Positions 1-64,000 of a stretch of DNA of 64,000 nt are shown one piece after another. The position numbers were made by a program, and so were the translations under genes. Numbering within the stretch: position 1 is the first letter of the stretch; every line of letters starts with the position of its first letter. This stretch comes from Microbacterium suwonense (GTDB lineage: Bacteria > Actinomycetota > Actinomycetes > Actinomycetales > Microbacteriaceae), in the NCBI RefSeq assembly GCF_030296555.1, contig NZ_AP027728.1, positions 2,170,001 to 2,234,000 on the forward strand, read 5' to 3'. Below the pieces are notes generated by a model. The model made no database searches and had not been told where the DNA came from. It saw nothing but the letters and a program-made list of their open reading frames with translations.

Positions 1-100
1 TCATTCACAAATTACGCGCGCCGCGGCGTCCGCCTGCGTTGTGGCCAGTCCACAGCATCCGGATGCCGACGCTCAGCCGATCCCCCATCGCCGGCCGGCA

Positions 101-112
101 CCGGGCGCCCGG
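101..112. terminator. Possible hairpin after metQ
   Basis: A 12-base perfect GC palindrome (CCGGGCGCCCGG) lies 22 bases past the metQ stop in the direction of its transcription. It may end the metNIQ transcript. There is no T-run, so this is a weak call. Nothing else is recognisable in bases 1-133. Confidence 0.3.
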
Positions 113-133
113 CATCACCGGACGCCCCGTGCA

Positions 134-946
134 TCACCAGGCGGTCTGGATGGTGCCGTTGCCCTCGATGACCTCGCGCACCTGATCGCTCGTGAACGCC
201 TTCTTCAGCGCGGCCGTCGCGGCACTGTCGGCATCCTTCTGCTGCACGACGAGGTTGAGGGCGAAGCGATCGTCGAGCTCGGTGATCAGGCCGTCCTTCT
301 GCGGCGTCAGCCCCAGCGCGATGATGTGCGAGGGCCACTGGAAGACCAGGTCGGCCTCCTCGTAGGCGGCGTTCAGCGAGGCGATCGGCACCTGCAGGAA
401 CTCGACGTGCTTGGGGTTGTCGACGACATCCTTCACCGTCGCGTCGTAGGGGTCGACCGCAGGGTCCAGTGCGATCACATCGTGCGCGGCGAGCAGCTTG
501 AGCGCCCGTCCGGTGTTCGACGGGTCGTCGGGGATCGCGACGGTCGCGCCGTCGGGCAGGTCGGCGATGTCGTCCAGCGTCTTGGAGTAGAACGCGATCA
601 GGAAGTTGTACACCGGCTGCACACCGACGAGCGTGCCGTCGTTGCCCTCGTTGAAGGTCTCCATATAAGGGATGTGCTGCGAGAAGTTCGCATACACGTC
701 GCCGGAGTTCAGGATCGTGTTGGCGGTGATGTAGTCGCCCACCTCGACCAGCTCCACCTCATAGTCACCCTCGATGGCCTCACCGGCGGCCTTCACGACA
801 TCCGTCATCGGCGCCTGCACGGCGGCGACCTTGAGCGTCTGGGGTGCGGGCACGGCATCCGAGCTGTCGGTGTCCGGTGCACTGCACCCTGCCAGCAGGA
901 CGGATGCTCCGATGGCGGCGATGATGCCGAGGCGACGAGCGCGCAT
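134..946 (-). CDS. metQ: Methionine ABC transporter substrate-binding lipoprotein MetQ
   Basis: Predicted 270-residue extracytoplasmic lipoprotein that captures methionine and delivers it to the MetNI importer. An Arg-rich start, a hydrophobic stretch and the lipobox LLAGC (Cys21) mark it as a membrane-anchored lipoprotein. The body matches the NlpA/MetQ family (for example YITANTILNSGDVYANFSQH and VAIPDDPSNTGRALKLL). The ATG at 946 is chosen because AGAAGGAATC precedes it and the signal peptide starts there; the open frame runs further upstream into metI but without family similarity. It is the last gene of metN-metI-metQ, 29 bases after metI. Confident. Confidence 0.95.
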   Translation of the reverse strand: MRARRLGIIAAIGASVLLAGCSAPDTDSSDAVPAPQTLKVAAVQAPMTDVVKAAGEAIEGDYEVELVEVGDYITANTILNSGDVYANFSQHIPYMETFNEGNDGTLVGVQPVYNFLIAFYSKTLDDIADLPDGATVAIPDDPSNTGRALKLLAAHDVIALDPAVDPYDATVKDVVDNPKHVEFLQVPIASLNAAYEEADLVFQWPSHIIALGLTPQKDGLITELDDRFALNLVVQQKDADSAATAALKKAFTSDQVREVIEGNGTIQTAW

Positions 947-975
947 GATTCCTTCTCTCTGTGTAGATGGCGTGT

Positions 976-1646
976 TCAACGATGATCCAGTCGCACGGAC
1001 GTGCGGTGGCCGACGGCCTGGATGGCCAGCACGCACACGATGATGATGACGATGACGAGGTACATCAGGTTGTCGTTGTAGACCTGGTAGCCATAGCGCA
1101 TCGCGAAGTCTCCGATGCCGCCGCCGCCCACCACGCCCAGCACGGTGGAGTACGACAGCAGGCTGATCGCGGCAGAGGTCAGCGCGTAGACCAGCCCCGA
1201 GCGCGCCTCGGGCAGCAGCATTCGGAACACCGCCTGCGGAACCGTCGCGCCCAGTGCCCGCGCGACCAGCGGGATGCCGGGCTGGATCTCGCGCAGGATC
1301 TGCTCGGTGAGCCGCGCATAGATCGCCACCGCGACGAAGCACAGGGGAAGGTGGCCGCAGGCGTGCCGAAGCTGGTGCCGATCACCGCGCGGGTGAACGG
1401 GATGAAGAAGACCACCAGCAGCAGGAACGGGAAGGAGCGGACGACGTTGATGTACAGGTCGGCGATCAGGTTGACCACCCGGTTCTCGGCGATGCCGCCG
1501 CGCTGGGTGAGGTACACGGTCATGCCCAGGGGCAGGCCGATGAGCACCGCCGCGAGCAGAGACACCAGCATCATGTAGCCGGTCTCGGCCATCGACTTCA
1601 CGATGTCGGGGCCGTACTCGGCGAGCAGGTCAGTGAGCCACGTCAT
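976..1646 (-). CDS. metI: Methionine ABC transporter permease MetI (frameshifted in this sequence)
   Basis: Inner-membrane permease of the methionine importer. The first part (from MTWLTDLLAEYG) carries the typical MetI membrane segments and ends properly at RAVIGTSFGTPAATFP. The remainder (from LCFVAVAIYARLTEQ), with the EAA-type coupling loop RALGATVPQAVFRMLLPEA, is in another frame. The break falls on a run of four G (1344-1347, C on the coding strand). Adding one base gives 224 codons with the expected join. The start overlaps the metN stop in ATGA. I treat it as one intact gene with a sequencing error, though a true frameshift cannot be excluded. Confidence 0.88.
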
Positions 1647-2460
1647 GACATCAGCTCCCGCTTGACCTGCTCGTAATAAGTCGGCAGAGTGCGATCGGCG
1701 GCCGTGCGCACGATCGGGAACACCTCGCGCAGCCGCCCCTTCTCCAGCAGCGCGGCACGGTCGCAGAGCACCTTGACCACGTCGAGGTCGTGCGTGATGA
1801 CGATCACCGTGGTGCCGAGTTTCTCTCGGGCGTCCGCCAGCACCCGCAGCACGTCACCGGTGGTGGAGGCGTCCAGCGACGAGGTGGGCTCGTCGCACAG
1901 CAACAAGGGCGGTCGGGTGACCAACGCGCGGGCCAGGCCGACCCGCTGCCGTTCGCCGCCGCTGAGCTGGGCCGGGAAGTGGTCGGCTCGGTGTGCGAGG
2001 CCGACGAATCCCAGCATCCGCTCGACCTCCTCGCGCTGCTGCTGCCGGGTCAGCGCGCCCTCGCCGGCGCGGCCGGCGAGGCGCAGCGGAAGACGGATGT
2101 TCTCGCGCACGGTGCTGTTGCTGAGCAGATGCACCCCTGGAACACGGTTCCGATCCCCCGCCGCAGGGAGCGCATTCCGCGACGATCGAGGCCTGCGACG
2201 TCGATGCCGCCGACGGTCACGGTGCCTTCGGTGGGGAGGGTGAGTCCGTTCACGAGTTCGAGGAGCGTGGATTTGCCTGCGCCGCTCTCGCCCACGATTC
2301 CGAAGATCTCGCCGGTGCGGATGCTGAGGGTGACGTCGCTGAGGGCGGGTTCTTCACCGCGATCGGTGGAGAACTGCTTGGTGATGCCGCAGAACTCCAC
2401 GATCGCGGGGGTATCCGTGGTCGCTGACGGCTCGACGCTCGCGGCGGAGGCGGATGCCAT
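1643..2460 (-). CDS. metN: Methionine ABC transporter ATPase MetN (frameshifted; no C-terminal regulatory domain)
   Basis: ATPase that powers methionine uptake. Walker A GESGAGKST is at about residues 57-65, the signature is LSGGERQR, and Walker B is LLLCDEPTSSLD. The frame breaks at four C (2135-2138): TVFQG must continue as VHLLSNSTVRENIRLPL, which one extra base restores, giving 273 codons. At about 272 residues it lacks the C-terminal NIL/ACT domain through which E. coli MetN senses methionine, so direct substrate inhibition is not expected. The ATG at 2460 is preferred; a TTG at 2538 abuts the -10 box and would lie before the transcription start. Confidence 0.88.
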
Positions 2461-2538
2461 GGCGTGGGTCTCTCGGGTTCGGCGGGCGTTTCGCGCAGGC
2501 CGACAGGGCCCGAGCAGCCCTTTCTGTACGTGATCCAA

Positions 2539-2546
2539 ATTATAGT
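2539..2546. promoter_or_regulatory. Overlapping divergent -10 boxes, metNIQ and osmC
   Basis: TATAAT on the minus strand (2539-2544) and TATAGT on the plus strand (2541-2546) share four bases. The plus box is followed by six bases and then ATG 2553, so the osmC mRNA should be leaderless. The minus box would give metN a leader of roughly 70 bases. The two promoters must compete for polymerase. Confidence 0.6.
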
Positions 2547-2552
2547 TGAGGT

Positions 2553-2966
2553 ATGAGTGCCAGGTACCGGACGGAAGCGATCAACACCACCGGAGGCGAC
2601 GGCACGAGTCGTGTGATCGGGGGCATGGAGGTTCCGGTCTCCTCACCGCTGGGCGCCGATTTCGACGCTGCGGCATCGAACCCCGAGCAGCTGCTGGCGC
2701 TGGCCTGGGTCACCTGTCTGAACGCGACCGCGCAGGCGATCGTGCGGCGCGAACGGCGCACCGCGGTACGTGTCGAGGTCGAGCTGCATGCATCCGATCC
2801 CGGCCCGGGATACGAGTTCCATGTCGACGCGCATCTCTCGGCCGAGGGCCTGTCGCTCGCCGAGACCTCCGAGCTGGTCACCGCCGCGCACTCCCGCTGC
2901 CCGGTGTCCAAGCTCATCGGTGGCGCCGCGACCGTGCATGTGCACGCCGAGGAGTACGCCGGCTGA
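2553..2966 (+). CDS. OsmC/Ohr-family peroxidase
   Basis: A 137-residue protein of the OsmC/Ohr family, thiol peroxidases that detoxify organic hydroperoxides in the cytoplasm. The two family cysteines are visible as VTCLNAT (Cys55) and SRCPVSK (Cys116). The segment [10 protein letters not shown] is the conserved helix before the first cysteine. Length is normal. It stands alone and is probably leaderless from TATAGT (2541-2546). The subgroup (Ohr versus OsmC) is not settled; no OhrR-like regulator is adjacent. Confidence 0.88.
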
Positions 2967-3014
2967 TTCGGTCGCGCGGTTGCGGCCGCGGTGGCCCCGG
3001 GGCAGCATCCGCTG

Positions 3015-3064
3015 CAGTTTTCGGCATCCGCGCCATCGTTCGTTGCAGCGGATGCCGAAAACTG
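3015..3064. repeat. Intergenic hairpin, family E (copy 1)
   Basis: Perfect 17-base arms (CAGTTTTCGGCATCCGC at 3015-3031, complement at 3048-3064) with a 16-base loop. A related element at 38771-38820 shares the arm core and the GCGCCATCG centre. It lies between the osmC and recQ 3' ends, so it may also terminate transcription. Confidence 0.75.
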
Positions 3065-3146
3065 GCGCGCGGATGGAAAACGCCGGCGAGAAACGGGCCG
3101 AACCCGCAAGATCCATCCGTCCCCCTGGCGCGCGGATGGAAAACGC
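3062..3146. repeat. Two 22-bp direct repeats
   Basis: Bases 3062-3083 and 3125-3146 are identical (core GCGCGGATGGAAAACG). The same 16-base core recurs at 17385-17400, downstream of the aldose epimerase. No open frame explains it. Confidence 0.7.
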
Positions 3147-3224
3147 TGGTGAAATGAACCCCGAACCAGCGAAAAGCATCCGCAGCGCTGCGGCGGGCGG
3201 CGCGCGGCGGAGCGGGGCGCGGCG

Positions 3225-5224
3225 TCAGTGGGCGGCGATGACCTCGAGCACGGCGGCGCCGTAGGCCTCGCGCTTCTTCTCACCGATGCCGCTGATGCCG
3301 CTGAGTGCGGCGACGGATGCCGGGCGATGCTCGGCCAGTGCGCGCAGCGTGGCGTCGCCGAAAACGATGTACGCCGGCTTGCCGATCTCACGCGCGGTCT
3401 CGGCGCGCCAGGCCCGCAGTGCCTCGAACAGCTCGCGATCGCCGTCTGCGACGCTGTCGGCGGCGGAGGTCTTCCGTGCGCGGGATGCGCTGACCCGCCC
3501 GATCGTGTCCTTGCGCAGCGGCACCGGCGTCTCGCCGCGCAGCACTCCCCGGCGGCATCGCCCGGAGCGAGGGTGCCGTACTCGCCCTGCGCGACGAGGA
3601 TGCCACGGGCCAGCAGCTGCCGCACCACACTGCGCCAGTCCTGATCGGACAGGTCGGATCCGATGCCGTACGTGGCGATCTGCTCGTGGCCCATCTTGCG
3701 GATGCGATCGGTGGAGGCGCCGCGCAGGATGTCGATGAGGTGACCGGCACCGAAGGCCTGATTGCGTTCGCGCTTGAGGCGCACGATCGTCGACAGCAGC
3801 TTCTGCGCGGGCACCAGGCCGTCGAAGGTCTCAGGCGCTTCCAGGCAGGTGTCGCAGTTGCCGCACGTGCCCGAGTCCTGCCCGAAGTACCGCAGCAGGT
3901 TCTGGCGGCGGCAGGCCACCGTCTCGCACAGCGCGAGCATGGCATCCAGGTGCTGCCCCATGCGCATCTTGAACGTGCGATCGCCGGGGCTCTGGTCGAT
4001 CAGGCGGCGCTGCTGCACGACATCGCCCAGACCGTACGCCATCCATGCCACGGCCGGTTCGCCGTCGCGGCCGGCGCGCCCGGTCTCCTGGTAATAGCCC
4101 TCCACCGATTTGGGCAGATCGATGTGCGCGACGAAACGCACGTCGGGCTTGTCGATGCCCATGCCGAACGCGATGGTCGCGACCATCACGACACCGTCCT
4201 CGCGCAGGAACCGCGACTGGTTCGCCGCGCGCACCTCGGCCGGCAGACCCGCATGGTACGGCAGCGCATCCAGCCCCTGCGCCGCGAGATACGTCGCGGT
4301 CTGCTCCACCGACTTGCGGCTCAGCGCGTAGACGATCCCTGCTGCCCCCTCGGGCTGAGCGCGGATGAACGCCACCAGCTGCCCGCGCGGATCGACCTTC
4401 GGCACGATGCGGTACTGGATGTTGGGCCGGTCGAAGCTGGCGACGAAGTGCTCGGCACGATCGAGGTTCAGCCGCTCGGTGAGCTCCTGATGCGTGGCGC
4501 GGGTGGCCGTCGCGGTGAGCGCCATGCGCGGAACGCCCGGGAACCGCTCGGCCAGATCGCCCAGCGCCAGGTAGTCGGGACGGAAGTCGTGACCCCACTG
4601 CGACACGCAGTGCGCTTCGTCGATCGCGATCACGCTGAGGCTGCCGCGCTGCAGCAGCTGCGTCGTCTGCGCCGAGGAGAGTCGCTCGGGCGCCACATAG
4701 ATGAGGTCCAGCTCGCCGGCGAGATACGCCCGCTCCACCTCGCGGCGCTCATCGGGCGCCTGCGTGGAGTTGAGGTAGGCCGCGCGCACGCCGTTCGCGC
4801 GCAGCGCGTCGACCTGGTCGTGCATGAGCGCGATCAGCGGGCTGATGACGAGCCCGGTGCCCTCGCGCACGAGCGCGGGCACCTGATACGTGACCGACTT
4901 TCCGCCGCCGGTGGGCATCAGCACCACGGCATCCCCGCCGCCGATGACGTGCTCGATGATCGCCGCCTGATCGCCGCGGAACGCGTCGTAGCCGAACACC
5001 GTCCGCAGCGCCTCGATCGCGGTCGGGTAGCGCGACGGTGCGGGTCGCGCGGACGCCGGCCTCGACGCGGGAACGGATGCCGAGGCCTCCGGCGCCGCAC
5101 CCCAGTCCAGTGCGGGCTCGTAGCCGTCCTCCGGCGGGATCCAGTCCAGCTCCCCGGGCGGCTCCTCGGACCACGGCTCATCCGGGTACGGCACGTCCTC
5201 GTACGGGTCGGATGGCATCGGCAT
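3225..5224 (-). CDS. recQ: ATP-dependent DNA helicase RecQ (frameshifted)
   Basis: 3'-5' DNA helicase acting in recombination and repair. After an acidic disordered N-terminus of about 65 residues come Walker A MPTGGGKS, the helicase box [18 protein letters not shown], the family block [16 protein letters not shown], the zinc-binding cysteines ([17 protein letters not shown]) and a C-terminal HRDC domain. The HRDC part is in another frame: LAPGDAAG should continue as [14 protein letters not shown], and one extra base at the C4 run 3547-3550 restores 667 codons. ATG 5224 has GGAGGG directly upstream and TACGCT (5231-5236) six bases away. Function is secure; the break is probably artefact. Confidence 0.9.
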
Positions 5225-5323
5225 CCCTCCAGCGTAGCCACCGCCACCGACCTCGGAGTCGGCTCTGCACCGGCCCGGACGCTCGCGGAACCGCGTAGGT
5301 TGGACGGAACCGAAGGAGGAGCA

Positions 5324-5620
5324 ATGCCCGACATCACCGTCAGCCGCAACGATGAGACCTCGCGCTACGAGATCCATTTCGACGGCACGCTCGCCGGCTT
5401 TGCCGAGTTCGACCGGCGCCCGGGAGAGTTCCGGTTCACGCACACCGAGATCGACCATGCCTTCCAGGGGCGAGGACTTGCCCAGCAGCTCGCCGCCGAA
5501 GCGCTCGCGGATGCCGCGACGACCGGCGACACGATCGCGCCCTACTGCCCGTTCATCGCGAAGTACCTCGAGACGCATCCCCTCGAAGGCGTCGAGATCC
5601 GCCTGCCCAACCAGGGCTGA
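5324..5620 (+). CDS. Small GNAT-like N-acetyltransferase (COG2388 type)
   Basis: A 98-residue protein of the short GNAT-like family (YjdJ/COG2388) with the acetyl-CoA loop [17 protein letters not shown] and the end motif [13 protein letters not shown] typical of this group. The natural substrate of the family is largely unknown. ATG 5324 is preceded by the strong ribosome site AAGGAGGA. It is divergent from recQ. Confidence 0.85.
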
Positions 5621-5668
5621 GCCTCCCGCGTCGAACGCACCGGCCCCGCGCCGTGGCCGATACGAATT

Positions 5669-5735
5669 GGGGGCCGACACGCCAGATGACGGACGTTTTA
5701 CGCGAATCGGTCCTACATCTGGCGTGTCGGCCCCC
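5669..5735. repeat. Palindromic element, family A (copy 1)
   Basis: Perfect 20-base arms: GGGGGCCGACACGCCAGATG (5669-5688) and its complement (5716-5735), with a 27-base loop. The left flank GCCGATACGAAT also belongs to the element, because it recurs inverted beside copy 2 at 47022-47098. It is intergenic here; copy 2 lies inside a reading frame. Confidence 0.85.
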
Positions 5736-5771
5736 GAAGTGCAACCCGATCGACGAAGGCCGCTGCGCCAC

Positions 5772-5777
5772 TAGGCT
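5772..5777 (+). promoter_or_regulatory. -10 box of leaderless ECF S-subunit gene
   Basis: TAGGCT followed by six bases and the GTG start at 5784. There is no ribosome site, so translation should begin at the mRNA 5' end. Confidence 0.55.
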
Positions 5778-5783
5778 GAACTG

Positions 5784-6329
5784 GTGCCGAAGAACCGTGT
5801 GATGTCGACCCGCGTGCTGCTGATCTGCGCCGCGGTCGGCGTGGCGACGGGGCTCGTCTCGGCGGGTGCCGGCTATCTCAGCATCCCGGTTTCGGCGGCC
5901 GCTCCGGTGCTCTACGGCCTGGTGCTCGGATCGCACGTGCTGCCCGGGATCGTCGCGCAGTCGCTGCTGCGCACCCCCGGCGTCGCACTCATCGCGCACG
6001 TGCTGGCCGCCCTCATCTCGAGCGCCTTCGCTCCGGCCTGGGTGCTGCGTTACATCGGCACGGCGCTGCTGATCGGCGTGGTGCAGGAGGGCATCACCGC
6101 CCTCGGCCGCTACCGCTACTGGGGCATGGGCCGGTTCCTGGTGTCGGCGGTGATCGTCGGCGTTCTTCTGGCCGTGCCGATCGGCTTCGCCGCCGACGTC
6201 GACAAGTTCGCGCCGTGGGCTTTCGTGCTCTATCTGGCGATGTTCATCGTGGGCCCGGTGGTGTGGACCTTCATCGGCGTGCGCGTGGGCGTCGCGTTGC
6301 GCCGGGCCGGCCTGGTCACTCGCGCCTGA
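5784..6329 (+). CDS. YkoE-like ECF transporter S subunit (first copy)
   Basis: A 181-residue membrane protein with about five or six hydrophobic segments. The block SLLRTPGVALIAHVLAAL, and later GVVQEGITALGRYRYW, resembles YkoE, the substrate-binding subunit of a thiamine/hydroxymethylpyrimidine ECF importer. It begins with GTG 5784. It lies before the energising ATPase and EcfT genes and has a distant paralogue at 8973-9533 on their other side. The ligand is inferred from family only; no TPP riboswitch is visible. Confidence 0.7.
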   Translation: MPKNRVMSTRVLLICAAVGVATGLVSAGAGYLSIPVSAAAPVLYGLVLGSHVLPGIVAQSLLRTPGVALIAHVLAALISSAFAPAWVLRYIGTALLIGVVQEGITALGRYRYWGMGRFLVSAVIVGVLLAVPIGFAADVDKFAPWAFVLYLAMFIVGPVVWTFIGVRVGVALRRAGLVTRA

Positions 6330-6347
6330 TCCGATCGGCGCATGCGA

Positions 6348-6373
6348 TTCAGGTAAGCCTCAGCTAACCTGAA
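6348..6373. promoter_or_regulatory. DtxR/IdeR-like operator before the ECF ATPase
   Basis: A 26-base near-perfect dyad whose arms TTCAGGTAAGC and GCTAACCTGAA differ from complementarity at one base. The 19-base window 6349-6367 matches the iron box TTAGGTTAGCCTAACCTAA at 15 positions by eye. It lies 61 bases before the ATPase start. Metal-dependent control is inferred. Confidence 0.5.
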
Positions 6374-6434
6374 GGGGTACCGAATCACCGGACCCCGAGC
6401 CGACCCCGGTCCTCGAGCCTGTCGAAGGGCACTC

Positions 6435-8123
6435 GTGCGTTCATCCGCCCCTCTGCTTCGCGTGCGTGATCTCTCCCTCACGCACGTCGGCGCGACGCAT
6501 CCGTCGCCCGAGGGTGTCAGCTTCGACATCGACCTGGGCGAGGTGGTCCTGGTGCTCGGGCCGAGCGGCTCGGGCAAGTCGACGATGACGCTGGCGCTGA
6601 ACGGGCTCATCCCGCAGGCGGTTCCCGCCGACCTCGCCGGCAGCGTCGAGGTGAGGGGCCGCGACATCGCGGATGTCCCGGTGGCCGAGGTCAGCTCCGA
6701 CGTGGCGATGGTCTTCCAGGACCCCGACGCGCAGCTCGTCACCGGCACGCTGATGGACGAGGTGGCCTTCGCTCTCGAGAACCTGCTGCTCCCCGTCGCC
6801 GAGGTGCTCTCGCGGGCGGAGCGCGCGCTGCGGCGCGTCGGCCTGTGGGATCGTCGGCATTGGAACCCCGACCGGCTCTCGGGCGGCGGGCGCCAGCGGC
6901 TCGCGATCGCCTGCGCCATCGCGATGGGCTCGTCGGTGATCGTGCTCGACGAGCCGACCGCCAACCTCGATCCGCAGGGCATCGACGACGTCTACGACGC
7001 CCTGGCCGAGCTGGTCGCCTCCGGCGATCACGCCGTCGTCCTCGTCGAGCACAACCTGGATGCCGCGATGCGCTTCGCCACCCGCACGATCGTCCTCGAT
7101 CAGCGCGGCCGGCTCGTGTTCGACGGCCCTGTCGACGAGATACTGCGCGGACACACCGAGGAGCTCATCGCGATGGGCGTATGGCTCCCGGCGGCGACAC
7201 TGGCGGGGTGGATGCTGCGCGAACGCGGAATCCTGCCGATCGATGCTCCCCTGCCGCTGACCGCTGACGAACTGGCGGCTGCGATCCCGCTCGCGCAGCA
7301 CGGCGCAGCGGCACCCGAGCCATCACCATCGCAGGACCCGCGCTCCCCGGCATCCGTGATCCGTGTTCGGAACCTCACTGTGAAGCGCGGCAGGTCGGAG
7401 GTGCTGCACGGCATCGACCTCGACATCCCGGCCGGGTCGCTCACCGCCATCGTCGGCGCGAACGGCGCCGGCAAGACCACGCTCATCCAGTCGCTCGCCG
7501 GTGTCGTGCCGCCACCGAAGGGTCGGGTGACGATCGGCGATCTCGACCCCGGTCGCGCCTCTCCGCGTGATCTCACCGCTCGCATCGGCTTCGTGTTCCA
7601 GAACCCCGAGCATCAGTTCATCGCTCACACCGTCTTCGACGAGCTCGCGCACGGGTTACGGCTGCGCGGAGTGTCGGATGCCGACATCGCCGACCGCGTG
7701 GGCGAGATGCTCACCCGGTTCGGACTCGAGCACAAGGCCGACGTGCATCCGTTCCTGCTCTCCGGAGGTGAGAAGCGACGTCTGTCCGTGGGTACGGCGC
7801 TCATCACCCGTCCCGGCGTGCTGGCACTCGACGAGCCGACATTCGGCCAGGATCGCGCCCGCGCCGACGAGCTGCTGCGGCTGCTCGGCGACCTGCGGAC
7901 TGAGGGGACGACGATCCTCATCGTCACGCATGATCTGCAGCTGGTCGCCGACCATGCGACCCACACGGTCATCCTCGCCGACGGCCGCATCCATGCGACC
8001 GGCCGGACGGCGTCGCTGTTCGCGACACCGGGTCTGTTCGAGGGCGCGGGACTGCGGCTTCCCGCGCTGCACCGTGCGCTGGATCCTGTGCTGCGCGGCG
8101 TCCTCGCCGAGGCGGCGCGATGA
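6435..8123 (+). CDS. ECF transporter double ATPase (fused EcfA-EcfA')
   Basis: A 562-residue cytoplasmic protein with two ABC ATPase domains, supplying energy to the flanking S subunits through EcfT. Domain 1: Walker A GPSGSGKST (about residues 42-50), signature LSGGGRQR, Walker B VIVLDEPTANLDP. Domain 2: Walker A GANGAGKTT (about residue 340), signature LLSGGEKRR, Walker B VLALDEPTFGQD. The fused form is typical of YkoD-type systems. GTG 6435 has GAAGGG upstream. The stop overlaps the EcfT start (ATGA). Confident for family; substrate inferred. Confidence 0.92.
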   Translation: MRSSAPLLRVRDLSLTHVGATHPSPEGVSFDIDLGEVVLVLGPSGSGKSTMTLALNGLIPQAVPADLAGSVEVRGRDIADVPVAEVSSDVAMVFQDPDAQLVTGTLMDEVAFALENLLLPVAEVLSRAERALRRVGLWDRRHWNPDRLSGGGRQRLAIACAIAMGSSVIVLDEPTANLDPQGIDDVYDALAELVASGDHAVVLVEHNLDAAMRFATRTIVLDQRGRLVFDGPVDEILRGHTEELIAMGVWLPAATLAGWMLRERGILPIDAPLPLTADELAAAIPLAQHGAAAPEPSPSQDPRSPASVIRVRNLTVKRGRSEVLHGIDLDIPAGSLTAIVGANGAGKTTLIQSLAGVVPPPKGRVTIGDLDPGRASPRDLTARIGFVFQNPEHQFIAHTVFDELAHGLRLRGVSDADIADRVGEMLTRFGLEHKADVHPFLLSGGEKRRLSVGTALITRPGVLALDEPTFGQDRARADELLRLLGDLRTEGTTILIVTHDLQLVADHATHTVILADGRIHATGRTASLFATPGLFEGAGLRLPALHRALDPVLRGVLAEAAR

Positions 8124-8951
8124 CCGTGATCACGTCGCCCACCGCGACGATCGACCCGTACGCGCCCGGCGTTCCGGCACCCGCCTGGAGGTTTCTGCAC
8201 CATCTGAATCCGCTGTCGAAGGTCACCGCAGCGCTGCCTGCGATGGTGGTGCTCATCTTCGTGCGCGACCTCGCGACGCCGCTGTGCTTCATCGTCTTCG
8301 CCTACGCGCTGATCGTCGTCGGGGCGCGGATCACGCCGCGCACGGCCGCACTGCTGTTCCTCGCGGTGCCCCTCGGCGTCGTCGCGATCGGCTTCGGGTT
8401 CTCGATCTGGGTGGATGCCGCGGGGGTGGACGACACCGCGCCGCTGCTTCAACTGGGAGGGTGGACGCTGTTCACCGGCGCCGTTCAGATCGGCTTCGCG
8501 ACATCGCTGCGCCTGGCCTCGATCCTCGCCCTCGCACTGATCGGCGGGCTGACCACGACCGGCCCCGATCTCGTGCGAGCCGGCATCCAGCAGCTGCACG
8601 TGCCGTACCGGATCGGGTACACGGCACTGGCCGCCTACCGGTTCGTGCCGCGGTTCGGCTACGAGCTGAGCGTGATCCGCGCGGCACACCGGGTGGGGGT
8701 CGCACGGCGGCCGGGGGCCGTTCGCACGCCTCGCACGCGGCTGGGGGTACATCGTCCCGCTGCTGGCAGGAGCCATCCGTCATGCCGAGCGCGTGGCGCT
8801 CGCCATGGATGCTCGGGCCTTCGGCGCATACCCGACCCGCACCGAGCGCTATCAGGTGCCCTTCCGCGTGCGGGACACGGTCTTCATCGTGCTGTTCATC
8901 GCGGCATCCGCAGCGATCCTCGTGCTCACGTTCCCCTGGCAGCCCAGCTGA
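8120..8951 (+). CDS. ECF transporter transmembrane subunit EcfT (frameshifted)
   Basis: Energy-coupling membrane subunit linking the ATPase to the S subunits. The N-terminal part (MTVITSPTATIDPYAPGVP onward) and the C-terminal part (GPFARLARGWGYIVPLL to LTFPWQPS) are in different frames that meet at a G run, 8695-8699. The total is 832 bases; two extra G (or one fewer) restore frame. Two extra G give 278 codons and a join HRVGG-SHGGRG, which looks better. The EcfT coupling motif MDARAFGA is present. Overlap with the ATPase gene implies translational coupling. Confidence 0.85.
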
Positions 8952-8972
8952 CCCCGCCCGAAAGGCACAACG

Positions 8973-9533
8973 ATGTCCGACAAGACCATGACCCGGCGGC
9001 GCAGGCGCGTGCCGACCACGCTGCTGCTCACCTGCGCGGCGATCGGCGTGGCCGGCGGACTGCTGCTCGCCCCTGCGAACTGGCTGTCGACCGCTCTGCT
9101 GACGCTCGGGATGCCGGTCGTGTCGGTTGCGATCACCGGGCTGTGGATCCTGCCGTCGGTCATCGCGCTTCGCCTGCTGCAGAAGCCGCTCGTCGGCCTG
9201 CTCGTCGGCATCATCGCGGGTCTGGTGATCGTGCCGTTCTCGGGGTACGGGTTCGTGAGCGTCTACACGAACGCGTCGTGGGCGCTGTTCGCCGAGCTGC
9301 CGTTCCTGATCGTGCTGTGGCGATTCTGGAAGACCTGGCAGCACTACGCCGGAGCTACTGTGCTGGGCCTGGTCTATCCGCTGTTCGCCTGGGCGTTCTT
9401 CGACATGGGCGTGCAGCCGGTGTGGGCGCAGATCCTGTTCTTCGTGTCGACGCTGGCGAGCTGCGTGGGCGCGACAGCACTCGGCATCCTCATCGCCGAT
9501 CGCCTGCGCGCCGCCGGGGTGGGGCGGCGCTGA
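8973..9533 (+). CDS. YkoE-like ECF transporter S subunit (second copy)
   Basis: A 186-residue membrane protein beginning MSDKTMTRRRRR, then several hydrophobic helices (TLLLTCAAIGVAGGLLLAP and others). It aligns with the 5784-6329 product at the N-terminus and in LRLLQKPLVGLLVGIIAGL. It follows EcfT by 21 bases with GAAAGG upstream, so it is the last gene of the ATPase-EcfT operon. Two S subunits around one energising module could widen substrate range; neither ligand is proven. Confidence 0.7.
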   Translation: MSDKTMTRRRRRVPTTLLLTCAAIGVAGGLLLAPANWLSTALLTLGMPVVSVAITGLWILPSVIALRLLQKPLVGLLVGIIAGLVIVPFSGYGFVSVYTNASWALFAELPFLIVLWRFWKTWQHYAGATVLGLVYPLFAWAFFDMGVQPVWAQILFFVSTLASCVGATALGILIADRLRAAGVGRR

Positions 9534-9578
9534 GGCTCGGCGCAGGAGGGCGAGCTGGGCTCAGCGGCCCGAGGGGAG

Positions 9579-9941
9579 TCAGCCGAGCGCGAGATGCAGA
9601 CGAAGCGCCTCGTCGAGTGCGCCCATCAGCTCAGAGCCGACCCATCCCACCGGGCGGACGATGCGAGATACCGCGACCGTGCGCACCTGCTCCGCCTGGG
9701 CCTTCGTGTCACGATCCAATCCGGTCTCACCGGCGGGGAGGTGCACTTGGAAGGGCAGCACGCGCGATGCGTTCGAGGTGAGCGGGACCACGGTGACGGT
9801 CGCGCGATCGCTGCGTGCGGCCGCCGCATTCGCGGTGTTGTTACTCACCACCACGGCCGGTCGGGTCTTCTTCGCCTCGGAGCCGACGGCGGGGTCCAAC
9901 GCCACCACGACGATCTGCCCCCGCCGCAGCAGGGAGATCAT
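9579..9941 (-). CDS. MazF/PemK-family toxin
   Basis: A 120-residue protein of the MazF/PemK fold, usually an mRNA-cleaving endoribonuclease. Family features are the N-terminal RRGQIVVVALDP, the KKTRPAVVVSNN strand with the conserved Arg-Pro, the TVVPLTSN core and the KAQAEQVRTVAVSRI stretch. It overlaps the antitoxin gene by four bases (ATGA), the usual order antitoxin then toxin. Confident for family. Confidence 0.88.
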   Translation of the reverse strand: MISLLRRGQIVVVALDPAVGSEAKKTRPAVVVSNNTANAAAARSDRATVTVVPLTSNASRVLPFQVHLPAGETGLDRDTKAQAEQVRTVAVSRIVRPVGWVGSELMGALDEALRLHLALG

Positions 9942-10153
9942 GCGATCCCGTCCTCGATCGCCGTGTCCCAGTCCTCGTCATAGCCCTCTGCGTAGGCCTC
10001 GGCATAGGCATCCGCAAGACGACTCTCGCGCAGCATCCGCACCGCATCCTGAACGGCGGCCGACCTCGACGCATAACGGCCCTGCAGAGCCTCCGCGTCG
10101 AGGAATGCGAGATCGGCATCGCTCAGACTCAGACTGATCTTGCTGTGCGACAT
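9938..10153 (-). CDS. Ribbon-helix-helix antitoxin
   Basis: A 71-residue protein. The N-terminal part (KISLSLSDADLAFLDAEA, then GRYASRSAAVQDAVRML) is a ribbon-helix-helix DNA-binding unit; the acidic tail (YAEGYDEDWDTAIEDGI) would wrap the toxin. ATG 10153 lies six bases behind TAGCAT, so the mRNA is probably leaderless. The operator at 10159-10178 covers that -10 box, fitting autoregulation. Confidence 0.85.
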   Translation of the reverse strand: MSHSKISLSLSDADLAFLDAEALQGRYASRSAAVQDAVRMLRESRLADAYAEAYAEGYDEDWDTAIEDGIA

Positions 10154-10158
10154 ACGTC

Positions 10159-10178
10159 GATGCTACCGCAGTAGCATC
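10159..10178 (-). promoter_or_regulatory. Operator/promoter of the toxin-antitoxin pair
   Basis: Perfect 8-base arms GATGCTAC and GTAGCATC with a 4-base spacer. They contain the -10 box TAGCAT (minus strand, 10160-10165). Another half site, GCTAC, lies at 10185-10189. Probably bound by the antitoxin. Confidence 0.6.
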
Positions 10179-10214
10179 CACCCTGCTACCCGAACGACAG
10201 CTCCGGAAGGTGCC

Positions 10215-11378
10215 TCAGCGCTTGCCTGCGATCTGCCGGCCGACGAGGTCGCGCATGATCTCGTTGGTGCCGCCGTAGATACGGTGCACGCGGGCATCGG
10301 TGAACGCGCGCGCGATCGGGTACTCCATGATGTAGCCGTAGCCGCCGTGCAGCTGCACGCCCATGTCGAGCACCTCCCACTCGCGCTCGGTCGCCCAGAA
10401 CTTGACCTTCGCGGCGTCCTCGGCGGTGAGCTTGCTGTCCTTGTACGCCAGCAGCGCGCGGTCGACGTACGCCCACATCACCTCGGTGGTGGTGACCATG
10501 TCGGCCAGGCGGAAGCGTGTGTTCTGGAAGTCGGCGATGCGCTCGCCGAAGGCCTCACGGTCCTTCGTGTAGGCGATGGTCCAGTCGGTCGCGGCCTGGG
10601 CGGCTGCGGCTGCGGCGACGCCGATCGACAGGCGCTCCAGGGGCAGGTTCATCATCAGCTGGATGAAACCCTGACCCTCCTTGCCGCTGATCAGGTTCTC
10701 ATCGGGAACGAACACATCGGTGAAGCTGAGCTCGGCGGTGTCCCAGCCGTGGAAGCCCATCTTGCTGAGCTTCTTGCCCTGGTCGAAGCCCTCCATGCCC
10801 TTCTCGAGGATGAGCAGGCTGAACGCGTCGGGACGGTTGCCCTCGCCGGTCTTGACGAAGGTGACGACCATGTCGGCGGTCGTGCCCGAGGAGATGAACG
10901 TCTTGGCACCGTTGACGATGTAGCCGCCGTCGACCTTCTTCGCGTTCGTCTTGATGCCGCGCAGGTCGGATCCGGCGCCGGGGTCGGTCATGGCCAGGGC
11001 ACCGAGTACCTCGCCGGTGGCCATCCGCGGCAGCCACTTCTCCTTCTGCTCCTGCGTGCCCATGTGCACGAGGTACGGCACGGCGAGGTCGTCCTGGATG
11101 CCGAAGGCGCCCGCCAGCGAACCGGCTCCGGCGGCGATGACCTCCTCCATCACGATCGTGCGGAAGCGGTAGTCCTGCAGCATGCCGGCGCCGCCGAACT
11201 CCTCGGGCACCGACAGGCCGATCAGGCCCGCCTCGCCTGCGGCGAGCATGGTCTCGCGGTCGATCTCGCCTGCGGCATCCCACTTCTCGATGTTCTCGTT
11301 GGTGGCGTAGCGCTTGACGAAGTCCTTGACCAGATCACGGAAGGCCTCGTGGTCTTCTTCGTAGATGTCGCGTTCCAT
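10215..11378 (-). CDS. Acyl-CoA dehydrogenase (LCAD/isovaleryl-type)
   Basis: A 387-residue flavoenzyme introducing the alpha-beta double bond in acyl-CoA during fatty or branched-chain acid breakdown. Family blocks include ALAMTDPGAGSDLRGI, GAKTFISSG and REAFGERIADFQNTRF. The C-terminal motif is YGGTNEIM, without the Glu of the short/medium-chain class. The catalytic base is therefore likely the Glu in LPLERL, as in isovaleryl- and long-chain enzymes. ATG 11378 has GGAGGAC upstream. It is monocistronic. Confidence 0.9.
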   Translation of the reverse strand: MERDIYEEDHEAFRDLVKDFVKRYATNENIEKWDAAGEIDRETMLAAGEAGLIGLSVPEEFGGAGMLQDYRFRTIVMEEVIAAGAGSLAGAFGIQDDLAVPYLVHMGTQEQKEKWLPRMATGEVLGALAMTDPGAGSDLRGIKTNAKKVDGGYIVNGAKTFISSGTTADMVVTFVKTGEGNRPDAFSLLILEKGMEGFDQGKKLSKMGFHGWDTAELSFTDVFVPDENLISGKEGQGFIQLMMNLPLERLSIGVAAAAAAQAATDWTIAYTKDREAFGERIADFQNTRFRLADMVTTTEVMWAYVDRALLAYKDSKLTAEDAAKVKFWATEREWEVLDMGVQLHGGYGYIMEYPIARAFTDARVHRIYGGTNEIMRDLVGRQIAGKR

Positions 11379-11417
11379 AGCGTCCTCCGATGCGTCGTAT
11401 GCGTCCTCGCACCCGAG

Positions 11418-11423
11418 ATTCTA
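11418..11423 (-). promoter_or_regulatory. -10 box of acyl-CoA dehydrogenase gene
   Basis: TAGAAT on the minus strand, about 40 bases before the ATG, giving a leader of roughly 30 bases that holds the ribosome site. Confidence 0.5.
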
Positions 11424-11545
11424 CGTTCGGGGCACGGCGGACGACAGCGAATTGTGGGAATGCGTCTCATAGAGCGTGACACTGCGTGTCGTCTTTGTGG
11501 GATGCCGTCAGTCTGTGCTCACGGGACCGCGTCCACGTGCCGTCG

Positions 11546-12472
11546 TCACTCCGAGTAGTCGGGAGCGGGCGGGAGGCCGAAGAAGTCCTCCAGCGTGTGG
11601 AACCCGCCCTGGTGATACGCCCTGGCGAGCTCCACACCGATGTACCGCAGGTGCCACGGCTCGGGCATGTAGCCGGTCGTAGCGGTCGCACCGTCTTCGT
11701 AGCGGACGATGAAGCCGAACTCCCAGGCGTGCTCCGCCACCCACCGACTCTGTGCCGTCCCCGCGAACTGTCCGATCCCGCCGCAGCCGGGAGTGCAGGC
11801 GACGACGTCGACCGCCAGCCCGGTCTGATGCTCGCTGTGACCGGGACGCGCCGACCCGGCATCGGCTCCTGCCCTGCCCTCGGAGCGCACGAAGGACGAG
11901 TAGGTGATCTTCTGCAGACCATAGGAGCGGTAGGCGTTGTTCACGCCCATCACCCCCGCACCGGCCGCGCGCGCCGCGTCTGCCAGCCGGTTCAGTGCGT
12001 CCGCTGCCGCCGGACGCATGCTGACCGACCGCGAGGTGCCGCGCAGGTTCGACGGGGTGACGGATGCCGGGGTGAAGTCGATCGGCGTCAGCGCCCTGAG
12101 CTTGTTCACCACGACCCATTCGTGCGCCGGATCGTCGAGGGGGATGCACGGCGCATTGCCGATGGCGACCGCCGCCTGGAACTCGCCACCGCCTCCGAAG
12201 GCCTTCACCACCGCCTCGTCGTCGCCCGCGGCGAGGGCGGCCTGCACCTCGGCATCCGCGCACGGATTCAGCACAGGCGTCGCCGTGACCTCGACATCCG
12301 GGAGCACCAGCGCGGCAGCCGGCGCGGGCAGCTCCACCTCGACCGGAGCAGTCGCGATCACGCCGAGCAGCGTCGCCAACGACGCGACCGCGGTGAACAG
12401 CACGCCGATGGGCAGGGCGACCGTGACGGCGAACGGCGCACGCGACGCATGCCGGGACTGCGTGGCGCTCAT
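11546..12472 (-). CDS. VanY-type D-alanyl-D-alanine carboxypeptidase (peptidase M15B)
   Basis: Predicted membrane-anchored zinc peptidase trimming peptidoglycan stem peptides. A single N-terminal membrane segment (VALPIGVLFTAVASLATLL) precedes a linker and the M15B domain. That domain has NAYRSYGLQ, the metal site RPGHSEHQTGLAVDVV (HxxGxxxD) and the catalytic pair PEPWHLRYIG. ATG 12472 is preferred over an upstream in-frame start because GACAAT (12479-12484) sits six bases before it, giving a leaderless mRNA. Confident. Confidence 0.9.
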   Translation of the reverse strand: MSATQSRHASRAPFAVTVALPIGVLFTAVASLATLLGVIATAPVEVELPAPAAALVLPDVEVTATPVLNPCADAEVQAALAAGDDEAVVKAFGGGGEFQAAVAIGNAPCIPLDDPAHEWVVVNKLRALTPIDFTPASVTPSNLRGTSRSVSMRPAAADALNRLADAARAAGAGVMGVNNAYRSYGLQKITYSSFVRSEGRAGADAGSARPGHSEHQTGLAVDVVACTPGCGGIGQFAGTAQSRWVAEHAWEFGFIVRYEDGATATTGYMPEPWHLRYIGVELARAYHQGGFHTLEDFFGLPPAPDYSE

Positions 12473-12521
12473 CACTCCATTGTCGCGCACTTCTTAAGTC
12501 GCACATAGTTGCTATTCCGTA

Positions 12522-12550
12522 TTGACATTCCATCGCTCATTTGTTCGAAT
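12522..12550 (+). promoter_or_regulatory. Promoter with consensus -35, radical SAM gene
   Basis: TTGACA (12522-12527), a 17-base spacer and TCGAAT (12545-12550), then six bases to GTG 12557. One of the clearest two-box leaderless promoters in the window. Confidence 0.65.
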
Positions 12551-12556
12551 GATTGC

Positions 12557-13608
12557 GTGCGCTGGCAGGGACAGACGATCGAGGACGCGGATGCCGATGC
12601 GCTGCCTGGTCTCGAGAATCGCAGCGGCATCGTCCAGTCGGTGACCACGCCGGAATTCGCCGGGATGACGTTCCACGAGGTGCTGTCCAAGTCTGCCCTG
12701 AACCCCGTCCCCGGAGCCTCGCGGATGCCGTTCAACTGGACCATCAATCCCTACCGCGGATGCAGTCATGCCTGCTTTTATTGCTTCGCCCGGGGCACGC
12801 ACGAGTACCTCGACCTGGATGCCGGCGAGGACTTCAACTCGCAGATCGTCGTGAAGACGAACGTCGTCGACGTGCTGCAGCGCGAACTGCGGCGCGGCTC
12901 GTGGAAGCACGAAACAGTCGCGCTGGGCACGAACACCGACCCCTACCAGCGTGCGGAGGGCCGCTACCGGCTGATGCCGGGGATCATCCGCGCCCTCGCC
13001 GACTCGGGAACCCCCATGTCGATCCTCACCAAGGGCACGCTGATCCGCCGTGACCTCCCCTGCTGGTCGAGGCGGCGAAGCGGGTTCCCGTCGACATCCA
13101 GCTGTCGATCGCGATGTACGACGACGCACTGCAGCGCTCCATCGAGCCGGGTACGCCGACGACGCAGGCCCGGCTGGACACGGTTCAGGCACTGTCGGAC
13201 GCCGGGTTCCGGGTCGGCGTGTTCCTCATGCCCGTCCTCCCGCACCTCACCGACTCGGTCGGCGCGATCGACGAGGCGCTGCGACGCATCGCGGAAGCGG
13301 GTGCCGACCACGCCGTCTACGGCGCGCTGCACCTGCGGCCCGGCGTGAAGCCCTGGTTCTTCCGCTGGCTGCAGCAGGAGCACCCCGACCTCGTCGCCTC
13401 GTACCGTCACCTGTATCCCGGGGCGGCCGCCGAGACGCCCAAGGACTATCGACGCTGGCTGGCGGCGCGGGTCCGGCCGCTCATCCGCGCGCACGGCCTG
13501 CAGGTGCAGTCGGAGGAGGAACACGATCGGACGAGAGGCATCATGCGCGCGCGGATGCGCCCTGCGCCGGCATCCGCTCCCCCACCGCAGCCGCAGACGC
13601 TGTTCTGA
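12557..13608 (+). CDS. Rv2578c-family radical SAM protein (frameshifted)
   Basis: Resembles the actinobacterial Rv2578c radical SAM family, whose reaction is not established. The 4Fe-4S motif is RGCSHACFYCFARG (Cys69, Cys73, Cys76). Other blocks are ETVALGTNTDPYQRAEGRY and LTKGTLIRRDLP. The frame breaks at a C4 run, 13057-13060; one extra C gives LPLLVEAAKRVPVDIQLSI and 351 codons. GTG 12557 is chosen from the leaderless promoter and because VRWQGQ is the usual family start. It is divergent from the VanY gene. Confidence 0.85.
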
Positions 13609-13657
13609 CGTTGCGCCGTCGATGCTGACGCCGACGCCGACGCCGACGCCGACGGAC

Positions 13658-13843
13658 TCAGTCTCGCCTGGTCAGCGGCTTCGTCCAGACCGCCAGGAAG
13701 AACAGCGCGAACGGGCCGAAGAGCAGCGTGATGAAGAACCACCACAGTTTGCCGCGCCCCTGCATCCCGGCGAGCACGCTCGCGATCAGTGCCACCGAGA
13801 GCCATACCGCACTGCCGACCGATGCCGTCTGCTGCCAGTCCAT
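13658..13843 (-). CDS. Small two-helix membrane protein
   Basis: A 61-residue protein with two hydrophobic segments (VWLSVALIASVLAG and WWFFITLLFGPFALFFLAVW) and a basic tail, KPLTRRD. Function unknown. Its reality is supported by TAGGCT six bases before the ATG (leaderless) and by a well-formed membrane pattern. It is convergent with the radical SAM gene; between them is a run of about five GCCGAC hexamers (13628-13652). Confidence 0.65.
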   Translation of the reverse strand: MDWQQTASVGSAVWLSVALIASVLAGMQGRGKLWWFFITLLFGPFALFFLAVWTKPLTRRD

Positions 13844-13849
13844 CGTTTC

Positions 13850-13855
13850 AGCCTA
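13850..13855 (-). promoter_or_regulatory. -10 box of leaderless small membrane protein gene
   Basis: TAGGCT on the minus strand, followed by six bases and ATG 13843. Confidence 0.55.
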
Positions 13856-13870
13856 CGCCGTGGGAGCGTC

Positions 13871-13950
13871 CGCAACTCCGGAGATCTGACGACGAAACGC
13901 CTCCGCGGGACCCGAAACTGGCTTCGCGGAGGCGCCTCTCCGGAGTTGCG
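13871..13950. repeat. Nested double hairpin, family F
   Basis: Outer perfect 14-base arms CGCAACTCCGGAGA (13871-13884) and complement (13937-13950) enclose inner 10-base arms CGCCTCCGCG (13898-13907) and complement (13925-13934). It lies between the DEAD-box helicase stop and the start of the small membrane protein gene. Single copy in this window. Confidence 0.75.
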
Positions 13951-13954
13951 AACC

Positions 13955-16077
13955 TCAGGCGGTCAGCTCGGCCACAGTCGGCACTCGGCCGGTGATCTCG
14001 TCGATCACATCATCGCCCGGGTGCGCGCTCTCGAACGGGGCATCGATCTCGGCGCGATCCAGCAGGTCCTCCATCCGGCGGCGGCGCTGGCGGGGGATCA
14101 GCGTGACCACCCGACCCGAGCGTCCCGCACGGCCCGTGCGACCGGAACGGTGCAGGTAGGTCTTGTACTCATCGGGAGCATCCGCCTGCACCACCAGGTC
14201 GATGTCGTCGACGTGGATGCCGCGCGCAGCGACATCCGTGGCAACCAGCACCTGCACCCTTCCCGAGGTCACCTTCTGCAGGTTGCGAGTCCGCTTGGCC
14301 TGATTCAGATCGCCGTGCAGCGATACCGCCGGGATTCCGGCATCCTCGAACTGCTCCGCCAGCATCTCCGCATAGGCGCGGGTGCGGGTGAAGACCAGGG
14401 TGCGGCCATCGCGATCGACGAGCGAGGTGAGCAGCTCAGCCTTGTCCCGGTGGTCGATGACCAGCACGCGGTGCTCGATGCTGCTCGAGTCCTGCGTCTC
14501 ACCGGCGACCTCGTAGACGGCCGGCTCCACGAGGAACTCATCGACGAGCGACGCCACCTCGCGGTCGAGAGTCGCCGAGAACAGCAGCTTCTGGCTGGCG
14601 GCACCGTCGTCCAGCGCGGTGCCGGCGGCACGGAGGATGCGCTGAACGGGCTCCACGAAGCCGAGCTCGGCCATGTGATCCGCCTCATCGAGAACGGCCA
14701 CGCGCACCTCGGAGAGGTCGAGCTTGCGCTGCTCGATGAGGTCCTCGATGCGGCCGGGGGTGCCGATCACGATGTCGACACCCTTCTTCAGCGCGCCGAC
14801 CTGCCGCCCCTGCGGCACACCACCGTAGATCTGCGTGGTGAACAGACCGACACTGCGGGCGATCGGCTGCACGGTGCGGTCGATCTGCAGTGCCAGCTCG
14901 CGGGTCGGAGCCAGGATGAGCGCCCGCGGCCTGCGACCGAACTCACGGCGCTTGCCCTTCTGCGACAGCAGGATGTTCTCGACCAGCGGGGCGCCGAAGG
15001 CGATGGTCTTGCCCGAACCGGTGCGCCCGCGGCCCAGCACGTCGCGACCCTCGAGGATTGCCGGGATCGTCGCCGCCTGAATCGGGAACGGCGTCGCCGC
15101 ACCCATGTTCTTCAGCACCTCGACAATGTTCGATCCCAGGCCCAGGTCACCGAAGGTCACATCGGCGACCTCGGCGGCCTGCACGGCCTCGGCGGCAAGA
15201 CGCTCGTGCACGACATCCACGTGCTCCTCGTACTTCTTGACCGATTCCGTGCGGTTCCAGTCGCTGCGGCTGGGACGCTCCTCGCGGTTCTGCCGCGCGG
15301 GACGATCGTCACGGACAGGACGCTCGGGACGCTCATAGCGCGGGCGCTCGCTGCGGTCGAAACGCGGACGGTCGGTGCGGTCGAAACGCGGACGGTCGGT
15401 GCGGTCGAAACGCGGACGGTCGGTGCGTGCACTCCGGTCATTCCGATCCGAACGCGGACGGTCGCTCGCAGCGGCACGGTCGTACCGCGGACGCTCATTC
15501 CGGTCGTACCCGCGCTGGCCGCCGGCATTGCCATCCCGGCGCGAACGCTCCTCGCGCTGCGGACGGTCGTCGCGACGCGGGCGCTCCTCCCGACGCGGGC
15601 GATCGTCGCGGCTGGCGAACGGACGGCGGTCGTTCCGGTCGAAACGCGGACGGTCGTCGCGCGATGAGCCCTGGTAGCCGCCACGCGCACCGCGCTCGTT
15701 GAACCGGCGCTCACCACCACGCGCCCCTGACCACCGCGGTCATCGCGATCGCTGCGGTGGTGCGGAGCGTCGCGTCGACCGGACTCGGCGCGGTTGCGGA
15801 TGCCGCGCGCCTCGTCGCGGCCGGCGCGCTCGGAATCGGTCCAGCGGCGCTTGGGGGCCGCGGAGCCCGCCTCGGCCGGACGGTACCCGCGGTGCTTGGG
15901 GCTGATGCTGCCGGGCCGACGATCCGCGGCGCGGCGCTCGCCGGCATCCGTGCGTCGATCGTCGTCGCGAGCTGGACGTCCGCCGGCATGACGGTCGTGG
16001 AACGACGTCTTCTTCGCGTACCGGGGCTCGAAATTGCGGGACGGGCGTCCGCCCTTGGGCTTGCCGTTCTTGGGCAT
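13955..16077 (-). CDS. DEAD-box RNA helicase with long basic N-terminal extension (frameshifted)
   Basis: RNA helicase, probably for ribosome assembly or RNA turnover in the cold. Core motifs are GRGRTGSGKT, APTREL, LDEADHM, FSATLD, ATDVAARGIHVDDID and HRSGRTGRAGRSG. It is preceded by about 285 residues of Arg/Asp-rich disordered sequence with repeats such as RPRFDRTD, likely RNA-binding. The N-terminus (MPKNGKPKGGRPSRNFEPRY) and the core are in different frames. They meet at the C4 run 15724-15727; one extra base gives GGQGARGGERRFNERG and 708 codons. The leader is about 180 bases, fitting cold-shock control. Confidence 0.88.
15353..15424. repeat. Three perfect 24-bp tandem units inside the helicase gene
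   Basis: Units 15353-15376, 15377-15400 and 15401-15424 are identical and encode an eight-residue Arg/Asp repeat (TDRPRFDR) in the helicase extension. Exact identity suggests recent expansion by slippage, so copy number may vary between strains. Confidence 0.85.
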
Positions 16078-16437
16078 GGTGTTTCCTGACTGTCTCTGAC
16101 ACGAGAACAGCGTCCGCTCCCGTGCGCACAGAGCTCAGCGCACGGCGGATATACCCGAGCATCCGTCGGCCGGGGCCATTCATGTGATGGTTGATGAACC
16201 ATCGGCCCCTGGGCTCACACTTGTTCAAACGCCCCGCGATGCGCGGGTGCCCGAAGCCGACCGCACGATTCTACCCGGCCCGGCTGGGAAAGCACCCGGA
16301 CGCCTATCGAATGGCCACCGGGAACCCGGCACCCCTCGCGTGCCCACAGCAGGCAGCACAGCTCGACCGTCTCCGTCATCACCGTTCCCTCCGCATCCAC
16401 CCGACCATCCTCCACCCGGCGGCCATACGATTGGCGC
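16078..16437. promoter_or_regulatory. Divergent intergenic region, helicase leader and epimerase promoter
   Basis: About 360 bases without a supportable gene. A minus-strand -10 box TAGAAT at 16268-16273 would start helicase mRNA near 16261, leaving a leader of about 180 bases. Within it is a hairpin GATGGTT-GATG-AACCATC (16186-16203). AGGAAA stands before the helicase ATG. On the plus strand TACGAT (16426-16431) serves the leaderless epimerase gene. Confidence 0.5.
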
Positions 16438-17355
16438 ATGCCCCACGATCCTGCAGTGACGTCCCCCACCGGCATTCAGATCCATCTGCGGCGCGGCGCC
16501 GTGACCGCGCAGATCGCTCAGGTCGGCGCCTCGCTGCGGCAGCTGAGCATCGACGGTGTCGACATCGTGCCGCCGTACCCCGCCGACGAGCCGACACCCG
16601 GCGCCTCGGGCGTGGTGCTCGCTCCGTGGCCGAACCGCATCCGCGACGGGATCTGGCAGGACGGCGAGACCACCCGCCAGCTCGCGATCACCGAGCCGAA
16701 GTTCCACAATGCCAGCCACGGGCTGCTGCGCTTCACCGCCTACGACATCGTCGAGCAGTCCGAGGATGCGGTGACGCTGGCGGCGACCATCGTCCCGCAG
16801 ACCGGCTACCCGTACCTGGTGCAGACGAGCGTGCGCTACGCGCTGACGGATGCCGGGATCGACGTCACGCACACACTGACGAACGGCTCCGCCGACCCGG
16901 CACCCGTCGCGCTCGGCATCCACCCGTATCTCACGATCGGCGATGCCCACCCGCAGGACCTGGTGCTGAAGCTCCCCGCCGAGACCTACTTCGAGACCGA
17001 TGCGCGGATGCTTCCCGTCGGTGAATCCCCGGTGTCATCGGGCACCGATCTGCGCGAGGGCCGGCGCCTGGGCGATCTGCAGCTCGACACCGGATTCGCG
17101 AATCTGCGCCGGGATACCGACGGATTCGTGCGCACCACGCTGACGGCGCCGGACGGCCGCACCGTCACCCTGCAGCAGGGCGCGGGATTCGGCTACGTGC
17201 AGGTGTACACCTCCACCGGCTACCCCGGGCAGTCGCTGGTCGTCGCCGTCGAGCCGATGACCGCCCCGGCCGATGGCTTCAACTCCGGCCGCGGCGTGCG
17301 CCGCGTGGCCCGCGACGAATCGTGGACGCTGGAGTGGGGCATCCGCTTCTCCTGA
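16438..17355 (+). CDS. Aldose 1-epimerase family protein
   Basis: A 305-residue mutarotase-fold enzyme, probably interconverting sugar anomers. Family blocks are LAPWPNRIRDG, HGLLRFTAYD (with the catalytic-type His), ALGIHPYLTIG and AVEPMTAPADGFNSG (with the catalytic-type Glu). ATG 16438 is six bases behind TACGAT, so the mRNA is leaderless. It stands alone. The exact sugar cannot be told from sequence. Confidence 0.87.
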   Translation: MPHDPAVTSPTGIQIHLRRGAVTAQIAQVGASLRQLSIDGVDIVPPYPADEPTPGASGVVLAPWPNRIRDGIWQDGETTRQLAITEPKFHNASHGLLRFTAYDIVEQSEDAVTLAATIVPQTGYPYLVQTSVRYALTDAGIDVTHTLTNGSADPAPVALGIHPYLTIGDAHPQDLVLKLPAETYFETDARMLPVGESPVSSGTDLREGRRLGDLQLDTGFANLRRDTDGFVRTTLTAPDGRTVTLQQGAGFGYVQVYTSTGYPGQSLVVAVEPMTAPADGFNSGRGVRRVARDESWTLEWGIRFS

Positions 17356-17410
17356 CCTCGCCGCGCGTGCACCACACGGATGGAGCGCGGATGGAAAACG
17401 TCAGTGTTGC

Positions 17411-20400
17411 TCAGTCGACCGGATTCGCTGCGGGGAGTCCGCGGGCGCGCAGCTCGCGGCGGGTGAGCGTGCGGCCCTCGGCGGAGGCGGATGCCGCATC
17501 CGACGCCCCCGAGCCATCCGAGCCCGAGCCGTCCGAGTCTCCGTCCGAGCCTCCGCCCGACTCGCCGCCGGAACCCGCGCCGGCGTCGCCTCCGCGACGC
17601 GCTCGGCGCCGCTCCTTCGCGCCCTCGACGAGGTTGTAGAGGGTCGGCAGCACGATCAGCGTCAGCACGGTCGACGACACCAGACCGCCGATCACGACGA
17701 TCGCCAGCGGCTGCGAGATGAAGCCGCCGTGGCCGGTGATCCCCAGCGCCATCGGGGTGAGGGCGAAGATCGTCGCGAGCGCGGTCATCAGGATCGGGCG
17801 CAGACGCTTCTCGCCGCCGGCCATCACGGCATCCGCGGCCGACAGTCCCTTCTCCCGGTACTGGTTCACCAGGTCGACGAGCACGATGGCGTTGGTGACC
17901 ACGATGCCGATCAGCATCAGTACGCCGATCAGCGAGGCGACGCCCAGCGGCACCCCGGTGGCGATCTGCAGCAGGATGGCGCCGGTGGCCGCGAACGGCA
18001 CCGAGACCAGCAGCAGCAGCGGCTGCCGCAGCGACTTGAAGGTGGCGACCATCACGACGTAGACGATCAGGATCGCGGCGAGCATCGCCAGACCCAGCTG
18101 CGAGAACGAATCGGCCTGCTGTTGGGCGACGCCGCCGATCTCGGCCCGCGCGCCCTCGGGCAGCTTCACGTCGTCGAGCGAGGCGGTCACCGAGCGGGTC
18201 GCGACGGCGAGATCGTCGGATGCCGGCGGCACCGTGATCGTCGCCGTGCGGCGGCCCTTCTCCGTGGAGATCGCGGTCGGCCCGTTGCGCTGCTCGACGG
18301 TCGCGATGTCGGACAGCTTCACGATGCCGGTCTGGGTGGGGATCGCCAGATCCCGGAGCGCCTCGATCGAGGTCGGAGGCTCGGGACTCACCACGTACAC
18401 GGTCAGTGCGGTGCCGTCGACCTCCACGGAGCCGATCTGGTCGGGGCGCATCGTGTTCGACACGATCGATCCGACCGCCACCTCCGACAGGCCGCGCTCT
18501 GCAGCCGCCGCCCGGTCGACGCTCACGGCGATGTACGGCAGCGAGTCCGCGAGGTTGTTCGTCACCTCGCCGATTCCCTCCCGACCGTCGAGGTCCTTCA
18601 TCAGCGCATCGGTCGCCTTCTGCAGCACGTCGGCGGTGGGAGCGGTGACGGTGACCGCGATGTCGCTGGATCCGAATCCCCCGGATGATGCGGCGACGCT
18701 CACGTCGCCGGCATCCTTCAGCCCGTCGATCTTCTTCTGCACCTCGGCGCGCAGCTTCTCCTGGTCGACGGCGTCGTCGGTCTGGATCGAGTAGGTGATG
18801 CCGGCGCCGCCCGAGAAGGCGTCGCGCAGCGCCGAACCGCTGGACCCGATCGAGGCCTGCACATGGTCGATCCCATCGATGCCGCTGAGCACCTTCTCGA
18901 CCTGCTTCGCGGCATCCGACTTCGTCTGCAGACTCGCGGTCCCGCCGACGTCCTGCGTGACCGTCATCGTGTTCTGCCCGGAGTCGCTGAGGAAGTTGAT
19001 CTTCATCAGCGGGGCTGCCGCCAGCGTGCCGCCGAGCACCACCAGCGCGATCACGACGGTGGTCGCGGAGTGCTTCAGCGTCCATCCCAGGATCGGCCGG
19101 TAGGCCTTCTGCAGTCGCGTGGGCGGAGCATCCGGATGCTCCGGGTCGATGGGCGTGCCGTCCTCGGCGACCAGCGGCACGCCGGGGCGGAGGAACCAGT
19201 ACGCCAGCACGGGCACGATCGTCAGCGCGACCAGCAGCGAGGCGACCATCGCGATCGTGACGGTGATGGCGAAGGGACGGAACAGCTCGCCCACCATGTC
19301 GCCGACGAACACGATCGGCAGGAACACCGCGACGGTGGTGATGGTGGATGCCGTGATGGCGGATGCCACCTCACGCACCGCCAGCCGGATGGCCTGACCC
19401 TTGTCGGCACCCTGCACGTAGTGCCGCTTGATGTTCTCGATGACGACGATCGAGTCGTCGACCACGCGGCCGATGGCGATGGTGAGCGCACCGAGGGTGA
19501 GGATGTTCAGCGAGTAGCCGAACGCCTGCAGTCCGATGAACGTGATCAGCACGCTGGTAGGGATCGAGATCGCGGTGACCAGCGTGGAGCGGATCGAGAG
19601 CAGGAACACCAGGATCACGATCACCGCGAACACGAGCCCGAGCATGCCCTCGGTGGCCAGCGTCTCGATGGACTGCTGGATGAAGGGCGCCTGGTCGAAG
19701 ACGACCGTGAACTCGGCATCCGGGAAGGTCTCGCCGACCTCGTCGAGTGCGGCCAGCACGCCCTGCGACACCTCGACGGTGTTCGCCGACGGCAGCTTGG
19801 TGACGGCGATCGAGAGCGCGTCCTCACCGTCCACGCGCGAGATCGAGGTGACCGGATCGGTGGTCTGGACGACCTTCGCGACATCGCCGACGGTGAGGCC
19901 GATGCCGATCAGAGGCAGGGATGCCAGCTCCTCGGCCGAGGTGATCTTCGTCCCGCTCTGCACGGTGAGCGTCTGGCCGTCCTGGGTGATGTCGCCGCCG
20001 GGCAGCAGCACGCCGTTCTGCTGCAGAGCCTGACTGATCGCCTGTGTGCTCTGGCCGGCGGCCGCCAGTTTCGCCGCATCCGGGGTGATGGTGATGCGCT
20101 GTCCGACGCCGCCGACGATCTCGGCGGCGTTGACGCCCTTGACATCCTCGAGGTCGGGGATGACGGTGCTCTCCAGGTCGGTCTGCGCCGCCTCGGCGTC
20201 ATCGAAGCCGGTCACCGCGATCTGGATCACCGGGAAGTCGTCGATGGAGATGCTCAGCACCTGCGGCGAGACATCCTTCGGCAGCTGCTGCGAGATGCGG
20301 TTGATCGCCTGCTGCATCTTCTGCTCGGCGGTGGCGAGGTTGGTGCCGTACGTGAACGTCGCCTGCACGATCGACGCGTTCGTCGTGCTGGTCGCACTCG

Positions 20401-20641
20401 TCGACTCCAGCCCGGGAACACCCTGGATCGCCTCTTCGAGCGGGGTGGACACGTCGTTCTCCACGACCTCGGGCGAGGCGCCCGGGTAGGTCGTCATGAC
20501 CATCAGCGCCGGCAGCTCGAGCGAGGGGATCAGCTCCTGCTTGAGGTTGGTCAGTGCCAGCCCGCCGAACACGGCGGCCACGATCGTGATCAGAGCGATC
20601 AGCGCACGGTTGCGCAGGCTCAGAACGGAGAGATTCGACAC
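17411..20641 (-). CDS. RND-family efflux transporter (AcrB/HAE1-like)
   Basis: A 1076-residue proton-driven exporter with about twelve membrane helices and two large external loops. The N-terminus (LSLRNRALIALITIVAAVFG), the block TTYPGASPEVVENDVSTPLE and the repeated halves fit the HAE1/AcrB group. A Gly/Ser/Asp-rich tail of about 60 residues follows the last helix and is probably cytosolic and disordered. It starts with GTG 20641; TAATGT (20675-20680, minus) would give a leader of about 27 bases. No periplasmic adaptor or outer-membrane partner is adjacent, as usual in Gram-positives. The substrate is unknown. Confidence 0.9.
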   Translation of the reverse strand: MSNLSVLSLRNRALIALITIVAAVFGGLALTNLKQELIPSLELPALMVMTTYPGASPEVVENDVSTPLEEAIQGVPGLESTSATSTTNASIVQATFTYGTNLATAEQKMQQAINRISQQLPKDVSPQVLSISIDDFPVIQIAVTGFDDAEAAQTDLESTVIPDLEDVKGVNAAEIVGGVGQRITITPDAAKLAAAGQSTQAISQALQQNGVLLPGGDITQDGQTLTVQSGTKITSAEELASLPLIGIGLTVGDVAKVVQTTDPVTSISRVDGEDALSIAVTKLPSANTVEVSQGVLAALDEVGETFPDAEFTVVFDQAPFIQQSIETLATEGMLGLVFAVIVILVFLLSIRSTLVTAISIPTSVLITFIGLQAFGYSLNILTLGALTIAIGRVVDDSIVVIENIKRHYVQGADKGQAIRLAVREVASAITASTITTVAVFLPIVFVGDMVGELFRPFAITVTIAMVASLLVALTIVPVLAYWFLRPGVPLVAEDGTPIDPEHPDAPPTRLQKAYRPILGWTLKHSATTVVIALVVLGGTLAAAPLMKINFLSDSGQNTMTVTQDVGGTASLQTKSDAAKQVEKVLSGIDGIDHVQASIGSSGSALRDAFSGGAGITYSIQTDDAVDQEKLRAEVQKKIDGLKDAGDVSVAASSGGFGSSDIAVTVTAPTADVLQKATDALMKDLDGREGIGEVTNNLADSLPYIAVSVDRAAAAERGLSEVAVGSIVSNTMRPDQIGSVEVDGTALTVYVVSPEPPTSIEALRDLAIPTQTGIVKLSDIATVEQRNGPTAISTEKGRRTATITVPPASDDLAVATRSVTASLDDVKLPEGARAEIGGVAQQQADSFSQLGLAMLAAILIVYVVMVATFKSLRQPLLLLVSVPFAATGAILLQIATGVPLGVASLIGVLMLIGIVVTNAIVLVDLVNQYREKGLSAADAVMAGGEKRLRPILMTALATIFALTPMALGITGHGGFISQPLAIVVIGGLVSSTVLTLIVLPTLYNLVEGAKERRRARRGGDAGAGSGGESGGGSDGDSDGSGSDGSGASDAASASAEGRTLTRRELRARGLPAANPVD

Positions 20642-20716
20642 GGTACTCGTTTCAGTCGGTCGGGGTACACCTGCACATTACCCGCGCAACACGCTGCCCC
20701 GATCACCCGCCCCAGC

Positions 20717-20781
20717 CCGTCTATATGGCGCCCGTGCACGCGTGTATCGGCGTGTCGCGTGCACCAGCGCCATATAGACGG
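20717..20781. repeat. Long hairpin, family C (copy 1)
   Basis: Perfect 15-base arms CCGTCTATATGGCGC (20717-20731) and complement (20767-20781), with an inner 9-base stem GTGCACGCG (20734-20742, 20756-20764). A second element with a related arm is at 60108-60176. It lies downstream of crcB and upstream of the RND gene. Confidence 0.8.
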
Positions 20782-20789
20782 ATTCTGGG

Positions 20790-21152
20790 TCAGGAGATGG
20801 AGAAGGTGAGGGCGAGGCCGAGGGCTGCAGCGGCCAGGCCCGCCAGCAGCATCCCGCCGGAGTAGAGCACGGATGCCCGGCGCTCGCCGTCCCGCCACAG
20901 CGCGACCGTGTCGACCATCGCCGTGCTGAAGGTGGTGTACCCGCCCAGGAAGCCCGCCCCGACGACGAACGCGGCGTCGGGCAGCATCCCCACCACGAGA
21001 CCGAGCACCAGCGAGCCGGTGACGTTGACCACGAGCACGCCCCAGGGGAATCGGGTTCCCGCCACGCGGGCGATGCCGACGTCGACCAGATAGCGCACGG
21101 CCGCGCCCAGGCCGCCGCACACCGCGGCGAGTGCGAACACGAGCGGACTCAT
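20790..21152 (-). CDS. crcB: Fluoride exporter CrcB/Fluc, subunit 1
   Basis: A 120-residue four-helix membrane protein of the fluoride channel family, protecting cytoplasmic enzymes from fluoride. The conserved GFLGGYTTFSTAMVD and the polar Asn of VLVVNVTGS are present. It overlaps the second crcB by four bases (ATGA), the arrangement of actinobacterial heterodimeric Fluc channels. No fluoride riboswitch is visible upstream of the pair. Confidence 0.92.
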   Translation of the reverse strand: MSPLVFALAAVCGGLGAAVRYLVDVGIARVAGTRFPWGVLVVNVTGSLVLGLVVGMLPDAAFVVGAGFLGGYTTFSTAMVDTVALWRDGERRASVLYSGGMLLAGLAAAALGLALTFSIS

Positions 21153-21538
21153 GCCGTCGCCCGATCGCGTCCGAGGCGCCCGAGCCGCATTCCGAGCACA
21201 GCCGCTGCGACCCCACCCACCAGGCTGACCACGACGTACCCAACGGCCAGCAACGGCGCCTCACCCCACAGCCCCACGCTGTCGACGGTGAACGCACTGT
21301 AGGTGGTGAATCCGCCGAGCACTCCCGTTCCGAGGAACACCCGCAGGTCCGATGCGGGCAGCCGCGCGGCGAGGATGCCGAGCGCCAGTGCGCCCGCGAG
21401 GTTGGCGAGCAGCACGCCCAGCGCGGCATCCGGGATCAGCATCCCGATCCCGAGACGGGCGGCGGTGCCCAGCATCCCTCCCAGTGCCGCCAGTCCGGCG
21501 CGCCGGAAGACGATGCGCGCAGGCGTCGGGGAGCTCAC
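21149..21538 (-). CDS. crcB: Fluoride exporter CrcB/Fluc, subunit 2
   Basis: A 129-residue partner of the 20790-21152 product, forming the pore as a heterodimer. It has four hydrophobic segments with GVLGGFTTYSAFTVDS and ANLAGALALG. GTG 21538 is preferred over GTG 21547. TAGAGT (21546-21551, minus) overlaps the codon of the longer form and stands seven bases before the shorter one, giving a leaderless mRNA. Confidence 0.9.
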   Translation of the reverse strand: MSSPTPARIVFRRAGLAALGGMLGTAARLGIGMLIPDAALGVLLANLAGALALGILAARLPASDLRVFLGTGVLGGFTTYSAFTVDSVGLWGEAPLLAVGYVVVSLVGGVAAAVLGMRLGRLGRDRATA

Positions 21539-21660
21539 CCGCGACACTCTAGTCGTGGCGGCTCGGCGACGTCCGCACTCACGGCGACGTTACGTAGACT
21601 CGTGGAACGGCTGACCGCTCCGCCCGAAAGAGCGCACACCGCCAGGAGGACGAAGCCCGC

Positions 21661-22377
21661 GTGCTGACGAGAAGGATCTTCGGATGGCTCCGTCTGCTCA
21701 CGGCGGCCGCGTGCCTCGTCGCGCTCACGCACCGGATGCTGTGGGGCATGGGATCTCAGACCCTGGCCAGCGACAACTTCTTCGCCTACCTGACGATCCA
21801 GTCGAACCTCGCCTTCGCGGTCGTGACGATCGTGGCGGGTGTCATGGCGCTGCGCCATCCTCGGGATCCCGTCTGGCTGACCTCACTGCGCGCCCTGGTG
21901 CTGAGCTGGACGGTCACGGCGGGGCTGGCGTTCTCGATCATCGTCTGGCAGGCGGGTGTGCGCGGCATCCCGATCACGGTTCCCTGGTCGGATGTCGTGC
22001 TGCACTACGTGCTTCCGGCGCTGTCTGTGGTCGCCTGGCTGATCGGTCCCGGCCGGCGGGCGGTGTCGTGGAGGGTGCTGCCTTTCGTGCTGCTCTACCC
22101 GCTGATCTGGGGAGTCTTCACGATCTGGCGGGGCCGGATCATCGGCTGGTATCCGTACTACTTCCTCGACCCGCGCCAGGTGTCCGGACTGCCGGAGATG
22201 GCGGTCTCGTGCCTGGCTGCGCTGTCGATCTTCGCCGTGGTCGGCTCGCTGCTGGTTCTGCTCAGCCGTGTGCGCGTCACACTCCCACCGTGGGGCGAGA
22301 TCAGCTCTCGTCCGTCTGCTCCGGTGCGAAGACGGCGAGCGCCTGCCTGGCGGCGGCCCGTGCATCCCGGTCGTTGA
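21661..22377 (+). CDS. Pr6Pr-family integral membrane protein
   Basis: A 238-residue protein with about six membrane helices. NFFAYLTIQSNLAFAVVTI, WSDVVLHYVLPALSVVAWL and YPLIWGVFTIWRG match the Pr6Pr/FAR-17a-like family, whose function is unknown. GTG 21661 follows AGGAGGA by ten bases and a -10 box TAGACT at 21595-21600. The last 25 residues (SSRPSAPVRRRRAPAWRRP) are Arg/Pro-rich and overlap the amine oxidase gene on the other strand by 77 bases, so the true end may differ. Confidence 0.75.
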   Translation: MLTRRIFGWLRLLTAAACLVALTHRMLWGMGSQTLASDNFFAYLTIQSNLAFAVVTIVAGVMALRHPRDPVWLTSLRALVLSWTVTAGLAFSIIVWQAGVRGIPITVPWSDVVLHYVLPALSVVAWLIGPGRRAVSWRVLPFVLLYPLIWGVFTIWRGRIIGWYPYYFLDPRQVSGLPEMAVSCLAALSIFAVVGSLLVLLSRVRVTLPPWGEISSRPSAPVRRRRAPAWRRPVHPGR

Positions 22378-23683
22378 GCCCTGAGAACTGCTCGGCGTCG
22401 GCACCGCCGACGATTCCGACCAGCACCGGCTCGCCGGTGGCGGGCATGAGGTTGATCCAGGTGCGGATGAGTCCGTCGCCTCCGACGACGTGCCAGATGG
22501 CCTGCTCGGCCTCCCAGAACGGCTCGTCGAACCGCATCCACACCGTCTCGATGAATCCGGATGCCAGGGCCGCGATCGCGCCGCGATGCGAGAACGGCAG
22601 CGCGGGGGCGAACTCGATGCCCTGCCGCTGCAGCACCCCCAGCGGTGCAGTGACGATCACCCGGTCGAACGAGAGCGCTTCGCCGGTGCCCAGCCGCAGG
22701 CTCACACCGCTGTCGTCGTAGGCGACGCGCACGACGGGTGAGGCCAGCGTGATCTCGAGGTCTTCGAGGTGCGTGTCGAAGAACGCGCCGAGATCCTCGG
22801 TCAGCCCGGTGAGAGCATCGGCGTGGAAGTCCGGCGGATACCAGCTCGAGGCCTTCGCCGGGTCGACGCCGGTCGTGGCGGACAGCCAGGCGAGCGCTGC
22901 GGTGAGCGCGGGGTCTTCCAGGTCGGCACCGTTCTGCTCGAGCGCCTCGGTGAGCGGGATGTCGGCGGGAAGCTCCTCGGCCTTCTCCACGGCCTGCACG
23001 ATCGCGTCGCCGTCGACGGAGTCGGTCTCACCGTCCTTCGACCAGCCGGTCGCGGTGTCGAAGGTCAGCTGTTCCTCGCCCAGGGCGGTGAGCCGGTTGC
23101 CCAGCGCGGTGAGCTGCTCGTCCGGGATCAGCCAGGCGCCCAGCTGCGCGGGAATCGGCCATTCCTCCGCGCTCTGGCTGAGGATGCGTCCGCCCGAGCG
23201 CTCGCGCGCCTCGAAGATCGTCACGTCGTGATTGGCATCGGCCAGCAGTCGCGCCGCCACGACGCCGGCGGCACCGGCACCGATCACGGCGACCCGCTCC
23301 TGCCCGGATGCCGCATCGATCAGCGCGAGCGCGGCGGAATGGCCGGAGTCCACGGCGCCGAGCACGGTGCCAGGGTTGGTGGCATCCAGCGCTTCGCCCG
23401 CGAAGAACAGCCGTTCCTGGATGGGTTCGGTGAGCGTCTCACGCTGCTGCGGGTCGGATCCGGATGCCAGGTAGCTGACCGCGCCGAAGGAATACGGATC
23501 GGTCGACCAGGTGCTGCGCAGCCAGGCGGCGGGTGCGGGCACGCGCGACGGTGCCGTCGGCTTGGGCTTCGGCGTGCTGCTGCGTGTCGGCTTGGGCTTC
23601 GGCTCCGGCGTGCATGCGGCCAGGAGCACCGCGGCGGCACCGGTGCCGGCGCCGAGCAGCAGAGTGCGGCGAGTGATGCTCAT
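22301..23683 (-). CDS. Lipoprotein flavin amine oxidase with circularly permuted domain order
   Basis: A 460-residue predicted FAD-dependent oxidoreductase anchored outside the membrane (lipobox LLAAC, Cys24). Standard flavin amine oxidases begin with the FAD-binding GxGxxG and end with a W-x2-DPY...GSY...FFAGE...GA..SG segment. Here that terminal segment comes first, at residues 54-122 (WSTDPYSFGAVSY, RLFFAGEA, GTVLGAVDSG). The FAD motif VAVIGAGAAG (135-140) and FEARERSGGRI follow, and the protein stops where a normal one would enter the tryptophan segment. One unbroken frame with its own signal supports a real permutation. A short leader follows TAGTCT (23693-23698). Substrate unknown. Confidence 0.85.
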   Translation of the reverse strand: MSITRRTLLLGAGTGAAAVLLAACTPEPKPKPTRSSTPKPKPTAPSRVPAPAAWLRSTWSTDPYSFGAVSYLASGSDPQQRETLTEPIQERLFFAGEALDATNPGTVLGAVDSGHSAALALIDAASGQERVAVIGAGAAGVVAARLLADANHDVTIFEARERSGGRILSQSAEEWPIPAQLGAWLIPDEQLTALGNRLTALGEEQLTFDTATGWSKDGETDSVDGDAIVQAVEKAEELPADIPLTEALEQNGADLEDPALTAALAWLSATTGVDPAKASSWYPPDFHADALTGLTEDLGAFFDTHLEDLEITLASPVVRVAYDDSGVSLRLGTGEALSFDRVIVTAPLGVLQRQGIEFAPALPFSHRGAIAALASGFIETVWMRFDEPFWEAEQAIWHVVGGDGLIRTWINLMPATGEPVLVGIVGGADAEQFSGLNDRDARAAARQALAVFAPEQTDES

Positions 23684-23720
23684 CGTCCAGCCAGACTACC
23701 CGGGCCGGCTCTCCTCTCCG

Positions 23721-23779
23721 TTCGTGTAGCTCAAGTTGCTGCCTCCGACCGGTTTCCAGAGCAACTTGAGCTACACGAA
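23721..23779. repeat. Long hairpin, family B (copy 1)
   Basis: Perfect 20-base arms TTCGTGTAGCTCAAGTTGCT (23721-23740) and complement (23760-23779), loop 19 bases. A degenerate relative lies at 24656-24714, so the pair flanks the merR gene. Confidence 0.8.
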
Positions 23780-23784
23780 ACGGA

Positions 23785-24573
23785 TTACAGGTTCGCTTCC
23801 GCGTAGACCCGCAGGGTGTCGCGGACGAACTCGGCGCCCGCGGTGCCTCCCGCAGCGGTGGCGTAGTTGGCGCCGAAGCGCGGGTCGGCGACGTACATCT
23901 CGCCGAGGCCGATCACGTAGCCCTTCACATTGCCGCCGGGAGCGGCGGCCGGGGTGCCAGGGATGCCGGTGAGCCAGTCGACGTGGCGCTGCGCGAGCGC
24001 CTGCGCCGCATCGGATGCCGGGTCGATGCCGCTCTCAGCGGCGGCGACCCAGTCGCGCCCGAGATCCGCGACGCGCCGCTGCCACGCGGCACGTTCGTCC
24101 TCGGTGAGGCCGCGCCACCAGCTGTCGCTGTCGGCGTAGGCCTTCGTTCCCCAGCGCTGCTCGACCTCCTCCTTGTACTGCGTGTGGTCGAAGCCGTCGA
24201 ACATGTTCTCGGCCATGATGTCCTTCCTCTCTGTCAACGCGGTGATGGTCGATTCGACGGATGCGATCTGCCGGGCGATCCGCTGCTGCTCCTGGCGGAG
24301 CCAGCCGAGATGCGTCCGGAGAGCGGATGCCTCGGATGCTCCGGATGCTCCGCCCGATGCTGGATCCAGCACCTCGGCGATCTGCGGCAGGCCGAGCCCG
24401 AGCTCGCGCAGCAGCAGGATGCGCTGCAACCGCACGAGGGCGTCCTGGTCGTAGTGCCGGTAGCCGTTGCCCGCGATGCGCGAGGGCGTGAGCAGGCCGA
24501 TGTCGTCGTAATGACGCAGCGTCCTGCTCGTGGTTCCCGCCAGTCGGGCGATCTCCTGGATCGACCAGTCCAT
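23785..24573 (-). CDS. MerR-family regulator with TipAS ligand domain
   Basis: A 262-residue transcription factor. The N-terminal winged helix (IQEIARLAGTTSRTLRHYDD) is followed by a dimerisation coiled coil and a C-terminal TipAS domain (FDHTQYKEEVEQRWGTKAY onward). In TipA this domain binds thiopeptide antibiotics and other multidrug ligands. ATG 24573. Its own promoter at 24610-24640 has MerR architecture, so autoregulation is likely. The target genes are not obvious. Confidence 0.9.
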   Translation of the reverse strand: MDWSIQEIARLAGTTSRTLRHYDDIGLLTPSRIAGNGYRHYDQDALVRLQRILLLRELGLGLPQIAEVLDPASGGASGASEASALRTHLGWLRQEQQRIARQIASVESTITALTERKDIMAENMFDGFDHTQYKEEVEQRWGTKAYADSDSWWRGLTEDERAAWQRRVADLGRDWVAAAESGIDPASDAAQALAQRHVDWLTGIPGTPAAAPGGNVKGYVIGLGEMYVADPRFGANYATAAGGTAGAEFVRDTLRVYAEANL

Positions 24574-24609
24574 GGCATCCGCTCCTCTCGAGGTTCCGTG
24601 GATACGACC

Positions 24610-24640
24610 ACGATAGAAGTTGACGTAACGTCAATGTCAA
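24610..24640 (-). promoter_or_regulatory. MerR-type promoter/operator
   Basis: On the minus strand TTGACA (24635-24640) and TATCGT (24610-24615) are 19 bases apart, the over-long spacer typical of MerR-activated promoters. The spacer is filled by the 15-base palindrome TTGACGTAACGTCAA (24620-24634). Confidence 0.7.
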
Positions 24641-24655
24641 GCCGTCCCCCTCCCG

Positions 24656-24714
24656 TTCGAATCGCTTGAATTGCTCCCGATGGGGCTGAAATGCAGCAAT
24701 TTGCGCTACTTGAA
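24656..24714. repeat. Degenerate hairpin, family B (copy 2)
   Basis: Arms 24656-24675 and 24695-24714 pair at 14 of 20 positions. The complement of the right arm matches the family B arm at 16 of 20. It looks like a decayed copy of the 23721-23779 element. Confidence 0.5.
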
Positions 24715-24744
24715 ACGAGGAGAGAGGAGGTGGGCGCCCACTCG

Positions 24745-24782
24745 AGATATATCGTGTTACGCTGTCAACACGCGATATATCT
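24745..24782. promoter_or_regulatory. PadR-type operator of the DUF4097-padR operon
   Basis: Dyad with half sites AGATATATCGTGTT (24745-24758) and AACACGCGATATATCT (24767-24782). AT-rich TATATCG/CGATATA boxes resemble PadR operators. A possible -10 box TACGCT (24758-24763) lies between the halves, so binding would block transcription. Confidence 0.55.
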
Positions 24783-24811
24783 TGATGTCGCCCTACAGGA
24801 AGAGAACGACA

Positions 24812-25654
24812 ATGACCGAGAAGTGGCTCATCGCCCCCGGCGAGGAACGCGTCATCGACATCGCCTCCGCGACCCGGCTCAAGGTCGGCCTCGTCGGCGG
24901 GCAGATCGACATCGTCTCCCATGACGAACCCGGCATCCGCATCGAGGTGCACGGCGTCACCACCAAGGAGCTGCGCGTCGAATCCGACGGCAGCCAGATC
25001 GAGATCGACCACCCGCAGATCGGCTGGGACAACTTCCTCGAGGTGTTCCGCAACTTCGGCGCCGGCGGCCCCAAGGCCGAGATCAGCGTCGCCGTGCCGC
25101 GCGAGATCGCCCTCACCCTGGGTGTGGTCAGCGCCGGCGCTCTCGTCTCCGGCATCCGCAACGACATCCGTCTGAACACCGTCTCCGGCGACATCATCGC
25201 CGACGGAGTCAGCGGCGACCTGACCGCCAATTCCGTCTCGGGCGATGTGCAGATCCGCGGACTGACCGGCTCGGTCGTCGCCAACAGCGTGTCCGGTGAC
25301 GTCGCCGTGACCGGCACTCTGCGCAAGGCGACCATCGACACCGTCTCGGGCGCGATCCTCATCGACGCCATCGGCGACGCGAACACCGTGAACCTCAACA
25401 CGGTCTCGGGTGGCGTGACCGTGCGTCTGGATGAGACCCTCCCCGCCAACTACGTGCTGCGCAGCATGAGCGGCAAGCTCACCGTCGACGGCGTGCAGCG
25501 CTCCAGCGGCGGGCCGAGCAACTACACCGGGCAGATGGGGGAGCTCGCCGGCAGCTTCGTCGACGTGCGCGCGAACACCGTCTCCGGCGGGATCACCGTG
25601 CTGCGCCGCGAGCGCACCGCCGTCGCCGACGACCCCGAGTGGGAGGAATCATGA
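24812..25654 (+). CDS. DUF4097 beta-helix-like protein
   Basis: A 280-residue protein of the DUF4097 family, built of short beta repeats (NTVSGDII, NSVSGDVQI, DTVSGAILI, NTVSGGVTV), probably a right-handed parallel beta-helix. No signal peptide or membrane segment is visible, so it is likely cytoplasmic or peripheral. Function unknown; the family is often paired with PadR regulators, as here. ATG 24812 has AGGAAGAG upstream. The stop overlaps the padR start. Confidence 0.85.
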   Translation: MTEKWLIAPGEERVIDIASATRLKVGLVGGQIDIVSHDEPGIRIEVHGVTTKELRVESDGSQIEIDHPQIGWDNFLEVFRNFGAGGPKAEISVAVPREIALTLGVVSAGALVSGIRNDIRLNTVSGDIIADGVSGDLTANSVSGDVQIRGLTGSVVANSVSGDVAVTGTLRKATIDTVSGAILIDAIGDANTVNLNTVSGGVTVRLDETLPANYVLRSMSGKLTVDGVQRSSGGPSNYTGQMGELAGSFVDVRANTVSGGITVLRRERTAVADDPEWEES

Positions 25655-26289
25655 CCCCCGCCGTCTTCTCGCACGGCGACCTGCGGCTGTACCTGCTGTC
25701 GCTGCTGAATGAGGCGCCGCAGCACGGCTACGGCATCATCCAGGCGCTGACCGACCGCACCGGGGGCACCTACACGCCCAGCGCCGGCACGATCTACCCG
25801 CGGCTGGCGAAGCTCGAGGAGGAGGGCCTGGTCAGCAAGACCGTCGAAGGCCGCACCACGATCTACGCCATCACGGATGCCGGGCGCGCCGAGCTGGCGA
25901 CGCGTGAGGACGACCTGGTCGGCATCGAGGAGGGGCTGGCCGACTCGGTGCGGCTGATCGCCAGCGAGGTCCGCCAGAGCGTGCAGGAGGCGATGCGCAG
26001 TCTGCGCGCCGACCTCGCCACCGCCGCTCAGGAGGAGCGCAAGTCCGCCAAGGCACGTGCGCGCTCCGAGGGGATGAGCGACGAACGGGCCTCCAGTCGC
26101 GAGGCTCTGCACCGGGCGGATGCCGTGGTCAACGCGTTCCGGGCCCAGGTGCGCACTGATCTGCGCACCCACGTCGCTCGCGGCGGCGTGCTCGAGGCGA
26201 CGGTCGTGAGCGACCTGGAGCGCGCCCTCGACGACGCCGCCCATGCCGTGACCCGGGCCCTGGCCGCGTCAACTCCGTCAGACACGTAG
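25651..26289 (+). CDS. PadR-family transcriptional regulator
   Basis: A 212-residue regulator. The PadR winged helix is clear (LRLYLLSLLNEAPQHGYGI, TPSAGTIYPRLAKLEEEGL), followed by a long helical C-terminal part for dimerisation. ATG 25651 overlaps the DUF4097 stop (ATGA) and has GGAGGAATC upstream, so translation is coupled. It probably represses its own operon through the dyad at 24745-24782. Confidence 0.9.
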   Translation: MTPAVFSHGDLRLYLLSLLNEAPQHGYGIIQALTDRTGGTYTPSAGTIYPRLAKLEEEGLVSKTVEGRTTIYAITDAGRAELATREDDLVGIEEGLADSVRLIASEVRQSVQEAMRSLRADLATAAQEERKSAKARARSEGMSDERASSREALHRADAVVNAFRAQVRTDLRTHVARGGVLEATVVSDLERALDDAAHAVTRALAASTPSDT

Positions 26290-26296
26290 CCCGGGG

Positions 26297-26839
26297 CTAT
26301 TCGGTCCAGATGTCCTTCTGCTCGTCGGGCACCTCTTCGCCCTGCGGGATCACGAGCACGGGGCGATGCTGCCGGTGCGCCAGCCGCGCGGCGACGGAAC
26401 CCGTGAAGAACTCGCGGATCGATTCGCCCAGCCCGCGCTTGCGGGTGCCGACGACGATCAGCTGCGCATCGATCTTGTTCGCCAGCTGCTTGATCGCCAG
26501 CGCCGGGTCGCCGACCAGCTGGCGGGCGGTCCAGACGATGCCCTCCTTCTCCAGGCTCGCCGTCGCCATCTTCTGCACCTCTTCGAACTCGGCCGCACCG
26601 GCGTCGATGTTCAGATCGATGGGTGCGGAGTGCACGTAGCCGTCCGGGTCCTCGTAGGTGACGAAGCGCGTGACGTCGACGTGCACGACGACCAGGGGTG
26701 CCCCGAGCAGCTTGGCGTAGCGGAGCGCCTCGGAGAGCACATGGGCGGGCTGACCGGGTTGCAGCCCGACGATGACCGCCCCCTGCAGGGCCGCGTTCTG
26801 GGCGGCCTCATCGGGTTCCGCAGGCGTGGAATCTGACAT
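26297..26839 (-). CDS. Universal stress protein (UspA family)
   Basis: A 180-residue single-domain Usp protein. The ATP-binding signature is visible as VVGTRKRGLGESIREFFTGS followed by VAARL. The early strand AVIVGLQPG and LVVVHVDV complete the fold. ATG 26839 with AAGGATC upstream. It is convergent with padR, seven bases apart. Its specific stress role is unknown. Confidence 0.9.
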   Translation of the reverse strand: MSDSTPAEPDEAAQNAALQGAVIVGLQPGQPAHVLSEALRYAKLLGAPLVVVHVDVTRFVTYEDPDGYVHSAPIDLNIDAGAAEFEEVQKMATASLEKEGIVWTARQLVGDPALAIKQLANKIDAQLIVVGTRKRGLGESIREFFTGSVAARLAHRQHRPVLVIPQGEEVPDEQKDIWTE

Positions 26840-26992
26840 GTCTGATCCTTCCGCTGAAGGGCCGTCGCGCGGCCGGATGCTCTGGCGTGCGTGCTATCCT
26901 GAATGCTACTCTTACCGGCCTCAAGCCGGTGCCGTGAATATCATCGGGCGTCGCACAGCCCGCTGCTGAACTCGTAAAAGGGGGTCTCGCGC

Positions 26993-27181
26993 ATGGGCCG
27001 TGGCCGTCAGAAGGCGAAGCACACCAAGATTGCTCGCGAACTCAAGTCGTACAGTCCGAATGTGAACTTCTCCGCTCTGGAGAGTGAACTCGGGCATCCG
27101 TCGTCGGACGACGACCAGTACGTCGACAAGTGGGCCGATCAGTACGAGGACGAAGACGAGGACGAGCTCGAGCGAGCCTGA
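26993..27181 (+). CDS. DUF3073 protein
   Basis: A 62-residue basic-then-acidic protein conserved across Actinobacteria (DUF3073): MGRGRQKAKHTKIARELKSY, ending in a run of Asp/Glu. Function unknown. ATG 26993 follows AAAGGGGG. Possible -10 boxes TATCCT and TACTCT lie around 26890-26915, followed by a small CCGGC/GCCGG hairpin in the leader. Confidence 0.9.
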   Translation: MGRGRQKAKHTKIARELKSYSPNVNFSALESELGHPSSDDDQYVDKWADQYEDEDEDELERA

Positions 27182-27194
27182 CCCTCTCCTTCGC

Positions 27195-27246
27195 ACGACA
27201 GACACCCTGGCGACCAGCATCCGCTGTGTCGACCAGGGTTTCGTCG
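27195..27246. terminator. Imperfect hairpin after DUF3073 gene
   Basis: Interrupted complementary arms containing ACCCTGG-CGAC and GTCG-ACCAGGGT lie directly downstream of the DUF3073 stop. Probable terminator; no T-run. Confidence 0.4.
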
Positions 27247-27309
27247 TTCCCCCATCCGTCGCCGACGCCCCGGGAGCGCTGGGGGCAGAAGCGGTGACAG
27301 AATAGCCGG

Positions 27310-28149
27310 ATGCCCCGCGTCGCCGCCCTGTACCGCTATCCGATCAAGGGTTTCACACCCGAGCGGCACGACGAGCTGACCGTGCAGCCCGACGGGCGCA
27401 TCGCGGGTGACCGCGTGCTGGCTTTCCGGTTCGCGGATGCTGCAGAACCGGAGCAGCGCGACGGTCTGGACTACTGGCCGAAGTCGAAGGGCCTGGCACT
27501 GGAGTCGTTTCCGACGCTGGCCGCGCTGCGTGTCGCGTACGACCACGACGCGAAGCGCGTGCGCATCACGCACGACGACTCGCTGCTCGTCGACGTGGTG
27601 CTGGATGCCGAGGGCCGCACCGAACTGACCGATATCGTCACCGCGTTCGTGATGGACTCCCCTGAGTGGAAGCTGCTGCAGCGCGAGGGCCGTCTGCCGC
27701 TGGTGCTGGTCGGCGACGGTGAGCGCTCCAGGTTTCAGGACCGACCGCGCGGGTTCGTGACGGTGCACAGCGAGGCGAGCGTCGAGGCGGTGAACGCCGC
27801 CCTCCCGAACAAGGCGCCCGGCCTGGTGCTGGATGACCGCCGGTTCCGTTCGAACGTCGTGATCGACGGGGCGGATGCCTGGGATGAGCTGTCCTGGAGC
27901 GGCAAGGTGCGCATCGGCGACCTCCGCTTCACAGCCGAGGGCCCGATCGTGCGGTGCCTGGCCACGCATGCGAACCCCGACACCGGCATCCGGGATGCCA
28001 GGGTGCTGACCACCCTCACCCGCGAGATCGGCCTGTCCGAGCCGTCGCTCGGAAGGCTCCTGCTGTTGCAGGGCGTGAGCGGGGCCGTGGGCGACGAGAG
28101 CGGCGCCGATGGAGTGATCCGCGTCGGCGACGAGGTCAGCGTGGGCTGA
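27310..28149 (+). CDS. MOSC-domain protein
   Basis: A 279-residue protein: an N-terminal beta-barrel part (VAALYRYPIKGFTPE) then a MOSC domain with RRFRSNVVIDG and the conserved cysteine in VRCLATHANPDTG. This is the architecture of YcbX/mARC-like molybdenum-cofactor enzymes reducing N-hydroxylated compounds. ATG 27310 lies six bases behind CAGAAT. Partner reductase not seen nearby. The family call is firm; the reaction is inferred. Confidence 0.85.
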   Translation: MPRVAALYRYPIKGFTPERHDELTVQPDGRIAGDRVLAFRFADAAEPEQRDGLDYWPKSKGLALESFPTLAALRVAYDHDAKRVRITHDDSLLVDVVLDAEGRTELTDIVTAFVMDSPEWKLLQREGRLPLVLVGDGERSRFQDRPRGFVTVHSEASVEAVNAALPNKAPGLVLDDRRFRSNVVIDGADAWDELSWSGKVRIGDLRFTAEGPIVRCLATHANPDTGIRDARVLTTLTREIGLSEPSLGRLLLLQGVSGAVGDESGADGVIRVGDEVSVG

Positions 28150-28243
28150 TCTACAGCTCGTTCACCGCGCGAAGCTTCGCGATGAATGCGGGCATGCGAC
28201 GGAGGCACAGAAGTCAGCGTCACTCTGCTACGGATCGGCGTCG

Positions 28244-28510
28244 TTGGCGTCCGCCTCGACCGAAGTTAGTCAGCCGCCGACGGATGGAATCATCGGGCAA
28301 CTGCCTGAGATGACGCAGAGAATCGCCAACGCCGAGGCCCAGTGCGGCGTCGCCTGGCAGATCGGCGCGTTCACCCCCGAGGGCTCCTCGGACGACACGA
28401 ACCTCCCAGTACCGAACCTCTTCACCTGCCTGCTCCGCGACGGTCGCCTCGGAGTCTTCCCCGTCACGGACGGCATCGACTGCGCGGGGCTCGGCCTCAA
28501 AGCGCCCTGA
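28244..28510 (+). CDS. Uncertain small ORF
   Basis: An 88-residue frame starting with TTG: MASASTEVSQPPTDGIIGQL, three cysteines, ending GLGLKAP. I recognise no family. The region 28150-28574 has lower GC than its neighbours, and a similar-length frame exists on the other strand, so this may be chance or a decayed gene. Otherwise nothing is visible in this stretch. Confidence 0.25.
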   Translation: MASASTEVSQPPTDGIIGQLPEMTQRIANAEAQCGVAWQIGAFTPEGSSDDTNLPVPNLFTCLLRDGRLGVFPVTDGIDCAGLGLKAP

Positions 28511-28574
28511 CACATGCAATGAGTGCGTCAGGAGTATCTCAAACGTTCTCGATGTAGATCACCCAGAGTCCGGC

Positions 28575-29729
28575 TCAGAGCTGGTCGACGCTCCCGACAT
28601 GGAGCAGATCATTCATGGGCAGAACCGTCGCTCGCGGGTGCAAGTCATAACGACGGCTTCCCGGGTACAGGATCCAGAGATGCCGCAACTGCAGGCCTGA
28701 GTCCTCCAGCGCTGCGGTCATCGACGACGTCAGTCGCGGTGCATCCGCTCGCTTTATCTCGAATCCGATGCGCTCGCCGAAACGCTCAAGCACCAGATCC
28801 ACCTCCGCGCCGTTGCTGGTCCGCCAGAAATATGGCTCCGCATGTTCTGCCCTTCTGAGGACCTCATCGATCACCAGCGACTCCCAGGATGCCCCCACCC
28901 CGGGATGCCGCAGCAGGGCATCTTCGGAGGCCACACCCCACAGGGCGTGAACGATGCCCGTGTCCCGGAGGAAGATCTTCGGCGTACGCACCAGACGCTT
29001 CCCCGCATTGGCCAGCCAGGGTCTGAGCGTGCGCACCAACAGGGCGTCGTTCAGTCCGTCCACGTACCTGCGCGCCGTCGACTCTCCGATACCGAGCGCC
29101 CGTGCCGTCGATGCGGCGTTCCACAGATTGGCCTGGTGGTGAGCGAGTTGGGTCAGAAACCGCTCGATGCTCGCGGCGGGGAGCGCCAGCCCGAATTCGC
29201 GGAGGTCGCGGCTGGCCAGTGTGCGGATGTACGATCGCCGCCAGCGCATCGAGTCCTTGTCCGTCGAGGCGAGCGTGGACCTCGGGAATCCTCCGCGGAT
29301 CCAGACCCGCCCGATGTCGTCGTCGACGTCCGCCGCGCCGAGGCCGGGCAGCTCCATCACCTCTACACGGCCCGCGAGGGATTCGGCAGACTGACGAAGA
29401 GCGTCAGGAGAAGCGCTGCCGAGAACCAGAAACGTCGCTGGCGCGTCGGCCCGATCTGCGAGCACGCGAAGCACGGGGAACAGATCGGGATGCCGCTGAA
29501 CCTCATCGATGACGACCGTGCCACGCAGCGGCTGCAATGCGAGCATCGGCTCACTCAGACGCGCGAGATCGATCGGATCCTCAAGATCGAAGTAGTTCAT
29601 CGTCCCAGGACGGACGATCGAGCGTGCCAGCGTCGTCTTGCCGACTTGGCGCGCTCCGACGAGAAGCACGACTGGCGAGCGCCGCAGTGCTTCGCTGAGT
29701 TCCCGCTCCACTTCTTCTCGTGCGATCAT
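28575..29729 (-). CDS. AAA_14/DUF4143 ATPase
   Basis: A 384-residue ATPase with the fold common among laterally moving bacterial genes. Walker A GARQVGKTTLA (about residue 26), Walker B GTVVIDEVQ, then the C-terminal DUF4143 part with a nuclease-like stretch RTSNGAEVDLVLERFG and IGFEIKRAD. Biological role unknown. ATG 29729 stands six bases behind TAACTT, so the mRNA is leaderless. An inverted repeat at 29743-29777 lies just upstream. Confidence 0.85.
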   Translation of the reverse strand: MIAREEVERELSEALRRSPVVLLVGARQVGKTTLARSIVRPGTMNYFDLEDPIDLARLSEPMLALQPLRGTVVIDEVQRHPDLFPVLRVLADRADAPATFLVLGSASPDALRQSAESLAGRVEVMELPGLGAADVDDDIGRVWIRGGFPRSTLASTDKDSMRWRRSYIRTLASRDLREFGLALPAASIERFLTQLAHHQANLWNAASTARALGIGESTARRYVDGLNDALLVRTLRPWLANAGKRLVRTPKIFLRDTGIVHALWGVASEDALLRHPGVGASWESLVIDEVLRRAEHAEPYFWRTSNGAEVDLVLERFGERIGFEIKRADAPRLTSSMTAALEDSGLQLRHLWILYPGSRRYDLHPRATVLPMNDLLHVGSVDQL

Positions 29730-29742
29730 GCATCCAAGTTAC

Positions 29743-29777
29743 CATGTAATACCCCCAGCAGCTGGTGGAATTACATG
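29743..29777. promoter_or_regulatory. Inverted repeat upstream of DUF4143 gene
   Basis: Arms CATGTAAT (29743-29750) and ATTACATG (29770-29777) with partly complementary interior (CCCCCAGC/GCTGGTGG). It covers the promoter region of the ATPase gene, so it is a likely operator. Confidence 0.5.
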
Positions 29778-29824
29778 CCTCTTGAAGGGTCGGTCAGGTA
29801 CGCGCGTTCACTGCGCAAGCATCC

Positions 29825-31135
29825 TCACCACGCGCCGTGCCGGGTCTCCCACTCGTCTTCGACCGTGCGGCGGCGGCCGGCGATCATGCCGGCCGGGATG
29901 CTCGCGATCAGCACCGCCCCGACCACGATCAACGGCACTGTCCAGCCGCGCGTCGCATCGTGCAGCAGGCCGATCAGGATCGGGAACACCGCCGCAAGCA
30001 GGTAGCCCACGCTCTGCACGAAGCTCGACAGCAGCACCGCGCTCTCGGTCGTGCGGGAACGGATGCTGATCAGCACCAGCGCGAGCGGGAACAGCAGCCC
30101 CACCAGGCCGAACAGCACCGTCCACAGCCACAGCAGGCCCGGAACCGGCGCGAGCAGCAGCCCCAGGATGCCGATCGCCCCGCCGATCGCACCGAACAGG
30201 AACAGCGGCCGGGTGGCGTGGAAGCGCACCACCAGCACGGGGATCAGCAGCGACGAGGGCAGGCCGATGAACGCGAACAGCGACAGCAGGAAGCCCGCCG
30301 TCCCGGCGTCGACGCCGGCGATGTCGATCATGATCACCGGAAGCCACGCGAACGACACGTAGGCCATGATCGACGACGTGCCGAAGGTGATCGACAGCGC
30401 CCACACCAGCGGGATGCGGGCGAGGCGGGCGAACAGCCGGCGGCTGCTCGGCGAGGTCGCGATCGGCCCGGTGACAGAGAAGGCGGAGTCATCGGATGCT
30501 GGCACTCCGCCCGGTTCAGGCACCGGAGGAGACGAGGTCGTCGATTCCGTGGTGGCGCGCTGCGTCATCAGCACCCCGAGCCACGGGATGATCCCAGCGA
30601 ACGCGAACACCGCCCACATCGCCAGCGAGAAGCGCCAGCCCGCGGCATCCGCCACCGGCACCGCGACCAGCGGCGGCACGAACGTCGAGAACGCCATCGC
30701 CGTCGTGTACAGCGTCATCATCAGCCCGATGCGGTCGGGGAAGTACTTCTTCACCAGCGGTGGCATCAGGATGTTGCCCATTCCGACGCCCGCGAAGATC
30801 ACGGCGGTCGCCAGCACCAGGCCCACCGATTCCGCGACCAGGCCTCGCAGGATCAGTCCGGCCGCGATCGCGACCAGCGCGATCACCGTTAGCCACTCGA
30901 TTCCGAGGCGGCGCTCCAGCGGGGGCGTCAGCAGGCCGAACACGGCGAAGCACACCGGCGGCAGGGTGCCGATCAGGCCGAGCACGGCCGACGAGAGCGG
31001 GAAGTCCGATGCGATGTGGTCGACGACCGGCGACAGGGATGCCACCGCCGAGCGCAGCGAGAACGCGCACAGCAGGATGCCGAGCACCGCGAGCGCGCGC
31101 CCCTGCCAGAGCGGTCGTGCGCCCGAGGTCGTCAC
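29825..31135 (-). CDS. MFS transporter, CynX/NimT type
   Basis: A 436-residue twelve-helix permease. ILLCAFSLRSAVASLSPVV at the N-terminus and GMGNILMPPLVKKYFPDR are typical of the cyanate/nitroimidazole (CynX/NimT) group. GTG 31135 overlaps the purF stop (GTGA), so it is translated with the purine operon. A longer frame running upstream is only the purF gene in its alternative frame. Substrate unknown; position suggests a purine-linked solute, but that is inference. Confidence 0.85.
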   Translation of the reverse strand: MTTSGARPLWQGRALAVLGILLCAFSLRSAVASLSPVVDHIASDFPLSSAVLGLIGTLPPVCFAVFGLLTPPLERRLGIEWLTVIALVAIAAGLILRGLVAESVGLVLATAVIFAGVGMGNILMPPLVKKYFPDRIGLMMTLYTTAMAFSTFVPPLVAVPVADAAGWRFSLAMWAVFAFAGIIPWLGVLMTQRATTESTTSSPPVPEPGGVPASDDSAFSVTGPIATSPSSRRLFARLARIPLVWALSITFGTSSIMAYVSFAWLPVIMIDIAGVDAGTAGFLLSLFAFIGLPSSLLIPVLVVRFHATRPLFLFGAIGGAIGILGLLLAPVPGLLWLWTVLFGLVGLLFPLALVLISIRSRTTESAVLLSSFVQSVGYLLAAVFPILIGLLHDATRGWTVPLIVVGAVLIASIPAGMIAGRRRTVEDEWETRHGAW

Positions 31136-32597
31136 GACGTCTGCGACTTCTCGACCCAGTCGAGGTATTCGGGTGACACGGTGCCGGTGACGTAGCGGCC
31201 GTCGAAGCAGCTCATGTCGAGGTCGGTCAGCTCGGTGCCCTCGGTGATCGCGGCCTTCAGATCCTCGACCTCCTGGTACACGATCCGGTCGCAGCCCAGT
31301 TCCTCGGCGATCTCGGGGATCGTGCGCCCGTGTGCGATCAGCTCGGCACGCGAGGGCATGTTGATGCCGTACACGTGCGGGTGTCGCACCGGCGGCGCCG
31401 CCGACGCGAAGATGACCGAGGTCGCCCCGGCATCCCGCGCCATCTGGATGATCTGCTTGCTGGTCGTGCCCCGCACAATCGAATCGTCGATCAGCAGCAC
31501 GTTCTTGCCCTGGAACTCCGTCGACATGGCGTTCAGCTTCTGCCGCACGCTCTTCTTGCGCACCGCCTGCCCCGGCATGATGAACGTGCGCCCGACATAA
31601 CGGTTCTTGTAGAAGCCCTCGCGGTACTCCTTGCCGAGCTTGCGCGCCACCTCCATCGCCGAGGGGCGGGAGGAGTCGGGGATCGGCATGACCACGTCGA
31701 TCTCGTCCAGCGGGACGTGCTTGGCGATCGTGTCGGCCAGCCGGTCGCCCATGCGCAGCCGCGACTCGTACACCGAGACACCGTTCATGATCGAGTCGGG
31801 GCGGGCAAGATACACGTACTCGAACGCGCACGGGGTCAGCTGCGTGGTCTCGGCGCACTGCCGGGTGAACAGCTCGCCGTCGTTGGTAATGAACACGGCC
31901 TCGCCGGGCTCGACCTCGCGCACGATCTCGTAGTCGGCGTTCTCCAGCACGAGCGACTCGCTGGTGACCACCCACTCGTCGCCCTCCCCGGGGTCGCCGA
32001 TGCACGCCGGCCGAGGATGAGAGGACGGATGCCGAAGGGGTCGCGGAAGGCGAGCAGACCGTACCCGGCGATGATCGCGACCACTGCGTAGGCGCCCTCG
32101 ATGCGCTTGTGCGTGCGGGTGACCGCCTCGAAGATGCGCTCCGGGTCAAGGTCCACGGTGGAGGTGGTGGTCTGCAACTCGTTGGCGAGCACGTTCAGCA
32201 GCAGCTCGGTGTCGCTGGACGAGTTCAGGTGCCGGCGGTCGCGCTGTGCCATCTCGGCGGTCAGCTCACGCGTGTTGGTGAGGTTGCCGTTGTGGATGAG
32301 CACGATGCCGTAGGGCGCGTTCACGTAGAACGGCTGCATCTCCTCCTCGTTCGAGGCGGTGCCTTTGGTGGCGTAGCGCACGTGCCCCAAGCCGATGTTG
32401 CCCAGCAGCGAGCGCATGTCGCGGGTGCGGAACGCCTCGCGCACCATGCCCTCGGCCTTGGCCATGTGCATCACGCCGTTCGGCTCGGCTGTGGCGATGC
32501 CGGTGGCATCCTGCCCGCGGTGCTGCAGCAGCAGCAGCGCGTCGTAGATGTCCTGATTGACCGGGCCGTTGCCGACCATTCCGACGATGCCGCACAT
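31132..32597 (-). CDS. purF: Amidophosphoribosyltransferase PurF (frameshifted)
   Basis: Catalyses the first step of purine synthesis, PRPP plus glutamine to phosphoribosylamine. The N-terminal Cys2 nucleophile (MCGIVGMVG), GHVRYATKGTA and the PRPP site VLLIDDSIVRGTTS are present. The frame breaks at the adjoining C4/G4 runs 31986-31993; one extra base gives TPGEGDEWVVTSESLVLE and 489 codons. It follows purM by six bases and overlaps the MFS gene. Confidence 0.93.
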
Positions 32598-32603
32598 GGG
32601 GTG

Positions 32604-33721
32604 CTACTTCGTTCCCTTCGCATAGGCGCCGACCAGGCGCACGGCTCCACCATCAACGCCCTTGGCGCCCTCTTCGAACTCGCCAGCCGGACGTGCGCCG
32701 GTGCCGACCGTCGCGACCTGCCACGCGGAGATCCCCTGTGCCCGGATCGCGGCGATCGCAGCATCCTTCTGCGCGTCGGCGACGACGGCGAGGAAGCCGA
32801 TGCCGAGGTTCCAGGTGCCCTCGGTGTCGACGATCTCTGTGCCGGCGATGTCGGCCAGCACCTGGAAGACCGGGCTCGGCGACCAGGTGGAGCGGTCGAC
32901 CTCGGCCCAGCTGCCCTGCGGCAGCACGCGGGCGAGGTTGGCGGCGATGCCGCCGCCGGTGACGTGACTGAGGGAGTGGACGGCCCCCGCGGGCAGCTCG
33001 TCGATGAGCGTCAGCAGCGGTGTCGTGTACAGGCGGGTCGGCTCGAGCAGCGCCTCACCCCAGGTGGTGCCGAGGTCGGCGGCGTTGTCGCCGTAGCCGA
33101 TGCCGGCGTTCGCGACGATGTGCCGCACGAGGGAGTACCCGTTGGAGTGCAGACCGCTGGATGCCAGTGCGATCACCGCATCGCCGTCCTGCACCCGGTC
33201 GGCGCCGAGCACGGCATCCGCTTCGACGACTCCGGTGGCGGCGCCGGCGACGTCGTAGTCGCGCGGGCCGAGGAGGCCGGGGTGCTCGGCGGTCTCGCCG
33301 CCGACCAGTGCCGTGCCGGTCGCCGAGCACGCCTCGGCGATGCCGCGCACGATGTCGGCGATGCGCTCGGGCACGACCTTGCCGCAGGCGATGTAGTCGG
33401 TCATGAACAGCGGCTTGGCGCCCACCACGACGATGTCGTCGACGACCATGCCGACCAGGTCCTGCCCGATCGTGTCGTGCTTGTCGATGGCCTGCGCGAT
33501 CGCGACCTTCGTGCCCACGCCGTCGGTGCTGCTGGCCAGCAGCGGACGGGTGTAGCCGAGCAGCGCGCTGGCATCGAACATGCCGGCGAATCCGCCGACT
33601 CCGCCGAGTACCTCGGGCCCGTGCGTCGCACGCACCGAGGCCTTCATGAGTTCGACGGCGAGGTCACCGGCCGCGGTGTCGACACCGGCCTGAGCGTAGG
33701 GATTGGTGGGGAGGCTGCCAC
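32604..33721 (-). CDS. purM: Phosphoribosylformylglycinamidine cyclo-ligase PurM (frameshifted at start)
   Basis: Closes the imidazole ring in purine synthesis. The body is typical: TNPYAQAGVDTAAGD, STDGVGTKVAIA, HVTGGGIAANLARVL. The open frame extends far upstream without similarity. A better start is GTG 33721, six bases behind TAGGCT (33728-33733), which reads MAASPTNPYAQ if one base is added to the G4 run 33708-33711 (373 codons). First gene of purM-purF-MFS, probably leaderless. Confidence 0.9.
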
Positions 33722-33811
33722 CCTGACAGCCTACCGGCCCGCAGGCGGCGCGCAGGCACCTGAGACGGGGGACCGATGCCGCAGTGCCGGGCGCGCCGAA
33801 GCGATGCGTGC

Positions 33812-33817
33812 TACAGT
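33812..33817 (+). promoter_or_regulatory. -10 box with long leader, 97-residue protein gene
   Basis: TACAGT at 33812-33817 would start an mRNA near 33824, about 136 bases before ATG 33960. This is the one small gene in its neighbourhood with a long leader. No known riboswitch is recognised in it. Confidence 0.4.
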
Positions 33818-33959
33818 GAGTGGTTGCGCAGGTTTCGCCGATTCTCACACGGCGCAGCGCACACCCGGCTGGAGCATTGAAGCCGGTCCGCACCGACGCG
33901 GGCCCGTCCCCGGCCATTGCAGAGGCAGCATCGTGCCGCCCGCACACGAGTCAAGAATC

Positions 33960-34253
33960 ATGAGCAGTACAGAAACTTCCGCGCGCTTCGACGCGCCCCC
34001 GACGACCTCCCCGACCGCTCCCCTGGCCTGGCGCCAGGCCGATGCCGACGTGTTCGTCGCCACGAACGACGGCGAGTTCGCCGGCTTCGTCGCCGTCGAG
34101 CAGAACGCGCACGTCGTCCACGACAGCCTCAGCCGCCGCATCGGCAGCTACTCGACCCTCGCCGCCGCCCGTCAGGCGCTGGTGGATGCCACACGTCCGC
34201 CGTCCCAGCGCCGCGAGCGGCTGCGCCGCCGCATCCTCGCCCGCCGTCGCTGA
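33960..34253 (+). CDS. Conserved hypothetical small protein
   Basis: A 97-residue protein beginning MSSTETSARFDAPPTTSP, with a central part ADADVFVATNDGEFAGFVAV and a strongly basic end (RERLRRRILARRR). Family not recognised. Codon use is normal for the window. The frame is also open far upstream, but the ATG is the first plausible start after the probable promoter. Divergent from purM. Confidence 0.6.
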   Translation: MSSTETSARFDAPPTTSPTAPLAWRQADADVFVATNDGEFAGFVAVEQNAHVVHDSLSRRIGSYSTLAAARQALVDATRPPSQRRERLRRRILARRR

Positions 34254-34260
34254 GCGTTCC

Positions 34261-34330
34261 GCGCGCACCCCGGCATCCGTCCGCGCGCACCCCGGCATCC
34301 GTCCGCGCGCACCCCGCGCGTCCCCCGCGC
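34261..34330. repeat. 22-bp tandem repeat
   Basis: Two identical 22-base units (34261-34282 and 34283-34304, ending CCCCGGCATCCGTCC) followed by degenerate copies to 34330. Directly downstream of the 97-residue protein gene. Confidence 0.7.
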
Positions 34331-34339
34331 GCGTCCCGG

Positions 34340-34410
34340 CATCCGTTCAGGGGTCGCGAATGGTCGCATCCCACGTCGTGAGGCGACCATTTGCGACTCG
34401 CGAACGGATG
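34340..34410. repeat. Long hairpin, family G
   Basis: Outer arms CATCCGTTC and GAACGGATG (34340-34348, 34402-34410) enclose inner 15-base arms with one mismatch (GTCGCGAATGGTCGC at 34353-34367, partner 34383-34397). Its core GTCGCRAATGG resembles the arm of the element at 36739-36795. Confidence 0.7.
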
Positions 34411-34455
34411 CGGAGCTCTGGCGCGAACGCGCGGCGGACACCTTACGATGGGGCC

Positions 34456-35055
34456 ATGGTCGACAAGCCGCAGTGGCTGATCCGCGAAGACGCCGGCACC
34501 TCGGTGCTGGTGGCGCTCGCGTTGCGTCAGCTGCTCGGCATCCGTGCTCCTGAGGATCTGCCCACGCTGCGCGGCCTGGATGCACGTCGCCCGGATGCTG
34601 CGGATGCCGATGATGCGCTCGAGGAGCAGTGGCGAGAGTACTGGAACATGACCGTCGAGCCGCGGGCGCACCGCTCCGAGGTGCCGCTCGATCTGATCGA
34701 CGGATTCGACACGCTCGTCGCGCTGCCGACCACCGGCGCGGAGGAGCTGCGTGACGCAATCGTGCCGCACGCGGCATCCGTGCTCCGCTATGCGCAGGAC
34801 GCGCATAACCGCTACGTCGACTCGGTCAGCTCATCGGGCGGGGCCTACCGCGCGTACGCGAGCGCGATCGCCGAGTTCGAGCGCGAGATGGGACGCCGCG
34901 CGCACTCGTTCGAGCTGAACGTGCAGGTGCTGCCGTTCAGCCAGCGCGGCATCTGGTGGATCGGTGCGCTCAGCGTGGCCGTCACCGACGGGCTGCGGCG
35001 CGACGTCGTCGCGTTCGACACCGCCATGCGCCCGGTGATCGCCGAACTCGCCTGA
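34456..35055 (+). CDS. Conserved hypothetical protein
   Basis: A 199-residue soluble protein: MVDKPQWLIREDAGTSVLVA, an acidic middle (ADADDALEEQWREYWNM) and a C-terminal domain (RRAHSFELNVQVLPFSQRGI, AFDTAMRPVIAEL). No family recognised with confidence. ATG 34456 is six bases behind TACGAT (34444-34449), giving a leaderless mRNA. Convergent with the small membrane protein at 35073. Confidence 0.75.
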   Translation: MVDKPQWLIREDAGTSVLVALALRQLLGIRAPEDLPTLRGLDARRPDAADADDALEEQWREYWNMTVEPRAHRSEVPLDLIDGFDTLVALPTTGAEELRDAIVPHAASVLRYAQDAHNRYVDSVSSSGGAYRAYASAIAEFEREMGRRAHSFELNVQVLPFSQRGIWWIGALSVAVTDGLRRDVVAFDTAMRPVIAELA

Positions 35056-35072
35056 GCTCAGCCGACCGCTTC

Positions 35073-35390
35073 TCAGTCGTCGGCTTCGGTGATCCGCTCG
35101 TGCTCCACGCGCACCACGCGGGAGTGCCTGCGGGCCGTGCGCTCCAGAATCAGCGCGACGACACCGCCCAGGGCGATGCCGATCGGCACGGTCCACAGCA
35201 GTGCGAAGCCGAACACCTGTCCGGGCGGATAGACGACGTCGACCACAGCGGATTTCTCGTAGCTGCCCACGGCAGTGAGGATGCCCGCGAGGATGACGCC
35301 GAGCACGGCGCCGAGCCCCAGGAACACGCCGAAGCGGGGGACCGGGCGCACCCGGGCCTCGATCGTCTGGGGTTCTGCGTTGCGGGGCAT
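35073..35390 (-). CDS. Small two-helix membrane protein
   Basis: A 105-residue protein with two hydrophobic segments (FGVFLGLGAVLGVILAGIL and VFGFALLWTVPIGIALGGVV) and a charged C-terminus (EHERITEADD). Function not recognised. ATG 35390 has GACAAT six bases upstream (35397-35402), indicating a leaderless mRNA. Confidence 0.72.
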   Translation of the reverse strand: MPRNAEPQTIEARVRPVPRFGVFLGLGAVLGVILAGILTAVGSYEKSAVVDVVYPPGQVFGFALLWTVPIGIALGGVVALILERTARRHSRVVRVEHERITEADD

Positions 35391-35431
35391 GCCTCTATTG
35401 TCCCACGGCCAGCGCGCACCGCTCCCGCGTT

Positions 35432-35565
35432 CGAGACTTCTGTTCTGGCACGAGACTTCTGTTCTGGCACGAGACTTCTGTTCTGGCACGAGACTGCACT
35501 GCAGTGCAGAAGTCTCACGCTGGAAGGGAAGTCTCACGCTGGAGAGGAAGTCTCACGCTGGAAGG
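35432..35565. repeat. Cruciform array of 19-base units (copy 1)
   Basis: Three exact 19-base units CGAGACTTCTGTTCTGGCA (35432-35450, 35451-35469, 35470-35488), then a 14-base palindrome TGCACTGCAGTGCA (35495-35508), then three 19-base units in opposite sense (from GAAGTCTCACGCTGG at 35509, 35528 and 35547). The halves are partly complementary. Sister array at 61216-61340. Confidence 0.85.
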
Positions 35566-35571
35566 GAAGCG

Positions 35572-35928
35572 TCAGGGGCGCAGCGGGAGCAGGGGCGACA
35601 GGTCGGCGCGGGTGCCGGATGCCGAGACGCGGCCGGCGGCCATGGCATCCGTCCATGACTGAGCGCCCGTGGCCAGCGCGATCCAGGTCGCGGCATCCAT
35701 CTCCACCACGTTCGGAGGCGTGCCGCGGGTGTGCCGCGGCCCCTGCACGACCTGCACCGCACCGAACGGAGGCACGCGCACCTCGACACTGTTGCCGGGA
35801 GCCTTCTCGTCCAGCAGCTGCAGCAGGTAGCGCACGGCAGTAGCGGTGGCCGGACGCGCGGCGCCCCCGGCGGCGACTGCGGCGAGCGCTGCACGTCCGT
35901 CGGCGGTCTCGATCCTGCGGCTGGGCAT
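35572..35928 (-). CDS. Sterol carrier (SCP2-like) family protein
   Basis: A 118-residue protein resembling the sterol-carrier family proteins often found beside purine genes in Actinobacteria. Features are [36 protein letters not shown] and [18 protein letters not shown]. The lipid-binding role is inferred from family and the physiological ligand is unknown. ATG 35928. The 19-base array lies just past its stop. Confidence 0.72.
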
Positions 35929-36006
35929 GATTCCAGGCTATGCCGTCTGCGCTGCGCCCACCCACGTCGCCCCGGTGAGCCCCGCCCGGGGCTAGGGTCG
36001 AAGAAG

Positions 36007-36702
36007 ATGACGGACACAGCTCAGAACTCCCCCACCGGCAGCACCCTGCTCGGCGCGCGCGCGCTGCTGTCCGCCGCCGCCCGTGCCGAGGACTGGGTGC
36101 CGACCTTCCCGATGTCCGCGGACGCACCGCATCCGGCATCCGTGCTCATCCTGTTCGGCCGACTCGACAGCATCCCGGCGCGCACCGACGAGACGACGGT
36201 CGCCGCCGACCTCGACGTGTTGCTGCAGCGCCGGGCCGCCACCCTGTCGTCGCATCCGGGGCAGGTGTCCTTCCCCGGCGGCGGCAGGGAGCAGGGCGAT
36301 GCCGATGCCGTCGCCACCGCGCTGCGCGAGGCGCAGGAGGAGACCGGGCTCGAGCCGACGGGAGTGGACGTTCTCGCCGAGCTGCCCGAGATCCCGCTCG
36401 CGGTGAGCAACTTCCTGGTGACGCCGGTGCTGGGCTGGTGGCGCCGGCCCTCGCGTGTAGCTGCCGTGGATCACGCCGAGACCGTGGAGGTGTTCCGGAT
36501 GCCGGTGGCGCAACTGCTCGATCCGGCGAACCGCTACACGTCGGTTCTCGAGCGGGACGGCATGACCTACCGCGCCCCGGCCTTCGAGGTCGACAGCACC
36601 GTGGTGTGGGGGTTCACCGCCGGCATCCTCAACGCCCTCTTCGACGCCACCGGCTGGGCGCTGCCCTGGGACCCGTCCATCGAGCGTCCTGTCACCGTCT
36701 GA
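36007..36702 (+). CDS. Nudix hydrolase (CoA pyrophosphatase-like)
   Basis: A 231-residue Nudix protein. The Nudix box is clear: GGGREQGDADAVATALREA followed by QEETGLE. The upstream stretch SSHPGQVSFPGG is characteristic of the CoA pyrophosphatase subgroup (NudL/YeaB). ATG 36007 stands eight bases behind TAGGGT (35993-35998), so the mRNA is leaderless or nearly so. A terminator hairpin follows. Confidence 0.87.
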   Translation: MTDTAQNSPTGSTLLGARALLSAAARAEDWVPTFPMSADAPHPASVLILFGRLDSIPARTDETTVAADLDVLLQRRAATLSSHPGQVSFPGGGREQGDADAVATALREAQEETGLEPTGVDVLAELPEIPLAVSNFLVTPVLGWWRRPSRVAAVDHAETVEVFRMPVAQLLDPANRYTSVLERDGMTYRAPAFEVDSTVVWGFTAGILNALFDATGWALPWDPSIERPVTV

Positions 36703-36709
36703 CATGTCA

Positions 36710-36732
36710 TCGGTGCGCCCATCGCGCACCGA
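36710..36732. terminator. Hairpin after the Nudix gene
   Basis: Nine-base arms TCGGTGCGC and GCGCACCGA with a 5-base loop, eight bases past the stop. Probable terminator before purD. Confidence 0.55.
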
Positions 36733-36738
36733 CAGGCT

Positions 36739-36795
36739 CCAGGTCGCGATGGATGCCGCCGCGCGGAGCGAGGAGCGACATCCATTGCGACCTGG
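36739..36795. repeat. Long hairpin, family G/H, upstream of purD
   Basis: Seventeen-base arms with one mismatch (CCAGGTCGCGATGGATG at 36739-36755, partner 36779-36795), loop 23 bases. It lies between the Nudix terminator and the purD promoter. The core resembles the element at 34353-34397. Confidence 0.7.
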
Positions 36796-36833
36796 GCGCC
36801 GTCACGCGGCGGTGACCGGAACGGCCCCCGCCG

Positions 36834-36839
36834 GTAGGC
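36834..36839 (+). promoter_or_regulatory. -10 box of leaderless purD
   Basis: TAGGCT starting at about 36835, followed by seven bases and ATG 36848. No ribosome site is present. Confidence 0.55.
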
Positions 36840-36847
36840 TTGCGGAC

Positions 36848-38125
36848 ATGAAGATCCTGGTTCTCGGCTCCGGTGCGCGCGAGCACGCGATCATCCTCTC
36901 TCTGCGCTCGGAGGATGCCGAGCACGAGCTCTTCGCGGCGCCCGGCAATGCCGGAATCGCGCAGGATGCCACGATCGTCGACCTCGACCCGCTCGACGGC
37001 TCCGCGATCGCCGGCTTCGCGAATGAGCGCGGCATCGACCTGGTCGTCATCGGGCCCGAGGCTCCGCTGGTCGCGGGCGTCGCCGATGCGCTGCGCGAGC
37101 GCGGCGTGCCGGTGTTCGGACCGGGGAAGGCCGCCGCACAGTTGGAGGGCTCGAAGGCGTTCGCCAAGCGGATCATGGATGCCGCCGGCGTGCCCACCGG
37201 GCGGGCGGTGCGCGCAGCATCCGTCGCCGAGGTCGCGGCCGCCTTCGACGACTTCGGCGCCCCCCACGTCGTCAAGGCCGACGGACTCGCCGCCGGCAAG
37301 GGCGTGATCGTCACCACCGACCGCGACGAGGCGCTCGCGCACGCCGAACAGTACCTGCCCGCCGGCCCCGTGCTGGTCGAGGAGTTCCTGACCGGGCCCG
37401 AGGTCTCGCTGTTCTTCCTCAGCGACGGCGACACCGTGCGCGCGCTCAGCCCGGCACAGGACTTCAAACGCGCCCTCGACGGCGACGGCGGGCCCAACAC
37501 CGGCGGCATGGGCGCCTACTCGCCCCTCCCCTGGCTCGCCGAGCAGTTCGGCAGCGTGGACGGCTTCGTCGCCGAAGTGACCGACACCGTCGCGCTGCCC
37601 GTGATCCGGCAGCTGGATGCCGAGGGCACCCCGTTCATCGGTCTGCTCTACGCGGGCCTGATCCTCACCCCCGGCGGCGTGCGCGTGATCGAGTTCAACG
37701 CGCGCTTCGGCGACCCCGAGACCCAGGTGGTGCTGCCGCGGTTGCGCACCCCGCTGTCACGGCTGCTGCTGTCGGCAGCATCCGGGCACCTCGAGGACGA
37801 GCCGCAGCCCGAGTTCTCGGACGAGGTCGCGATCACGGTCGTGCTGGCCAGCGAGGGGTACCCCGAGTCACCGCAGACGGGTCGCATGATCGAGGGGCTC
37901 GCCGAGGCGGCATCCGTCGACGGCGTCTCGATCGTGCATGCGGCGACCGGAGCGCCGGATGCACCCGGTGGTGCGCTGGTCGCCACCGGCGGCCGGGTGC
38001 TGAACGTCGTCGCCACCGGTTCGGACTTCGCGGATGCCAGGGAGCGCGCGTACGAGGCCATCGGCCGCATCCGCTTGGACGGCGCGCACTACCGCCACGA
38101 CATCGCCGCGCGCGTCGCGGAGTAG
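36848..38125 (+). CDS. purD: Phosphoribosylamine-glycine ligase PurD
   Basis: Second enzyme of purine synthesis, joining glycine to phosphoribosylamine with ATP. The N-terminal MKILVLGSGAREHAI, PHVVKADGLAAGKGV and GPNTGGMGAYSP, the ATP-grasp metal site RVIEFNARFGDPETQ and normal length (425 residues) make this certain. Translation starts at ATG 36848, seven bases after TAGGCT. Confidence 0.97.
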   Translation: MKILVLGSGAREHAIILSLRSEDAEHELFAAPGNAGIAQDATIVDLDPLDGSAIAGFANERGIDLVVIGPEAPLVAGVADALRERGVPVFGPGKAAAQLEGSKAFAKRIMDAAGVPTGRAVRAASVAEVAAAFDDFGAPHVVKADGLAAGKGVIVTTDRDEALAHAEQYLPAGPVLVEEFLTGPEVSLFFLSDGDTVRALSPAQDFKRALDGDGGPNTGGMGAYSPLPWLAEQFGSVDGFVAEVTDTVALPVIRQLDAEGTPFIGLLYAGLILTPGGVRVIEFNARFGDPETQVVLPRLRTPLSRLLLSAASGHLEDEPQPEFSDEVAITVVLASEGYPESPQTGRMIEGLAEAASVDGVSIVHAATGAPDAPGGALVATGGRVLNVVATGSDFADARERAYEAIGRIRLDGAHYRHDIAARVAE

Positions 38126-38135
38126 CGGCGCTTGG

Positions 38136-38193
38136 GCTGCACCTTCCTGCAACCGCCGCATCGAAAAGTGGCGCGGATGCAGAAGATTGCAGC
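38136..38193. repeat. Imperfect palindrome, family E-like
   Basis: Arms 38136-38154 and 38175-38193 match at 14 of 19 positions. It lies between the convergent purD and GNAT genes, so it may serve as a two-way terminator. Confidence 0.45.
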
Positions 38194-38211
38194 GGATGCC
38201 GGTCGGCACGC

Positions 38212-38742
38212 CTACAGGGTGATCCAGTACTGACGGACCCGCGGATGCCCGGCATCCGGCGCCTCGATGGTGTCGTGCAGCACGCCGCCCGCGCCCTCGA
38301 TGGTGCGGTATGAGCCGGCGTTGTCATCGTCGCAGGTGAGCATGACGCGGTCGTAGCCCTCGGAGCGTGCCCGCTCGAGCACCAGGTTCAGGGCTGTGCG
38401 GGCGATGCCCTCGCGCCGGCGCGATGGACGCACGGAGTAGCCGATGTGTCCGCCGTAGCTGCGCAGCCAGTCGTTGAGCTCGCGGCGGAAGGCGATGAAG
38501 CCGACGACGTGGTCGGCATCGGTGATCCAGAAGTAGTCGCAGGCGACATGTCCTTCGGGCAGCGCCGCGTCGCGGTCCGCGTAGAGCGCGGCCTTCGCGA
38601 CGAGCTCCTCGCACGCTGCGCGGTCGGGAACGGTCCCGAGTTCGAGGCCAGCGCCGTCGATGTGCGCGCCATCGAACTCGGCGACGGTCGCAGCCCAGGA
38701 GTCGTAGAGGTCAGCGGAGGGCGTGGCGAGTTCGATCGGCAT
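38212..38742 (-). CDS. GNAT-family N-acetyltransferase
   Basis: A 176-residue acetyltransferase. The fold is recognisable from VVGFIAFRRELNDWL, then HIGYSVRPSRRREGIARTAL (acetyl-CoA loop RRxGIA) and VMLTCDDDNAGSYRTIEGAG. Similar proteins acetylate small molecules or proteins; the substrate is not predictable. ATG 38742. Convergent with purD. Confidence 0.87.
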   Translation of the reverse strand: MPIELATPSADLYDSWAATVAEFDGAHIDGAGLELGTVPDRAACEELVAKAALYADRDAALPEGHVACDYFWITDADHVVGFIAFRRELNDWLRSYGGHIGYSVRPSRRREGIARTALNLVLERARSEGYDRVMLTCDDDNAGSYRTIEGAGGVLHDTIEAPDAGHPRVRQYWITL

Positions 38743-38770
38743 CCGTCCATCCCATCACACGGAAGCGCGC

Positions 38771-38820
38771 CACTTTGTCGCATCTGCGCCATCGATCGAT
38801 GGCGCAGATGCCAGAAAGTG
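38771..38820. repeat. Hairpin with 32-bp perfect palindrome, family E (copy 2)
   Basis: Bases 38780-38811 form a perfect 32-base palindrome centred on ATCGAT (half GCATCTGCGCCATCGA). CACTTT and AAAGTG flank it at 38771 and 38815. Related to 3015-3064. It is followed by short GGATGCCGGCGGGC repeats to about 38885. Confidence 0.8.
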
Positions 38821-38894
38821 CAGCGGTTGCCGGCGGGCGGACGCCGGGGCGGACGGATGCCGGCGGGCGGATGCCGGCGGTAGCCGCCCGCGCG

Positions 38895-40433
38895 TCAGCG
38901 CAGCTCGTCGGCGCTCTTGCCCTGGTAGCGGCCGATGAACACGGATGCGATGAGCGCGACGGCCATCACGCCGACCGGCAGCAGCATCGCCTGCGCCATG
39001 CCTGCCGAGAAGCCCTCGGCGATGAAGTCGGGCATCGCCCCTCCGCCGCCGAATCCGGTGGGTGCGTCGTCCAGGCCGGGCAGGTTCGCCTCCAGGCGCG
39101 CCTGCATGAACGCCGCGATGGCGGCTGAGCCGACGACCGAGCCGATCGTGCGCGTGGTGTTGTAGATGCCGGCTCCGGCGCCGGCCTGGCGCGGCGGCAG
39201 GTTGCGGGTGGCCTCGGTGGCCAGCGGCCCCCACATGCCGGCGTTGCCGATTCCGAGTAGCGCCGAGGGCAGCAGGAACATCCAGGTCGGGGTGTCCATG
39301 TTCATCAGCGAGGCGTTCCACAGCACGCCGCCGGCCACGCACAGCAGGCCGGGCACCAGCACGAAGCGCGGGTCGACGCGGTCGAGCAGAGCGCCGGCGA
39401 ACGGGGCGAGCACGCCCGAGATGACCGCCATCGGGATCATCAGCAGTGCGGATTCGGTGGGGGTGAGCCCGCGCGCCAGCTGCAGGAAGAACATGAACGG
39501 CAGCGACATGCTGGTGACGGTGAACCCCACCGCGGCGATGCCGAGGTTGGATGCCGAGAAGTTGCGGTCGCGGAACAGGCCGAGCGGCACCAGGGCCTCG
39601 CTCTTGGTCTTCCACTGCTGCAGGACGAACACGATCAGCAGCGCGATGCCGACGCCGATCATCCCCCACACCGAGATGGGTCCGGCGATCGTGCCCCAGT
39701 CGTACTTCTCGCCCTCCTGCAGTCCGAAGACGATCAGGAACAGCGCGACCGCGCTGAGCACGACGCCCAGGTAGTCGAAGCGGTGCGGATGCGTCCTGAG
39801 CCTCGGCACGTAGATCGCGGCCAGCACGAAGCCGATGATGCCGACGGGCACGTTGATGTAGAAGATCCACTCCCAGCCGAGGCCGTCCACGAGCAGTCCG
39901 CCGAGCAGCGGGCCGACGAGGGTGGCAACGCCGGCGGTCGCGCCCCACAGCCCCATCGCGGCACCGCGCCGCTCGGGCGGGAACGTGCGGGTGATGACCG
40001 CCATGGTCTGCGGGGTCATGAACGCCGCGCCCAGCCCCTGCACGGCACGGGCGACGACCAGGCCGACCAGGGTCGTCGACAGGCCGCACCAGAGTGAGGC
40101 GCCGGTGAAGACGACCAACCCGATCAGGTAGATGTTCTTCGGACCGAAGCGATCGCCGAGGCGGCCGGTGATCAGCAGCGGCACGGCATAGGTGAGCAGG
40201 TAGGCGCTGGTGACCCACACGACGTTGTCGAGGTTGTTGGTGTCGGGGTCGAGTGCCGCCTTGATGGCGGGGTTGGCGACCGAGACGATCGTGGTGTCGA
40301 CCAGGATCATGAAGAACCCGATCACCAGCGCCCACAGGCCCGGCCACGGGCTGCGCGGCTTGTGGCCGTGCGCGTACGTTCCCGTCGACGGCCCGCTGGT
40401 CGCGGATGCCGTAGGTGAAAGGGAGTCTGTCAT
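38895..40433 (-). CDS. MFS multidrug exporter, DHA2 family
   Basis: A 512-residue transporter with fourteen predicted helices, a drug/proton antiporter. Typical motifs are LDTTIV-like FFMILVDTTIVSVANPAI, LGDRFGPKNIY (motif A), ARAVQGLGAAFMTPQTM (motif C region) and ATEATRNLPPRQAGAGAGIY. The start overlaps the padR stop by four bases, so expression is coupled to the regulator. The drug spectrum is unknown. Confidence 0.92.
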   Translation of the reverse strand: MTDSLSPTASATSGPSTGTYAHGHKPRSPWPGLWALVIGFFMILVDTTIVSVANPAIKAALDPDTNNLDNVVWVTSAYLLTYAVPLLITGRLGDRFGPKNIYLIGLVVFTGASLWCGLSTTLVGLVVARAVQGLGAAFMTPQTMAVITRTFPPERRGAAMGLWGATAGVATLVGPLLGGLLVDGLGWEWIFYINVPVGIIGFVLAAIYVPRLRTHPHRFDYLGVVLSAVALFLIVFGLQEGEKYDWGTIAGPISVWGMIGVGIALLIVFVLQQWKTKSEALVPLGLFRDRNFSASNLGIAAVGFTVTSMSLPFMFFLQLARGLTPTESALLMIPMAVISGVLAPFAGALLDRVDPRFVLVPGLLCVAGGVLWNASLMNMDTPTWMFLLPSALLGIGNAGMWGPLATEATRNLPPRQAGAGAGIYNTTRTIGSVVGSAAIAAFMQARLEANLPGLDDAPTGFGGGGAMPDFIAEGFSAGMAQAMLLPVGVMAVALIASVFIGRYQGKSADELR

Positions 40434-41089
40434 CGGCGTGCTGCCTTTCGCTGTGCGGCGCTGGCCGCGGGTGATGTCTGTGAGGAGGCGGATGCCGAGG
40501 ACTCGGATGCCGCAGGTCGTGCGTCTCCGACCCAGGCGAAGCCCGGGTCGGCCAGGCGGTCGAGCAGCCCATCGGTCCAGGCGAGCTCGGCGCTGAGCAG
40601 TGCGGCGTGGCGATCCGATTCGATGAGGAACTGCGGCGGCACGTGGGCCGCCGCAGCCGCGTCGAGCTTCGCGCGCAGCTGCTCGTGCTCGGTCTTGAGC
40701 GCCTCACGCCGGGCACCCAGCAACTCGATGACCTCGCCACGGGGCAGGTTGTGCGCCTCGGCGAGCGCAACACGGAACTCCGCTGTGCGATCGGGATTCA
40801 TCAGGCCGCCGCGCACCCAGGTCGCGAGCACCTCTCGCGACCCCGCCCCCAATGCGTAGGTGGTCCGCTCGGGCCTGTTTCCCTCGCGGTCGACCCCCAC
40901 CTCGACGATCAGGCCGTCCCGCTCGAGCCGGGAGACCGTGTGGTAGAACGTGCCGTTGCTGACCCGCACGATGCGGTCTTCCCGGCGCTGGCGCAGCAGG
41001 CGCATCATCTCGTAGGGATGCATGTCGCCCTCGGTGAGCAGCGCGAGCACCATGGCGCCCAGAGGCGTCAGCCGCACGTCATCCGCCAT
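40430..41089 (-). CDS. PadR-family regulator of the adjacent exporter
   Basis: A 219-residue regulator: MADDVRLTPLGAMVLALLTE, HPYEMMRLLRQRREDRIVRV and NGTFYHTVSRLERDGLIVEV form the PadR winged helix; the C-terminal helices dimerise (AphA-like). ATG 41089 is preferred, with GAGGTGGGG upstream; a GTG three codons earlier is possible. First gene of the padR-exporter operon, probably repressing it through the palindrome at 41105-41120. Confidence 0.9.
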   Translation of the reverse strand: MADDVRLTPLGAMVLALLTEGDMHPYEMMRLLRQRREDRIVRVSNGTFYHTVSRLERDGLIVEVGVDREGNRPERTTYALGAGSREVLATWVRGGLMNPDRTAEFRVALAEAHNLPRGEVIELLGARREALKTEHEQLRAKLDAAAAAHVPPQFLIESDRHAALLSAELAWTDGLLDRLADPGFAWVGDARPAASESSASASSQTSPAASAAQRKAARR

Positions 41090-41104
41090 ATACCCCACCT
41101 CGAT

Positions 41105-41120
41105 TAGTCCATATGGACTA
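41105..41120. promoter_or_regulatory. Operator of the padR-exporter operon
   Basis: Perfect 16-base palindrome TAGTCCATATGGACTA just upstream of the padR start, in the promoter region. Likely the PadR binding site. Confidence 0.65.
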
Positions 41121-41202
41121 TATCATCGACGTCGAGACCCAAGACCGGCCGCACAGTCGGGCGCGGACCGTCTTCCGCACCGTCCCCCACTCCGTCCGCA
41201 GC

Positions 41203-42930
41203 TCAGTCCAGGCTCGCCGCCCAGGCGAAGAGGTCGTCGATCAGCGGTGATCCTGCAGCCACGACTCCCATGTGGGAACGCCCCTCGTACTCGCGCACTT
41301 CGACGTCGCGACCCGCCTCGTTCAGGGATGCCGCCAGCGCGCGCTGCATCGAGATCGGGATCACCTCGTCATCGACGCCCTGTCCGAGGAAGAGCGGAGC
41401 AGGAACGATCCCGTCCGCGATGTTCCGCCCCAGCCTTTCGGCAATCGGTCCCGATTCCAGATCCAGCGCGAACAACGGGGCATCGTGGGCCACAGCAGAG
41501 GCGGAGAGGACCGACGCGAGCATCGTGGAGTCGACCGCACAGCGCGATGCCATCGCGTCGACGATCGCCGTCCCGGCAGGGTGCACCACCGCCGAGAACT
41601 CGATGTCGGGATACTCGTCCGCATAGGGAACCAGCATGTACGGGGTCGCCACAGACGAGATGGCACTGCCGGCGGAGACGACCGTCCGCGCCTCGGTGAG
41701 GGGGTCAGCCGCGGCCGAGAGCGCCGCGACTCCTCTGACGTGCAGCTCAGGGGCATACGACTCGGCGATCTGCCCTGCCCACAGCGCGGCGTGCCCGCCC
41801 TGCGAGTGGCCCCACAGCAGCACCTCGCTCGATGCCCGCGCATCTTCGATGTGCACCACCGCCCTGGCAGCATCCAGTGCCGCTCGTCCTTCGCCCTCTC
41901 CGATCAGATAGGGATAACGGCCCGATGTTCCCTGCCCGGGATAGTCGGTCGCGACCACCACCCAGCCGTTCGCGATCGCCCGTCCGATCCCCGGGATCGC
42001 CTCCTCTGACAGCGCATTGTCGAGCAGGCTGGGCGCGCACTCCTGCGCGACCCCTGTGGTGCCGTGCTCCCAGGCCAGGACGGTGCGCGATCCGTCCTCA
42101 GCGTCCGTCAGGGGATACTCGACGACGGCACTGACCAGCGCCGGATGCCCATCACTGTAGGTGGACGAGTACAGGATCCGCAGGGCTGCAGCGCCCACCG
42201 GAACCTCCCCGTCGTAGGGTTCGGTGCGCACGACCGTTCCCGGAACAGAGGGGATGTCACCGGAGAACTCGTAGAAGTCATCGGCTCGATGCGTCGGGGC
42301 GAGAACGGCGAAGGATGCTGCGGTGAGCCCGACCGCGACGACCGCGGCGGTGACGGCACCGATCACCCGCACGACGCCGACCCAGCTGCGTCGCCAGCGC
42401 GCACCGGCGACGCGCGCCCGGCGGAACGCCCGCACGATCGCCAGGATGCCGAGGCAGATCAGTCCGAGCGCTGTGAGGAAGCCGGCTGCCACAGCCGTGA
42501 GGTCCTGCCACATCCAGCAGGAGACCCCCACCGCGACACAGGCGAGTGCTCCCAGCGATCTGCTCCACGCGCGGGCCGCGCCGCCCGAGAGACGATGCAG
42601 CAGCAACGGCGGCACCCCACCCAGCACCACGGCGATGGCGACCACGAACGGGATCACCCGCGCGACACCGGCGAAGAGCACCGCGAGCACCACGGAGGCG
42701 ATCACACCGGTGGCGGCGACCAGCACCACGCGAGGACCCGCTGCCCGACGACGCAGGCGGAGCGCGATGACCGCCGCGGCGAGCGCGGGAAGTGCTGTGA
42801 CCAGGATCAGCAGCACGAGCAGGCTCGTCAACGGCCGCGGCAGCAGCATCCCACCGGCCAGGATCAGGACGATACCGATCACCGACCGCAGGATGGCGCC
42901 TCTGCCCGTCGTGCTCTCCGTCGTCGTCAT
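41203..42930 (-). CDS. Lipase-like alpha/beta hydrolase with N-terminal membrane domain
   Basis: A 575-residue protein. About six or seven helices occupy the first 220 residues. An external alpha/beta hydrolase domain related to secretory lipases follows: VLAWEHGTTGVAQECAPS, VVATDYPGQGTSG, the nucleophile elbow LLWGHSQGGHAAL, and the late GQGVDDEVIP and SHMGVV holding Asp and His. It probably cleaves lipid or ester substrates at the outer face. ATG 42930 has GGGAGGG upstream, and TAGGCT (42949-42954) gives a short leader. Confidence 0.82.
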   Translation of the reverse strand: MTTTESTTGRGAILRSVIGIVLILAGGMLLPRPLTSLLVLLILVTALPALAAAVIALRLRRRAAGPRVVLVAATGVIASVVLAVLFAGVARVIPFVVAIAVVLGGVPPLLLHRLSGGAARAWSRSLGALACVAVGVSCWMWQDLTAVAAGFLTALGLICLGILAIVRAFRRARVAGARWRRSWVGVVRVIGAVTAAVVAVGLTAASFAVLAPTHRADDFYEFSGDIPSVPGTVVRTEPYDGEVPVGAAALRILYSSTYSDGHPALVSAVVEYPLTDAEDGSRTVLAWEHGTTGVAQECAPSLLDNALSEEAIPGIGRAIANGWVVVATDYPGQGTSGRYPYLIGEGEGRAALDAARAVVHIEDARASSEVLLWGHSQGGHAALWAGQIAESYAPELHVRGVAALSAAADPLTEARTVVSAGSAISSVATPYMLVPYADEYPDIEFSAVVHPAGTAIVDAMASRCAVDSTMLASVLSASAVAHDAPLFALDLESGPIAERLGRNIADGIVPAPLFLGQGVDDEVIPISMQRALAASLNEAGRDVEVREYEGRSHMGVVAAGSPLIDDLFAWAASLD

Positions 42931-43012
42931 CTGCCCTCCCGGTTGTTCAGCCTAGAGCGAGGCGGCGAGCCCTTCGACAATGTCGTGTGCCGTGACCGGA
43001 TGGCGAGCGCGC

Positions 43013-43018
43013 GATAAT
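43013..43018 (+). promoter_or_regulatory. -10 box of leaderless purC
   Basis: GATAAT, then six bases to GTG 43025. Confidence 0.55.
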
Positions 43019-43024
43019 GGTCAC

Positions 43025-43888
43025 GTGAGCGAAGCACTGAGCATCCCCGGCTGGCGGCACCTCTACTCGGGCAAGGTCCGCGACCTGTATGCCTCGGAGG
43101 ATCCCGCCGACACGCGCATCCTCGTCGTGGCATCCGACCGGGTGAGCGCCTTCGACTTCGTGCTCTCCCCCGGCATCCCGCAAAAGGGCGAGCTGCTCAC
43201 CACTCTGAGCACGTGGTGGTTCGACAGGCTCGACGACGTGCCGAACCACATCGTCGAGGGCGATATCCCGGATGCCGTGGCCGGCCGCGCCATGCTCGCG
43301 ATGGCTCTGGAGATGCTGCCGGTCGAATGCGTGGTGCGCGGCTACATCACCGGATCCGGCTGGGCGGAGTACGTCGAGGGCGGCACGGTGTGCGGCATTC
43401 CGCTGCCCGCCGGTCTGAAGAACGGCGACCGTCTGCCGCAGCCGCTGTTCACCCCGGCCTACAAGGCGCCGATGGGCGAGCACGACGAGAACATCTCCTT
43501 CGAGAAGGTCGTCGAGCTGGTCGGTGCCGAGCGCGCCGCGCAGCTGCGCGACACTTCGCTGTCCCTCTACGCGCGGGCGGCTGCGATTGCCGAGGAGAAG
43601 GGGCTGATCCTCGCCGACACGAAGTTCGAGTTCGGAACGGATGCCGATGGCACCCTGCGCGTGGCGGACGAGGTGCTCACCAGCGACTCGTCGCGGTACT
43701 GGGACGCGTCGACCTGGGAGTCCGGCTCGACGCCCGAAGAGCGGATGGCGAGCTTCGACAAGCAGATCGTGCGGGACTGGCTGGCGGCGCACTGGGACAA
43801 GCAGGGCGAGCCGCCGGCGCTGCCCGAGGAGGTCGTCGCGAAGACCGCCGACCGCTATCGCGAGCTGATCGACCGTCTCACGGCCTGA
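43025..43888 (+). CDS. purC: SAICAR synthetase PurC
   Basis: Phosphoribosylaminoimidazole-succinocarboxamide synthase, adding aspartate in purine synthesis. Typical blocks are LYSGKVRDLY, VVASDRVSAFDFVL, VECVVRGYITGSGW and ILADTKFEFG. GTG 43025 (287 residues) is preferred over a longer frame because the promoter lies at 43013-43018. Ends five bases from the convergent vapC stop. Confidence 0.96.
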   Translation: MSEALSIPGWRHLYSGKVRDLYASEDPADTRILVVASDRVSAFDFVLSPGIPQKGELLTTLSTWWFDRLDDVPNHIVEGDIPDAVAGRAMLAMALEMLPVECVVRGYITGSGWAEYVEGGTVCGIPLPAGLKNGDRLPQPLFTPAYKAPMGEHDENISFEKVVELVGAERAAQLRDTSLSLYARAAAIAEEKGLILADTKFEFGTDADGTLRVADEVLTSDSSRYWDASTWESGSTPEERMASFDKQIVRDWLAAHWDKQGEPPALPEEVVAKTADRYRELIDRLTA

Positions 43889-43892
43889 TCCC

Positions 43893-44291
43893 TCAGATCT
43901 CCGATGCCACGACTCGCACGTCGGTGTGCACGAAATCGTCGCCCTTGAACAGCAGCGGCTCATCGCGCGCGATCGCGAGCGCGTAGCTGAAGCAGTCACC
44001 GTAGTTGAGCTTGGCCGGATGCCCGGAGCCTCGACCGTAGCGACGGTGAGCGTCGACCGCTATGCGAGCCTGACGCTCGTCTACGGGCGCGATGGTCGCA
44101 CCGATACCGCTCAGGAGTTCGTCCAGCTTCGCAACCATCTGATCACCCGCCCGTCCGCGGAGCACGATCGATGTCTCCGTCAGGGTCGCCGCCGAAACGA
44201 CGACAGTTTTCGCATTCAGCTTGGTCGCCAATCCAGGGCCTTCGGTTTCGTCAAGCAGCACCGCGACGAAGACGGATGAATCGACGATCAT
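43893..44291 (-). CDS. vapC: VapC-type PIN-domain toxin
   Basis: A 132-residue PIN-domain ribonuclease. Acidic residues of the Mg site are visible: MIVDSSVFVAVLLDE (Asp4), the Glu in AATLTETSIV, and KLNYGDCFSYALA (Asp) with LLFKGDDF (Asp). It overlaps the antitoxin gene by four bases. RNA target unknown. Confidence 0.9.
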   Translation of the reverse strand: MIVDSSVFVAVLLDETEGPGLATKLNAKTVVVSAATLTETSIVLRGRAGDQMVAKLDELLSGIGATIAPVDERQARIAVDAHRRYGRGSGHPAKLNYGDCFSYALAIARDEPLLFKGDDFVHTDVRVVASEI

Positions 44292-44551
44292 CGCGGCAGC
44301 CCCCTGTCGTCGTACATCTCGTCCATGATCTCCGCGGTGGACTTCGCTGTGCGTGGGATCAGCCGCGCACTCGCCACGATCCGATCAATCGCGGCACGAC
44401 GTCGCGCGATCTCCGCCTCACGAGTGCCGTTCACCTCCTCGAGCCGCCGACGCACGGCATCCTCGATCGCACTCGTCATGGACTGGCCGGTCTGCGCGGC
44501 GAGCTGACGAACGAGATCGTGCACTCTCTCGTTCTTGATGTTCAGGCTCAT
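44288..44551 (-). CDS. vapB: VapB-type antitoxin
   Basis: An 87-residue antitoxin of the Rv0623-like group. The N-terminal MSLNIKNERVHDLVRQLAAQ and TGQSMTSAIEDAVRRRLEE form the DNA-binding and dimer part; the tail (EIMDEMYDDRGLPR) neutralises the toxin. ATG 44551 is chosen over GTG 44557 because TAGAAT (44558-44563) abuts the GTG and sits six bases before the ATG. Confidence 0.87.
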   Translation of the reverse strand: MSLNIKNERVHDLVRQLAAQTGQSMTSAIEDAVRRRLEEVNGTREAEIARRRAAIDRIVASARLIPRTAKSTAEIMDEMYDDRGLPR

Positions 44552-44557
44552 GCTCAC

Positions 44558-44588
44558 ATTCTACCCTCCTGGCATCCTTTCTACCCTC
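44558..44588 (-). promoter_or_regulatory. vapBC promoter with paired sites
   Basis: -10 box TAGAAT (minus strand, 44558-44563). The direct repeats TTCTACCCTC at 44559-44568 and 44579-44588 are 20 bases apart, two helical turns. Probable VapBC binding sites. Confidence 0.5.
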
Positions 44589-44698
44589 GGCATCCGACAC
44601 CGGCATCCGGCACCGCACCTCCCGCCGGCGAGACCGGGACGATAGTGTTTCCTCGGCTGGGCACACCCGGCCGCCATTCCGACTCCCGAGGAGCCCCC

Positions 44699-46027
44699 AT
44701 GCCGCTGTGGAACATCCACGGCAACGGTCGCACTGTCGCGCCCGGCGCCGTCGTCCGCCCCGAAGAACGCCTGAACTGGCCCGCCACGATCGCGATCGGC
44801 GTGCAGCATGTCATCGCCATGTTCGGCGCGACGTTCCTGGTGCCGATCCTCACCGGTTTCCCGGTGCCGACCACCCTGCTGTTCAGCGGTGTGGGAACGA
44901 TCCTGTTCCTGCTGGTCACCCGCAACAAGCTGCCCAGCTACCTGGGCTCGTCATTCGCGTTCATCGCACCCGTGACGGCGGCCACGGCCTCCGCCGGCAT
45001 GGGTTCCGCTCTCGCCGGCATCGTCGCCGTCGGCGTGCTGCTGGCGATCATCGGTGTGGTCGTGCACACGGCCGGTGTGAAGTGGGTCGACCGCTTCCTG
45101 CCGCCGGTGCTCGCGGGAACCATCGTCGCGCTGATCGGGTTCAACCTGGCCGGCGCCGCCCGTGGCAACTACGAGCTGGCCCCCATCACCGCGACCTTCA
45201 CGCTCGCGGTCACGATCCTGTTCGCCGTCGTGTTCCGCGGATTCCTGGGCCGCATCTCGATCTTCCTCGGCGTGATCGCCGGCTACATCTTCGCGGCGTT
45301 CCGCGGCGAGCTGGACTTCAGCAAGGTCGACGAGGCCGCATGGATCGGCCTGCCGACCTTCCATCTGCCCGACTTCGCCACCCCGGGCACCTGGTCGGCG
45401 ATGGCGATGTTCCTGCCCGTCGTGCTGGTGCTCATCGCCGAGAACGTCGGGCACGTGCGCGGCGTCGCCACCATGGTCGAGGACCCGAAGATCAACGCGC
45501 AGACCGGAAAGGCGCTCATCGCCGACGGCATCTCGACGACGCTCGCCGGCTTCTTCGGCGGCTCGGGAACCACCACGTACGGCGAGAACATCGGCGTGAT
45601 GGCCTCCACCCGGGTCTACTCCACGGCCGCGTACTGGGTCGCCGGCATCACCGCCATCCTGCTGAGCATGTCGCCGAAGTTCGGCGAGGTCATCAACTCG
45701 GTGCCCGCGGGTGTGCTGGGTGGCGTCACCACGGCGCTGTACGGTCTGATCGGCGTCATCGGCATCAAGATCTGGGTCGACAACAAGGTGGACTTCTCGC
45801 GCCCCGTGAACCAGTACACGGCCGCCGTCGCACTGATCGTCGCTGTCGGCGGATTCCAGATCAAGAACGGCGACTCGGGCTTCGAGCTCGGCGGCATCGT
45901 GCTCGCCACGGTCGCCGCGATCCTCATCTACCACCTCGGCAACCTCATCGCCCGCGTGCGCCGCACCGGTGCCGACGACCCCAAGCCGCTCGCCGGCGTG
46001 GGCGCCCCCGGCGGCGACCCCGCCTGA
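44699..46027 (+). CDS. NCS2 nucleobase permease (uracil permease-like)
   Basis: A 442-residue proton-coupled nucleobase importer with about fourteen hydrophobic segments. The N-terminal EERLNWPATIAIGVQHVIAM, the substrate helix LVLIAENVGHVRGVATMVE and GSGTTTYGENIGVMASTRVY are characteristic of the UraA branch of NCS2. ATG 44699 has GAGGAG upstream. It is 810 bases from purC, which fits nucleobase salvage. Uracil is the best-supported substrate; xanthine is an alternative. Confidence 0.87.
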   Translation: MPLWNIHGNGRTVAPGAVVRPEERLNWPATIAIGVQHVIAMFGATFLVPILTGFPVPTTLLFSGVGTILFLLVTRNKLPSYLGSSFAFIAPVTAATASAGMGSALAGIVAVGVLLAIIGVVVHTAGVKWVDRFLPPVLAGTIVALIGFNLAGAARGNYELAPITATFTLAVTILFAVVFRGFLGRISIFLGVIAGYIFAAFRGELDFSKVDEAAWIGLPTFHLPDFATPGTWSAMAMFLPVVLVLIAENVGHVRGVATMVEDPKINAQTGKALIADGISTTLAGFFGGSGTTTYGENIGVMASTRVYSTAAYWVAGITAILLSMSPKFGEVINSVPAGVLGGVTTALYGLIGVIGIKIWVDNKVDFSRPVNQYTAAVALIVAVGGFQIKNGDSGFELGGIVLATVAAILIYHLGNLIARVRRTGADDPKPLAGVGAPGGDPA

Positions 46028-46039
46028 CCGACGACACGG

Positions 46040-46069
46040 GCCCGGATGCTGTGGACACGGCATCCGGGC
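46040..46069. terminator. Bidirectional terminator hairpin
   Basis: Ten-base arms GCCCGGATGC and GCATCCGGGC with a 10-base loop, between convergent permease and pxpBC genes. Confidence 0.6.
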
Positions 46070-46094
46070 TCTCGGCGATGCGTGCAGCTGCTGT

Positions 46095-47708
46095 TCAGCC
46101 GACGTCGCCGCTGCGGCCGACGATGCGGAAGCGGAGGCGGATCCCCGGGGGCAGCTGGCCGGCCAGATCGAGGCAGCGGTCGGTGAGTGCACCGACGATC
46201 GGGTACCCGCCGGTGAGCGGGTGATCGGGCAGGAACAACACCGGCTGCCCGTCCGGCGGCACCTGGATCGCCCCCGTCACGGCGCCCTCGCTGGGCAGCT
46301 CGTCCGTGACGGCTCGCTCCAGCGGCACGTCGCCGTGCAGGCGGATGCCGACCCGATCCGACCGCGGAGTGACCGACCACTCCTGCCCGGTGAGGGTCTG
46401 CAGAGCGGATGCCGTGAACCACTCGTCGCGCGGGCCGAGCGTGATGTCGAGCTCGACGAGATCACCCGATGTGGGCAGCGCGCGCGGACGCGGGTACGGA
46501 TCCACAGCGTAGGGGGCGTGGATCCCGACCTCGAGCACGTCACCGGCGACGAGCGGCGCCGGACCGAGTCCGGAGAGGGTATCGGTGGAGCGACTGCCGA
46601 GCTCTTCGAGGGCCCGGATGCCTCCGCGTACCGCGATCACGTAGCGCAGGCCGTGGGTGGGAGCGGCGAGATGCAGTTCGTCGCCGGCGAAGGTTGCGAA
46701 CGGTGCGCCCATCGGCACTGGCCGCTCGATTCCGTCGAAGTCGACGATGGTCGCCTCGCCGGTGGCTCCGGTGATCGCGGCGACGCCGTTGCCGGTGAAG
46801 CCGAGGCCGACGCCGCCGACGCACTCCAGCACCGCGGCATCCGGAGCGTTGCCGACAGCGCGGTTGCCGTCGCGCAGGGCGGTGCGGTCCGCGACTCCGG
46901 ATGCTGCGACACCGAGCTCGGCGCGACCTGGGCGTCCGAGATCCTGCACGAGCAGCTGCAGCGCGGGGCGGGTGATCTCGATCATGGCAGCATCCGGGTG
47001 CCCGGCGCGTTCCACCCCGGCGGCCGACACGCCAGATGTCGGACGTTCCGCGGCATTCCGTCCGACATCTGGCGTGTCGGCCCCCGATTCGTATCGGCTC
47101 CGCCCGGCCCTCACGAACCGCACGACAGCACCGGGCACGAGCAGCGCCGGAGGATCGCGGTCGATGTCCCACATCACGGCATCCGTGCGCCCGATCAGCT
47201 GCCACCCGCCGGGGCTCTCCCGCGGGTACACGCCGGTGAAGCGCCCGGCCAGCCCCACCGATCCTGCCGGCACGCGAGTGCGCGGTGAGGATCGACGAGG
47301 CACGTCGAAGAGCGGATCCGACGACACCGCATACCCGAATCCGGGGGCGAACCCCGAGAACGCGACCCGCCAATCCGCGGCGAGATGCCGGTTCACGAGC
47401 TCCTCGGGCGAGACCCCCAGCAGGGCTGCGACCTCATCGAGGTCCTCGCCGTCGTAGCGCACGGGGATCGTCACCTCGGCGGTGTGCGGCGCGTGCGCGG
47501 CATCCGTCCGTGTCGCCTTGAGTGTGGATGCCAGCTTCTCGGCCGAGATCCGCAGCGGATCGAAGTGCACCAGCACGGTGCGCGCACCGGGCACGCGCTC
47601 GACGACGCCGGGCAGCCCCTCCCACGCGAGATTCAGGCGCATCGCCTCGTCGAGGTCGGCGGCCTCGACCAGCAGCGCCCGATCGGATGCGGTGAGGATG
47701 CGCATCAT
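46095..47708 (-). CDS. Fused 5-oxoprolinase subunits PxpB-PxpC (KipI-KipA) with palindromic element in linker
   Basis: A 537-residue fusion. Residues 1-205 are PxpB/KipI (ILTASDRALLVEAADL, FSGFAPGFGYAVSSD, RTRVPAGSVGLAG). From Met242 it is PxpC/KipA (MIEITRPALQLLVQDLGRPG, GDELHLAAPTHGLRYVIAV, FLPDHPLTGGYPIVG). With PxpA they hydrolyse 5-oxoproline using ATP. The linker, about residues 210-229, is encoded by a family A hairpin element (47022-47082) read in frame. The fusion may predate the insertion, or PxpC may also start at its own ATG 46985. It follows pxpA by nine bases with GAGAGGGAAGC upstream. Confidence 0.9.
   Translation of the reverse strand: MMRILTASDRALLVEAADLDEAMRLNLAWEGLPGVVERVPGARTVLVHFDPLRISAEKLASTLKATRTDAAHAPHTAEVTIPVRYDGEDLDEVAALLGVSPEELVNRHLAADWRVAFSGFAPGFGYAVSSDPLFDVPRRSSPRTRVPAGSVGLAGRFTGVYPRESPGGWQLIGRTDAVMWDIDRDPPALLVPGAVVRFVRAGRSRYESGADTPDVGRNAAERPTSGVSAAGVERAGHPDAAMIEITRPALQLLVQDLGRPGRAELGVAASGVADRTALRDGNRAVGNAPDAAVLECVGGVGLGFTGNGVAAITGATGEATIVDFDGIERPVPMGAPFATFAGDELHLAAPTHGLRYVIAVRGGIRALEELGSRSTDTLSGLGPAPLVAGDVLEVGIHAPYAVDPYPRPRALPTSGDLVELDITLGPRDEWFTASALQTLTGQEWSVTPRSDRVGIRLHGDVPLERAVTDELPSEGAVTGAIQVPPDGQPVLFLPDHPLTGGYPIVGALTDRCLDLAGQLPPGIRLRFRIVGRSGDVG
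47022..47082. repeat. Palindromic element, family A (copy 2), inside pxpBC
   Basis: Perfect 24-base arms (47022-47045 and 47059-47082, beginning GGCCGACACGCCAGATG) with a 13-base loop. The similarity to copy 1 (5669-5735) continues in inverted sense through ATTCGTATCGGC to 47098. It sits in frame in the linker of the fused gene. Confidence 0.88.
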
Positions 47709-47717
47709 GCTTCCCTC

Positions 47718-48494
47718 TCAGACACCGGCGCCGGGGCGGGCGAAGGGAGAGATCGTGATGCCGGCATCCTGCAGCATCCGCTTGGTCTGCGCGGCCATCG
47801 CGACCGATCCCGGGCTGTCGCCGTGCACGCAGATCGACTGGGCGTTCACGGGGATATCGGTGCCGTCGATCGCGCGGATGACGCCGTCGGATGCCAGCCG
47901 CACCATACGCTCGGCGACTGCAGCCGGGTCGTGCAGCACCGCACCCTCCTGCGGGCGGGGCACGAGCCGGCCGTCGGGCAGGTACGACCGGTCGGCGAAG
48001 GCCTCCGCGGCCACCTGCAGGCCGGCCCTCTCCGCCACATCGAGCACGACGCCGCTGGCAAGACCCAGCAGCACCAGGCGGGGATCGATGGCTCGGATGG
48101 CGGCGACGACATCCGCCGCCCGCCGCTCGTCGCGGGCGATGGTGTTGTACAGCGCACCATGCGGCTTGACATACCCGACCGTTCCGCCGACGCTTCTGGC
48201 AAGCCCCTCCAGCGCGCCGAGCTGGTATTCGATGTGCGCCTGCAGCGTGGCCGAGTCGACCTCGACGTCGATCCGCCCGAAGTTCTCGTAGTCGCGATAG
48301 CTCGGGTGCGCACCGATCACAACACCGTTCCGCACCGCGGCGGCCAGGGTGTCGCGGATGCCTTCGGGGCTGCCCGCGTGGAACCCGCACGACACGTTCG
48401 CACTCGTGACGATCTCGAGCATGGCCGCGTCATCGCCGACGACACGGTCGGCGGAGTTCTCGCCGAGATCCGAGTTCAGGTCGATGGATGCCAT
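47718..48494 (-). CDS. pxpA: 5-oxoprolinase subunit PxpA (LamB/YcsF family)
   Basis: A 258-residue protein, the third part of 5-oxoprolinase. Typical family sequence: [65 protein letters not shown] and [17 protein letters not shown] 48494 has AAGGTGAG upstream. First gene of pxpA-pxpBC, salvaging pyroglutamate to glutamate. Confidence 0.93.
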
Positions 48495-48537
48495 GGTTCT
48501 CACCTTGCCATGAGAACCGCAGTCTCACCGATGGGCA

Positions 48538-48583
48538 GGTTCCTATCTGACAAACAGACAGGTTCTTATCTGACAAACAGACA
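48538..48583. repeat. 23-bp repeats downstream of DUF4143 gene
   Basis: Two adjacent 23-base units (48538-48560, 48561-48583) differing at one base, core TATCTGACAAACAGACA. The same unit occurs three more times upstream of the ATPase gene, in the same orientation. Confidence 0.85.
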
Positions 48584-48609
48584 AGTGCACCGTGCGCGGG
48601 CCGGAGCCG

Positions 48610-49881
48610 TTACGGCCCAAGCAGCGCAAACGGCACGACCGCAACGCCGTCCGGACGTCGATACGCAAGTGGGCCGGTGGTGACCACGACCTTCGAGACG
48701 ACCCGTTCTCCGATTTGTTCCTCTAGCCAATTGAGATGGCGCACATCTCGATCGTCGACCGCGCCCGCAAGTTTTACCTCGATCGCAACGACACTCATGT
48801 CATCGGATTCCACGATGATGTCTACTTCGTGCGCAGTGTTCCGTGTGCGCAGATGACCTACGCGCGCCTCAGCCGCTTGAGCATACGTGCGTACGGATTG
48901 CGTCACAAGAGACTCGAACAGTGACCCAAGCCATGAACCGGCCAATGGCGGGATCTTGGGTTGCACACCTCCGAGCAGCGAAGCTCTCTCGACACCAGCC
49001 ATCCGAGCGGCCAACGCGGGGTCGACAAGATGATGCTTCGGCGAGTGGGTCAACCTACGCAACGGTGCAAAAGCTGGCGTCCACGCCGGAAGCGGATCCA
49101 GCACGAAGATCCGCTGCAAATGGTCTCGATACACATCCACGGTCTGTCGCGCAGGTTTATCCGATTCACCAGATGTCGCGGCGTCGAGGATCCCGCTGTA
49201 TGACGCATCCGTCGCCGTAGCCGCACCATACGCTGCCAACCAGGCTCGCACGGTATTCGGGCGACGAACCGATGCGCCGCTCTCTGGAAGATCATGATCG
49301 ACGATGCGGGCGATGTAGCTGTCGAGTTGGGCTCTCCGAGCGCGGTCGGGCAGATCACGGATGCCGGGGAAACCCGAACGGAGGATTTCGTCCGCGTAGT
49401 CGGCGAGTTGCGCGCCGGATACCCCGGAAATCTGCTCCTGCTCTCCGGCGAGCAGCGCGCGAAGGGAGACGGTCGGTTCACAGAGACCTCGCTCGCTGAA
49501 CGCCAACGGTCTCATCAGCATCCTGACTATCCGACCAGCCCCAGAATGCGTGCGGGCGCCAGTGGGCGGGTTCGCCGATCCGGTGAGCAGGAAGCGTCCG
49601 CCCGTGGGGTTATCATCGACGGCACGACGCACCATATCCCACACTTGCGGGACAAATTGCCACTCGTCGATGAGGAGCGGGGATGGGAATCCGACTATGA
49701 GCGAAGGATCCACTTCGAATGGCCGACGCTGTGCCCTGTCATCGAATGAGACTTCCGATACGACGTGCTGGCGGGCAGTAGCGGTCTTTCCGACCGCCTT
49801 GGCACCTTCAAGCGAGACAGCCGCGAGGTCCGGCATGAGCACGTCAAGGACGTCGTCAATGATCCGTCGTCGATAAGGCAC
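48610..49881 (-). CDS. AAA/DUF4143 ATPase (second copy)
   Basis: A 423-residue ATPase: Walker A LEGAKAVGKTATARQ, Walker B PSPLLIDEWQFVPQ, sensor RFLLTGSANPP, then the DUF4143 domain ending with a nuclease-like part TRNTAHEVDIIVESDD and VVAIEVKLAG. Only distantly similar to the 28575-29729 protein. Role unknown. GTG 49881. Base composition is visibly less GC-rich than its neighbours, and 23-base repeats lie on both sides, suggesting transfer as a unit. Confidence 0.85.
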   Translation of the reverse strand: MPYRRRIIDDVLDVLMPDLAAVSLEGAKAVGKTATARQHVVSEVSFDDRAQRRPFEVDPSLIVGFPSPLLIDEWQFVPQVWDMVRRAVDDNPTGGRFLLTGSANPPTGARTHSGAGRIVRMLMRPLAFSERGLCEPTVSLRALLAGEQEQISGVSGAQLADYADEILRSGFPGIRDLPDRARRAQLDSYIARIVDHDLPESGASVRRPNTVRAWLAAYGAATATDASYSGILDAATSGESDKPARQTVDVYRDHLQRIFVLDPLPAWTPAFAPLRRLTHSPKHHLVDPALAARMAGVERASLLGGVQPKIPPLAGSWLGSLFESLVTQSVRTYAQAAEARVGHLRTRNTAHEVDIIVESDDMSVVAIEVKLAGAVDDRDVRHLNWLEEQIGERVVSKVVVTTGPLAYRRPDGVAVVPFALLGP

Positions 49882-49950
49882 ATCCTGAAACTAACAGACG
49901 GACAGGCTCTTATCTAACAATTGGACAGGATTCCATCTAACAAACTGACA
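49882..49950. repeat. 23-bp repeats at the DUF4143 promoter
   Basis: Three consecutive 23-base units (49882-49904, 49905-49927, 49928-49950) related to those at 48538-48583, core ATCTAACAAACTGACA. They fill the promoter region of the ATPase gene, so they are either an operator array or element ends. Confidence 0.75.
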
Positions 49951-50085
49951 AGTCTGCAGCACCTCTACCCCAGTAGACGAACGGGTCTGATCTCTACGAG
50001 CTGAGGCCCCACGTTCGTCGCGTGCATGGCTTGGAGGCGCGACTCGGACGCCAGAACTTGCAACATTGTTGTCGACCAAAATCTC

Positions 50086-50091
50086 TATTCT
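50086..50091 (+). promoter_or_regulatory. -10 box of leaderless histidine kinase gene
   Basis: TATTCT, six bases, then GTG 50098. Upstream, GACGAACG/CGTTCGTC (49976-49983, 50012-50019) forms a loose inverted repeat. Confidence 0.5.
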
Positions 50092-50097
50092 GAGTGC

Positions 50098-51254
50098 GTG
50101 CATGCCAGAGACAAGAAACCCCAGAAGCCACGGAGTGCAGCATTCTCCCCTTGGCTCTGGCTCTCGCCTGCAGGAATCTTTGGAACGTGCACCGCCCTGC
50201 TCAACGCCTCGATCATCAGTGCCACGTTTCCTTCGCTCACTATGCTGCGTGCACAGGATGCGTGCACGATGATCGCACTCAGCGCCGGGATCATGATCGC
50301 TGTCGCAATACGGTTCCCGCTCATTGTCCTCGTCACGCAGTCAGCGATCTTCGTCGTCGTGTGCTCCATACCCTCCCTCTCCGCCGCGGCCTTCATAGCG
50401 GGGGCACGCCTCGGATCACGCTTCCTGCCTGCACTGACAAGCACTGCCATCGCCGCGTTGATCATCACGGGTTCCCCGTGGTTGCCCTCCGGGACTCGAT
50501 TGCTTGCACCGATGGCTATCCTTATGCCCTTCACCATCGGAGCGTTGATACATGATGCGCGACAACAGCGGCAGCATCGCGCCGAGAAACTGCAGCTGAC
50601 GCTTCAGAACGCTGCCCTCATCGACGAGCAGTCCGCCCTGCGGGAACGCGAACGTATCGCAGACGAACTGCACGATCGACTTGGCCATCGGCTCACGGCG
50701 ATTGAGATTCAAGCACGGCTACTGCTTGAGCACCGGGCCCCCGCAGGGGTGCTGGATGAGAAGGTCGCCATCATGCGCACCCAAGCGAGAGATGCTCTGG
50801 ACGACGTCCGCGCCATCATCCAACTACCGGCGATGCTCGGCGCTCGAGAGGCCGAAGAGGCGCCTCAAGGGAAATCGCTCCTGCAGCAAGCGAAGGACTT
50901 CACGAAGGCGGTCGGAGTTCAGGCAACTTTACCTTCGACGATGCGGTGGATGCACTTCCATTCAAGCTCAAGTACGTCGTCTTACGCGTGATTCAGGAAG
51001 GCGTGACGAATGCCGCCCGTCACGCGCCGGGTGAACCCCTGCAGTTATCGGTCCGGCAAAACCATGCTGGCGTACGAGTTGTCATGACCAACCGCACCCT
51101 GAGCACGTCCCCGGAGCGGATCGGCAGAGGGATTCCTTCGTTGAAGAGGAGACTCGCTCAGGTCGACGGATCACTCACGATCCAACAGCACGAGGATGCC
51201 AAGTTCAAACTGGCAGCCTTCTTGCCATACTCGACCACGAAGGAGGACGGATGA
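50098..51254 (+). CDS. NarL-type sensor histidine kinase (frameshifted)
   Basis: A 385-residue membrane sensor. Five or six hydrophobic segments (to about residue 170) precede the HisKA_3 dimerisation helix with the phospho-His (ERERIADELHDRLGHRLTAI) and an HATPase domain (VIQEGVTNAARHAPGE). The two halves are in different frames. VGVQAT should continue TFDDAVDALPFKLKY, restored by one extra T at the T3 run 50928-50930 (386 codons). GTG 50098 follows TATTCT by six bases. Lower GC than the window average. Signal unknown. Confidence 0.85.
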
Positions 51255-51892
51255 TCCGGGTGCTCCTCGTGGATGACGAGCAGATCGTGCGAGAAGGGAT
51301 TCGCGACATCCTCGAGTCCGCCGATGACATCATCGTCATCGGCGAACTCGACTCTGGCAAGAACATCCGTGAAGCAGTCCACTCGACGGATCCGGATGTT
51401 GTGCTCGTCGACCTCGCAATGCCAGAAGTCAATGGAGTGCAGACACTTTCGCTGCTCCAGCACGTCGAACGCCGACCGGCATCCATTGTGCTGACGACAT
51501 TCAGCGCGGACGTGAATATTCTTGCCGCCTTGCATCGGGGCGCAGTGGGCTTTCTTCCAAAGTCCGCATCGACAGAGTCGCTCATTGCGACGGTCCGATC
51601 AGCTGCTGCGGGCGTCTCCGTGCTTCCCGTCGACACCTTGAGAACACTCATTCCTCAGATCACGGCCGCCAAGGGTTTCCACGACAGCAACCTCTTCGAC
51701 CGCCTATCTGCTCGCGAAAGACAGATCGCCGACGGAGTCGCAAACGGAGCAAACAACGCCAGCATCGCTGCTCAGACTCACCTTGACGAGAGGACGGTTC
51801 GGTCGTACATCAGCAGGATATTACGCCGCTTGGAGCTCGAGAATCGGGTACAGCTGGCACTTCTCTGGGAGAGATCTCGCTCAAGACTGTGA
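51251..51892 (+). CDS. NarL/FixJ-type response regulator
   Basis: A 213-residue regulator: receiver domain (MIRVLLVDDEQIVREGIRDI with acidic pocket DDE, phospho-Asp in VVLVDLAMPEVNG, and Lys in FLPKSAS) and LuxR-type DNA-binding domain (LSARERQIADGVANGANNAS, VRSYISRILRRL). It overlaps the kinase stop (ATGA), so the pair is coupled. Targets unknown; no obvious output gene is adjacent. Confidence 0.93.
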   Translation: MIRVLLVDDEQIVREGIRDILESADDIIVIGELDSGKNIREAVHSTDPDVVLVDLAMPEVNGVQTLSLLQHVERRPASIVLTTFSADVNILAALHRGAVGFLPKSASTESLIATVRSAAAGVSVLPVDTLRTLIPQITAAKGFHDSNLFDRLSARERQIADGVANGANNASIAAQTHLDERTVRSYISRILRRLELENRVQLALLWERSRSRL

Positions 51893-51896
51893 CCCA

Positions 51897-52895
51897 TCAG
51901 ACGGCCGGCGCCGACCCGCGCACCACCAGCTCGGTGGGCAGGAGCGTCAGCGGCGCGGGGTGCCGACCCGCCAGCTCGTCGATGATCAGCTCGGCGAGCA
52001 TCTCGCCCTGCTGGAACATCGGCTGGCGCACGCTGGTGAGATCGGATGCCACGGCGAGCGCCGAGTCGTCGAAGCCGATCACGGCGACATCCTCGGGCAC
52101 GCGCAGGCCCACGGCACGCAGCACCCCGATCGCACCACGGGCCATTAGATCGCTGGCGACGAAGACGGCATCCGGACGATCCGGCTGGGTGAGCAGCCGC
52201 TGCGCGGCATCCGCTCCACCCTGCTCGCTGAAGTCACCGTCGATCTCGCCGGCCGGCTCCAGCCCGGCATCGGCGAGCGCTGCGAGAAAGCCGTCCCGCC
52301 GATCGACGCTGACGGCCATCGTCATGGTGCCGGTGATCGTCGCGATGCGGCGCCGGCCGAGCGCGATGAGGTGTCGCACCGCCTCGCGAGCCGCGGTGAG
52401 GTTGTCGACGTCGATGATGATGTCGCTCTCTCGCACGCTGGACGGCCGCCCGCCGAACACCACCGGCACCGATTCGGCGATGCGCTCGACGAACGAGTCA
52501 CTGGTGTGATGCGAGACGATGATCGCCGCATCGACTCCGCCGTTGCGCACGAACCGCGTCATCTTCTCGCCCCGGTCGTCGTTGGCGATGAGCAGGTTGA
52601 GGATGTAGTCCGAGTCGGCCAGTCGCGAGCTGATGCCGGCGACGACGGATGCCAGGTACGGGTCGCCGAAGAACCTGGTCGTATCCTCGGGAACCACCAG
52701 GCCGATCGCGCGGGTCTGCCTGCTGGCCAATGAACGCGCCGCGCGGTTGGGCGCGTAGCCCAGCTCGGCGATGGCCTTCTGCACGGCGGCGAGCGCGTCG
52801 GAGCTCACCGCCGTCGAGCCGTTCACCACTCGCGACACGGTCGAGCGCGAGACACCGGCGAGGGCGGCGACCTCTTCGATCGTGGCGCGGGGCAT
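51897..52895 (-). CDS. LacI-family repressor (CebR/BglR-like)
   Basis: A 332-residue repressor with HTH TIEEVAALAGVSRSTVSRVV and a sugar-binding effector domain (AIGLVVPEDTTRFFGDPY, VAVIGFDDSALA). It lies 22 bases downstream of the beta-glucosidase gene in the same operon. The perfect TGGGAGCGCTCCCA box at 54378-54391 before that gene is the established CebR-type operator, so it probably represses its own operon and responds to cellobiose-like sugar. Inducer inferred. Confidence 0.9.
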   Translation of the reverse strand: MPRATIEEVAALAGVSRSTVSRVVNGSTAVSSDALAAVQKAIAELGYAPNRAARSLASRQTRAIGLVVPEDTTRFFGDPYLASVVAGISSRLADSDYILNLLIANDDRGEKMTRFVRNGGVDAAIIVSHHTSDSFVERIAESVPVVFGGRPSSVRESDIIIDVDNLTAAREAVRHLIALGRRRIATITGTMTMAVSVDRRDGFLAALADAGLEPAGEIDGDFSEQGGADAAQRLLTQPDRPDAVFVASDLMARGAIGVLRAVGLRVPEDVAVIGFDDSALAVASDLTSVRQPMFQQGEMLAELIIDELAGRHPAPLTLLPTELVVRGSAPAV

Positions 52896-52917
52896 CGAGT
52901 CCTCGATTCGGGGCCGG

Positions 52918-54354
52918 TCAGATCGCGCGGTCGGCGATGATGCGAGCGTACTCGTGACCGCTCTGCTTGATGGTGCGCTGCTGGGTGTCGTAGTCGACGC
53001 GCACGATCCCGAAGCGCTTGGCGTACCCCCAAGCCCATTCGTAGTTGTCCAGCAGCGACCAGTAGAAGTAGCCGCGCACGTCCGCTCCCTGCTCGACGGC
53101 ATCCAGCGTCGCGGCGACATGATCGCGCAGGAACGCGGTGCGCTCGGCATCCGGCACCTCACCGTCGTCGCCGACCACGTCGTCGTAGGCGACGCCGTTC
53201 TCGGTGACGTACAGCGGCACCTCGGGCGCGTACTCCTCGCCGATGCGCACGAGCAGGCGAGTGAGACCCTCGGGCTGCACCTCCCAGCCCATCCCGGTGC
53301 GCGGCAGCCCGCGCTCGACCCAGTGGATGCCCTCGTCGGACGGGAACGGCGATGCGGTCCGGCGCTGCTGACCTGGCGTCTCGTGCGGGTTGGTCTCGAC
53401 CGGCTCGCCGTCGGGACCCGGCTGCGGATGCCCGGACAGCAGCTCGCCATGGTAGTAGTTGATGCCCAGCGCGTCGAGCGGGCTGGAGATGGCCTCCAGA
53501 TCTTCGGGCCTGACGGCTTCCTGCCAGGCCGAGACCGCCGCCGCGTCGACCTTGCGGATGTCGCGGACGATGTCGGCCGGGTAGGCGCCGCGGAAGAGCG
53601 GGTCGAGGAACCAGCGGTTGAACTGCCCGTCGATGCGGCGCGCGGCGTCGACGTCGAGCGGGTCGGCGACATCGGCGGCATCGGCCACGGTGAGGTTCAG
53701 GGTGATGCCGAGGTCGAGCTCGGGGGCGCGCTCGCGCAGCGCCTGCACCGCGCGTCCGTGCGAGAGCAGCAGGTGGTGCGAGGCGAGAAGCCCGTCGCGG
53801 ATGCTGGTGCGCCCGGGCGCGTGCACGCCGGCGGTGTAGGAGAGGAACGACGAGCACCACGGCTCGTTCATCGTGGTCCAGTGCTGCACGCGGTCGCCGA
53901 GGGCATCGTGCACGCTGAGTGCGTAGTCCACGAAACGATCCACGATGTCGCGATTGGTCCAGCCGCCCTGGTCCTCGAGCGCCTGTGGCATGTCCCAGTG
54001 GTGCAGGGTGAGCCACGGCACGATGTCGGCTGCGAGCAGCTCGTCCACGAGGCGCTCGTAGAAGTCGATGCCGGCGGCGTTGACCGCTCCGCCGTCCGGG
54101 CGCACCCGCGACCAGGAGGTGGAGAAGCGGTAGGTCTGCAGGCCGAGCTCCTTCATGAGCGCCACATCGTCGCGGTAGCGGTGATAGTGGTCGCAGGCGA
54201 CATCGCCGTTGTCGGCGTTCACCACGGCGCCGGGCACACGCGAGAAGGCGTCCCAGATGGAGGCGGTCCGGCCGTCTTCGAAGGCGGCGCCCTCGATCTG
54301 GTAGGCGGCCGTGGCAGCACCGAAAAGGAAGCCGTCAGGGAAGGATCGGGTCAT
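52918..54354 (-). CDS. GH1 beta-glucosidase
   Basis: A 478-residue cytoplasmic glycosidase (no signal peptide) releasing glucose from cellobiose or similar beta-glucosides. N-terminal FPDGFLFGAATAAYQIEGAA, acid/base Glu in WTTMNEPWCS and nucleophile in PLYVTENGVAYDD are diagnostic. ATG 54354 is the first start with family similarity; the frame runs on upstream without it. Operon with the LacI gene. Confidence 0.95.
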   Translation of the reverse strand: MTRSFPDGFLFGAATAAYQIEGAAFEDGRTASIWDAFSRVPGAVVNADNGDVACDHYHRYRDDVALMKELGLQTYRFSTSWSRVRPDGGAVNAAGIDFYERLVDELLAADIVPWLTLHHWDMPQALEDQGGWTNRDIVDRFVDYALSVHDALGDRVQHWTTMNEPWCSSFLSYTAGVHAPGRTSIRDGLLASHHLLLSHGRAVQALRERAPELDLGITLNLTVADAADVADPLDVDAARRIDGQFNRWFLDPLFRGAYPADIVRDIRKVDAAAVSAWQEAVRPEDLEAISSPLDALGINYYHGELLSGHPQPGPDGEPVETNPHETPGQQRRTASPFPSDEGIHWVERGLPRTGMGWEVQPEGLTRLLVRIGEEYAPEVPLYVTENGVAYDDVVGDDGEVPDAERTAFLRDHVAATLDAVEQGADVRGYFYWSLLDNYEWAWGYAKRFGIVRVDYDTQQRTIKQSGHEYARIIADRAI

Positions 54355-54377
54355 GTACTCATGATGCCATGACTCTC

Positions 54378-54391
54378 TGGGAGCGCTCCCA
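54378..54391. promoter_or_regulatory. CebR-type operator
   Basis: Perfect 14-base palindrome TGGGAGCGCTCCCA, 23 bases before the beta-glucosidase ATG. Identical to the consensus described for the Streptomyces cellobiose repressor CebR. Confidence 0.85.
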
Positions 54392-54430
54392 CGGATCTGA
54401 TCCGATCCGCGCCTCCGGTACCCTTGCCGA

Positions 54431-54949
54431 GTGAGTCCTGAACTGGCGCGTGCTGAGTCGCTGATCCGATCGATCCCCGACCATCCGAGTCCCGGCATCC
54501 TGTTCCGCGACATCACTCCCCTGCTCGCTGACGCCGATGCGCTGCAGGCGACGACCGAGGCGCTCGTCACCCCGTTCGCGGGTACATTCGACGTCGTCGC
54601 CGGAGTGGAAGCACGCGGCTTCATCCTGGCCGGAAGCGCAGCCGTCGTGGCGGGCACCGGCCTGGTGCCGATCCGCAAGGCGGGCAAGCTGCCCCGCCCC
54701 GCGGCATCCGTCGACTACGCACTGGAATACGGCACCGCGACGATCGAGATGCACGACGATCTGCCCGCCGGTACACGCATTCTGCTGATCGACGATGTGC
54801 TCGCCACGGGCGGCACCCTCGATGCGGGTCGTCAGCTGATCGAGCGCCTGGGGTACGTGGTCGCCGGCATCAGCGTGCTGTTCGAGATCGAGGGGCTGGG
54901 CGGGCGCGAGGTCGTCGGCGACGTGCACACCGTGTTCCGCTCCGCCTGA
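54431..54949 (+). CDS. apt: Adenine phosphoribosyltransferase
   Basis: A 172-residue salvage enzyme making AMP from adenine and PRPP. DHPSPGILFRDITPLLAD, VAGVEARGFILAGSAA and the PRPP loop ILLIDDVLATGGTLDA are characteristic. GTG 54431 stands six bases behind TACCCT (54419-54424), so the mRNA is leaderless. Confidence 0.95.
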   Translation: MSPELARAESLIRSIPDHPSPGILFRDITPLLADADALQATTEALVTPFAGTFDVVAGVEARGFILAGSAAVVAGTGLVPIRKAGKLPRPAASVDYALEYGTATIEMHDDLPAGTRILLIDDVLATGGTLDAGRQLIERLGYVVAGISVLFEIEGLGGREVVGDVHTVFRSA

Positions 54950-54962
54950 GAACCCCACGGAG

Positions 54963-55634
54963 TCAGGGTGCGGCGGGCGGCTTGGCGAGGTCGGCCGGAG
55001 CGTCGCCGCGTTCGATGGCCGAGCGGATGGACGCCGCTGCGTGCGCGAGACTGCTCACGGCGACCAGCTGACGCGCCCGGGCGTTGATCGCGAGCAGCAG
55101 TCGCCGAGCCACCTCGTCCGGCGAGCCCTCAGGTCCCAGTGCAGCGATGTTGCGGCCGGCCAGCGGCTCCACGGCATCCGCGTACTCCATCAGCTCTGCG
55201 ACGTCGTAGTCCAGCCCCACCTCCGCCGCCTGAGCCAGCGCGAAGGTGAGCCCACGCTCAGCCGCACCGGGGTACCCACGCCAGTCACGGCGGCGCATCA
55301 GCTCATAGGTGCGCTCACGGAAGTCAGCGTAGGCAGGGTCATCGGCGATGTCCTCGGGAACGCCGAGCGCGAGTTCCTGGCAGGCGTTCATGACGTTCAG
55401 CGTCGTGCTGCCCGGGGCGTCGATCAGCGCTGTCAGCGAGCGGATCGCCTGAGTCGAGGCGCCGTACACGTCGCGCAGCACCAGGATCAGCCGTGCCCGG
55501 TCGACGTGCCGCTGCTCGTAGACGGCGGTGGTGGGGTTGCGCAGGCGGCCGGACGGCATGATGCCGACGCGGATCCAGTGCTTCAGCGTCGTGGTGCTCA
55601 CACCGCTCTTCTCGGCCAGCTTGCTGAGCTTCAT
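54963..55634 (-). CDS. MerR-family regulator
   Basis: A 223-residue regulator. The N-terminal helix-turn-helix is clear (MKLSKLAEKSGVSTTTLKHW, RVGIMPSGRLRNPTTAVY); the C-terminal 140 residues are helical with no recognised ligand domain. ATG 55634 has GGAGGGACG upstream. Convergent with apt; target unknown. Confidence 0.82.
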   Translation of the reverse strand: MKLSKLAEKSGVSTTTLKHWIRVGIMPSGRLRNPTTAVYEQRHVDRARLILVLRDVYGASTQAIRSLTALIDAPGSTTLNVMNACQELALGVPEDIADDPAYADFRERTYELMRRRDWRGYPGAAERGLTFALAQAAEVGLDYDVAELMEYADAVEPLAGRNIAALGPEGSPDEVARRLLLAINARARQLVAVSSLAHAAASIRSAIERGDAPADLAKPPAAP

Positions 55635-55886
55635 CGTCCGTCCCTCCGTCGTCCCGACAGCACCATGGAATTGGAGAGTCCGCCCCCGCCGCACTCTCCA
55701 CGATGCGCGTGCTGTGCGATGACTCTAGCCTGCTTGTGACGGGGGGACTGCTCTCGACCGTGGGGACGTGTGCGGGAGCACGAGGAGATGGGGCACCTCG
55801 ATGGCGCCTGGGCGGAGTACTGAGGGGGCGGATCCGCCCGGGCGCACCTCCCCGAGTCACGGTGCGGGTGCGTCGGCGTGATCGCC

Positions 55887-55892
55887 TAGAAT
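55887..55892 (+). promoter_or_regulatory. -10 box of leaderless purSQ
   Basis: TAGAAT, then seven bases to ATG 55900. The 265 bases between the merR and purS starts hold no other recognisable feature. Confidence 0.55.
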
Positions 55893-55899
55893 CTCAGGT

Positions 55900-56144
55900 A
55901 TGCCCACCATCGTCGTCGACGTCATGCCCAAGGCCGAACTTCTCGACCCGCAGGGGAAGGCCGTCTCCGGCGCCTTCGCCCGCCTGGGCGTCGAGAGCTT
56001 CACTCAGGTGCGCATCGGCAAGCGCTTCGAGCTCACCGTCGACGGCGAGGTCACCGATGAGGTGCTCGCCGAGGCTCGCCGCGTGGCCGAGGACGTGCTC
56101 TCCAACTCCGTGATCGAGGACGTCGTGGGAGTCGAGGTCGCGGA

Positions 56145-56148
<4 letters not shown>
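55900..56148 (+). CDS. purS: FGAM synthase subunit PurS
   Basis: An 82-residue subunit of phosphoribosylformylglycinamidine synthase: [20 protein letters not shown], then VGKRF-like [10 protein letters not shown]. It forms the ammonia-channelling complex with PurQ and PurL. Overlaps purQ by four bases. purL does not follow purQ here and must lie elsewhere. Confidence 0.95.
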
Positions 56149-56852
<704 letters not shown>

Positions 56853-56885
56853 CCCGCGTTCTCGTCGCGCCCAGCCCACAGCCTC

Positions 56886-57317
56886 TCAGATGCCTGCGGG
56901 TGGCCAGACGCCGATGACCACGGCCATCACCAGCACGGTGATGAGCTCATGCGCGATGTTCAGCGTGGTCAGCTTGGTGCTGCGCCCCTCGAACGCGTCA
57001 TGCGTTATCAGGCGCGCGGCGGTGAACCCCGCCCACAGCATGACCGCCGTCACCAGTGAGGCCCAGAAGTACGAGCCCTCGTAGAAGTGCCAGGCGATCG
57101 ACGACGCACCGGCGAGCACCCACGCGGTGATGAAGGTCACGATCACCGTGGTGATCATCGGCCACAGCACGCCGCGAGACGGCTTGTCGAGGTCGACGTC
57201 CGCCAGCTTCGCCCACCGCGCGCCCATCACACCCCGGGCGTACCAGATCGCCCCGACGATCATGCTCGCCACCGTCGCGATCAGCACCGCCCAGTAGTTG
57301 ATCTCCGGAATCGTCAT
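56886..57317 (-). CDS. DUF1761 membrane protein
   Basis: A 143-residue four-helix membrane protein: YWAVLIATVASMIVGAIWY, WPMITTVIVTFITAWVLAGA, a YFWASLVTAVMLWAGF segment and a last helix ITVLVMAVVIGVW. DUF1761, function unknown. ATG 57317 has a strong AAGGAGG. Convergent with purQ. Confidence 0.85.
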   Translation of the reverse strand: MTIPEINYWAVLIATVASMIVGAIWYARGVMGARWAKLADVDLDKPSRGVLWPMITTVIVTFITAWVLAGASSIAWHFYEGSYFWASLVTAVMLWAGFTAARLITHDAFEGRSTKLTTLNIAHELITVLVMAVVIGVWPPAGI

Positions 57318-57417
57318 GGGAGCCTCCTTGCCCTGGGCCCAGGCTACCTGCAGGCTCTCCCGCCGACCACCCCTCGCTCTCACTGCGAGGGCGCGCACGG
57401 AGGTCTATGGTCGAATC

Positions 57418-58353
57418 GTGAGCCTTCTCGTGACCGTCCCCACCGACCGCCTCGCCACGAACATCGGGGAGCTTCCCGAGGGAGTGGAGGTGAAGGTCTG
57501 GGACATGAAGACCCCCGCCCCGGCCGACCGGCTCGACATCGTCGTGCCTCCCTACATGGGCTCCGCCGGATCCCTGGACGCCCTGAAGGGGTTGAGCGTC
57601 GGGCTCGTGCAGAGCCAGTCGATCGGGTACGACGGCGTCGCCGAGATCCTGCCCGCCGGAATGCCGTTCGCGAACGCTGCGAGCGTGCATGAGGCGTCGA
57701 CCGCTGAACTCGCCGTCGGGCTCATGATCGCCTCGCAGCGCCGGTTCCCGCGATTCATGCACGGACAGGACCGCGGGGAGTGGGCGCCGGTCTTCGCCGA
57801 GAGCCTGGCCGACCGGCGGGTGCTGATGGTCGGCTTCGGAGGCGTCGGGCAGGCCATCGCGCGCCGGCTCGTACCCTTCGAGGTCACCATGACCGCGCTC
57901 GCCCGCACCGCGCGCACCGAAACCTTCGAGGGACTCGGAGAGATCGCCGTGCACGGCATCGACGAACTGCCGACGCTGCTGCCGGATGCCGAGATCGTCG
58001 TGCTGAGCCTGCCAGGCAACGCGCACACGCACCACCTCTTCGATGCGGAGATGATCGCGCGCATGGCGCCGGACGCGCTGCTCGTGAACGTCGGCCGCGG
58101 TCCGCTCATCGACACGGATGCCTTGGTGATGGCCCTGCAAGAGGGACGCATCCGTGCAGCATCCGACGTCTTCGAGCAGGAGCCGCTGCCTGCCGGGCAT
58201 CCGCTCTGGAGCGCGCCGAACCTGATCATCACGCCGCATGGCGGCGGTGCGTCAACGGCGATGAACCCGCGTATGGCGCGCCTGGTGCGCACTCAGATCG
58301 AGCGGATGCTGGCCGGCGAGCCGCCCGTGAACGTGGTCATCCCGGCATCCTGA
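57418..58353 (+). CDS. D-isomer-specific 2-hydroxyacid dehydrogenase
   Basis: A 311-residue NAD-dependent oxidoreductase. The nucleotide motif is VLMVGFGGVGQAIARRL. Catalytic residues lie in LVNVGRGPLIDTDAL (Arg), FEQEPL (Glu) and IITPHGGG (His). The substrate (D-2-hydroxyacid or a phosphoglycerate-like acid) is not predictable. GTG 57418 lies six bases behind TATGGT (57406-57411): leaderless. Confidence 0.9.
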   Translation: MSLLVTVPTDRLATNIGELPEGVEVKVWDMKTPAPADRLDIVVPPYMGSAGSLDALKGLSVGLVQSQSIGYDGVAEILPAGMPFANAASVHEASTAELAVGLMIASQRRFPRFMHGQDRGEWAPVFAESLADRRVLMVGFGGVGQAIARRLVPFEVTMTALARTARTETFEGLGEIAVHGIDELPTLLPDAEIVVLSLPGNAHTHHLFDAEMIARMAPDALLVNVGRGPLIDTDALVMALQEGRIRAASDVFEQEPLPAGHPLWSAPNLIITPHGGGASTAMNPRMARLVRTQIERMLAGEPPVNVVIPAS

Positions 58354-58392
58354 CACACCCGGATCGAACCGATTCGATGCAGCACTACCGTA

Positions 58393-58409
58393 CTTGCAAG
58401 CGCTTCCAG
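58393..58409. promoter_or_regulatory. LacI-type operator before alpha-glucosidase
   Basis: Near-palindromic CTTGCAAGCGCTTCCAG centred on the AGCGCT core of LacI-family operators. It ends directly against the -10 box TAGCCT (58410-58415), so binding would block transcription. The LacI gene at 60186 is the likely regulator. Confidence 0.65.
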
Positions 58410-58421
58410 TAGCCTGGGTGC

Positions 58422-60083
58422 ATGGCACAGCTCGAACAGGTCGCTTCCCCCGGCTCCGAATGGTGGCGCACAGCCGTCATCTACCAGATCTATCCCCGCT
58501 CCTTCGCCGATGCCTCCGGCGACGGCATCGGCGATCTTCCCGGCATCACCAGCCGGCTCGACGACCTGAAGAGCCTGGGCGTCGACGCGATCTGGCTGAG
58601 CCCGTTCATGACCAGCCCGCAGAAGGATGCCGGCTACGACGTCGCCGATTACCGCGATGTCGACCCGCTGTTCGGCACGCTCGCCGACTTCGACGAGATG
58701 CTCAATGCGGCGCACACCCGCGGCATCCGTGTCATCGTCGATCTCGTTCCGAACCACTCCTCCGACCAGCACGTCTGGTTCCAGGAGGCGCTGAAGGCGG
58801 CGCCCGGAAGCCGCGAGCGGGCGCGCTACGTCTTCCGCGACGGTCGCGGCGAGAACGGCGAGCTGCCGCCCAATAACTGGGAGAGCGTGTTCGGCGGGGG
58901 CATGTGGCAGCGCGTGACCGAGGCCGACGGGACCCCGGGACAGTGGTACCTGCACATCTTCGACGCCAGCCAGCCCGACTTCGACTGGACCAACGAAGAA
59001 GTGCGCGAGGAGTTCCGCAGCATCCTGCGCTTCTGGCTCGATCGCGGCGTCGACGGCTTCCGCGTCGACGTGGCGCACGGCATGATCAAGGAGGCCGGCC
59101 TGCCCGACTACGCGCCGGTGGCGGATGCCGACTCGATGGGCGGCGGCGAGCAGAACGTGCCGTACTGGGGCCAGGACGGTGTTCACGACATCTATCGCGA
59201 CTGGCACAAGGTGCTCGCCGAGTACGACGGCGACAGGGCGCTGTGCGGAGAGGCCTGGCTGCCGACCCTCGAGAAGACCGCCCTGTGGGTGCGGCCCGAC
59301 GAGATGCACCAGACGTTCAACTTCCCGTACCTGATGACGCCGTGGGATGCCGAGGCGCTGCGCAACGTCATCCGCGAGTCGCTCGACGCGTTCGGCGCGG
59401 TGGGCGCGCCCAGCACCTGGGTGCTCTCGAACCACGATGTCATCCGGCACGCCTCCCGCCTGGCGCTGACCGCCGACAGCCCGCAGGGCGAGGGGATCGG
59501 GCCGAAGTCCGCCGGCAAGCCCGACCCGGTGATCGGCCTGTCGCGTGGCCGCGCCGCCACGACCGTCATGCTCTCGCTGCCCGGCTCGGCGTACGTGTAT
59601 CAGGGTGAGGAGCTCGGCCTGCCCGAGGCGATGGAGATCCCCGACGAGTTCCGTCAGGATCCCACCTGGTTCCGCACGAACGGCGAGCGGTACGGTCGCG
59701 ACGGATGCCGGGTGCCGCTGCCCTGGACTGCCGAGGGGAAGGCATTCGGGTTCAACGACACCGGTGCGTCGTGGCTGCCTCAGCCGGCCGAGTGGGCGGC
59801 GTTCGCCCGAGACGTCGAGGAGACGCAGCCCGACTCGACGCTGAGCCTGTACCGATCGCTGCTGGCCGAGCGCCGTGCGCGATCGCTGGGTTCAGGTTCG
59901 CTGGTGTGGGACGATGTGGATGCCGATGCCGTGGCGTTCCACCGCGGCGACCTGCACATCGTGGCGAACCTCGGCGCCGAGCCGATCGAGCTGGGTGACG
60001 ACGTGACGTTCGTCATCCAGAGCGAGCCGTTCGCCGGCACCGCCCTTCCCCCGAACACCGCCGCCTGGTTCACCAGGGCCTGA
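58422..60083 (+). CDS. GH13 alpha-glucosidase
   Basis: A 553-residue cytoplasmic alpha-amylase-family enzyme hydrolysing alpha-glucosides such as maltose or isomaltose. WWRTAVIYQIYPRSFADASG, VDLVPNHSS, the nucleophile in GFRVDVAHG, the acid Glu in LCGEAWLP and LSNHDVIRH are the conserved regions. ATG 58422 follows TAGCCT by six bases. It is divergent from nothing and followed by a LacI regulator. Confidence 0.94.
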   Translation: MAQLEQVASPGSEWWRTAVIYQIYPRSFADASGDGIGDLPGITSRLDDLKSLGVDAIWLSPFMTSPQKDAGYDVADYRDVDPLFGTLADFDEMLNAAHTRGIRVIVDLVPNHSSDQHVWFQEALKAAPGSRERARYVFRDGRGENGELPPNNWESVFGGGMWQRVTEADGTPGQWYLHIFDASQPDFDWTNEEVREEFRSILRFWLDRGVDGFRVDVAHGMIKEAGLPDYAPVADADSMGGGEQNVPYWGQDGVHDIYRDWHKVLAEYDGDRALCGEAWLPTLEKTALWVRPDEMHQTFNFPYLMTPWDAEALRNVIRESLDAFGAVGAPSTWVLSNHDVIRHASRLALTADSPQGEGIGPKSAGKPDPVIGLSRGRAATTVMLSLPGSAYVYQGEELGLPEAMEIPDEFRQDPTWFRTNGERYGRDGCRVPLPWTAEGKAFGFNDTGASWLPQPAEWAAFARDVEETQPDSTLSLYRSLLAERRARSLGSGSLVWDDVDADAVAFHRGDLHIVANLGAEPIELGDDVTFVIQSEPFAGTALPPNTAAWFTRA

Positions 60084-60107
60084 CCGGAATCCATCCATGA
60101 CCTCACC

Positions 60108-60176
60108 GCCCGTCTATTTGTGCCAAACGCGTGCGAAATGGCACTATGTCCCTGCATTCGGCACAAATAGACGGGC
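60108..60176. repeat. Long hairpin, family C (copy 2)
   Basis: Perfect 17-base arms GCCCGTCTATTTGTGCC (60108-60124) and complement (60160-60176), loop 35 bases. The arm matches the 20717 element at 12 of 15 positions. Between the alpha-glucosidase and its LacI gene. Confidence 0.8.
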
Positions 60177-60185
60177 CCTTTCGAC

Positions 60186-61187
60186 ATGGTGAGTATCGAC
60201 GAGGTCGCGAAGCTCGCGGGGCTGTCGACTGCGACCGTGTCGCGCGCGCTCAGCGGACGCGGGCATGTATCACCGGCGTCCCGAGAACGGGTGTACACCG
60301 CCGCCGAGAGCCTCGGATATGTGGTGTCGTCGCGGGCGTCGAGCCTGGCATCCGGCCGCACGAAGAACGTCGGTGTGATCGTCCCGTTCCTGGACCGCTG
60401 GTTCTTCAGCACCGTCCTCTCGGGCGCGACGAGCGCGCTCATGCGCGCGGGCTACGACAGCACGCTGTACAACATCACCGCCGACGCCGCCGTGCGGCAG
60501 GAGGTGTTCTCGACGTTCCTGCGCCGACAGCGGGTGGATGCCGTCGTGGCAGTCTCGATCGAACTCGACCAGGACGAGACCGGGCAGCTGCTGGATCTAG
60601 GGCTGCCGGTGATCGCGATCGGCGGCCCCAACTCGCGGCTGCGCACGCTCACCGTCGACAACACTGCCGTCGCCCGCCTGGCCACCCAGCACCTGATCGG
60701 CCTCGGTCATCGTGACATCGCGCACATCGGCGCGAGTCCCGAGTTCGACATGGACTTCCACATCCCCACGCAGCGTCGGCTCGGCTTCGAGCAAGCACTG
60801 GCGGATGCCGGCATCACCCAGAACCCGGCGTTCCTCGAGCCGGCCGACTTCACGGTCGACGGGGGCTTCCGCGCGGCCAAGCAGCTGCTGGGACGACCGG
60901 GACCACGACCGACGGCGATCTTCGCCGCATCCGACGAGATGGCGATCGGCGCCATCCTCGCCGCCCGCGATCTGGGATTCCGGGTGCCGCAGGACCTCTC
61001 CATCGTCGGGATCGACGGACACGAGCTCGGGGAGTTCTTCCAGCTCACCACGGTCGATCAGTTCCCGATCGCGCAGGGTGAGCGTGCGGCTGCAGCGATC
61101 CTCGCGCAGCTGGAGCAGACGGATGCCGAGATCGGCGGAGACCTGCCCTTCGAGCTCATCGTGCGGGGGACGACCGCGCGCGCCTAG
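60186..61187 (+). CDS. LacI-family repressor of the alpha-glucosidase
   Basis: A 333-residue regulator: HTH VSIDEVAKLAGLSTATVSRA, then a sugar-binding domain (NVGVIVPFLDRWFFSTVLSG, TAIFAASDEMAIGAI). It follows the GH13 gene and probably binds the AGCGCT-centred site at 58393-58409. ATG 60186 has no clear ribosome site. The family C hairpin just before it may limit read-through from the GH13 gene. Confidence 0.9.
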   Translation: MVSIDEVAKLAGLSTATVSRALSGRGHVSPASRERVYTAAESLGYVVSSRASSLASGRTKNVGVIVPFLDRWFFSTVLSGATSALMRAGYDSTLYNITADAAVRQEVFSTFLRRQRVDAVVAVSIELDQDETGQLLDLGLPVIAIGGPNSRLRTLTVDNTAVARLATQHLIGLGHRDIAHIGASPEFDMDFHIPTQRRLGFEQALADAGITQNPAFLEPADFTVDGGFRAAKQLLGRPGPRPTAIFAASDEMAIGAILAARDLGFRVPQDLSIVGIDGHELGEFFQLTTVDQFPIAQGERAAAAILAQLEQTDAEIGGDLPFELIVRGTTARA

Positions 61188-61215
61188 TGCACCAGCATCC
61201 GCCCTGACCCCCTTC

Positions 61216-61340
61216 CGAGACTTCCTCTCCAGCGTGAGACTTCCTCTCCGGCATGAGACTCGTCGGCGCACACGCTGTCTCGTGCTGGGAGGGAAGTCTC
61301 GTGCCCGGAAGGAAGTCTCGCGCCCGGAGGGAAGTCTCGG
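61216..61340. repeat. Cruciform array of 19-base units (copy 2)
   Basis: Two 19-base units (61216-61234 CGAGACTTCCTCTCCAGCG and 61235-61253) and a degenerate third are mirrored by units in opposite sense (GAAGTCTCGTGCCCGG and relatives, to 61340). Same unit length and GAGACTTC core as 35432-35565. Confidence 0.8.
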
Positions 61341-61355
61341 CGGGGCGGATCGCCC

Positions 61356-61427
61356 TCACACCACGGTGAACTCCGCCGCGAGCAGATCCTGCTCGCGCGA
61401 GGACGGCCCGACCAGCAGGGTGAACTC
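61356..61427 (-). pseudogene. C-terminal fragment of a GH3-type beta-glucosidase
   Basis: The minus strand reads GEFTLLVGPSSREQDLLAAE then FTVV and stop. This is the typical C-terminal end (fibronectin III-like domain) of GH3 beta-glucosidases. Nothing of the catalytic domains remains. It abuts, head to head, the C-terminal part of a TetR gene, as if one deletion removed the 5' ends of two divergent genes. Confidence 0.5.
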
Positions 61428-61694
61428 CCCTCGCACTTCGAAGAGCGCTACACGACCCTGCGTCGTGAGGTCAGCGAAGCCTTCCAGGTGCTGTGCGCCG
61501 CAGAGGGCGTCACCGACGTCGACTCGATCACGGCCGCATCCGCGAGCATCCTCGCCGTCATGGACGGCCTGCAGCTGCAATGGCTGCTGCATCCCGAGAT
61601 CGTCGACCTGGGCGAGGCCAGCGAGTTCGCGATCACCGCGATCGTCAACGGTGTGCTGCATCCGGGAGCCCCGCTGGAGTCCTACCGGCACTGA
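61425..61694 (+). pseudogene. C-terminal fragment of a TetR-family regulator
   Basis: Reads ELPSHFEERYTTLRREVSEA, then VMDGLQLQWLLHPEIVDLGE to the stop. This is the ligand-domain end of TetR regulators that usually accompany glycosidase genes. The DNA-binding N-terminus is missing and no start or ribosome site precedes it. Read as a remnant. Confidence 0.6.
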
Positions 61695-61709
61695 GGCCGG
61701 ATACGCAGA

Positions 61710-61740
61710 ACCGGCCCCGGCGTAATGCCGGAGCCGGTTC
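61710..61740. terminator. Bidirectional terminator before cspA
   Basis: Thirteen-base arms with one mismatch (AACCGGCCCCGGC and GCCGGAGCCGGTT), loop GTAAT, between the TetR remnant and the cspA stop. Confidence 0.7.
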
Positions 61741-61752
61741 GAGTCGCGTCGC

Positions 61753-61956
61753 TCAGAGACCGCGGATGTTCATCGCCTGCATGCCCTTGGGGCCACGCTC
61801 AGCGTCGAATTCCACCTTCTGGTTCTCGGTGAGCTCCTTGAAGCCCGAGGATGCGATCGCCGAGTAGTGGGCGAAAAGGTCGGCGGAGCCGTCATCGGGA
61901 GCGATGAACCCGAAGCCCTTTTCGGTGTTGAACCATTTCACAGTGCCAGTGGCCAT
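61753..61956 (-). CDS. cspA: Cold-shock protein (CspA family)
   Basis: A 67-residue RNA-chaperone of the cold-shock domain family. [20 protein letters not shown] contains RNP1 (KGFGFI) and LFAHYSAI the RNP2-like strand. ATG 61956 has AGAAAGAAG upstream. The preceding 200 bases lack a gene and could form the long cold-sensing leader typical of csp mRNAs. Confidence 0.95.
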
Positions 61957-62260
61957 GTGTTTCTTCTTTCTGTTGATCTGGCCGCCGCAGCGACCGGGGT
62001 GCCGAGCCGGTACGTCCGACGGGCACGTCTTGGGTGCGATGCGAGGCATTGCACAGGAGCGGGAGGAGATGACCTGCCCCGCGGAACTCACACGCAGGAG
62101 AGGAAGGATGATCGGGCCGCACGCGACTTGGTCACGGGCCATGAGGAGAGTGATTCCTCCGGTGGAGGACATGCAACCGTACCACGGCCACCGGTGAGGC
62201 GCACACAGGGCAGTGATACTGCACCTGTCCGGGAGGCAGGCTGATGGCTAGGCTCGCGAC
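61957..62260. promoter_or_regulatory. Divergent region: cspA leader and amidohydrolase promoter
   Basis: About 300 bases without a gene. A minus-strand TACGGT at 62177-62182 would start cspA mRNA near 62170, giving a leader of about 210 bases. On the plus strand TAGGCT (62249-62254) is followed by six bases and ATG 62261. Confidence 0.45.
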
Positions 62261-63409
62261 ATGAGCATCGATCTCGAGGCGCTGTACACCGATCTGCATC
62301 GGCATCCTGAACTGTCGTTCCAGGAGACGCGCACGGCGGGCATCGCTGCCGCCCACCTGCGCGACCTGGGCCTCGAGGTGCACGAGGGCATCGGCATCAC
62401 CGGCGTGATCGGCGTGTTCGCCAACGGCGCCGGCCCAACAGCCTGGCTGCGCGCCGACATGGATGCTCTGCCAGTCACCGAGGAGACCGGACTCCCCTAC
62501 GCCTCGACGGCCACCGGCGTCGACCCCGACGGCCACACGGTCGGAGTGATGCACGCCTGCGGCCACGACATGCACGTGACCGCGATGATCGGCGCCGTCG
62601 AGCGACTCGTCGCCGAGCGCGACCAGTGGCAGGGCACCGTCGTGGTGGTGATCCAGCCCGCCGAGGAGTACGGCGCCGGAGCCCGCGCGATGCTCGATGA
62701 CGGCATCCTCGACCGCTTCCCCCACCCCGACATCGTGCTGGGCCAGCACGTCACCCCGCTGCCGGTGGGGACGATCGGCGTGCGCCCGGGACCGCAGATG
62801 TCAGCATCCGACGGTCTGCAGGTCGTGCTGCACGGTCGCGGCGGGCACGGCTCGCGTCCGCATGCCACGATCGACCCGATCGTGCTCGCGGCGGCGACCA
62901 TCATGCGTCTGCAGACCGTCGTCTCACGCGAGGTCGATCCGCACGACCTCGCCGTCGTGACGGTGGGGTCGATCCATTCCGGCACGAAGAACAACATCAT
63001 CCCGCCGGATGCCACTCTGCAGCTCAGCCTGCGCTACCCCGACGATCAGCTGCGCACGAAGGTGCTCGAGAAGGTCGAGCGGGTCATCCGTGCAGAGGCG
63101 ATGGCATCCGGAGCGGAGCGCGAGCCCGAGATCACCACCCTGCACACCCTGCCCGCCACGATCAACGACGAGGATGCCACGGCACGCGCCGCGGCGGCGT
63201 TCCAGTCGGCGTTCGGCGAGCAGGCGGTGATCGATCCCGGGCTGTTCACCGGCAGCGAGGACGTGTCCTGGTTCGCCCGGGATTCCGGAGCGCCCCTGGT
63301 GTTCTGGTTCTGGGGCGGCGCCGATCCGGCCGTGTTCGCGGCCTCCGCCGCCGCCGGAACCCTCGACCACGACATCCCCACCAACCATTCGCCGTTCTTC
63401 GCTCCCTGA
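62261..63409 (+). CDS. M20D-family amidohydrolase
   Basis: A 382-residue metal-dependent amidohydrolase of the group that cleaves N-acyl amino acids, such as hippurate or auxin conjugates. Metal ligands are in MHACGHDMH, IQPAEEYGAGA, GQHV, HGRGGHGSRPH and the final TNHSPFF. ATG 62261 is leaderless after TAGGCT. The natural substrate is unknown. Confidence 0.92.
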   Translation: MSIDLEALYTDLHRHPELSFQETRTAGIAAAHLRDLGLEVHEGIGITGVIGVFANGAGPTAWLRADMDALPVTEETGLPYASTATGVDPDGHTVGVMHACGHDMHVTAMIGAVERLVAERDQWQGTVVVVIQPAEEYGAGARAMLDDGILDRFPHPDIVLGQHVTPLPVGTIGVRPGPQMSASDGLQVVLHGRGGHGSRPHATIDPIVLAAATIMRLQTVVSREVDPHDLAVVTVGSIHSGTKNNIIPPDATLQLSLRYPDDQLRTKVLEKVERVIRAEAMASGAEREPEITTLHTLPATINDEDATARAAAAFQSAFGEQAVIDPGLFTGSEDVSWFARDSGAPLVFWFWGGADPAVFAASAAAGTLDHDIPTNHSPFFAP

Positions 63410-63521
63410 TCCATCCGACCATCGAGGTCGGCGTGACGGCGATGGTCGTCGCAGCCCGGGAGTTCCTGGGCTGAGCGAGGCATCGGGCTGAGCCGGCCCC
63501 CGGTCCGAGCGAGGTGCGGGC

Positions 63522-64000
63522 TCAGACCTCGAGCACGCGGTGGTTGATCTCGTGCGCCTCGCGGTGCAGGCGCTCCATGCGCTGGTCGAGCTCTTCCGCG
63601 GCATCCGCGGCATCCGTCAGACTCTGCACGAGGTGAGACGGCACGCGTCCGTCGAACTTGTAGTGGATCTTGTGCTCCAGGCTGGCCCAGAAGTCCATCG
63701 CGATGGTGCGGAACTGCACCTCGACGGGCACCGCGACCCGGCCGGTGGAGAGGAACACCGGCACCTCGACGATGACGTGCAGGCTGCGGTAGCCGTTCGG
63801 CTTCGGCTGGGCGATGTAGTCCTTCACGATCCGCACGGTCACATCGTCCTGCTGCGTGAACAGGTTGAACAGCCGATAGACGTCGCTGACGAAGCTGCAG
63901 GTGATGCGCACACCGGCGATGTCGGTGATCTCGGCGCGGATGCTGTCGAAGTCGGCCTCCACACCACGGCGGGCCACCTTCTCGACGATGCTGTCCGGGG
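63522..64000 (-). CDS. Small alarmone synthetase (RelA/SpoT domain), partial
   Basis: C-terminal part of a GTP pyrophosphokinase-family protein; the start lies beyond the window (the frame is open to 64000). The synthetase motifs are ITDIAGVRITCSFVSDVYRL, PKPNGYRSLHVIVEVP and VEVQFRTIAMDFWASLEHKI. It has no visible TGS or ACT domain after the catalytic part, so it is a RelP/RelQ-like single-domain enzyme making (p)ppGpp. The C-terminal coiled coil supports oligomers. Confidence 0.9.
   Translation of the reverse strand, partial: PDSIVEKVARRGVEADFDSIRAEITDIAGVRITCSFVSDVYRLFNLFTQQDDVTVRIVKDYIAQPKPNGYRSLHVIVEVPVFLSTGRVAVPVEVQFRTIAMDFWASLEHKIHYKFDGRVPSHLVQSLTDAADAAEELDQRMERLHREAHEINHRVLEV

Follow-up and report, generated by a model that had tools for sequence, protein, structure and literature searches.

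We describe here a gene of Microbacterium suwonense whose 460-residue product, judged by the order of its segments, is a natural circular permutant of a flavin amine oxidase. The gene lies in the window, i.e. the whole 64,000-nucleotide stretch of DNA that was analysed. The protein is probably an extracytoplasmic FAD lipoprotein that derives from a permuted amine oxidase and has been recruited into a redox module with the membrane protein Pr6Pr. We infer that its redox chemistry has changed and that Pr6Pr is its functional partner. To our knowledge, few large two-domain flavoenzymes are naturally circularly permuted.

Layout of the gene and its product

The features of the gene and of its convergent neighbour are listed in Table 1. 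R5R6 and a lipobox with Cys24 as its last residue are found in the N-terminal sequence MSITRRTLLLGAGTGAAAVLLAAC, and R5, R6 and C24 are invariant in a 30-row alignment. The lipobox and the Pro/Lys linker described in the initial annotation can both be read in the sequence, the linker running to about residue 47. It is followed by the motifs W59..D62-P-Y-S-F-G-A-V-S-Y71, RLFFAGEA (91–98) and GTVLGAVDSG (105–114) of the segment that ends canonical enzymes, and then by the Rossmann unit (residues 126–190) that stands first in them. The chain terminates at the point where canonical enzymes begin their Trp segment. The moved segment, which had been placed at residues 54–122, is indeed present, with slightly wider limits of about 48–125. 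The Rossmann unit likewise follows the segment as had been claimed; its motif VAVIGAGAAG spans residues 131–140, and the range 135–140 given for it holds only the GAGAAG.

Table 1. Features of the permuted gene and its neighbour (positions in the window)
Feature	Position	Strand	Basis
Circularly permuted flavin amine oxidase-like lipoprotein gene, 460 aa	22301-23683	-	ORF, PF01593, homologue order, rotation scan
Residues 1-24: Tat-type (R5R6) lipoprotein signal, lipobox LAAC, Cys24	23612-23683	-	Sequence
Residues 25-47: Pro/Lys-rich tether, mostly of low predicted confidence	23543-23611	-	Sequence and model
Residues 48-125: moved canonical C-terminal segment (W59, D62, FFAGEA, E97, GTVxGA)	23309-23542	-	
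V69 codon, aromatic-cage Tyr position	23477-23479	-	LSD2 alignment
Residues 126-190: Rossmann FAD-binding unit (VAVIGAGAAG 131-140, E158, GGR 164-166)	23114-23308	-	
Residues 191-460: substrate domain and second part of the FAD domain	22304-23113	-	
T380 codon, catalytic Lys position	22544-22546	-	LSD2 and L127 alignments
Pr6Pr-family (NF038065) membrane protein gene, convergent, 3'-overlapping	21661-22377	+	Profile match, locus linkage

The segments stand in a circularly permuted order

The amine oxidase profile PF01593 matched the protein with an E-value of 4.3e-46 (158.5 bits, cut-off 19.8) in three stretches, and along the chain the profile positions ran 367–442, then 2–49, then 201–370. 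The canonical order, with the Rossmann unit first and the Trp/FAGE segment last, is thus not that of this protein, although the GxGxxG, GGR and FAGE motifs are all there with their conserved residues (G135, G137, G140, G164–R166 and E97). The lysine-specific demethylase LSD2 was matched in the same permuted blocks: residues 46–116 on LSD2 698–768 (i-E 2e-6), residues 128–170 on 336–378 (the Rossmann block, weak by itself at 0.0053) and residues 256–441 on 486–683 (1.4e-11). The relative L127 gave three permuted blocks (85–162 on 698–775, 166–258 on 335–428 and 340–504 on 524–694), each of them significant separately.

We quantified the permutation by a rotation scan, in which a profile built from 71 canonical-order relatives was aligned to the query opened at cut points stepped by 3. 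In native order, the best single alignment of the protein reached 172.0 bits (profile positions 4–344). The maximum, 261.3 bits, was obtained with the cut at residue 124, where the alignment covered profile positions 4–424 of 428; this gain from 172 to 261 bits is far beyond chance. All 10 permuted proteins tested gained 78–121 bits on rotation, and the 3 canonical controls, which are themselves inside the profile, all scored best in their native order. The cut point is imprecise in four of the permuted proteins (P0142, L135, L138 and L131), since their best single alignment starts at profile positions 145–160. The profile blocks and the scan together support the claim of the initial annotation that the canonical C-terminal segment precedes the FAD-binding fold.

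The predicted fold of the protein is confident, with a pLDDT of 83 and a pTM of 0.82. The VIA fold-match rows cover model residues 119–457 only, and both VIA and Foldseek follow the chain order. The initial annotation had proposed that the permutation was made by duplication and trimming, a route that may have left intermediates with the segment at both chain ends. Among 464 open reading frames (repeats included) that had matches to both the segment and the Rossmann unit, from 1709 scanned, no such protein was present.

By sequence and predicted secondary structure, the C-terminal Trp/FAGE strand-helix segment of a PF01593-type chain has been relocated to the N-terminus in this branch of the superfamily, and its last helix runs straight into the first Rossmann strand.

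The permuted order is conserved and widespread

The permuted order was found in 239 of 240 homologues among the matches listed, the remaining one being a fragment. With the 460-residue query, the best 120 of 844 homologues comprised 119 permuted proteins and the fragment; an initial check of these 120 by regular expressions had returned 92 as permuted, 28 as undecided and none as standard. With an alignment of divergent permuted proteins as the query, all of the best 120 of 5170 were permuted. Both lists are cut at the matches most similar to a permuted query; they show that the order is conserved, and are no measure of how many amine oxidases overall are permuted. The dN/dS ratios were 0.05–0.31 in nine gene pairs, so the gene is under purifying selection.

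These observations also bear on the possibility that the order is an assembly artefact, or that the gene is a pseudogene left by a local rearrangement. The order shared by the homologues, a dN/dS well below 1 and the location of the gene in a genome assembled as one 3.16-Mb contig all speak against it, nothing was found in its favour, and we consider it exceedingly improbable. The initial annotation had named misassembly as what would undo its reading; with the order conserved in independent genomes and dN/dS at the values above, misassembly and pseudogene were ruled out, and homologues of the same order, for which it had proposed a search, are abundant.

In the genus Microbacterium, the query matched 59 of 149 genomes. 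In the family Microbacteriaceae, a profile of the subfamily matched 138 of 398 genomes, in 32 of 85 genera; in four of these genomes (G453, G360, G335 and G160) the match begins no earlier than profile position 106, and the segment order was verified for the fetched loci only. Searches at the level of order, class and phylum returned more permuted proteins, alongside canonical ones, across families, orders and classes of Actinomycetota. Among 80 loci of named genomes, 24 carried a permuted protein, 55 only a canonical one and one (L204) was unclassified; L166 carries both kinds. The permuted loci include those of Acidimicrobiaceae, other actinobacterial metagenome-assembled genomes (MAGs), Nitratireductor, Devosiaceae, Hyphomicrobiales, Roseovarius, Sphingomonadaceae and one gammaproteobacterial MAG. 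The permuted family spans Actinomycetota and reaches Pseudomonadota; among the records there are many MAGs, and some appear to be mislabelled (e.g. 'Bifidobacterium breve', L199).

One or several origins of the permuted order

Phylogenetic trees gave differing indications of how often the order arose. A quick tree of 131 rows needed 6 changes of order, and its starred branches require no fewer than 2 of them; this tree speaks against a single origin. We also analysed a hand-picked set of 65 rows (66 of the 131 were dropped) under the simpler model LG+G4. The free tree of this set required 7 changes, of which the starred branches force only 1, and the best tree uniting all 35 permuted rows was 28.24 log-likelihood units above the free tree (AU p 0.739). 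An AU p above 0.05 means that a single origin is not rejected; it does not demonstrate the clade. Repeated evolution of the permuted order is favoured by the change counts of both free trees and by the branches forced in the larger one, and opposed by the better constrained tree, its AU value and the single forced change in the smaller set; on balance we think it not very likely. A single origin is the simplest reading, and it is unproven.

Export signal

Both the twin arginine and the lipobox were present in 115 of the 119 complete proteins among the best 120 of 844 homologues, the other 4 being short at the N-terminus. In the best 120 of the 5170 divergent-query homologues, loose regular expressions found RR-like motifs in 99 and lipobox-like motifs in 55, and 5 were short. 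TatC, the Tat component that was searched for, is encoded in the M. suwonense genome (182.2 bits). The Tat-type lipoprotein signal proposed earlier is supported by these counts and by the presence of TatC. Such a signal suggests that the protein is exported by the Tat route as a folded FAD protein and lipidated. The permuted branch mostly has Tat-like signals, and its members would probably be exported folded with FAD; the 460-residue protein would probably be tethered outside the membrane via a lipid on Cys24.

One permuted clade (L100, L102, L103 and L207) has no evident signal peptide, where the start codons are guessed, and has Trp for Tyr at the cage position. These proteins are possibly cytoplasmic permuted oxidases.

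The FAD site is kept and the catalytic residues have drifted

We aligned 435 non-identical sequences, which by our own grouping are 209 of the subfamily (the homologues listed for the 460-residue query plus the Microbacteriaceae loci), 155 other permuted proteins and 71 canonical ones. G135, G140 and R166 occur in all 435. E97 is present in all 209 and all 155 permuted sequences and in 69 of the 71 canonical ones. Position 380 aligns with the lysine of LSD2 and, via L127, with that of LSD1; we take it to be LSD1 Lys661 and maize PAO Lys300, and position 69 presumably corresponds to LSD1 Tyr761. Lys occupies position 380 in 70 of 71 canonical and 146 of 155 other permuted sequences, the remaining nine of the latter having Arg (P0126, P0131, L119, L154 and five more). 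In the subfamily, Lys is found in only 11 of 209 sequences and Thr in 168. Position 69 is aromatic in 69/71 canonical, 154/155 other permuted and 19/209 subfamily sequences. The M. suwonense protein has Thr380 in place of the Lys of the lysine-water-flavin arrangement and Val69 in place of the aromatic-cage Tyr. The roles of Lys661 and Tyr761 in LSD1 are described in PMC3184146.

A tree of 61 rows from wider genera places the subfamily (52 rows, 45 of them lacking the Lys) apart from 9 rows with intact Lys and Tyr. On it the Lys label takes 7 changes, 2 of which are forced by starred branches, and the pattern suggests that the requirement for Lys was relaxed within the subfamily and not lost once for all. 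T, S, A, V, L, R, Q and M all occur as replacements in the subfamily rows. G135 and R166 are found in 61 of 61 rows; position 97 has Glu in 59 rows and Asp in 2, which makes the FAD site slightly variable. Overall, its residues have stayed nearly fixed while the Lys and the cage Tyr drifted.

The initial annotation had proposed a functional enzyme of the amine oxidase type, and this proposal is not borne out as it stands, since both residues are lacking here and in most of the subfamily. Classical amine oxidase activity is less likely for the 460-residue protein; it is likely for permuted relatives in which both are retained. As the Pr6Pr-linked proteins of several genera still have the Lys and/or an aromatic residue, amine oxidation has perhaps not been lost in all of them.

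A working exported amine or polyamine oxidase would have to use another residue or water network in place of a lysine at position 380, and other side chains for the cage. The strong PF01593 match and the conserved FAD site would fit such an enzyme, as would the retention of Lys (146/155) and of Tyr or Trp (154/155) in the permuted relatives and of Lys in 7 of the 52 subfamily rows. It is nevertheless unlikely, given that both residues are gone in this protein and that the replacements at position 380 are so varied. That two catalytic hallmarks are gone while the FAD site is kept could instead indicate a pseudoenzyme, an FAD-stabilised surface scaffold or receptor domain without redox chemistry, and the tight pairing with a membrane protein would agree with this. 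The FAD site and the invariant residues of the substrate half would, however, be costly to keep if they were merely structural; purifying selection by itself fits both a pseudoenzyme and an enzyme. We regard a pseudoenzyme as rather improbable. The reading that we prefer is that of a membrane-tethered FAD redox protein, which would have given up classical O2-dependent amine oxidation.

Linkage with the Pr6Pr gene

The product of the convergent neighbour matched the Pr6Pr family NF038065 with 106.4 bits (cut-off 30), and its gene overlaps the last 77 bases of the permuted gene. A Pr6Pr gene lay by the permuted gene at all 20 Microbacteriaceae loci inspected with flanks of up to 5 kb, 16 of the genus and 4 of other genera, the partner in L220 being about 1.9 kb off. 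Of 90 Microbacteriaceae locus records, among which some genes are counted twice, 88 were positive with a locally built Pr6Pr profile; the two misses were L023, where the partner is 1.9 kb away, and L053, at a contig end. Pr6Pr was present in 16 of 20 further genera. Three of the four misses (g45, g13 and g68) have contig ends within about 0.5 kb, and g39 is truly without a Pr6Pr neighbour in the 4-kb flanks examined. The g13, g39 and g68 proteins retain the Lys and Tyr and group outside the subfamily. At the 18 permuted loci examined outside the subfamily no Pr6Pr was detected; some of these flanks are short, and the profile may miss a distant Pr6Pr.

We observed that the Pr6Pr matches in the genus are bimodal, with orthologues at E 4.2e-52 or better and the next match at 2.8e-31; 68 further genus genomes, G108 among them, have distant Pr6Pr paralogues only. 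Among the 149 genus genomes, 58 have both genes, one (G108, at a contig end) has the oxidase only, none has the Pr6Pr orthologue only and 90 have neither (Fisher 5e-41, uncorrected for kinship). The gap between the match ends has a median of 46 bp and is below 500 bp in 55 of 58 genomes. The link could be mere neighbourhood inheritance, because adjacent genes are lost together and the genomes are not independent. In Microbacteriaceae, one permuted subfamily is linked to the adjacent Pr6Pr gene. The substrate of the redox protein might be lipid- or envelope-derived and reach it via Pr6Pr, or the two proteins might exchange electrons.

The other neighbours (a CrcB pair, an RND pump and a TipAS regulator) were seen at loci of closer relatives only. 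The two adjacent CrcB-family (fluoride channel-like) genes lie at 20790-21547 on the minus strand with a 4-base overlap. A perfect inverted repeat (23726-23774; 15-bp arms in the searched pattern, longer in the fold) separates the permuted gene from the TipAS regulator gene. For the region 23715-23790 the folding energy is -42.3 kcal/mol (z -8.6), and the genome has the exact repeat pattern at a single site. The repeat may be a terminator, an attenuator or a remnant of a mobile element. At four loci (L066, L068, L070 and L075) a second, more distant Pr6Pr-like open reading frame flanks the permuted gene on the side opposite to the first.

The predicted model of Pr6Pr is weak (pLDDT 65.9) and had no fold match at E <= 0.001. 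Its motif YLTxxxN...H we took to suggest an AIG1-like family. The FAR-17a/AIG1 profile (PF04750) matched nothing across the genome at E-values up to 10 and none of three Pr6Pr proteins, and this identity was rejected.

Comparison with known systems

The best PDB match of the protein, by sequence and by fold, was the amine oxidase domain of LSD1/KDM1A and LSD2/KDM1B. The Rossmann, substrate and C-terminal segments are shared and the FAD motif is kept; unlike these enzymes, the protein is permuted, lacks the catalytic Lys and cage Tyr and, as a bacterial lipoprotein, is predicted to be exported. LSD1 and LSD2 have extra domains that are absent from it. Canonical-order bacterial oxidases (L107-L110, L164 and L174) resemble it in having an RR leader, a Cys lipobox-like site and a PF01593-type core. 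They differ in segment order, and of the 71 canonical rows 70 keep the Lys and 69 have Tyr/Phe. The same permuted order is found in proteins of Euzebya rosea (P0142/L128), Streptomyces (P0159), Nitratireductor (L135) and Microbacteriaceae (g13/g39/g68), which, in contrast to the 460-residue protein, have kept Lys and Tyr.

In L166 (2185-4775) a permuted oxidase gene and a canonical-order amine oxidase gene form an adjoining convergent pair. Two mycobacterial loci (L178:3505-7296 and L191:3396-7254) have two canonical-order amine oxidases nearby on the same strand, one with an RR leader and the other divergent.

Implications

In a fuller form of our reading, an old permuted branch, which spans several actinobacterial classes and has reached Proteobacteria, gave rise in Microbacteriaceae to an FAD lipoprotein without amine oxidation that forms an obligate module with the six-helix Pr6Pr, by redox or by substrate relay. 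We put this forward tentatively, as somewhat short of an even chance.

In the open-licence literature searched, we found no report of a circular permutation of the flavin amine oxidase fold. Searches of open-licence literature also gave no mention of Pr6Pr and no report of Microbacterium lipoprotein oxidases. Source names found for the homologues are 'FAD-dependent oxidoreductase', 'flavin monoamine oxidase family protein', 'monoamine oxidase', 'polyamine oxidase' and 'hypothetical protein', none of which points to the permutation or to a chemistry that may have changed. The permuted family is large and has apparently not been described before; neither its size nor the linked Pr6Pr gene had been noticed in the initial annotation. 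It offers a natural test of the tolerance of the amine oxidase fold for relocated termini, and its Microbacteriaceae subfamily documents the erosion of the active-site Lys and Tyr beside a nearly fixed FAD site. The tight linkage also gives a functional handle on the Pr6Pr family of membrane proteins.
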